The position numbers were made by a program, and so were the translations under genes. Under the pieces are notes generated by a model. That model saw only the letters and a list, made by a program, of their open reading frames with translations. It was not told the origin of the DNA and did not search any database. Positions 1-32,035 of a stretch of DNA of 32,035 bases are shown in pieces. Origin of the DNA: a virus; IMG/VR virus record IMGVR_UViG_3300010151_000073, positions 1 through 32,035 of that record; one strand, written 5' to 3'. The first letter of the stretch is position 1, and the number at the start of each line of letters is the position of its first letter.

Positions 1-2
1 CG

Positions 3-1328
3 AGGTTAGTAACATCCGGGGGAAAAGCACCGGGACCACAACCGTTAAAAGAATGTATTGTAAAAATAACTGGTATTTTAAGTGAAAAGGAAGATGGTGA
101 TCAATTGACTACTTTAGAGGTACATGATATTGTATGTCATATTGCAGATGCAGTATTGGCGGGTGGTATTAGAAGGGCAGCATTAATTAGTTTGTTTTCT
201 GCAGATGATCAAGAAATGATTGGTTGTAAATCTGGAAATTGGTGGGAGACAAACCCTCAAAGAGGTAGATCTAACAATTCAGCATGTTTAATGAGACATA
301 AAATTACTAAAGAATTTTTCTTAGATTTATGGAAAAGAGTTGAATTGAGTGGTTCTGGGGAACCTGGTATCTATTTTAATAATGATAAAGATTGGGGTAC
401 TAACCCTTGTTGTGAAATAGCGTTAAGACCTTATCAGTTTTGTAATTTATGTGAGGTTAATGTATCTAACATTGAATCACAAGAAGATTTAAATGAAAGA
501 GTTAAGGCTGCCGCATTTATTGGAACATTACAGGCGGGTTATACTCATTTTCATTATTTAAGAGATATTTGGCAGGAAACTACTGAAAAAGAAGCATTAA
601 TTGGTGTTAGTATGACAGGTATTGGTTCGGGAAGAGTATTAGGTTATGATATGGTAGAAGCGGCAAAAGTAGTAAAGAGAGAAAATAGTAAAATAGCTAA
701 ATTGATAGGTATTAATAAATCTGCTAGGACTACGACTGTTAAACCTGCTGGAACAACATCATTAACATTAGGTACTTCATCTGGTATTCATGCATGGCAT
801 AATGATTATTACATTAGAAGAGTAAGGGTTGGTAAAAATGAAACAATGTATAACTATTTAACCACTAATCATAGTGAGTTAATAGAGGATGATTATTTTA
901 GAGGTCATGATACTGCAGTCATTTCTATCCCACAAAAAGCACCTAAAGGTTCTATATTAAGAACTGAATCACCATTTGATTTATTAGAAAGAGTTAAAAC
1001 TGTGGCAACCCAATGGGTTAAAGGTGGACATAATAGTGGGTCTAATTCGCATAATGTATCCGCAACTATATCTTTAAAAGAAGAAGATTGGGAATTGGCT
1101 GGTGAATGGATGTGGAATAATAGAGAACACTACAATGGGTTATCTGTTTTACCATATAATGGTGGTACGTATGTACAAGCCCCTTTTGAAGACTGTTCTA
1201 AAGAAGATTATGAAAAAATGATGAAAACTCTTACAGAGATAGATTTATCAAATGTAATTGAGGAAGATGATGAAACCAATTTAAGTGGGGAGTTAGCTTG
1301 TGCCGGAGGTGCATGTGAAATCACTTAA
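3..1328 (+). CDS. nrdJ: Adenosylcobalamin-dependent (class II) ribonucleoside-triphosphate reductase, 3' part
   Basis: This enzyme reduces ribonucleotides to deoxyribonucleotides with a B12-generated thiyl radical and would supply dNTPs for phage replication. The gene is open from the window edge (first whole codon at 3), so its N-terminus is missing; 441 codons are visible. The motif NPCCEI (codons at 402-419) holds the expected thiyl-radical Cys and catalytic Glu. A Cys exactly 11 residues after the radical Cys matches the spacing of the redox pair partner in the monomeric Lactobacillus enzyme. KPAGTTSLTLG and YYIRRVRVG are also family-like. The C-terminus ends GELACAGGACEIT, and the CAGGAC pair fits the mobile C-terminal cysteines that re-reduce the active site. 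No intron or intein interrupts the visible part. A TTG at 105 is internal, because the similarity (GKAPGPQPL) continues upstream of it. The gene is followed by a terminator, so it ends its own transcription unit before the virion genes. Confidence 0.93.
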   Translation, partial: RLVTSGGKAPGPQPLKECIVKITGILSEKEDGDQLTTLEVHDIVCHIADAVLAGGIRRAALISLFSADDQEMIGCKSGNWWETNPQRGRSNNSACLMRHKITKEFFLDLWKRVELSGSGEPGIYFNNDKDWGTNPCCEIALRPYQFCNLCEVNVSNIESQEDLNERVKAAAFIGTLQAGYTHFHYLRDIWQETTEKEALIGVSMTGIGSGRVLGYDMVEAAKVVKRENSKIAKLIGINKSARTTTVKPAGTTSLTLGTSSGIHAWHNDYYIRRVRVGKNETMYNYLTTNHSELIEDDYFRGHDTAVISIPQKAPKGSILRTESPFDLLERVKTVATQWVKGGHNSGSNSHNVSATISLKEEDWELAGEWMWNNREHYNGLSVLPYNGGTYVQAPFEDCSKEDYEKMMKTLTEIDLSNVIEEDDETNLSGELACAGGACEIT

Positions 1329-1352
1329 TTAGTTAATTAAAAATAATTTTTT

Positions 1353-1383
1353 AAAAGGTGTCTTTTTGATACCTTTTTTTTTT
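1353..1383 (+). terminator. Rho-independent terminator after the reductase gene
   Basis: A 10-bp hairpin (AAAAGGTGTC, loop TTTTT, GATACCTTTT, with one G-T wobble) runs directly into an uninterrupted T run through 1383. It starts 24 bases after the reductase stop codon. It separates the nucleotide-metabolism gene from the virion block that begins at 1432. Confidence 0.85.
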
Positions 1384-1417
1384 ATGTAACCTTTTCTTTT
1401 AAAAAAATTATTGTAGA

Positions 1418-1426
1418 ATATTTATA
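1418..1426 (+). promoter_or_regulatory. ATATTTATA box, candidate late promoter of the baseplate block
   Basis: ATATTTATA ends 5 bases before the ATG of the gp25-like gene and follows the terminator of the previous unit, which is where a promoter is needed. The same 9-mer precedes the genes at 8675, 22276 and 25257. No -33 TTTG partner was found at a fixed distance, so if it is a promoter it would rely on one box, as T4 late promoters do (their TATAAATA is the reverse complement of TATTTATA). AT-rich DNA gives such 8-9-mers by chance, so this remains inference. Confidence 0.4.
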
Positions 1427-1431
1427 TACAT

Positions 1432-1815
1432 ATGGCAGATGTAAGATATATAAATATTGATTTCCCTTTTAGGAATAGTGAAAAGGGTTTTTACTTTAAA
1501 TTAAATGAAAGTGATAAAGAAGCAATTAAAGCAGATTTATTACATCTTTTATTAACTAATAAAGGTGAAAGACTCTATATGCCTGATTTCGGTAGCGATT
1601 TGAAGAAGTTTATATTCCAACCTAATGATAATATTACCCATAGTGAAATTAAAGATAATTTAAATGAAACAATAAAAAGGTATATACCAAATTTAGTAGT
1701 TGATAGTATAGATTTTAAGAAAAATGAAATAGAAGAATTAATAATAGTAGAATTAAAATATACGGTTATAGATGGTACTTTCGCATCTTCCGATATTTTA
1801 GAGATAACACTTTAA
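1432..1815 (+). CDS. 25: Baseplate wedge subunit, gp25-like (GPW/gp25 family)
   Basis: This 127-residue protein matches the T4 gp25 / P2 gpW family in length (T4 gp25 is about 130 residues) and in its core signature. IKADLLHLLLTNKGER followed by MPDFGSDL (about residues 32-56) carries the conserved G-E-R and P-x-F-G pattern near the middle. In contractile phages this protein forms the core of the baseplate wedge together with gp6 and gp53 and links to the sheath. It is the first gene of the virion block, preceded by the ATATTTATA box and followed 2 bases later by the gp6-like gene, the usual partner. There is no Shine-Dalgarno sequence before the ATG. Confidence 0.92.
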   Translation: MADVRYINIDFPFRNSEKGFYFKLNESDKEAIKADLLHLLLTNKGERLYMPDFGSDLKKFIFQPNDNITHSEIKDNLNETIKRYIPNLVVDSIDFKKNEIEELIIVELKYTVIDGTFASSDILEITL

Positions 1816-1817
1816 TT

Positions 1818-3641
1818 ATGAAAAAGAAAGTAAATTACAATAGTAGAAATTTTGCAGAAGTAAGGGCAGAATTAATTGGGTTCATCCAACAATATTATCC
1901 TGAAGTGTTTTCAGATTTCAATGATGCATCTGTTGGTATGATGTTATTAGAATTAAACGCTGCGGTGGGCGATATGTTATCTTTCCACACAGATAGGATG
2001 TTTAATGAAACACAAATAAACTATGCACAAGAAAGATCTTCGTTATTAGAATTAGCACGAACTTTTGGTTTAAAAATACCGGGTAACAGACCTAGCATAA
2101 CAATTGTTAATTTATCTGTAATAGTACCCGTTGATGAACAAGATGGTGATGGACCGGATTATAATTATGCACCTATTCTTTTAAAAGGTACACAAGTTAC
2201 TGGTGCTGGGAAGGTATTTGAGTTACCAACAGATTTAGACTTTGCGTCCCCTTTTAGTAGTAGTGGTATCCCTAATAGAACAATAGTACCGAAGTTTAAT
2301 CAATCGGGTGGTGTAGATAATTATGAATTAACTAAACAAGCTTTGGTTATTAATGGAATCACTAAAGAATATAAGAGAGTTATTGCTCGACCAGATTATA
2401 AACCTTTCTTGGAAATAATTTTACCAGAAGATAATGTTATTTCTATTGAAAATATTATTACGTTAGAGGGTACTAATCTAACTACACCACCAACACTTAA
2501 AGATTATACAGATTTTAGTAATAATTATTATGAAGTAAGTGCATTAGCAGAAGCAGAAAAATTTATAGAAGACCCTAATACACCAATTACCACTGAAGGT
2601 ATATTACCAGGAAGATGGAAAAATATACCACAAAGATTTATGTCCGAATATACTGATAATGGATTTTGTAAAATGACTTTTGGTGGTGGAGAGATTGATA
2701 CATCAGAATTAAATGATTTTATTGGTTGTAGAGGACAAATAAATGAAATAGGTAATTTTGTTAATAATAACTCATTGGGTGTGATACCCGTTCCTGGGAG
2801 AACTATGTATATTAAATATAGAATTGGTGGTGGTGCAGATAGTAATGTTGGACCGAATGTTTTGAAGGGATTAGGTGATGTTTTTATTATAACTCCTGGT
2901 GAAGATGCAACCATTAATTTAAATGTTAAAAATAGTTTAACTTCTAATAATCCAATACCTGCTATTGGTGGAAAAGAACAACCATCCTTAAATGAAATAA
3001 GGCAATTAGTTAAATATAATTTTGCAGCACAAAATAGGTGTGTTACAATAAAAGATTATTTATCTAGAATAAGTTTAATGCCTGGTAAGTTTGGTATTCC
3101 TTTTAGAACCGGTGTATGGGAACAAAGAAATAAAGTGAATGTTACAATATTGGCATTAAATGAAAATAGTCAATTAACTAACCAATCTACTGATACATTA
3201 AAAGAAAATATTGCAGAATACCTATCAAACTATAGGATGTTAAATGATTATGTTACCATTAAAGATGGAAGAATTATAAATCTTTCTTTTGAGATATCCG
3301 TTTTTACTGATAAAACTACATCTAAAGGGGAAATTATGACTGATGTAATAGAATCGGTAGAAGAATATTTTGATATTGATAAGTGGGAAATGGGACAAAA
3401 TGTTTATTTAGCACAATTAATTGAAAATATTAACAATGTAGGTGGTGTGTTAAACGTAACAGACATTAAAATATTCAATAAAGTTGGAGGAGAATATTCA
3501 TTAAATGAAATATCCCAACCGTATTCTGACGATGCATCTAAACAAATAGATATTTCAGATGATTATACATTATTCGGTGAACCAGACGCAATGTTTGAGG
3601 TAAAATACCCAAATAGAGATATAAAAGTAAGGTTTAAATAG
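1818..3641 (+). CDS. 6: Baseplate wedge protein, gp6 / gpJ-like
   Basis: The 607-residue product resembles the baseplate J family that includes T4 gp6 and P2 gpJ. The N-terminus has the typical pattern of a short helix and then DFNDASVGMMLLELNAAVGD (about residues 35-54) followed by a segment on the N-terminal bundle (FHTDRMFNE) and a hydrophobic LLELARTFGLKIPG. The C-terminal third contains the gpJ-like swapped alpha/beta unit: YVTIKDGRIINLSFEISVF, then a helix, then MGQNVYLAQLIENINNVGGV and VTDIKIFN. Six to twelve copies form the inner ring that closes the baseplate around the tube. The start at 1818 lies 2 bases after the gp25-like stop, which supports translational coupling. T4 gp6 is about 660 residues, so the length is close to full. 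Confidence 0.88.
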   Translation: MKKKVNYNSRNFAEVRAELIGFIQQYYPEVFSDFNDASVGMMLLELNAAVGDMLSFHTDRMFNETQINYAQERSSLLELARTFGLKIPGNRPSITIVNLSVIVPVDEQDGDGPDYNYAPILLKGTQVTGAGKVFELPTDLDFASPFSSSGIPNRTIVPKFNQSGGVDNYELTKQALVINGITKEYKRVIARPDYKPFLEIILPEDNVISIENIITLEGTNLTTPPTLKDYTDFSNNYYEVSALAEAEKFIEDPNTPITTEGILPGRWKNIPQRFMSEYTDNGFCKMTFGGGEIDTSELNDFIGCRGQINEIGNFVNNNSLGVIPVPGRTMYIKYRIGGGADSNVGPNVLKGLGDVFIITPGEDATINLNVKNSLTSNNPIPAIGGKEQPSLNEIRQLVKYNFAAQNRCVTIKDYLSRISLMPGKFGIPFRTGVWEQRNKVNVTILALNENSQLTNQSTDTLKENIAEYLSNYRMLNDYVTIKDGRIINLSFEISVFTDKTTSKGEIMTDVIESVEEYFDIDKWEMGQNVYLAQLIENINNVGGVLNVTDIKIFNKVGGEYSLNEISQPYSDDASKQIDISDDYTLFGEPDAMFEVKYPNRDIKVRFK

Positions 3642-3685
3642 TTACTTTTTTACTATTATGAATTAGTTTTAAAAAAAAAGAAATT

Positions 3686-4093
3686 ATGGGATGTAACACA
3701 TGTAAACAAAAAAATGAAGATTATGATAACTCAAACGGTAACGAAATAAAGTTAGTTCCTGATAAAATTGCTAACGGACAATTTAATGAGATGAATATAA
3801 TTTTAAAATTAACTACCGTTATAGTTATAATTGCGGCATTACCTTTTATTCTTTGTGCATTAAGTTTACAATTAATTTTAACTATGTTTACTCCAGTGTG
3901 GTTTGATAAAATAAGAAATAAATGGTCAAATTACTGGAGAGGTAATATGAGAAAAACCCAAGAAAAAATTATAGTAACTAAAAATAATGCTCAAAGACAA
4001 AAAAGAGAAAAGGAGTTTGAGGGTACACCTGTTTATACCTCAGAGATGTTTGAAGAAGTGGGGGTTGTAGAAAATAACGAAGAAAATGAATAA
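3686..4093 (+). CDS. Small single-span membrane protein in the baseplate operon
   Basis: I do not recognise this 135-residue protein. It begins MGCNTCKQKN, so it has a CxxC pair at residues 3 and 6, followed by an acidic and Asn-rich stretch. One long hydrophobic segment (about residues 38-68, around TVIVIIAALPFILCALSLQL) would span a membrane. The remainder is basic and then acidic (ending NNEENE) and probably lies on the cytoplasmic side by the positive-inside rule. There is no signal peptide cleavage site. It sits between the gp6-like wedge gene and the 1518-residue protein, which also has hydrophobic segments and many cysteines, so the two may act together. A role in membrane attachment or assembly of the baseplate is inference. 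Confidence 0.8.
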   Translation: MGCNTCKQKNEDYDNSNGNEIKLVPDKIANGQFNEMNIILKLTTVIVIIAALPFILCALSLQLILTMFTPVWFDKIRNKWSNYWRGNMRKTQEKIIVTKNNAQRQKREKEFEGTPVYTSEMFEEVGVVENNEENE

Positions 4094-4101
4094 AAATAAT
4101 T

Positions 4102-7100
4102 ATGTCGAAATCTGTTCGTATAAGAACAACACCAAACGGAGAGGATAAATATGTTAAAGTCGAACTTAAACAAGATTTTGACTTATTAGAGATTCTAAGT
4201 TTAAAAATAAAACAATCGGATGTTTATGGGAATTTCTGTTCTAATCATGGAGTTGTTGCGGGTAGAGTAATAATTAATAACGGTTTTGGTGTACCAAATG
4301 TAAAGGTATCCATATTTATACCAAAAAATTCAGATAATCCTATTGTAGAACAATTATATCCGTATGATAGTCCTACACCCGATGAAAAAAACGTTAACGG
4401 TATAAGATATAATTTATTACCTGATACACAACAAAAATTAAGTCATACCCCCGTTGGTACTTTTCCGGATAAAATTAGTATTTTAGATGATAAGACTAAT
4501 TTAGAGGTTTATGAGAGGTATTATAAATATACTACCACCACTAACGAGTCTGGTGATTTTATTTTATTTGGTGTACCTACGGGAAATCAACTTCTTCATT
4601 ATGATATGGATGTTAGTGATATTGGTTTCATCTCTGCTAGACCTTATGAATTAATAGAACAAGGTATACCTAAAGAACAATTTGCCTCTCCTTTTAAGTA
4701 TAAAAGTAGTAGAAATTTAGATAGTTTAACTCAAGTAATTAGTGCAAATTTAAACATTCAAGTAGAACCTTTTTGGTGTGATAGTTTAAGTACTGGTAGG
4801 GTATTGGGTATTACTAGAAAAGATATAAGTATTGATTCTTTAGAATTAATACCTACTGCCATGTTTTTTGGTAGTGTTTTATCTGACGATGAAAAAGATT
4901 CAGTAAACAAAAATTGTCGACCTAGAAAAAAAACCGGTCAGATGAATGAAATGATTACCGGTGGTGGTCAAGTGGAAGCGATATATAGAACAATGGAGGG
5001 GGACATTGAAAAATATGACGTACCACAGGATGCCATAGATGATAATGGTACTTTTGCAATGCAATTACCGATGAATCTAAGAAAAGTAGTAACAGATGAG
5101 TTTGGTAATTTAGTTCCTAGTCCTGATGGTATAAAAGGTATTGCAACTGAAGCAGACTTTAGATTTAGAATTAGTATGGATGCTACGAGTCAAGATAAAC
5201 GATTAAGACAAAGGGCAAATTTTTTAGTTCCTAATTTAACGGGTAATTATAAATTCGATAATTATGATTTAGAAGAAATGCAGGAAGAACAACCGTTCCA
5301 AATAAATCAACAACTCTCAACATTTACTGAAAATACACCTTATTCTGCAGACACCTCTAACCAATATAATTATCTTAAAGAGTTTTATACATTAAGGTGG
5401 AAAAAAGTTTACACAGTTAAACAATTCATTGGGAGATATCAGTCTAATAAAAGAGATAGGAATAGAAACTTTATAGGAATCAAAAAGATTCTAGATGGTG
5501 GTGGGGTAAATAAATTCCCTATTAATAGATTATTTACGAAAATAAATCCAATATATACTATTATATGTGTAATATTACAATTTATTGCTATTGTAATTGC
5601 ATTTATTAATGGTATTATAAATATTATTAATGGTTTAGTTACGGCACTTTGTAACGTAACCATATTGTGTGGTATAACATTCGATTTTTCCAATACTAGT
5701 GGTAATTTCAGTTCAACCTGTGCAAACCCCGTCATCCAAAAGACTCTAATTAGTTGGTGTGTGGGTTCATTATGTTTAATTTTAAAAATGAGAATATGTT
5801 TTAAACGTAAATGTATTTTTGCGGGCTTTTTATGTAAAAAATGTGAGAATGTTTGTGCCCCCGGAAATGTCGCTCAACAACATAGTTGTATGAAAAATGA
5901 CGCTGGTAACAATTTACCATATAATTCACCTAAAAGTTATAATAAATGTACTGAAAATGTTGGTGCGGGAGATTGTTGTGGTAAATGTTGCGGTAAAGTT
6001 AATTTAATTTCTTTAAAATGTCCAGAAGAGACGAGTACAGGACCATTCAGACCTTCTTGTATTAGAAGTCCTTTCGCGTCTGCCCAATGTAATGAAACAT
6101 ATGTGGAATTATTTAGTTGTAAAGAATGTTCGGGATGGACTACACCACAAATTAGAGATTGGGTGGCTTGTAAATTAGAGGGAGTTGCTAACTTTTTAAA
6201 TATGTTACAATTTGAGTTTTTTAATGATTGGGTAAGTGGTACACTTTATTTCCCATTAATAAAAAGAAAGTATAAAGTAAGAAAAAGAAAAAAAGGTAGG
6301 GGACAAATTAAAAAGGATAAATTTTGTGATTATGATTGTGGACCTAATTACCAACAACCCCTTACATATACTCGATATAGAATTATAGTTAAAAATAATA
6401 CTGTTAGTAAAAAGGCAGATATAACAGTAGGTGGTTGTAAAGTTAGTTTAAGAGGGAGTTATAGATATGTAACTAATTGGTATGGTGAAAATGTTGCAAA
6501 TCAAAATGCATCTGCCGCACAAGCAATTGCGTTAAATTCGGCTAAAGAAGAATTAAAATTTAGGGGTAAAGATAGTGGGATGAATGGTTGTACATTAAGA
6601 TTTAGTGATCCGGCAGTCGAACAAGCTTTACAAAATAATAGTAGAATAACTATTAGGATGAATGATATTAAAACCACCAAACAGTTTCCTGGAATACATG
6701 GTAAACCTAAATATATTAAAGTAGAAGATCCAATTACAGGAATAGATGGTTGGGAAAATGTAGGTGGTCACGGTCACCATCAAAATAAATGTAACACTGT
6801 TTATAGAGTAGAAAAAGAAGAATACTTTAGAGATAATATAGGTTGTTTACCAACAGATGTTAATGATCCAGATAATAATCCTGATGGTAATCCTTTTGAA
6901 ACACAAGATGGACCATCAGAAGATGGTACATATACAATTAACCCTAATAGTGTTTGTCCTGATACTGGTTGTGTATCACCATGTAGTTCGGGAGTACAAG
7001 GTTGTACAAACCAATGTAAATGTTATGGGCATGAACAATATAATGATAGGAATATAAGTCACGGTATAGTAAAGTGGGAAGACGGTATTATATATTATGC

Positions 7101-8658
7101 ATCACTTATTAAAAAAGGTGATCCAGCATTTAATGAGATAACTAATGGAGAATTTTATAAGGCTAACTTAATGTTTCCAACCGATTTGGTTGAGATGGGT
7201 AGTTCTGTTAATTGTGATATAGATGACGTACCTTTTATTATTGGTGAATTAGAGCCTACTACGTTTAAAGTTAGTGAGGAAGGTTTAAAATATAAAATGA
7301 CAGGTACTAACCCACAAACGGTAACAGATGTTGAGGAAAAAGATGGTGTAGTAAATCTAAGGGCGTATGTTTCTTTTGGTTGTGCAAAAATTAATTGTTT
7401 AAATACAACTGCAGGTGTGGTACAATCTCAGGTGGGTGTTGATTTAATTGATGATAATGACTTAGGTATGGAAATACAACCTTGTTTTACATATTATGAT
7501 CATGATGATCAAACTAGGGATTATTTCTGTAGAAGATTTAGTACTTATACTGATAATAACTTAAATATAAATTATATGAGACCTGGTTCTAACGAATTTG
7601 ATAATCTATATGAAACATACCCAACTGTTACCTTGAGTAGTAATATGCAATTTATAATAGATAATACAACGTATCCTGAAACAATTAATGATGGTGATGA
7701 ATTTATAACAGGAGATAGATGTGGGTTAAAATCAAACGGACAATATTTTTATGGTGCGGGATGGAATGGTGGTACACCAGATACTTTACTTAAATTCCCT
7801 ACAGAGTCAGATATTGATAATAAAAATATACCTAATAAATATGGTGTGATGTACAGTACCTCCCAAACCCCTTATTATCATTACTTTGGGTTAGTGCCGG
7901 GTAAAACTGCATTACATCGTTTAGTTTCATTATATTTCGCAGATATTATAAGTGAGGTAACCTTACAAGGTTTAGGAAATAATGAAGCTGCCTCACAAAA
8001 TACTTATAATCAACCAAATTTCAGAAATATAGAACAAAATAAATTTACTGTACTTAGAAGTTGTTTAGGAGAAGCACAAATTGCAAGTGCCACTGAAACT
8101 AGTGCTAGTAATGATGTGTCTGTTACAATAGGTACAGGTTTAATTAGTGGTTTAGGTGCTGGTGGAGGTTTTGGTGGTTTTGGTAATTTAATAAGTAATA
8201 TGGTTGGCGCTGCAGGCCCTTTAAGTGATTACACAGTAAATGGTATTACAACGGTTGGAAATACTAATGTCTACTCTACTAATCAGACTAATTCATTTGG
8301 GCAAATAAGTCCTACAACTATAACTGTTACATCAGTTCCAGCACAAATACAAATTGAAATCTTTGGTGGGTCTACACCTACATCTGCATATTCAAAAGGT
8401 GGAGGAATATTTAATATTTATGATAATGGTACAAGTAATCCTGTCTCTACTAGTGTTATTTCACAGTATGGACAAACTTCTTCACTAGGGCCTGGAGGAC
8501 AAAATGTAACCAATAGTGGTGCAGACATCCAAACAATCGCAAACGAAAATGAAACTGTATTATTTACATTCGATATATTACAAATAGGGACATATAATGT
8601 TTATATGAGTTATAGTCCTTTAGGAAATAATGCTGATGGTTTTATGAAAATCAGTTAG
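4102..8658 (+). CDS. Giant cysteine-rich virion protein (1518 residues) with hydrophobic segments
   Basis: The position after gp25/gp6 suggests a large baseplate wedge or tail-tip component, in the place T4 has gp7, but I see no clear sequence family for the whole chain. Residues about 40-175 look like a carboxypeptidase-regulatory-like beta-sandwich: GRVIINNGFGVPNVKVSIFI, then NESGDFILFGVPTGN. A second similar unit may lie near residue 310 (DDNGTFAMQLP). Residues about 482-530 are strongly hydrophobic (TIICVILQFIAIVIAFING and onward) with a second patch at about 546-577. Residues about 490-760 contain roughly 30 cysteines, including CCGKCCGK at 625-631, then a basic stretch KYKVRKRKKGRGQIKKDK. 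A Gly-rich segment near residue 1346 precedes a beta-rich C-terminus. Membrane-like segments and dense cysteines are unusual for a baseplate protein. Confidence 0.85.
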   Translation: MSKSVRIRTTPNGEDKYVKVELKQDFDLLEILSLKIKQSDVYGNFCSNHGVVAGRVIINNGFGVPNVKVSIFIPKNSDNPIVEQLYPYDSPTPDEKNVNGIRYNLLPDTQQKLSHTPVGTFPDKISILDDKTNLEVYERYYKYTTTTNESGDFILFGVPTGNQLLHYDMDVSDIGFISARPYELIEQGIPKEQFASPFKYKSSRNLDSLTQVISANLNIQVEPFWCDSLSTGRVLGITRKDISIDSLELIPTAMFFGSVLSDDEKDSVNKNCRPRKKTGQMNEMITGGGQVEAIYRTMEGDIEKYDVPQDAIDDNGTFAMQLPMNLRKVVTDEFGNLVPSPDGIKGIATEADFRFRISMDATSQDKRLRQRANFLVPNLTGNYKFDNYDLEEMQEEQPFQINQQLSTFTENTPYSADTSNQYNYLKEFYTLRWKKVYTVKQFIGRYQSNKRDRNRNFIGIKKILDGGGVNKFPINRLFTKINPIYTIICVILQFIAIVIAFINGIINIINGLVTALCNVTILCGITFDFSNTSGNFSSTCANPVIQKTLISWCVGSLCLILKMRICFKRKCIFAGFLCKKCENVCAPGNVAQQHSCMKNDAGNNLPYNSPKSYNKCTENVGAGDCCGKCCGKVNLISLKCPEETSTGPFRPSCIRSPFASAQCNETYVELFSCKECSGWTTPQIRDWVACKLEGVANFLNMLQFEFFNDWVSGTLYFPLIKRKYKVRKRKKGRGQIKKDKFCDYDCGPNYQQPLTYTRYRIIVKNNTVSKKADITVGGCKVSLRGSYRYVTNWYGENVANQNASAAQAIALNSAKEELKFRGKDSGMNGCTLRFSDPAVEQALQNNSRITIRMNDIKTTKQFPGIHGKPKYIKVEDPITGIDGWENVGGHGHHQNKCNTVYRVEKEEYFRDNIGCLPTDVNDPDNNPDGNPFETQDGPSEDGTYTINPNSVCPDTGCVSPCSSGVQGCTNQCKCYGHEQYNDRNISHGIVKWEDGIIYYASLIKKGDPAFNEITNGEFYKANLMFPTDLVEMGSSVNCDIDDVPFIIGELEPTTFKVSEEGLKYKMTGTNPQTVTDVEEKDGVVNLRAYVSFGCAKINCLNTTAGVVQSQVGVDLIDDNDLGMEIQPCFTYYDHDDQTRDYFCRRFSTYTDNNLNINYMRPGSNEFDNLYETYPTVTLSSNMQFIIDNTTYPETINDGDEFITGDRCGLKSNGQYFYGAGWNGGTPDTLLKFPTESDIDNKNIPNKYGVMYSTSQTPYYHYFGLVPGKTALHRLVSLYFADIISEVTLQGLGNNEAASQNTYNQPNFRNIEQNKFTVLRSCLGEAQIASATETSASNDVSVTIGTGLISGLGAGGGFGGFGNLISNMVGAAGPLSDYTVNGITTVGNTNVYSTNQTNSFGQISPTTITVTSVPAQIQIEIFGGSTPTSAYSKGGGIFNIYDNGTSNPVSTSVISQYGQTSSLGPGGQNVTNSGADIQTIANENETVLFTFDILQIGTYNVYMSYSPLGNNADGFMKIS

Positions 8659-8661
8659 AAA

Positions 8662-8670
8662 ATATTTATA
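8662..8670 (+). promoter_or_regulatory. ATATTTATA box before the 667-residue protein gene
   Basis: The 17 bases ATATTTATAGATAATGG (8662-8678) include the start codon at 8675 and occur identically at 22263-22279 in front of another virion gene. Only GATA lies between the box and the ATG, so a start point 4-6 bases after the box would place the message 5' end at or next to the start codon. Whether the element acts in transcription or translation cannot be told from sequence. Confidence 0.45.
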
Positions 8671-8674
8671 GATA

Positions 8675-10678
8675 ATGGACGAAAAATATAAAATATTATT
8701 AAATAAAGAAAAATCAGTTAGATCGGTAAATGTAACTTCACATGTTCCATTAAATTTAGAAAATAGTAATAAAATTATACCATTAAGTAATGAACAAACA
8801 GTAGTTAATAGTTACGAACAATTTGAAAAAGAAAGAAGAGAGTGTACTACGTATAGGTTTTATGGTACTTTAAATACTATGGCTAGTAATGGTTTATACA
8901 ATGAAAATGTTAGGTTAGTTAATGAAACCACACCAAATAATATTACCCCTAATATATCAGGTAAAATAATACCCGCTAATAGTATTTTTGTTAATGATGG
9001 GTGGTATGGTTATTATGAACCGCCTGATACAGATGAGGCACAAATCCAAAATGATAATGAATCTTCTATATGTCAGTTTAAAACTTTTGAACCTGGACAT
9101 AATAGACTATTAATGATTGATGATGATGGAAAACAAAATTATTTATTAAAAATTACCTATCCCTTTGATACTAGAGATATTAATTTAGTAGAAAATAATA
9201 ATGGTATTTCTTTAAAAGATGGAATACAAATTATCGAAAAAGGTAAGGTCATAATTAATAATAGAAGTTATGTTTATTTTAAAACACCTATTAATCATAA
9301 ATTAAAGGTAGAAGATGAAGTTAAACTTTATAATTTTGTAGATAACACTAATAATGGATTATACTTAAACGATAGAAATTTTATAGTAACTAAGTTAGGT
9401 GATCAACAAAACAATAATTTAAATAGAATATTTGTAATTGATATTAATCCTAATGATATAGATTTAAATTTAGGAACATCTACCATAAAAAGGGTTATTG
9501 ATGATGTAGAGTCGGAATATTATGTAAGAAGATTAAAATCACTAACAGACGTAGAGAAAGATTATGATATTTATCCTGCCGCTTACGGAGTTAATTATTT
9601 TGATGATAGAAAAGCGGGGTTTTATTTTAAAAAAGATATAGATGTGGAGGGGTTAAGAGATAATTTAGGGAGACCTTTAAGTGAATTATTTTTCACTATT
9701 GTTAAAAATGATAATGATAGTGACTATTCTTCTATGAGTAACATCTATTGGAGAAATAAACAAAATAATTTACCAAATAAAATAAAAAATAGGTTTTGGA
9801 TGCCTATTGCGGGTGGTTACGACACAGAACAAAATGTTAATGTTAATTATAATATAAGGGCTTTTAGTTCTAATTATCCAAATGGTGATCCTAATTATCC
9901 TCAAGTTTATTTTACTAATCTAGATGAAAGTAATGAAATTTTTGATAATGATATTGTAGAATATAATGAAAGTTTATTGACGGAAATTGTGTTAGAAAAG
10001 GTATTTCACAGAATAAACACTGTTTATAGACAAAATTTAAATTTAATTGATTCTAATAAAGTAGATAAAAGAGAAGGTTACATATATAATCCCCATACAC
10101 CAATAACAATTAGAGAATTTTCTGACTATATTGAAGAGGGTGATACACAAAATACTTTAAATATTCCTGATTATTCACATTTAAAATTTTCTGCAAATAC
10201 TGAGAGTTTACCTACAGGAATTTTAAAAACAAGGCCTTTAACAAAAGAATCTAAAGTTTTTAGATGGAGAGATTTATTAGAAATTGGGTTTATTGACGGT
10301 AATGGTAGGGGTGTTGAGTATCCTTTTGAGAGTGGTGCACATTATATATATTTAGACAATACTTTTTATTTGTATAGACAAGATCCCCCATGTGATGTTA
10401 ATTTTACCTCACAAGAAGTTAATTTACCTTCTGAGAAAGATAAATTTTTATCTTTGGTAGGTGAACCCACTTTTTACGATTATAGTGTAGAAGATTTAAT
10501 GAGTATATTACCAGGGGCAGCACCGGTTAATTTATTAGACCCTAATTTACAACCTACAATTGTTGATATAAGATTTATAACATATTCGGGGGAATATGAA
10601 TTGGGTGAGAGAGATACACCAGGAGGATGCGTTGATTATTCATCATTAGAAAAACAAAATATTACTGATGACTGTTAA
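8675..10678 (+). CDS. Unassigned virion structural protein (667 residues)
   Basis: I do not recognise a family. The protein is Asn-, Asp- and Tyr-rich with alternating hydrophobic residues, typical of beta-rich tail and baseplate proteins, and has no signal peptide or membrane segment. An N-terminal basic-acidic stretch (MDEKYKILLNKEKSVRSVNV) is followed by YRFYGTLNTMASNGLYNENV; later blocks include FWMPIAGGYD and VFRWRDLLEIGFIDGNGRG. It starts right after an ATATTTATA box and overlaps the next gene by 11 bases, so it probably leads a co-translated set of four genes (8675-13264). By position it should be a baseplate wedge or fibre-attachment component. That role is inferred only from neighbours. 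Confidence 0.8.
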   Translation: MDEKYKILLNKEKSVRSVNVTSHVPLNLENSNKIIPLSNEQTVVNSYEQFEKERRECTTYRFYGTLNTMASNGLYNENVRLVNETTPNNITPNISGKIIPANSIFVNDGWYGYYEPPDTDEAQIQNDNESSICQFKTFEPGHNRLLMIDDDGKQNYLLKITYPFDTRDINLVENNNGISLKDGIQIIEKGKVIINNRSYVYFKTPINHKLKVEDEVKLYNFVDNTNNGLYLNDRNFIVTKLGDQQNNNLNRIFVIDINPNDIDLNLGTSTIKRVIDDVESEYYVRRLKSLTDVEKDYDIYPAAYGVNYFDDRKAGFYFKKDIDVEGLRDNLGRPLSELFFTIVKNDNDSDYSSMSNIYWRNKQNNLPNKIKNRFWMPIAGGYDTEQNVNVNYNIRAFSSNYPNGDPNYPQVYFTNLDESNEIFDNDIVEYNESLLTEIVLEKVFHRINTVYRQNLNLIDSNKVDKREGYIYNPHTPITIREFSDYIEEGDTQNTLNIPDYSHLKFSANTESLPTGILKTRPLTKESKVFRWRDLLEIGFIDGNGRGVEYPFESGAHYIYLDNTFYLYRQDPPCDVNFTSQEVNLPSEKDKFLSLVGEPTFYDYSVEDLMSILPGAAPVNLLDPNLQPTIVDIRFITYSGEYELGERDTPGGCVDYSSLEKQNITDDC

Positions 10679-11567
10679 TAAATATAAAATACCAATTAGG
10701 GATATAACAATATCTGGTTCTTCGATAGATTTAAATATTAATTTAGATTTTACCCCTGTGGATAATACAGAGTTAATTAAAACTAAGTTAATTGATGATG
10801 AAAAAGAAAAAAGTATTAATCCTATTATTGATTACAAAAAAGTAAGGTTTTTTCCGGCAGATAATAATTGGAATATTATAAGAAAATTTAAAATTAATAT
10901 GAATTTTTTCAGTGAGAAATCCAACGGTTATTTTTATAGTAACCCCCCTAGTTATAATGGTGCGTCATCTTATGGTGATATAGGGTTTAGATTTGATGAT
11001 TTGTTTTGTAGAACGGATAGGGTGATAAATAGTTTTGTTAGATTTAATTATTATGACTCTAAAGATTTACCTAATAATTTAATATATTCTACTAATATCT
11101 ACACACAGATATTAAATGACCAAAAAAATGAATATGGGTTTGTTTTATCAAAAAATGAATGTCCCGTTAGTTTTGTGTTAGGTGATGCCACATTAGAACC
11201 AGAAACCGTACATGAAGGATTTTATTTTTATTGGTTTCAAGATTTAGTGGATAATGCCCCTAATCAAGAGTACGTTGTATATTTAGAAGTCACCTATCAA
11301 AACGCAGGTAATGGTCAATCTACATTACATTATTCTCGAAAAACCGTTAATTATAATACATTGAGTTTTAATGAAATTAATGATAATAAATTTTTAAAAG
11401 TTGTATTAAAAAACGATAATGGTATTTATAAATATAGATTTGAGCCTAATTCCCAACAAACCGCGTTTAATGGTGGACCGGGAGGAATAAATTTAAATCC
11501 ACAAAGTGGATTATCAGATTTGCCTTATTTAACTTTTTGGCAAATAGAACCAAACATAGGTAACTAA
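10668..11567 (+). CDS. Unassigned virion structural protein (299 residues)
   Basis: The ATG overlaps the end of the preceding gene by 11 bases, and the stop overlaps the next ATG (TAATG), so the three genes are translationally linked. The product is beta-rich, with many Asn, Asp, Tyr and Phe, and no membrane segment. The N-terminal part, IRDITISGSSIDLNINLDF, looks like a beta-sandwich strand pair. A central FYFYWFQDLVDNAP is followed by EYVVYLEVTYQNAG, again strand-like. I find no recognisable enzymatic motif. A role as a baseplate or fibre component follows only from its place in the tail operon. Confidence 0.78.
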   Translation: MTVNKYKIPIRDITISGSSIDLNINLDFTPVDNTELIKTKLIDDEKEKSINPIIDYKKVRFFPADNNWNIIRKFKINMNFFSEKSNGYFYSNPPSYNGASSYGDIGFRFDDLFCRTDRVINSFVRFNYYDSKDLPNNLIYSTNIYTQILNDQKNEYGFVLSKNECPVSFVLGDATLEPETVHEGFYFYWFQDLVDNAPNQEYVVYLEVTYQNAGNGQSTLHYSRKTVNYNTLSFNEINDNKFLKVVLKNDNGIYKYRFEPNSQQTAFNGGPGGINLNPQSGLSDLPYLTFWQIEPNIGN

Positions 11568-12337
11568 TGGATATAGTAAGATTAAAAAGATGTATAGAAA
11601 ATTATGTGAGTAGGGAATCTAATAATACCTATGGAAATATATTTAATGAAACTATTAACTTAAATTTATTTTTAACTCAAAAAATGGATGATCAGGGAAT
11701 ATTTACTGACGCACCTTTTAAACCCGCATTACCCTATCTTACTCAAAGACCGACTGATTTGGGTAATTTTAATTCTTTTACTTATGGGAGATTTCCATCA
11801 GCACCTTTATCATTTTATTTAAATTCCTCTATAAGAATTAAAGGTACAAGTGATGACGGCAAATTACCAAATGTATCCTCTTATAGGGTGGATCCTGTCA
11901 CAGGTAACCCAATATATGTCAATAATTTAGATATGACAGGCAATTCAGATTTAATTTTTACTGGGGTAATTAATCAAGATAGTGAAAAAATCCATTACGT
12001 TTTAAATGCAGATAAAAATGATATAAATAACACAGGTGTTCATTTTATTACTTTTTTAAATGAATATGTAAATACAACAGACGTGGATGGTAATTTACAA
12101 AGATATTTAAAAACAGAATTTTATACCGATTTGGGAAGTTTAACCCCAGATAATGTAACATTATCCGCATTAACAAAACAAGAAGAATATTTAGGTTTAG
12201 TTTTTAAACCAGAAGTTGAGAGTGAAGTATTTATTAATAGAGGTGTAGCAGACATTTTTGAAAGACATGCTTTATTATGTGAAATAAAGACAACTAATGA
12301 TATAGATACAAATAGGGGAGGATTTATAAGAACATAA
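11567..12337 (+). CDS. Unassigned virion structural protein (256 residues)
   Basis: The start codon shares one base with the previous stop (TAATG). The product has a short helical N-terminus (MDIVRLKRCIENYV) and then a long segment rich in Asn, Thr and Pro. Its most distinctive part is the C-terminal block SEVFINRGVADIFERHALLC followed by EIKTTNDIDTNRGGFI (about residues 219-254), which looks like a conserved docking helix with a following hairpin. I do not recognise the family. The next gene follows after 12 bases. Position suggests a small wedge or connector protein. Confidence 0.77.
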   Translation: MDIVRLKRCIENYVSRESNNTYGNIFNETINLNLFLTQKMDDQGIFTDAPFKPALPYLTQRPTDLGNFNSFTYGRFPSAPLSFYLNSSIRIKGTSDDGKLPNVSSYRVDPVTGNPIYVNNLDMTGNSDLIFTGVINQDSEKIHYVLNADKNDINNTGVHFITFLNEYVNTTDVDGNLQRYLKTEFYTDLGSLTPDNVTLSALTKQEEYLGLVFKPEVESEVFINRGVADIFERHALLCEIKTTNDIDTNRGGFIRT

Positions 12338-12349
12338 AAAAAATTAATT

Positions 12350-13264
12350 ATGGCAACAGGAAATTATGGAACAATAAGACCGGCAGATGTATCGGTAGAG
12401 GACGTAGAAATATTATATTCTTTTAGTCCTACCAGAGGTAATAATAGTAGTGATAACCCTTTATTAAGTTTAGACCCTACACAAGTACTAGTACCAACCA
12501 ATAACCCAAACAATGGGAGTGAAATTTTAGGTGGTGCATATACCCTTAAATTACCTACTAACGAATTTACCGCAAAAGGTTTTTACAACATTATTATAAG
12601 ACCTAAACAAATTAGAACCACAATACAAGCTTGTGGGGTTTTATCTAGCAGCCCTGATATTATAGGGGTTGTTTTACAAATTAATGACCCTAATATTGAT
12701 GGGTCAGATAAAGTTAAATTTGAAAATGGAAATTTAGTGGGTTATAGAATTGAATATCTTAGTACTAATACTAATAGCCCACAACAAAAGATGCAAAATT
12801 TATTTAGAATAATTACATCCAATAATAGAGTATTGTCGGTATCAGAAAACTTAAGTAATGCTTCAGCACAAGTGGCATCATATTCTTTTGATGATAGTTC
12901 TGATTTAGTTTTTTGTACATTAACTCCATCCTCAGCACCGTCAATTAAACCAGATGTGTTACCCTATATTGGTGAACCAGGACAAGAAATTATTATTACT
13001 AATACATTCTTCAACCCAATTATGGTAGAAGTAGAAATGGTAGAATATGATGACGAAACTTTGGCATATGCACTTTATGGAAACCAAACAAAATCTTTAG
13101 ATGATGGTATTTATACCATATATAACTTTGACGATGAAATTTATAAACAATATGTATTATTTGAAATCAAAGATCAATTCACCGGTAAACCATTATATGA
13201 GGTTAGAGAAGAATTAGAAAACCCAGATTTTAGTAAAGAATTTGGTGATATAACAGATGTATAG
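12350..13264 (+). CDS. Unassigned virion structural protein (304 residues)
   Basis: The product starts MATGNYGTIRPADVSVEDVE and continues with ILYSFSPTRG, then beta-strand blocks such as FYNIIIRPKQIRTTIQACGV and QEIIITNTFFNPIMVEVEMV. There is no signal peptide or membrane segment, and the C-terminus is acidic. Length is close to that of T4 gp8 (334 residues), but I see no sequence motif that would prove this identity. The start has the A-rich context AAAAAAAATTAATT before ATG and no Shine-Dalgarno. It closes a four-gene set and is followed 11 bases later by the 2735-residue gene. Confidence 0.77.
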   Translation: MATGNYGTIRPADVSVEDVEILYSFSPTRGNNSSDNPLLSLDPTQVLVPTNNPNNGSEILGGAYTLKLPTNEFTAKGFYNIIIRPKQIRTTIQACGVLSSSPDIIGVVLQINDPNIDGSDKVKFENGNLVGYRIEYLSTNTNSPQQKMQNLFRIITSNNRVLSVSENLSNASAQVASYSFDDSSDLVFCTLTPSSAPSIKPDVLPYIGEPGQEIIITNTFFNPIMVEVEMVEYDDETLAYALYGNQTKSLDDGIYTIYNFDDEIYKQYVLFEIKDQFTGKPLYEVREELENPDFSKEFGDITDV

Positions 13265-13275
13265 TATTAATATGG

Positions 13276-16200
13276 ATGCCACAGAACAATCAAAATAATA
13301 ATCAAACTAATAACAACTCTAATAAAGTTATTAAAGTAACTGGTTATGCCAAAAGAAAATTTTTTGATGGTGGTATAGAATATAGGGATTTTAGTGATGA
13401 TTTAGTAGGATTACAATTAACTAATGAAGGGGGTACACCTTTATTTACATTGGGTAATTTTAAAGTTACTACTAATTTAAGTCCTAAATTAAACAAAACT
13501 TATAATCAAGGAACGTACTCTAATTTTTTTAGTTTAGATGATTTAGATGATGGGCAAAAGATAAGTGTAAAAGTACAAAAAAATCAAAAAGCGGGGTTAA
13601 ATTTAGATATAACCGACCCCTTAAGTTATATACTTTATGGTTCAGCAGAAGAAAAAATTAGAGTATCTTTAGAATATATAAATGAATACTTTCCTGCAGC
13701 TATTTATGTTGAGAATACTATTGGAAGTGTGAGTGGTAATAATATCACTAATTATAGTTATAATAATTTAAGTGATGAATCTACATTTTACGTCAACACC
13801 AATTATTTTAGTAACCCTTTTAATATTACCCACACAGTTGATAGGATAAATACTTCTGATGAAGACACGTCTAACCCTTTAAGAAATTTAACTTTAAATT
13901 ATAAAAATTATGTTGTAGAACATAATGGTATAAGTAAAAAAATTAAACTACTAACTGGTTCTACAACTACCACAAATGGAATAATTAGGGTAGTAGTGGA
14001 TGGAAATCCATTTCCTGAAATAACAGGTATAAATTTTTCTCAGTTTACTTTTTTAAATGGGGTAACAGATGCTTCTATACCATTTTTTATTAAACCTAAT
14101 GAGATACAGTGTGAAAATTTCTTTTCTGGGTTAAATAACTTAGAAAAAAATCTTTTAAATAGAAATGTCTACCCTATTTATACTGCCACTTTTAGCACCC
14201 CTAAAGAAACTAATCAAGGTGTAATTGTATATAGTGATGAAAAATTATCATTTCCTATACTTAGTGATGGATATAATTTAAACTTCTTTGATGGTCTTTA
14301 TGTAACATATCTTAACAATATAATTTCTATTGGTGAGGAGTTAGATAAATTTAAAACCGATATTATAAAAAGAAAATACACTGCGGAAGTTATCACCGGG
14401 TTTGATACAATACCATCAGGTGATGGATCAGAAGATTTAGAATTAGATGGTGCAAAGGCAACTAAACTATTAAGAATATATGGGGTAGAATTCGATGAGG
14501 TTAAAAAATACATCGATGGAATTAAATTTGCTCACGTTATAACTTACGATAAGAAAAATAATACGCCAGACAGTTTAGTTAAAGACTTAGCTAATATGTT
14601 AGGGTTTGGTGAGTTTAATTTCTTAACTGATGTAAATATATTGAAAAATGTTTTACCAAGTAATGGTGGTGGTTTAATGAGTGGTACGTCCACTAACCTT
14701 AGTTTGGAAGAAATAGATATAGAGTTATATAGGAGATTAATTTTAAATGTCGCGTGGTTATGGAAAAGTAAAGGTGCGAGAAAAGCGATAGAATTTTTAT
14801 TTAGATTTATTGGGGCACCTGAATCCTTAGTTAATTTCGATGAACATATTGTGATTGCGGATAAACCAGTAAATATAGCCCAACTTAAGAGTATGTTATA
14901 TGTTTACACAGGAAGTTCTGATTTAAAAGATTTACCATTTGATAGTGATGGGTATCCATTACCTACACCTAATGGAGAAAGAGTCTTAATTGGTTTTGAT
15001 TCGGCAAATAATCCTATCTATGACACCACTTGGTTTCAAAAAGAAGGGGGTTGGTATAGAGAAACCGGTGGATTAAATCCACCAATAGATATAACTGAAG
15101 GTAATAACTCACATGAAGGACCTTATGATCGTGGTTCTTTCTACATGAATCAATTTAATACATCTATTTACCCTAATGATATTACCAGTAATTATATTAC
15201 CTTAACAGGGAACACAATTTACCAAAATCAGTTTATTAATTATAATGATGGGTTTATTAATGGTACTACAGATAATGATATTTTATATATCACACCTATT
15301 AACCCATTGAATAATCAAATTATTACAGAAGGTATTGAGGTTGATTTTTCCATTGTACCCTCACCCCCAATATCTGGTGGTACTACTATATTCCAAGATT
15401 TATGTATTCAGGCAAAAGAAGAATATGATCAGTGGGTAGAGTTAATAAAAGAAAATTGTGACCTAATATATTCTCCTGAATGGTTTAGGGTACAACAAAA
15501 CTATATAGTTGCAAAAAATAACTTAAATAAAGAGATTAGTAGTAGAAATGGAGATGATAATGATGCCTTAGAAATTTGTATTAATTTTGATTGTGAGAAT
15601 ATTGAAGTTATTGAAAATCCTTGTGAACAATATAATATGGTCGAAGACGGTGGATTAATTTATTTTACGGATGAAAATGGGAATCAAGTAAACTTTGATT
15701 CTTTTCCTAGATGTTGTGTTGCGGCAGGTGGAGATTATTTTTCTTATATAAATCAAAAGGGACAAAATTCATTTTTCTGTGCTAAAGAAGCCCCATGTAT
15801 AGGTAAACCAATCAATACTACCGGTGAGGCAGTTGTGTGGGAAATAGAAGGAGTAAATGCAGTACCTGATAATATAATAGAAATTAGACCATCAAATAAA
15901 CCCGTACCACAGTATGAAGAAAAATGTGTTAAACAATCTAATAGCGTAAGATTTGATTCTGTGGAAAGTAGAATATCATTTCTTAAAGATTGTACTACCA
16001 GACTTCGTTTAGAAAGTGGTATTGGTGAAAGTAATGAGATTTCTGGGTGTTTTCAATTAACAGAAGCTGGAGAATATTATTTTGGATTTAAAACAAAATC
16101 TAATAATACTGAATATGTTACTAGAATTACTAATGATCAATCTCCATACGTTGTTTATGATAAAAATAATAAACCTGTGGGTTACATACCTAACACACCA

Positions 16201-19200
16201 GGTGTTGGTTTAGATAGTGAAGGGGTAGTCGCAATAAATTATGTTAAAAATAATAAAGGGGTTATTTACCCTAATTACGAGCAATCATTTAACCAAAGTA
16301 GTGAGAACAACCCACAAAATGCTTTGGATAAATATCTTGCAGAAGTAAGAGCAGGGAGGAAAGTAAAAGGTTTTTCTAATTATTTTAAACCTATTGATTG
16401 TGATGGTAAATCCACAACTTTAATTTCTAGTGAAGAGTGTTGTGCATATTATGGATATGATCATTATTATGTAAATATATCACAAGAGGATGGTACTGTT
16501 GTTAGTGTAGTTTATTGTAGAGGAAATCAAAGGATACCTGATGATACTATAACTAAACCAAATGAAAGTACATCTCCTAGTTCTAAACCAGGAAAAGGGG
16601 GTAAAGGTGATTTATACAACCCAACTAAAAGTATTGATAAAGAAATTGAAAATATTAATAAGGAACAGAGTGACGTATCTAAAAAAATAGAAAATAGTCG
16701 AACCTTAACTAACAAAGAAAAATCTAATTTACGGTTAGAAAATATTAATTTAGAACAGAGAAAAATTGATTTATCTTCTCAAAAACAAAAATTAAACGTT
16801 AAAAACACAAGAACCATTCAACCAGCATTAGAAAAAGGGTATACTAAATATGTTCCAGGAAGTAATTTAAATGCGGTTACCACTAAAGGGGATGAAATAA
16901 GTGTAATAAAAGATAGGAAAGGTGTTTATAATAAATCAATTAAAGATAATTCAGAAGACAAAGTAACTACGGATTTTGGTTCACCATTTGGGGATCCTGA
17001 TTTAGAAGATATTACTAATTGGAAATTTTCGTCAGTTGATCAGTATGGTAGAATAACATTTACACCTGTAGATAGAAATAACAACTCAATATTGAATTGG
17101 GAATCAACTTCTGAGAGTGGTGCGGACATTTATAAGGAATGTTGTTTAAGTAAGGGTTACGCCTTTGGGGAATTCTTGATAAATCCTACAACCAATGAAC
17201 TTGTACCATATAATGGACAACCTAATAGTTTTACTAATGGTGCCACATTTGATGCTTGTATTGAACCTACTCATATACCATGTGATCAGATAACAGATGT
17301 AAAATTAATCTTTGGTAGTAATGGTTCAGATGGGTTCTTCCTACCTGAAAATACTGAAAGTAATGAGATTACTATTAAGTTTGATTATATGATTAAATAT
17401 GACGCAGAATCACTTATTAATTGTGCGGGTATTGAAGTTTGTCCAATACCATTAGATTTATATAATAATAGTATCTATAATTTAGATTGTAGAAATTTTA
17501 TAGTTTTCACACAATCGGAAGAGTTTAAAAATATATTACAAAAAAATGTACTTTATATTGATACGGACATTATACCCAACACAGAAGAATCTTTAGATTT
17601 AACTAAACCGGATAAAGACGGAATACCTAATTTAATACCTTATTGGGACACTAATAATATACAAGTATGGCAAACACCGGGTATTCAACAAACGATTGAA
17701 GATGGAGAGTGTTGTACGGCATATGGTGGAGCATATATTGATAAAAAGGTATGGGGTAATTTGAATGATGAACATGTTAGAGTTATTAAAAATGATTTTA
17801 AATCAACGTTAAAAGAAATATATGAATCAGGGGTAAATTCAACTAACGTTCCTTTATGGGTAGACGATGATTTTAAAACTACTGCATCAAAACTTATGTT
17901 ATCTACACTAGAAGTACAAAAAATTTTAAATGAGGAGTGTGTTAACTACGAAATATTTGAGGGACAAAATTATTGTGATGATTTTAATAAAATTATAACA
18001 ACAGAAAAAGTATGTGCACTATTAGTACCTAAAAAATTAGGTGGTTATAGTGAAATTTTAAAAGAGTATTGGAGATTAATTAATCAGTTAACATTAATGG
18101 AAAGTCAAGTGACTATATGTGTGGATAGAAATGAAAAAATAGGTGATTTAATTAAAGAGGTAGATAAAGAAAGAATTAAAGAAGAGGTAGATAAAGAAAG
18201 AATTAAAGAAGATAGTAGAAAAAGTGAAGAAGAACTAGAAACGGAATATTCATTTAAAGAACATGAATTAAGAAATGTTGAAAAACAAATCAATGACATT
18301 GGGGAAATAAGAATAGCAATGGATTCGGTAAAAGAAGAAAATTTACCTAAAATAAATTGTAATTTATACCAAGATCAAATTAAATTAATACAAAATTATA
18401 ATGTAGACGAGTTTTGTAGAAAAGAAACTAATGGTGTATCCGATAATCCTGACGTAGTGTTTACTGCATATAATACATGTGTAGAAAGAAAAAGGTTAGA
18501 ATTAGGTCAAGAATTAAAAAAATATCAAGAGTTATACCAAAACTGTGTAAAGAGTAATGTAATTAGTGATGAAATAACTAAAGCTAGGAGTAATAATGAT
18601 TTAGTTACTAAAGATAGACTAACCACTGAATATGATTTTACTTTAAGGAATATAGATGAATTACAATCTACTGTATTTTGTGAAGATATAAGTACTCAGA
18701 ACGAACAATTAAGGGTGAATACGGAACAAGAAAATAATATTCAAAAGAATGTAGATATCGTCGCGAAAATATTAAATGTAGAGAGTAACACTATTAGAAA
18801 TGGTAATACAACTGAGTTATCTACACCACAAAAAATAGAAGTTAATAGAATTCTTAATACTCAAAAAAATGTAGAGAATAAATTAAGAATTAAGAAAGAA
18901 GAAATAGAAAAAGAAATTACTAAAATAGTTGGTGATAAAAAAAGAATTAAAACAGAATTAGAATTAGAAGAAAAAGACAAAGAAGAAATACTCATTAATA
19001 TTAAAGACGTTAAAAGTAATTTAGAAAATGAATTAGGTGATATTAAACAATCAGTGTGTTGTACAGAAACATTGTTATTAGTTCAGCAACTTCTACAACA
19101 ATTAAAAGTTGAAAGAAGTAGTGTTTATTATGAAACTGATTCCCTATATCAGCAATGGTATCTACAAAGATATAATAATTATTTATCTTCTATCCAAAGT

Positions 19201-21483
19201 AAAATGGCAACGGCATTTGAGTATATGGACGAACTTAAACTTAGTTTTAATGTGGAGGTAGATAATAATACTGTGGGTAGTATCCCACAAAACGATATTG
19301 TAACCAATCTCACCACATTACCGATTATGGATGTTAGTAACCCAATATGGAGATTTATACCACAAAATTATAGTGGAGTAGTTATTGACGGGACTCAATA
19401 TTATAGTAATCTTTTAGAAGATTCTATAACTGTCGCTTTAATACAACAAGGATATAGTGGGTTAGACGCAGTTTTCGAACCAAAGTGGCAAAATTTTGAA
19501 TTAAAAATACCACAAAGTGTTATAGAAAATTTAAATGGTGCGTATCCAGATAAACAATTTTTCTTATCATTTATGTTAGAACAATATGAATGTAATGTGT
19601 GTTTATTATTAGATAATATACAAATTAATTATAAAACATATGATATATTACCTTTTAATAATACAGAAGGTAATGGGTTACCAGAATTGAATTGTGTTAT
19701 AGACAATAGAAAATCTTGGGTATATGTTGGTGACAGTATAACCCCAGTTAGTTATTTACCTGATGGGGAATGTCAAAAAAATGAAGTAACCTGTTCAACT
19801 CCATTACAAATAACTGCACAAAATAGATTATGGCAAAACTTAGAATATAGATATACAGAATATGATTTTAATCATTCAGACTTAATTATTAACTCTAAGT
19901 CCGCAGCATTCCAAATAGACCCTTCTAAGTCGATTGAATGTGACGTTTATAATTTTTGGAAAAATATTGATTGTGATGAATGTCCTTCTCCTTGTAGTAG
20001 TGGAGATAGTGTGACATATGACGGAGAATTTTTATATACTGGTGGTACTTCTGAAAGTTATAGTTTATCATTATCCGGTACATCTACAGGTACTATGTTA
20101 GGTGATTGTGGAATTTATAAGGGTGAGTTAGAAAACATAGTAGAACATATAAAAGAAGAGTATTATAATTTAACTGCAGATTATCCTTCCTCAATAAATG
20201 CGGGATATTGGGATTTAATTGAAAAAGGTGGTAGTAGTGAAGAAATTTTAATTGTGAACAATGATTGTAACACACAAACTATAGTAATTGGTGATAGAGA
20301 AAATTTAAATAACGACCAACGATTAATTGTAGAGGAAGGTGATGGTACTATATCACTATTTGGTTTATACGTATATAGTGGGTCAACATCTTACAGTGGT
20401 GGGGAAATAATTGATATTATTAGTGGTGTTTCCGCACAAACATTCAACCAAACTTCGGGAATGACAGAAGAGTGTTGTAAAAATTTAAGTACAATTTTAT
20501 CAAATAAAGGTAAGTATGGGTTAGGTTTAGATAAAAATTATAGTTGGGATAGTACACTTAGTGGGTGTACCTGGAGAGAAATAAATGATGGACAAGGTGA
20601 TTGTACTCATTGTGGTAACACTACACATTCTTCATTTACGGGGACTAGTAGTGGTGTCACATGTGAAGTCGTAAATAAAACAATTTGTGTAAATCCATTA
20701 GATTTCTTAGAGCAACCACCTTCTAAAATTAAAGTTAAAGAGGTATTTGATGAAATGGTTCAAAGTAATCTTATAAATGCACAAAATAGACAGACTATTA
20801 GTGGTTATCCTACTTTAAAATTATTTTATGAACTTTATTTAAAAGCTAGTAATTGTGGGGAACAATATAGTGGAAAACTCACATATAATAACCTATTCCA
20901 ATTTATGGATTTAATCGGTGATTACTGGTTAGAGTTAATAGAACAAGTTATACCTTCTACTACAATAATGGAAGGATGTGATAATTCAGGTAAAATTTAT
21001 AGAAATACTATTTTTGATAATAATAAATTTGTTTATAAAAAATATGTTTTAAATTACTTAGAGGTAACCGATGATTGTACAGTAAGTGGTGTTACACAAG
21101 ATTCTATAGGGCAAGAAACAGTAGACGTTGCAGTAGAAGAAATTTGTTTAGGTGGTGGATGTTTACCACAAGAAAGTAATGATTGTCAAGAAGAGATTTT
21201 ACAAATACAACAACAAATAAGTGATTTACAAACCCAACTTGATACTGCTACTAATCAGATAACTGCTACACAATTAGCAATTAATACTATTAAGAATGAC
21301 ATTAAAAATCAAAATTCTAATAATGAATCTACAATAGTACAAAATGATGGAAATGGAAAAGAAATAGAAGAGATTAAATTACAACAAAAAGAAAAAGAAA
21401 GTTTAAAAGAAACCCAAATAATAAAGCAACAACAACAGAATAAAGAAACACAGGCTAGAGAAAAAAGAAATAGTAGAAGTTAA
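13276..21483 (+). CDS. Giant multidomain tail/baseplate protein (2735 residues) with repeated Cys-Cys modules
   Basis: This is the longest gene here. Residues about 487-515 (ILNVAWLWKSKGARKAIEFL and on to FRFIGAPE) resemble the core of P2 gpI-type tail proteins, which suggests the N-terminal part sits in the baseplate. A small module beginning with a Cys-Cys pair recurs at residues 813, 1055, 1289, 1479 and 2400; four of the five have a Gly a few residues later and a later Cys is often present. Coiled-coil segments lie near 1120-1175, from about 1600 to 1960 (with a perfect 27-bp tandem duplication) and in the last 100 residues, which are Gln/Lys/Glu-rich. The segment around residues 2278-2352 resembles the C-terminus of the next protein. 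Such a chain could be a long rigid fibre or arm rooted in the baseplate. The ATG at 13276 is preferred over one at 13272, which is out of frame. Confidence 0.85.
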   Translation: MPQNNQNNNQTNNNSNKVIKVTGYAKRKFFDGGIEYRDFSDDLVGLQLTNEGGTPLFTLGNFKVTTNLSPKLNKTYNQGTYSNFFSLDDLDDGQKISVKVQKNQKAGLNLDITDPLSYILYGSAEEKIRVSLEYINEYFPAAIYVENTIGSVSGNNITNYSYNNLSDESTFYVNTNYFSNPFNITHTVDRINTSDEDTSNPLRNLTLNYKNYVVEHNGISKKIKLLTGSTTTTNGIIRVVVDGNPFPEITGINFSQFTFLNGVTDASIPFFIKPNEIQCENFFSGLNNLEKNLLNRNVYPIYTATFSTPKETNQGVIVYSDEKLSFPILSDGYNLNFFDGLYVTYLNNIISIGEELDKFKTDIIKRKYTAEVITGFDTIPSGDGSEDLELDGAKATKLLRIYGVEFDEVKKYIDGIKFAHVITYDKKNNTPDSLVKDLANMLGFGEFNFLTDVNILKNVLPSNGGGLMSGTSTNLSLEEIDIELYRRLILNVAWLWKSKGARKAIEFLFRFIGAPESLVNFDEHIVIADKPVNIAQLKSMLYVYTGSSDLKDLPFDSDGYPLPTPNGERVLIGFDSANNPIYDTTWFQKEGGWYRETGGLNPPIDITEGNNSHEGPYDRGSFYMNQFNTSIYPNDITSNYITLTGNTIYQNQFINYNDGFINGTTDNDILYITPINPLNNQIITEGIEVDFSIVPSPPISGGTTIFQDLCIQAKEEYDQWVELIKENCDLIYSPEWFRVQQNYIVAKNNLNKEISSRNGDDNDALEICINFDCENIEVIENPCEQYNMVEDGGLIYFTDENGNQVNFDSFPRCCVAAGGDYFSYINQKGQNSFFCAKEAPCIGKPINTTGEAVVWEIEGVNAVPDNIIEIRPSNKPVPQYEEKCVKQSNSVRFDSVESRISFLKDCTTRLRLESGIGESNEISGCFQLTEAGEYYFGFKTKSNNTEYVTRITNDQSPYVVYDKNNKPVGYIPNTPGVGLDSEGVVAINYVKNNKGVIYPNYEQSFNQSSENNPQNALDKYLAEVRAGRKVKGFSNYFKPIDCDGKSTTLISSEECCAYYGYDHYYVNISQEDGTVVSVVYCRGNQRIPDDTITKPNESTSPSSKPGKGGKGDLYNPTKSIDKEIENINKEQSDVSKKIENSRTLTNKEKSNLRLENINLEQRKIDLSSQKQKLNVKNTRTIQPALEKGYTKYVPGSNLNAVTTKGDEISVIKDRKGVYNKSIKDNSEDKVTTDFGSPFGDPDLEDITNWKFSSVDQYGRITFTPVDRNNNSILNWESTSESGADIYKECCLSKGYAFGEFLINPTTNELVPYNGQPNSFTNGATFDACIEPTHIPCDQITDVKLIFGSNGSDGFFLPENTESNEITIKFDYMIKYDAESLINCAGIEVCPIPLDLYNNSIYNLDCRNFIVFTQSEEFKNILQKNVLYIDTDIIPNTEESLDLTKPDKDGIPNLIPYWDTNNIQVWQTPGIQQTIEDGECCTAYGGAYIDKKVWGNLNDEHVRVIKNDFKSTLKEIYESGVNSTNVPLWVDDDFKTTASKLMLSTLEVQKILNEECVNYEIFEGQNYCDDFNKIITTEKVCALLVPKKLGGYSEILKEYWRLINQLTLMESQVTICVDRNEKIGDLIKEVDKERIKEEVDKERIKEDSRKSEEELETEYSFKEHELRNVEKQINDIGEIRIAMDSVKEENLPKINCNLYQDQIKLIQNYNVDEFCRKETNGVSDNPDVVFTAYNTCVERKRLELGQELKKYQELYQNCVKSNVISDEITKARSNNDLVTKDRLTTEYDFTLRNIDELQSTVFCEDISTQNEQLRVNTEQENNIQKNVDIVAKILNVESNTIRNGNTTELSTPQKIEVNRILNTQKNVENKLRIKKEEIEKEITKIVGDKKRIKTELELEEKDKEEILINIKDVKSNLENELGDIKQSVCCTETLLLVQQLLQQLKVERSSVYYETDSLYQQWYLQRYNNYLSSIQSKMATAFEYMDELKLSFNVEVDNNTVGSIPQNDIVTNLTTLPIMDVSNPIWRFIPQNYSGVVIDGTQYYSNLLEDSITVALIQQGYSGLDAVFEPKWQNFELKIPQSVIENLNGAYPDKQFFLSFMLEQYECNVCLLLDNIQINYKTYDILPFNNTEGNGLPELNCVIDNRKSWVYVGDSITPVSYLPDGECQKNEVTCSTPLQITAQNRLWQNLEYRYTEYDFNHSDLIINSKSAAFQIDPSKSIECDVYNFWKNIDCDECPSPCSSGDSVTYDGEFLYTGGTSESYSLSLSGTSTGTMLGDCGIYKGELENIVEHIKEEYYNLTADYPSSINAGYWDLIEKGGSSEEILIVNNDCNTQTIVIGDRENLNNDQRLIVEEGDGTISLFGLYVYSGSTSYSGGEIIDIISGVSAQTFNQTSGMTEECCKNLSTILSNKGKYGLGLDKNYSWDSTLSGCTWREINDGQGDCTHCGNTTHSSFTGTSSGVTCEVVNKTICVNPLDFLEQPPSKIKVKEVFDEMVQSNLINAQNRQTISGYPTLKLFYELYLKASNCGEQYSGKLTYNNLFQFMDLIGDYWLELIEQVIPSTTIMEGCDNSGKIYRNTIFDNNKFVYKKYVLNYLEVTDDCTVSGVTQDSIGQETVDVAVEEICLGGGCLPQESNDCQEEILQIQQQISDLQTQLDTATNQITATQLAINTIKNDIKNQNSNNESTIVQNDGNGKEIEEIKLQQKEKESLKETQIIKQQQQNKETQAREKRNSRS
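18157..18210 (+). repeat. Perfect 27-bp in-frame tandem duplication
   Basis: The 27-base unit beginning GAGGTAGATAAAGAAAGA occurs twice back to back (18157-18183 and 18184-18210) with no mismatch. It encodes EVDKERIKE twice, inside the long coiled coil of the 2735-residue protein. The absence of synonymous differences suggests a recent duplication or slippage. Confidence 0.95.
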
Positions 21484-21494
21484 AATAAAAAAGT

Positions 21495-22247
21495 ATGATA
21501 CCTAAGAATAATATAAAAGTTATTGATAGTAATGTTAATAAAAAAGCGGCACAACCACCGTTAACTACTAACCCTTATAATCAAAAACCACCTACTTCAC
21601 CTGCGACTGGTGGAAATGGTAAAACACCTTTAACCGGTGGTAGTAAATTACCTACGGTGGGGGGCGATATTATTGGTAACACTAAAGTACCTACTGTTGG
21701 AGATGTAAAACCACCTACTTCACCTGTTTCAGGAGGAAATGGTCAAACATCTAACACACAATTGGATCAACTAATAACGCAATTACAATCATTAACAAAC
21801 CAACTAAATATTCTAACTCAAACAGAAACTTCCTTAACTCAACAAATAACGGATTTAAATGAACAATTAATTTTATTAGAAAAACAATGTGAAGAATTAG
21901 CTGCACAACAAGTACAGGCAGAACAAGATTTTCAGAGTACTAAGAATGATTGTTATTCTTTAAGTGTTGAAATAGAGATGGTACAACAACAACTTATGAA
22001 TACACCTAATAATAGTATAAGTGGTTGTACTTCTAATTCCGAGTATACTAGTCTGTTAGCGTATTTAGAAAGTTTAAGAGAAAAATATAAAAAGTGTATT
22101 GAGGGAGCGGTGTCCACTAATATATCCACATATAATACTGTTTTTATAACTCAAATTTATGAAACTAATGAATATGAAGGAAATGTGACAGTAATTGGGG
22201 ATGATGAATGGGATGATAACGATCAATTAATAGTAGATTGTGTATAA
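21495..22247 (+). CDS. Proline-rich, coiled-coil virion protein (250 residues)
   Basis: Three parts can be seen. Residues about 15-85 are a low-complexity Pro/Thr/Gly linker with two copies of KPPTSPxxGGNGxT and two PTVG units. Residues about 88-175 form a long Gln/Leu-rich coiled coil (QLQSLTNQLNILTQ, then QITDLNEQLILLEKQCEELA). The last 80 residues (from GCTSNSEY) resemble a segment of the preceding 2735-residue protein and share VIGD followed by NDQxLIV. An extended linker plus coiled coil plus small terminal module is typical of a trimeric or dimeric fibre connector. The gene starts 11 bases after the giant gene, whose own C-terminus is also a coiled coil, so the two may form one fibre. 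Function is inferred. Confidence 0.8.
   Translation: MIPKNNIKVIDSNVNKKAAQPPLTTNPYNQKPPTSPATGGNGKTPLTGGSKLPTVGGDIIGNTKVPTVGDVKPPTSPVSGGNGQTSNTQLDQLITQLQSLTNQLNILTQTETSLTQQITDLNEQLILLEKQCEELAAQQVQAEQDFQSTKNDCYSLSVEIEMVQQQLMNTPNNSISGCTSNSEYTSLLAYLESLREKYKKCIEGAVSTNISTYNTVFITQIYETNEYEGNVTVIGDDEWDDNDQLIVDCV
21584..21726 (+). repeat. Direct repeats in the Pro/Gly-rich linker
   Basis: AAAACCACCTACTTCACCTG (20 bases) occurs at 21584-21603 and again at 21707-21726, each followed by a related GGNG-coding segment. The intervening DNA encodes PTVG twice. The repeats make the linker prone to length change by recombination. Confidence 0.85.
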
Positions 22248-22262
22248 AATGAAATATAAAAT

Positions 22263-22271
22263 ATATTTATA
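22263..22271 (+). promoter_or_regulatory. ATATTTATA box before the beta-propeller gene
   Basis: This copy lies in the 28-base gap before the 978-residue protein gene, 4 bases before its ATG at 22276. With the ATG it forms the same 17-mer found at 8662-8678, although the genes are unrelated. Conservation across start codons of unrelated genes argues for a regulatory role. Confidence 0.45.
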
Positions 22272-22275
22272 GATA

Positions 22276-25212
22276 ATGGCGAAAATTAAAGGAAATATTA
22301 TAAATCCACTTACAGTAAATGGTAATGTTATTGTAGAAAACGAAGTAAGGACAGAATTAAATATTAATCTGAACATTAATTATTTAGCAAATTCTCTTTC
22401 CCCATCTTTATTTACTATTAATAATGCCTATTTTATGGATGATTTTTCCCAAATCAGAAATTTAATTTTTAAAAATGTACCAGTATCTTTAGGTAATGTG
22501 GCATTAAATACTTCATCAGTAAATAAATTATGTTTATTTAAATATGAAGTAGATGATGATGGTATACTTAAAGAGGTTAATATTTTTGATAATATACCTA
22601 TGCAATATATTGATGGGGGGAAAACTTATTTACATTATGGTGCGATAAGTGAAAAGAAAATTTATTTAGGGTGGGAGCCACTCAGTAATGAAGATAAATA
22701 TTCCCATGAAGAAAGATCAGATGTTTATGGTTTTGATTACCCACAGTTTACCCCTAGAGGTACACGTAAGATACCAATTTCGGGTAGTAATGATACATTA
22801 TGTGGTCCGATTACTTATGAAGGAAATGAATATACCTATGATAGATTAAATTATAATTGGTTATTTGGACAAAGGGCGGGAATAAATTTCCAAACTATTG
22901 AAAGTGGTGCAACACCAGTAGTTATAACTGGTTCGGTAGTTTCTCAAGAAGGATGTGCATCCATTTCCAACCAAAACGGAGAATTATTATTTTATACAGA
23001 TGGAAATACTGTTTATACCAGTGGTAATACAGTGATGGTACAAGGATCAAACCTAAGTAGTTCGGGTACGTCTACGCAGTCATCGTTAATAGTTCCCCAA
23101 CCTAATAGTAAAAATTATTATTTATTTACGACAGATTATGAGGGTAACCCTAATGGTTTTGAATATAGTATTGTGGATATGGTAAAACAAGATGGTGAAG
23201 GACAAGTTACTTTAAAAAATCTTAAATTAATTCCCTTCCCTGTTACCGAAAAAGTTACTGCTTGTTCACATGAAAATGAAGTAGATTATTGGATTATAAC
23301 TCACACTAGTGGCGATTCTAAATTTTATTCTTATAGATTAAATACTGGAGGTTTAATTGGACCAGTTATTAGTGATACGGGGGTAACACACACTACTAGT
23401 AGGGGATATATGAAAACATCACCAGATAGTAAAAAATTAATTTCGTTATTATATGATGAAAATATAATTCAGATATTGGATTTTAACAATACGGGTGGTA
23501 CTTTGTCGAATGAAATTTTAATTAGTGGGGAAACCAGATTTGGTCAAGGACCATATGGGTTAGAGTATTCATCTGATTCTACTAAATTCTATGTGAGTGA
23601 TGGTGCAGCTAATTTAATAATTCAATATGATTTAACATACAGTTCTACAACTCAAATATTAGAGAATAGTATTATTGTGGCTGAATTACCTGAAGATACT
23701 AGCTTAGGTGCATTACAAATGGGTCCAGATGAAAAGATATATGCTGCCGATTATTTAAGAAATTTTTTACATGTGATTCATAGACCTAATGGTTTAGGTG
23801 TACAATGTAATTTTAATGAACGAGGTTTTTCATTAACAGGTATTAGTAGTGGGGTTACATCTACATGGGGGTTACCTAATGTTATAACTACTAAAACCCT
23901 TTCTTGTGATAGATATGTTTATGTAAGTAAAAGAGGAAGAACACCTTTTGATTTTGAATTGGTTATGAATGATGTATCAGATGTTGTTACACCTAACAAA
24001 CTTAATTTTACTGCAGAAGTTTACCCCTATAATATAGAAGCAGGTGCATTTAATAGAGAGCCCTCATATGAACAAGTTTATAATTATACTGAATTTAGTG
24101 CAACTACTGGATATAGTGAAACCCAATTAAACATACCATTAAATAGAATTGATGAGGGTGAGTTTTTAATTAAAGGTTATTACGATTACCCTATAAAGAC
24201 TTTATTACAAAGAGAATTAGAAATAAGAAGAAATACTGTTAATACTTATAAAATAGGTACGGAATATAATATATATAATCCTGAAACGGACTGGTATTTT
24301 CTAAATATTTATGAAGCAGATAAACCATTCTTCGTTAACACGGATGTGGCAACTACTAATCTAATCTCAAATTTAACAGTTAATTCATTTATTACCACAT
24401 CAGGACAAACTAGGTTTGGATATCAATCGTTATCTGATCCTATTGTAACATATAATGGAGTACAATTAGCAAAAGGTTTGGAATATAGTTCTAATACTGA
24501 AACAGAAGGTATTTCTTATGTTGATTTTTATACACCGACTTTAGCTGATAGGGTGGTAACATTAGTATTTGTTTTTGATGGTCAAGCTGAAAATTTAAAA
24601 GTGGATTCATATGTAGTTACGTCCCCTATTGTGAGTGGTGTAACTAATAAACAACCTGATGATATTAAATTATATTATAATACTACTGAAAATACTTTTG
24701 AATATTATCTACCTGTTCTACCCCAAGGTGATGTAGGATTATCACTAAATGGTGAACTATTATCTAACAATATTGAATATATGATTTCATCTTCTAACCC
24801 TAAAAGAATTATAATTTTAGTAGAAGTAAAACCCAGAGATATTATACAAGCATTTTATAACCCAATAACGGGGTTATTTGGTCCTTTACAAACTAACAGA
24901 CCTACATTATCTTGGACAATAAGTAACTCACCCATTTTGGGACAAAGTGGTGTATTTACTGTTGAGGTAACTGATGAAGATGATAAACATTTTGAAAACA
25001 TACAATATATTGCAACTACACCTTATATAATAGATGAAGATAGTTATTCAGTGGAGATGGATTTTAGTGATGCAGTTGCAGGTGACAAATTAATATATAG
25101 GGTAAAAAATCAAAAATTTTATACACCTATAGTTGGGGAAATAATAACAAGTATAGCTTATAGTGATACTGTTCCGATAGAAATAGTCACTAATAAGGGA
25201 AATATTTATTAA
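22276..25212 (+). CDS. Fibre-type protein with a Bacteroidota-like beta-propeller (978 residues)
   Basis: Residues about 194-540 form a recognisable propeller of the kind common in Bacteroidota secreted and gliding-type proteins: NWLFGQRAGINF, then EGCASISNQNGELLFYTDGN with STQSSLIVPQP, and later blades with KTSPDSKKLI, YGLEYSSDSTKFYVSD and MGPDEKIYAADY. The SPD/SSDS blade signatures are typical. No signal peptide or T9SS C-terminal domain is seen, so it is built as a virion protein rather than a secreted one. The flanks (1-190 and 540-978) are beta-rich; the C-terminal part shows repeated units with VTYNGVQLAKGLEYS and VGLSLNGELLSNNIEY, alike enough to suggest a duplicated small domain. Probable role: adsorption or receptor binding, by inference from fold and its place beside fibre-type genes. 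Confidence 0.85.
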   Translation: MAKIKGNIINPLTVNGNVIVENEVRTELNINLNINYLANSLSPSLFTINNAYFMDDFSQIRNLIFKNVPVSLGNVALNTSSVNKLCLFKYEVDDDGILKEVNIFDNIPMQYIDGGKTYLHYGAISEKKIYLGWEPLSNEDKYSHEERSDVYGFDYPQFTPRGTRKIPISGSNDTLCGPITYEGNEYTYDRLNYNWLFGQRAGINFQTIESGATPVVITGSVVSQEGCASISNQNGELLFYTDGNTVYTSGNTVMVQGSNLSSSGTSTQSSLIVPQPNSKNYYLFTTDYEGNPNGFEYSIVDMVKQDGEGQVTLKNLKLIPFPVTEKVTACSHENEVDYWIITHTSGDSKFYSYRLNTGGLIGPVISDTGVTHTTSRGYMKTSPDSKKLISLLYDENIIQILDFNNTGGTLSNEILISGETRFGQGPYGLEYSSDSTKFYVSDGAANLIIQYDLTYSSTTQILENSIIVAELPEDTSLGALQMGPDEKIYAADYLRNFLHVIHRPNGLGVQCNFNERGFSLTGISSGVTSTWGLPNVITTKTLSCDRYVYVSKRGRTPFDFELVMNDVSDVVTPNKLNFTAEVYPYNIEAGAFNREPSYEQVYNYTEFSATTGYSETQLNIPLNRIDEGEFLIKGYYDYPIKTLLQRELEIRRNTVNTYKIGTEYNIYNPETDWYFLNIYEADKPFFVNTDVATTNLISNLTVNSFITTSGQTRFGYQSLSDPIVTYNGVQLAKGLEYSSNTETEGISYVDFYTPTLADRVVTLVFVFDGQAENLKVDSYVVTSPIVSGVTNKQPDDIKLYYNTTENTFEYYLPVLPQGDVGLSLNGELLSNNIEYMISSSNPKRIIILVEVKPRDIIQAFYNPITGLFGPLQTNRPTLSWTISNSPILGQSGVFTVEVTDEDDKHFENIQYIATTPYIIDEDSYSVEMDFSDAVAGDKLIYRVKNQKFYTPIVGEIITSIAYSDTVPIEIVTNKGNIY

Positions 25213-25229
25213 TAATATTTACATTGAGC

Positions 25230-25238
25230 ATATTTATA
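25230..25238 (+). promoter_or_regulatory. ATATTTATA box before the first fibre-type paralogue
   Basis: The box lies in the 44-base gap after the propeller gene, 18 bases before the ATG at 25257. If it is a promoter, this transcript would have a short leader, unlike the copies at 8662 and 22263. The gap contains no terminator hairpin. Confidence 0.35.
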
Positions 25239-25256
25239 ATAAAATAATAGTTAGTA

Positions 25257-27461
25257 ATGAGTTACATAAATAAACAAAATACCGCACTAGTAAGAGTAAA
25301 GTTAACAGATATAGGTAGAGAACAATTGGCACAAGGAAAATTGACCTATAATTCGTGGTTAGCGGGTGATTCAGAGGTAGATTATAATTACGTTAAGGGA
25401 TGGAAAGAATTTGTTCCTAGTAGCGACGCTTCAACAGGAGAATTTTATTTTTATGGTGGGGATGGTTCAGTAACTAAAAATATTTATTCTAAGGTATTAA
25501 GACCAAAAGATGAACAACCTTATTTCACATCTTTCTTATTAGATAATAATAATGAGTTTATACAATCTATTGATACTAATAGTAGTTTACAGTTAATTAA
25601 AGGAGTTGTAAGTAATCAAGCGGCAGATAGAGGATTTTTCTCAGGATCTACAGTAGATGTAGGTTTAACCGCACAAACTTCACAAAGATTTATTAAAGAA
25701 AGTGGTACTATAGATTTAAGTAATTTTACTGGAGAAATAGATACAACACCATTTGTACAAGGGGTGTTAAGTGGTATAACTTTAACTGCAACTAGCGAGG
25801 ATGATTTTATAATGTTTAGGTTTAGTAACCCAACATTAGGTAATATTACCACACCAACAATGACGGCAGCGACAATAAATCAATTTTATAACATTACTAC
25901 TATTAGTGGATCTACCATTAAAGTAGATAGAGAATTACCAACATTTAGTGGTTTTGCTGGCACAATTATTACATATTATACCTTACCAGGAGGAGATGAT
26001 CCCGAAGATAGTTACTATGGACTACCTTCTCTTTCTTCATATTGGAATACAGGTACACTTTCTTTTGATAGTAGTTGTGATATTTGTGTAGAAAACATAC
26101 CAGTTTGGAATATGAATAATGTGTGGACTGAAAATATGGCAGGACAATTTAAAGATGATTTAGAAAATTATCATAACCACAATTTATTTGGTTCAGAACA
26201 ATATGCGGGAACAAAACAATTTTTAAAATATAATGAAACACCAACCTTAAATTTAAGTAGTGATAGGTTATCTGTTAGTTATATGGACCCATATATAAAA
26301 GGAATTTCAATTATTCATTATACTAATAGTTGTATTTCTAACTTTTATGGTGAAATGTTTAATATTGATGGTAATAGTGGTAAGTTATTAAATTTAGATG
26401 TACCAGTACTATGGCATAGACGAAATGAAGGTACTGGTAGTGGTACTACATTAGGGATGAGATTTGTAAGTGATACTATAGAAAAAACTCTAACTAATAC
26501 GGACATTGAATATTATGATTTAATTGAATTTAGTGGTATGAGCGTTACCCCAAATGCACCCTTATCGGTTGGTAAGGTATTCCCACAACTTAAAATAGTT
26601 GTTATTGATAATGAAGAATTATTGGCGGCAATGTCTTATAAATCAAATAGAAATTATAGTTTACCTGATTTATCTGCGAGTTTAATCCCACCAGTCGATG
26701 GTGATTGTACTGGTTGTATAGAGGCAGGGGAAACAATGTATTTAACTTACGGTTTACAATATAGTGGTACAAGTGGATTTACATCTGTCTTACCTTGCCA
26801 ACGATATACAGTGTTAGATAATAATACTGCAACGGATAAAGATTTACAATTTAGAATAAACAATGTAGATCAGTTACCTTATATGAGAAAATTAGAATCT
26901 CTTTCATATGATGGTTATGGTTTTTATGCCAATCAATTTGTTTTATTAAGTCAAAAAATTAATAAAGCAAATCAAACACGACCAAACCCATCTGATTGGA
27001 GAGAAATAGATTATACTAGTGTTAATATTACCAGTGGTGCATCGGAAACCATCAGCCCATTCTTATTAGAAAATCAAAATAGTAATAATACAGGTTTTAT
27101 TTTAAAAGGAAGTCAATATAATGGGGCTAGTGGTAACACATTTAATTTAGGTGTAGAATTAGATTTACCTAAAGGTGAAAGTTATGGAAAATTAACTTTT
27201 GGTGACGAAAGATTATTTTATGGTAACTTAAGAACATTTATAGGGGCAACAATTTATAAAACACTATTCACAATAAATGTAGACGGTGCTCAACTACAAA
27301 GTAGTTCTAATACCACTTATACTATTGGGGAAGATAGATTTGTATCTGAAGTAGGTATATTAGATAATGATGGTAATTTAGTAATGGTGGGGAAACTTTC
27401 TCGACCAATAAGAATAGCGGATAGTAGTACTGCCTCTATTGAATTAACAATTGATTTTTAA
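25257..27461 (+). CDS. Tail-collar-fibre-like protein A (734 residues)
   Basis: The N-terminus, YINKQNTALVRVKLTDIGRE followed by a Gln/Gly spacer and WLAGDSEVDY, resembles the attachment domain of phage tail-collar fibre proteins, which have a LT..G...I...G......GDG pattern. The C-terminus ends with FVSEVGILDNDGNLVMVGKL and a final hydrophobic strand, also typical of that group. Both ends match the next gene, so the two are paralogues with different middles. The middle (about residues 150-690) is beta-rich with CDICVEN and CTGCIEAGE cysteine pairs. Probable role: a fibre or decoration attached to the baseplate, by inference. The gene starts after the ATATTTATA box and ends 11 bases before its paralogue. 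Confidence 0.82.
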   Translation: MSYINKQNTALVRVKLTDIGREQLAQGKLTYNSWLAGDSEVDYNYVKGWKEFVPSSDASTGEFYFYGGDGSVTKNIYSKVLRPKDEQPYFTSFLLDNNNEFIQSIDTNSSLQLIKGVVSNQAADRGFFSGSTVDVGLTAQTSQRFIKESGTIDLSNFTGEIDTTPFVQGVLSGITLTATSEDDFIMFRFSNPTLGNITTPTMTAATINQFYNITTISGSTIKVDRELPTFSGFAGTIITYYTLPGGDDPEDSYYGLPSLSSYWNTGTLSFDSSCDICVENIPVWNMNNVWTENMAGQFKDDLENYHNHNLFGSEQYAGTKQFLKYNETPTLNLSSDRLSVSYMDPYIKGISIIHYTNSCISNFYGEMFNIDGNSGKLLNLDVPVLWHRRNEGTGSGTTLGMRFVSDTIEKTLTNTDIEYYDLIEFSGMSVTPNAPLSVGKVFPQLKIVVIDNEELLAAMSYKSNRNYSLPDLSASLIPPVDGDCTGCIEAGETMYLTYGLQYSGTSGFTSVLPCQRYTVLDNNTATDKDLQFRINNVDQLPYMRKLESLSYDGYGFYANQFVLLSQKINKANQTRPNPSDWREIDYTSVNITSGASETISPFLLENQNSNNTGFILKGSQYNGASGNTFNLGVELDLPKGESYGKLTFGDERLFYGNLRTFIGATIYKTLFTINVDGAQLQSSSNTTYTIGEDRFVSEVGILDNDGNLVMVGKLSRPIRIADSSTASIELTIDF

Positions 27462-27472
27462 AAAGTATTGAG

Positions 27473-28771
27473 ATGGGATTTATTAGTTCAGCAAACACAG
27501 TATCGATAACGGCAAAATTAACTTTAGCTGGAAGACAAAGATTACTTACTCAAAGTAATCAAATACTAACCCATTTTGTGATAGGAGATTCTGATGCAAA
27601 TTACCAAACTAGTGGTATTTTAAGTTCAGGGTTAGTTCCATCAAATAGTGGGGATTTAGGAGAAAATGGTGGAGTAAATGATAATATTGATGTCGGTGTA
27701 GGGATTAAAAATAAACTTTATTTGAGTAACACTCAAATTACAATAAAGTCGGTAGAGTCAGGTTCTAATGTCATAACCAATACTACTATACCATTAGGTG
27801 AAACAGTAGTAAGTGGAAATAACTTAACATATACAGTTATAGATAAAAATGATAAAACCTCTTCTTTTACTAATTATTTTGAAAGTTTAAGATTACCTAT
27901 ATTAGAGTCTAAGAAAAACTTATTTACAGGAACCACCTCAACAAGAGGAGGTTGGTTAGATACCGCATTTAGTGGTTTAGCAACAAATAAAGTATTAATG
28001 GTTGTAGCTAATAATGATAGTTATGGTGAATTAATTGATGGTAAAACTATAAAAACAACATTACCTATAGTAACAGGATACACATCGGGTGGTGAAGCCA
28101 CAGGAATAACTACTTATGATTGTTATTCCACCTTTGTTAATAGTGGACAATATAGTTTAGTACAATTAGATGCTAGATATAAAGATGGTTCAGTATTCAC
28201 TAATGGGTTATTTGGTACGGATTTTCCGGTAAGTTATATGGTTTCAGATAACGTGCAAAGACCGAACAATGACTCAGATAAAAGTTGGGCTACGGGTTAT
28301 GATGAATTTAAACCATTCAGTGTTAATTATAAACAATTAATAAACACTAAAACAGTTGCACCAACAGGGATAAATGTAGATAAAGTTATTGGGGTGGCGT
28401 ATTTAGATAAAGGTATTTTAGCATTTACTGACCCTACAATTGTAAATAATATTGCAATTGATTTTACGGGTGACACAGAAACGGGAACAGTAACTAATGA
28501 TTTAGGTTTTTATTATTATTCTGGTGGTACTTTTAATACTACTGTAGATAGTGTTGTTAATAATTTAGTACAAAATGTAATATGTATTGCTGGTAGAGGT
28601 GAATTTTTTAGATCCACTAATCCAACAATTGATATTAATGATGAAGTTAGGATTACAGAGATTGGAATTACTGACGTAACTGGTGAAGTATTGGCTATCG
28701 GTAAAGCAGATAGACAAATTATTAAAAAGAAAAATGATTTTGTAATATTTGATGTACAAGTTATTTTATAA
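27473..28771 (+). CDS. Tail-collar-fibre-like protein B (432 residues), paralogue of A
   Basis: The start, FISSANTVSITAKLTLAGRQ with FVIGDSDANY soon after, matches the N-terminal module of the preceding protein at equivalent positions (GDS at 38-40 versus 37-39). The C-terminus, VRITEIGITDVTGEVLAIGK followed by a terminal strand, matches that protein's last 50 residues. The middle is about 300 residues shorter and not obviously related. Two tandem paralogues that keep both ends but differ inside fit a duplicated fibre gene whose exposed part has diverged. It is the last gene of the virion block. The start at 27473 is an ATG with the context TATTGAG before it and no clear Shine-Dalgarno. Confidence 0.82.
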   Translation: MGFISSANTVSITAKLTLAGRQRLLTQSNQILTHFVIGDSDANYQTSGILSSGLVPSNSGDLGENGGVNDNIDVGVGIKNKLYLSNTQITIKSVESGSNVITNTTIPLGETVVSGNNLTYTVIDKNDKTSSFTNYFESLRLPILESKKNLFTGTTSTRGGWLDTAFSGLATNKVLMVVANNDSYGELIDGKTIKTTLPIVTGYTSGGEATGITTYDCYSTFVNSGQYSLVQLDARYKDGSVFTNGLFGTDFPVSYMVSDNVQRPNNDSDKSWATGYDEFKPFSVNYKQLINTKTVAPTGINVDKVIGVAYLDKGILAFTDPTIVNNIAIDFTGDTETGTVTNDLGFYYYSGGTFNTTVDSVVNNLVQNVICIAGRGEFFRSTNPTIDINDEVRITEIGITDVTGEVLAIGKADRQIIKKKNDFVIFDVQVIL

Positions 28772-28790
28772 ATAAAGTTGAAAAACTTTA
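28767..28790 (+). other. Hairpin and TATAAATA box between virion block and resolvase gene
   Basis: TATAAATA (28767-28774) overlaps the stop codon of the last virion gene and equals the T4 late-promoter consensus. It is followed by a 7-bp hairpin TAAAGTT-GAAA-AACTTTA (28773-28790) with a GNRA-type tetraloop. An A run, not a T run, follows on the + strand, so it is not a standard terminator. It could be an RNA stabiliser, a weak terminator or chance. The rest of the 38-base gap shows no other signal. Confidence 0.35.
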
Positions 28791-28809
28791 ATAAAAAAAA
28801 TGTTTTATA

Positions 28810-29442
28810 ATGAGTAGAATTCTAGGGCTAGATGTGTCCACAAAAACTATAGGTATCGCACTTTTTGAAGATAAAGGTGAGAATGGTAAATTACAATTGT
28901 TAACACACATAACACCAAAAGTTAAACCTAAACCCACAAATAATATTGAAACACTTATTAGGAAAGTTCAAATATTTGAAGAGGATTTTTTAGAAAAATA
29001 TAGTGATATAGAAATTGATAGAGTTTTTATTGAAGAACCTTTATTAAGATCTAATAACGTAAATACAGTAGCAACATTATTGCGATTTAATGGTATGATA
29101 TGTAGGTCAGTATATGAAGTATTGAATATTGTGCCTGAATTTGTCTCCTCCTATGATGCTAGAAAATTTGCATTTCCAGAGTTAATGCAAATTAGATTAT
29201 TTAAAAAATCAGGAGATAGATATACTGAAAAAGAGATATTAAAAAAGAATCCCGTTTTATTTGGCGGGTTACCTTACGACATAGATAAAAAAGTAGTGAT
29301 ACACCAAAAAGTTAGTGAAATTGAACCCCAAGTTATATGGATGTATGATAAACACAACAAATTAACTAAAGAAAATTATGATATGACTGATGCATACGCA
29401 TGTGTGTTAGGTGGGATGAGAAAATGTGGAAACTGGGTATAA
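28810..29442 (+). CDS. ruvC: RuvC-like Holliday-junction resolvase
   Basis: This 210-residue protein has the RuvC fold signatures in the expected order. ILGLDVSTKTIGIALFE (Asp8) is the first strand with the catalytic Asp. VFIEEPLL supplies Glu75/76. YDMTDAYACVLGG near the end holds Asp191 and Asp194. The central FVSSYDARKF is also typical of phage RuvC-like proteins. RuvC-type enzymes cut four-way DNA junctions; in large phages they resolve recombination and packaging intermediates. Its length is somewhat above bacterial RuvC (about 170 residues), with an insertion at about 120-185 before the last motif. It is the first gene after the virion block. No Bacteroidota promoter was found directly in front of it, so it may be read through from upstream. 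Confidence 0.88.
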   Translation: MSRILGLDVSTKTIGIALFEDKGENGKLQLLTHITPKVKPKPTNNIETLIRKVQIFEEDFLEKYSDIEIDRVFIEEPLLRSNNVNTVATLLRFNGMICRSVYEVLNIVPEFVSSYDARKFAFPELMQIRLFKKSGDRYTEKEILKKNPVLFGGLPYDIDKKVVIHQKVSEIEPQVIWMYDKHNKLTKENYDMTDAYACVLGGMRKCGNWV

Positions 29443-29474
29443 TTTGGTTTTTTAAAAAAAAATTCTTATATTTG
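29443..29474 (+). promoter_or_regulatory. Bacteroidota-type promoter of the primase operon
   Basis: TTTG at 29443-29446 and TATATTTG at 29467-29474 match the Bacteroidota -33 (TTTG) and -7 (TAnnTTTG) elements with a 20-base spacer. The ATG at 29479 lies only 4 bases after the -7 element, so the transcript would start at or next to the start codon and be leaderless. The promoter at 31363 has the same spacing. Confidence 0.8.
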
Positions 29475-29478
29475 TGAA

Positions 29479-30426
29479 ATGTCACAATTAGTTGTAGAAA
29501 TCTTAGAGGATGTATTAGGTAATTCTAAAAAACATTATGAAAACAAAAGTCAAATATCCTTTGATTGTCCCGTATGTTCATCCATTAAAGGTTTAGACGT
29601 TGGAGATGGAAAGGGTAATTTAGAAGTTAATTATTTTCATCATGTTTATAAATGTTGGGCTTGTTCAGAAACCTATGGTACACATGGAACATTAAATAAA
29701 CTTATTAGGAAGTATGGTAGTAAAAACCATATGAAACAATATCAGTTAGTTATACCTGATAATAAGAGAGTTGTTGTAGATAAAGAAAAGGTAGTTATAA
29801 CGGGATTACCCAAAAATTTTACACCGCTAACTATAGAAAGGAACGACAGTGGATATCAACAAGCAATACAATATCTTAGTAAAAGAAATATTGGTATAGA
29901 CTTAATTAAGAAATTTAATTTAGGTTACGCTAATGTGGGCGATTATAGAAATAGAATTATATTCCCATCATATGATAGTGAAAATAATATAAATTATTTT
30001 TTAGGAAGAAGTTTCGAAAATTATACTAAATTGAAATATAAAAATCCTGAAGTATCTAAAATGGAGATTATTTTTAATGAAGGAAAAATTAATTGGGATT
30101 CTAACATTTATTTAGTAGAAGGTGTATTCGATCATATCACACTACCAAATAGCATTCCTATGTTAGGTAAAGTATTAAATGATTTATTATTTAAAAAATT
30201 AATAGATAATGCATCCGCTAAAGTTATAATAGTTTTAGATAACGATGCAGAAAAAGATGCAATTAATCTTTATAAAAAATTAGATAGTACTAAATTGAAC
30301 GGTAGGGTATTAATGGTATATATGCCTAAACGATTTGATTTATCAGATGTACACCAAAAATTAGGGAGTAAGGGTATAATTAAATTAATTACTACCGCAA
30401 AACGTATAAAAGAAAGTTTATTATGA
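29479..30426 (+). CDS. DNA primase with zinc ribbon and Toprim domain
   Basis: The 315-residue protein has an N-terminal four-cysteine zinc site (CPVC at residues 30-33 and CWAC at 59-62) followed by the helix HGTLNKLIRKYG, the usual DNA-binding element of DnaG-type phage primases. The Toprim domain lies at about 208-290: YLVEGVFDHITLP carries the conserved Glu214 and VIIVLDNDAEKDA the DxD pair (Asp254, Asp256). It would make RNA primers for lagging-strand synthesis. No helicase domain is fused, so a separate helicase is expected elsewhere in the genome. It has its own Bacteroidota-type promoter and overlaps the next gene by four bases (ATGA). Organellar or bacterial DnaG is about twice as long; this is a compact phage form. 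Confidence 0.88.
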   Translation: MSQLVVEILEDVLGNSKKHYENKSQISFDCPVCSSIKGLDVGDGKGNLEVNYFHHVYKCWACSETYGTHGTLNKLIRKYGSKNHMKQYQLVIPDNKRVVVDKEKVVITGLPKNFTPLTIERNDSGYQQAIQYLSKRNIGIDLIKKFNLGYANVGDYRNRIIFPSYDSENNINYFLGRSFENYTKLKYKNPEVSKMEIIFNEGKINWDSNIYLVEGVFDHITLPNSIPMLGKVLNDLLFKKLIDNASAKVIIVLDNDAEKDAINLYKKLDSTKLNGRVLMVYMPKRFDLSDVHQKLGSKGIIKLITTAKRIKESLL

Positions 30427-30809
30427 AAATATTTTTAGACGATATTAGAACGCCTTATGATGTATTTAAACTAACAGTTAATCCATTATATGAAAGTGAT
30501 AACGATTGGGTTATAGTAAGAGATTACTATCAATTTATTGATGCAATAAATAAGTTTGGGTTACCCACACACATTTCTTTCGATCATGATCTTTCGTATG
30601 ATGCATATTTACCTGAAAATCAAAAAGGAGATATAAATTATGGTAGTCTTAAAGAAAAAACTGGATATGATGCTTGTAGATGGTTATGTGAATATTGTTT
30701 AGATAAAGGTAAAGATATACCAAGTTATTTAGTGCACTCCGCAAATCCTGTAGGTGCAGAAAATATAAAAAAATATTTAGAAAATTTTAAAAAAAGAGTG
30801 TTATGTTAA
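30423..30809 (+). CDS. Cyclic-phosphate-processing receiver (cREC-like) domain protein
   Basis: The 128-residue chain is a single receiver-like domain of the cREC type. MKIFLDDIRTP (Asp6, Asp7, Arg9), HISFDHDL (Asp54, His55, Asp56), KTGYDACRWL (79-88) and VHSANPVGAENI (104-115) all occur in the order expected for this group. The family was defined by comparative genomics and proposed to act on cyclic-phosphate ends of RNA or nucleotides; the activity is a prediction, not something I can show. Unlike true response regulators it lacks an output domain and its conserved His and Asp residues point to enzymatic or ligand-binding use. The ATGA overlap with the primase stop shows tight coupling. A role in RNA repair or in countering a host signal is inference. 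Confidence 0.72.
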   Translation: MKIFLDDIRTPYDVFKLTVNPLYESDNDWVIVRDYYQFIDAINKFGLPTHISFDHDLSYDAYLPENQKGDINYGSLKEKTGYDACRWLCEYCLDKGKDIPSYLVHSANPVGAENIKKYLENFKKRVLC

Positions 30810-30985
30810 ATTTAAGAGAACAATTTAATTATGTTAAAAAAGTGGTGAGTAGTTGCACAACTGAAGAACAAACCAATAATGCACATGAATGGGCATATGA
30901 TTGGGCAAAAAGAATGAAGTGTAATTATCCAGATAAGGTGTATTCACATACAGACTTATTTTTAGATGTAATATCAAAATTATGA
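30803..30985 (+). CDS. Small protein of unknown function (60 residues)
   Basis: The ATG overlaps the cREC gene stop by 7 bases and the stop overlaps the next ATG by 4 bases, so it is embedded in the operon. The chain, starting MLNLREQFNYVKKVV, looks mainly helical with two Cys (18, 40) and Trp-containing AHEWAYDWAKRM. I see no membrane segment or known motif. Tight overlaps on both sides make it a real gene; its role is unknown. Confidence 0.68.
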   Translation: MLNLREQFNYVKKVVSSCTTEEQTNNAHEWAYDWAKRMKCNYPDKVYSHTDLFLDVISKL

Positions 30986-31191
30986 ATGACGAAAACGAGT
31001 TAATCACTATCCAATATAACGATAACCATTATATAAGTATAGGTGGAAGTAGTATTGGAAATACAATCTCAAATAGTTTTATCAATGATACAATGATGGA
31101 TGGTATGGATTGGAAAGAAGTAATTGGGGTATATATAGAACATAATTTTTTACCTCAAAAATTAAGGGATAAAATAGTACATAATAGGTAG
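30982..31191 (+). CDS. Small protein of unknown function (69 residues)
   Basis: Starts in an ATGA overlap with the previous stop. The chain contains ITIQYNDNHYISIGGSSIGN, a strand-rich beginning, then DWKEVIGVYIEHNFLPQKLR, a helical end. No signal peptide, membrane segment or known motif is visible. Its overlapping placement in the primase operon supports it as a gene, and the next ORF starts 3 bases after its stop. Confidence 0.65.
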   Translation: MNDENELITIQYNDNHYISIGGSSIGNTISNSFINDTMMDGMDWKEVIGVYIEHNFLPQKLRDKIVHNR

Positions 31192-31194
31192 ATT

Positions 31195-31359
31195 ATGAGT
31201 GAAGAAGAAATACATAAAAAGTGGAAAAAAGTACTTAGGGGTATTTCATTAGAAGATGCAATTAGGTGTGAAGGATTTAATGTTGATTTTAATGATGGTG
31301 TAATATCCGCAAAAGAACTAGAGGAAGAAATCTATCAGATAAGTAGAAAATACTCTTAA
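31195..31359 (+). CDS. Small acidic-basic protein of unknown function (54 residues)
   Basis: This short reading frame starts with ATG at 31195, 3 bases after the previous stop, and ends at TAA 31357-31359. It encodes MSEEEIHKKWKKVLRGISLE then a short beta-helix segment and ends QISRKYS. The charge pattern and the close coupling to neighbours suggest a real gene. No family is recognised. It is the last gene before the promoter at 31363. Confidence 0.6.
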   Translation: MSEEEIHKKWKKVLRGISLEDAIRCEGFNVDFNDGVISAKELEEEIYQISRKYS

Positions 31360-31362
31360 AAT

Positions 31363-31394
31363 TTTGTTTTATTAATTTATTATTAGTATATTTG
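31363..31394 (+). promoter_or_regulatory. Bacteroidota-type promoter before the small coiled-coil gene
   Basis: TTTG at 31363-31366, a 20-base spacer, then TATATTTG at 31387-31394, identical in both elements and spacing to the promoter at 29443. The ATG at 31399 again lies 4 bases after the -7 element. It would drive two small ORFs and probably the two tRNA genes. Confidence 0.78.
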
Positions 31395-31398
31395 TATT

Positions 31399-31587
31399 AT
31401 GAGTACATCAAAATTAAGTTTAGAAACAGAAAATCAGAGATTATATAAAATAATCGAAGAGAAAGAAGAAAGAATAGAAGATCTCTTAGAGAGATTAGAT
31501 GAGGTAACTAAAGGTTATCAGAAATTATTAATGAATCAATGTCAATGTAACCCACTTCCGGGTGTTAATACTAACGAAAATGATTAA
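31399..31587 (+). CDS. Small coiled-coil protein (62 residues)
   Basis: Residues 5-45 are a charged heptad pattern (LSLETENQRLYKIIEEKEER and on through LLERLDEVTKGYQKLL) expected to form a coiled coil. The C-terminus has a CxC pair (QCQCNP) and an Asn-rich tail. The gene starts 4 bases after the -7 element of its promoter, so it is likely read from a leaderless message. The function is unknown; small coiled-coil proteins of phages often bind or modify host complexes, but nothing here shows that. Confidence 0.65.
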   Translation: MSTSKLSLETENQRLYKIIEEKEERIEDLLERLDEVTKGYQKLLMNQCQCNPLPGVNTNEND

Positions 31588-31744
31588 TTTAGAAAATATA
31601 GATAAGTTTAAATTATTGTATAACGATGCAGTAAGTAAAAGTAAAGAAATGTTTGTGTTTGAGGGTAGGGATGTACTTACTTCCTACGCTAAATATGTCA
31701 TTGAATATTTTAATAATCTACTGAATGCTCGGGTGGTGGAATAG
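31580..31744 (+). CDS. Small helical protein (54 residues) overlapping tRNA-Leu
   Basis: I chose the ATG at 31580, which overlaps the previous gene by 8 bases, over an upstream GTG at 31562 because ATG overlaps are the rule in this cluster. The chain starts MINLENIDKFKLLYNDAVSK and continues with a helical SYAKYVIEYFNNLL. The last six codons, including the stop, lie inside the tRNA-Leu gene (from 31727), so tRNA processing would cut this message. The ORF is plausible but could be shortened or non-functional. No family is recognised. Confidence 0.5.
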   Translation: MINLENIDKFKLLYNDAVSKSKEMFVFEGRDVLTSYAKYVIEYFNNLLNARVVE

Positions 31745-31810
31745 GTAGACACGCAAGACTTAAAATCTTGTTCCCATTTGGGAGTGCGGGTTCGATTCCC
31801 GCCCCGAGTA
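31727..31810 (+). tRNA. tRNA-Leu (anticodon UAA)
   Basis: The sequence folds as a class II tRNA. Acceptor strands GCTCGGG and CCCGAGT pair with a terminal G-T wobble, the anticodon stem CAAGA/TCTTG encloses CTTAAAA with anticodon TAA (31761-31763), a long variable arm (TTCCCATTTGGGAGT) is present, and the T arm is GCGGG-TTCGATT-CCCGC. The discriminator is A, as required for Leu; CCA is not encoded. It reads TTA, the main Leu codon of these genes. Confidence 0.96.
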
Positions 31811-31816
31811 CGTAAT

Positions 31817-31890
31817 GGACCGGTAGCTCAGCTGGATAGAGCATCTGCCTTCTAAGCAGACGGTCGAAGGTTCGAATCCTTCCCGGTTCA
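31817..31890 (+). tRNA. tRNA-Arg (anticodon UCU)
   Basis: A complete class I cloverleaf: acceptor GGACCGG/CCGGTTC with one G-T wobble, D arm AGCTCAGCTGGATAGAGC, anticodon stem TCTGC/GCAGA around CTTCTAA with anticodon TCT (31851-31853), and T arm GAAGG-TTCGAAT-CCTTC. CCA is not encoded. It lies 6 bases after tRNA-Leu and reads AGA, the dominant Arg codon here. Confidence 0.96.
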
Positions 31891-31893
31891 CTT

Positions 31894-32034
31894 TTATTTT
31901 TTATTGAAGTCTGGATTTGGTGTTACAAATGCTCTTAATTTAACTTTATCCCAATTACCATAACCTTCATCATTATCCCCCATTTGTAAAATTGACATTG
32001 TTCTATGCCAACCCTCCATTAACTCATATTTACC
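31894..32034 (-). CDS. Converging minus-strand gene, 3' part (unknown)
   Basis: The last 46 codons of a minus-strand gene are visible; the stop is at 31894-31896, 3 bases after tRNA-Arg, and the gene runs off the window. The C-terminus reads GKYELMEGWHRTMSILQMG and then GYGNWDKVKLRAF, ending PNPDFNKK. The codon use (TTA, AGA, GGT, AAT) matches the rest of the window and no stop interrupts. The EGWHRT segment recalls the G-x-HR motif of ParB/sulfiredoxin-like proteins, but the piece is too short to assign. It marks a switch in transcription direction. Confidence 0.65.
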   Translation of the reverse strand, partial: GKYELMEGWHRTMSILQMGDNDEGYGNWDKVKLRAFVTPNPDFNKK

Positions 32035-32035
32035 A

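Follow-up and report, generated by a model that had tools for sequence, protein, structure and literature searches.

How does a phage gene, probably for a tail fibre, come to contain a β-propeller of a type found in secreted proteins of Bacteroidota, and what could the propeller do there? The question is raised by IMGVR_UViG_3300010151_000073, an IMG/VR virus record whose 32,035 bases (here the window, the whole stretch of DNA analysed) have a GC content of 30% and contain a ribonucleotide reductase fragment, two tRNA genes and several huge genes without a family match. A preliminary description had read residues 194–540 of one 978-residue protein as a Bacteroidota propeller, had suggested that a host adhesin domain was captured and re-used for adsorption or that it mimics a host surface protein, and had proposed a profile search, a structure prediction and a phylogeny. 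The features considered are listed in Table 1. A DUF4934 match of a 667-residue window protein (0.22) was dropped as non-significant, and the promoter motif TANNTTTG showed no enrichment in the window, with a count of 26 vs 23 in shuffles.

Table 1 Features of the propeller gene and its surroundings in the window.
Feature	Position	Strand	Remark
Baseplate wedge subunit, gp25-like	1432..1815	+	phrog_261, 3.9e-22
Baseplate wedge subunit, gp6-like; lineage marker in phage tree	1818..3641	+	phrog_219, 1.1e-20
Propeller-bearing, probable tail-fibre protein, 978 aa	22276..25212	+	ORF; orthologues syntenic in every clade A locus
N-terminal extension, residues 1–133	22276..22674	+	no match in sister proteins; pLDDT mostly <50
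Anchor motif SNEDKYSHEERSDVYGFDYPQFTPRGTRKIPIS, residues 134–168	22675..22779	+	counterpart of sisters' N-terminal anchor
Linker, residues 169–193	22780..22854	+	conserved DTLCGP..Y.....YDR in clade A alignment
β-Propeller, residues 194–540	22855..23895	+	homologue of Bacteroidota T9SS cargo N-terminal domain
C-terminal module (C-module), residues 545–978	23908..25209	+	kept in propeller-less sister phages; pLDDT mostly 70–94
734-aa downstream neighbour (MSYIN..KLTD.GRE)	25257..27461	+	always adjoins propeller gene; bait for propeller-less sisters
Second downstream neighbour, 432 aa	27473..28771	+	KLT..GR N-terminal motif common with 734-aa protein
RuvC-like Holliday junction resolvase, synteny marker	28810..29442	+	phrog_159, 3.6e-11
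DNA primase, synteny marker	29479..30426	+	phrog_47, 1.3e-35

The propeller gene lies between the gp25/gp6-like wedge genes and the RuvC and primase genes, which places it in the baseplate/fibre cassette of a contractile-tail phage, in the same block as the tail fibre and spike genes of Flavobacterium phage immuto. Immuto and Microcystis phage Mel-JY01 are the nearest cultured relatives by gp6 (about 28–29% identity over the whole protein), and both share the gp25–gp6–fibre/spike genes–primase block, but they have neither the propeller nor a recognisable copy of the propeller gene. Likewise, HMM and hhalign comparisons of the N-terminal part, the propeller and the C-module with immuto, Mel-JY01 and the other window proteins returned nothing. 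A PHROG search with the window's own 978-residue protein gave no significant match, fibre families included, and phrog_2710 (tail fiber protein) weakly matched the C-module of one sister phage only (E 1.9e-5 over 54 residues). The assignment of the product as a tail fibre is thus probable from the cassette and from this weak match in a sister, and it falls short of proof.

Among the neighbours, the 734- and 432-residue downstream proteins both carry KLT..GR, so they could be paralogous and share a segment for attachment. Two genes upstream of the propeller gene, at 13276–21483, a 2735-residue protein without a family match is encoded; its counterparts in other relatives vary in length (about 1340–1750 residues) or are split, which makes it a candidate variable adsorption protein.

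Searches of Pfam, NCBIfam, PHROG and PDB sequences with the window protein revealed no significant propeller match. Bacterial genomes provided the relatives. A tblastn search against plasmids identified Hymenobacter proteins annotated as 'gliding motility-associated C-terminal domain' (2e-39), and a search of genome contigs revealed 261 relatives with 34–41% identity across the whole domain and a best E of 5e-69. Among the loci returned, apart from one phage contig (L028), every one with a group in its title belonged to Bacteroidota, Kapaibacterium, Ignavibacteria or Chlorobiota, and 43 of 297 Bacteroidota genomes had a propeller copy at E<=1e-60, many of them with several copies. The homology covers window residues of about 190–538 and ends sharply on either side. 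In the bacterial proteins examined, a hydrophobic leader immediately precedes the propeller and a PKD domain often follows it, while a T9SS type A or B sorting domain was found above cut-off at the C-terminus of seven of nine relatives. Outside phages, the sequence comparisons find relatives of the propeller only among secreted proteins from Bacteroidota and bacteria allied to them. The window protein exhibits no TIGR04131 or TIGR04183 sorting domain and no hydrophobic leader at its N-terminus, and its propeller is preceded by phage sequence. The absence of both secretion signals agrees with the preliminary description, as do the blade motifs that it quoted, which lie at W195–F205, E225–G243, S266–P276 and S382–L388.

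The predicted structure agrees with the homology. An AlphaFold2 run on the full-length protein with 71 aligned rows gave a pLDDT of mostly 80–97 for residues 190–540 and below 50 for residues 1–188; this deep alignment was used because the nine close rows gave a mean pLDDT of only 36.7. The modelled propeller contains 26 strands of at least three residues, a count that would fit about seven blades. Foldseek matched it to 7-bladed YVTN and lactonase-type propellers (1l0q, 4.9e-9; 4qrj, 1.7e-7); the likeness to these enzymes is one of fold only, as the phage propeller has no significant Pfam or NCBIfam match. The profile search and the structure prediction thus confirm residues 194–540, at the level of sequence and model, as a β-propeller whose homology with the domain at the N-terminus of T9SS cargo proteins extends along its whole length. 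The phage case also gives a handle on this cargo propeller family, which is large and has neither a Pfam model nor a known ligand.

Orthologues of the window's gene, at least 18 of them distinct, occur in conserved gene order on independent contigs of up to 254 kb; their carriers, hereafter clade A, belong to a family of large marine and freshwater phages. To find sister phages, we used an alignment of the 734-residue neighbour as the query, which recovered clade A and a set of more distant phages (L211–L215). The neighbour is 39–41% identical to the window's in the latter and about 65–75% identical within clade A. The gene order of the distant phages is that of the window (the gene in question, proteins of 712 and 400 residues, RuvC and primase), but their counterpart of the propeller gene encodes only 472–490 residues, typically about 474, and consists of an anchor of about 60 residues followed by the C-module. 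The propeller is absent, and the C-module matches window residues of about 551–978 with hmmsearch E values of 8e-75 to 1e-83. The canonical N-terminus of the sister proteins, RNKDILNVNMSSDICIF..P.F..SGASKI, aligns with window residues 134–168 (hhalign score 32.5 vs no more than 20.3 when the columns were shuffled 150 times), and from this alignment the order in the window protein is extension, anchor, linker, propeller and C-module. The extension is confined to propeller-bearing phages. The propeller sits exactly between the retained anchor and the C-module.

A search with the C-module added 49 further loci, with about 45 further non-propeller members; none of the 49 had a propeller, either in that gene or in the other ORFs covered. 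In six loci (L248, L253, L267, L280, L282 and L284) unrelated inserts occupy the same anchor/C-module junction, which is therefore an insertion hotspot. Taken together, the position of the propeller and the unrelated inserts in sister phages indicate that a conserved phage gene holds a bacterial module at such a hotspot. The states before and after a capture in a tail gene can thus be seen side by side, namely an empty junction, other inserts and a domain of a bacterial secreted protein. The inserts span roughly 140–290 residues and some are Cys-rich (CTPDYTLLEGGIC); a similar CLDGFTLVGENC stretch follows the last part of the propeller in one other locus, L115. In the window protein, C176 (22801–22803) and C544 (23905–23907) bracket the propeller and are conserved in all nine closest relatives (A1), and in the sister proteins, too, a Cys of the anchor is conserved where the junction lies.

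All clade A members come from metagenomes or from one single-cell assembly, a point in favour of an assembly artefact or a mis-binned bacterial gene. This reading, whose probability is negligible, is refuted by the recurrence of the gene in the same order and under purifying selection on independent contigs; moreover, the propeller protein lacks a signal peptide, and its C-module is common to propeller-less phages.

To examine the origin of the propeller, trees of 117 rows and, more carefully, of 41 rows were built, both without an outgroup and hence unrooted. In both, the clade A propellers formed one fully supported group on a long stem (0.76–0.89). A second group of phage propellers, clade B, was also a single group (support 99/96), with bacterial sequences around both clades, and joining A and B into one phage-only group was rejected (p-AU 0.020). 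The bacterial row nearest clade A was from Saprospiraceae (L070), with weak support (90/60). The preliminary description had foreseen either nesting among Bacteroidota cell-surface proteins, in favour of capture, or a phage-only clade, in favour of old phage ancestry; the result lies between the two, as a phage-only clade within a bacterial family, which is the pattern of an old capture. The trees indicate that the clade A propeller goes back to an old, single acquisition from bacteria and that clade B has a separate origin.

Because many bacterial classes, paralogues and long branches stand against two narrow phage clades, the propeller probably passed from bacteria to phages. The reverse, in which bacteria borrowed an ancient phage domain, is very improbable: the phage copies do form a clade of their own without a close bacterial relative, but bacterial diversity, paralogy and spread far exceed those of the phages, the two phage clades are not one, and sister phages of the lineage lack the propeller. 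The gp6 tree places clade A (100/99) beside the propeller-less phages (87/86) as its sister clade, so that gain in the former and loss in the latter both fit; the bacterial breadth favours gain. The claim of capture is therefore upheld by the propeller-less sisters and by the placement of a single clade inside a larger bacterial family. The words 'host' and 'adhesin' are not: one member comes from a Prochlorococcus single-cell assembly, and in the bacterial family, where no protein has a demonstrated function, the cargo may be something other than an adhesin.

Clade B (L117–L131) presents a different arrangement, for example at L124:5258–8465 on a 261-kb contig (G009) and at L121:5504–8487 on a 174-kb contig (G008). 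Its cassette comprises a barrel-like protein, a propeller–PKD protein without a sorting domain, a PKD-like protein and a separate T9SS type B (CHU_C) protein, each with a signal peptide, and the CHU_C domain matches reached 2.8e-15 and 2.1e-13. The cassette looks like a bacterial T9SS cargo protein divided among several phage genes. No C-module was found in clade B phages, which ruled them out as bearers of the empty gene.

We next consider what the propeller may do in clade A. Its identity to the window in distant clade A members is 56–66%, compared with 31–44% for the N-terminal part and 38–49% for the C-module, and is comparable to that of gp6 (67%) and of the 734-residue protein. The dN/dS of the propeller within clade A is mostly 0.03–0.2, saturated pairs being unreliable. 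The domain thus does not behave as a variable receptor-facing domain, as no other part of the protein is conserved so well. This slow evolution is unlike that of a host-range determinant, and it fits a purely structural role too. It also indicates that a captured domain can persist in a tail protein while being conserved rather than variable. Loops and strands are almost equally conserved in clade A (0.78 vs 0.80), whereas the bacterial propellers show 0.52 vs 0.59, and of the 33 residues whose fixation is specific to the clade, 21 are found in loops; the near-equal loop conservation would be in keeping with a functional surface.

The propeller might instead serve the fibre or baseplate as a spacer or as a hub for assembly, in a structural role without binding to the cell. 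This would account for a domain that is better conserved than the rest of the protein in phages from both marine and fresh waters, is under strong purifying selection and is kept in every clade A member found. We regard this main rival as possible but rather unlikely. The sister phages manage without a propeller, so the shared architecture does not need one, the unrelated inserts at the junction suggest an outward site, and the loops are themselves conserved.

The reading that we prefer, to which we give somewhat better than an even chance, is that of a captured propeller displayed on a virion appendage at the insertion spot and binding an invariant ligand. The gene product would belong to an appendage of the virion, probably as a tail fibre or as a protein of the baseplate periphery. 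In it the short anchor and the β-rich C-module provide a common frame within a large lineage of contractile-tail phages, and the spot between them would accept whole domains. In clade A, this spot would long ago have received a propeller of the 7-bladed type from T9SS cargo that a member of Bacteroidota or allied phyla secreted, with the signal peptide and the sorting domain left behind. Presence in the virion, display of the propeller and ligand binding are inferred. The displayed propeller may make the first cell contact through the invariant ligand, which may be a glycan on the cell surface or whatever the bacterial propeller itself binds, and variable specificity would be left to other cassette proteins such as the 2735-residue upstream protein. 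Re-use for adsorption, as first suggested, is plausible. The junction would then be a putative domain-display site, one that could be followed through many uncultured phages of aquatic habitats, and the capture is a testable case of how phage contact proteins may be built from bacterial parts.

Mimicry of a host protein, the other possibility raised at the outset, is the less likely reading. Here the propeller would resemble a host surface protein and engage or block the partner of that protein, for example the T9SS or the gliding attachment machinery. The T9SS sorting domains of the bacterial relatives are in keeping with this, and the exported propeller–PKD protein of clade B beside a CHU_C protein suggests that phages use the family at the cell surface too. 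We nevertheless judge mimicry improbable, because the bacterial propeller has no known partner, clade A has neither signal peptide nor sorting domain, and the long stem argues against a close copy of a present host protein. A broader conjecture, on which we would place only a slightly higher though still low probability, is that the junction is a general display site, that the propeller docks on the outer-surface partner of T9SS propellers and that the clade B cassette acts on the same partner from within an infected cell. If docking of this kind were true, adsorption would rely on a conserved component of the machinery with which the cell itself secretes or glides.

Capture of host-type domains by phage structural proteins has precedents. 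BACON domains, which are of a Bacteroidota secreted-protein type, occur in tail proteins of crAss-like phages and have been proposed to aid cell binding (PMC6949934). The two cases are alike in that a Bacteroidota secreted-type domain lies inside a tail-associated phage protein. BACON domains, however, are small, Ig-like and tandemly repeated in gut phages, whereas a single large propeller is found here in phages bearing gp6 and gp25, and, unlike in the BACON case, the propeller occupies a defined junction for which a propeller-less allele is known. Propellers with five or seven blades are also present in the receptor-binding proteins phi11 RBP, PRD1 P2 and phiKZ gp131C, and in phi11 RBP the propeller is a platform between a helical stem and a C-terminal tower (PMC4901313). 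In these tail or receptor-binding proteins, too, the propeller is one module among others, but their propellers are not reported there as sequence-related to T9SS cargo (PMC4901313), and no counterpart of the helical phi11 stem was seen in the window protein. The Bacteroidota cargo proteins combine a signal peptide, a propeller, often PKD and a sorting domain, whereas the phage propeller is embedded in a phage protein and has none of the other parts.

Phage-encoded T9SS cargo is known from the cryophage, whose cargo genes encode type A cargo enzymes (PMC7468147); clade B resembles it as phage T9SS cargo, but has instead an exported propeller–PKD protein and a separate CHU_C protein of type B. 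While the capture of host domains (BACON, Ig-like) is already known, a T9SS-cargo propeller at a hotspot with an empty allele appears to be new, and no published phage gene of this kind was found in the literature searched. The contact parts of this phage look pieced together from bacterial modules.

The host of these phages can be approached from two observations. One clade A contig of 83.8 kb (L028, QCKH01000004.1, the contig of IMGVR_UViG_2716884754_000002) lies in the Prochlorococcus single-cell assembly AG-409-L21, where it may stem from infection of the cell, from a particle attached to it or from a stray one. In addition, a Shine–Dalgarno motif was absent upstream of all 16 window genes checked, which in an AT-rich sequence is a weak host clue. 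The absence of this motif is usual in Bacteroidota.

Finally, the clade B cassette has apparently passed from one phage lineage to another, because its propellers form one clade while the carriers are scattered on the gp6 tree. The separated carriers are G009, G008/G312 and G311. Relatives of the clade B CHU_C protein were also observed in two huge uncultured phages of 635 and 642 kb, at 27436–27963 in LR745206.1 and 417785–418300 in LR756502.1, with four such places in the first record and three in the second.
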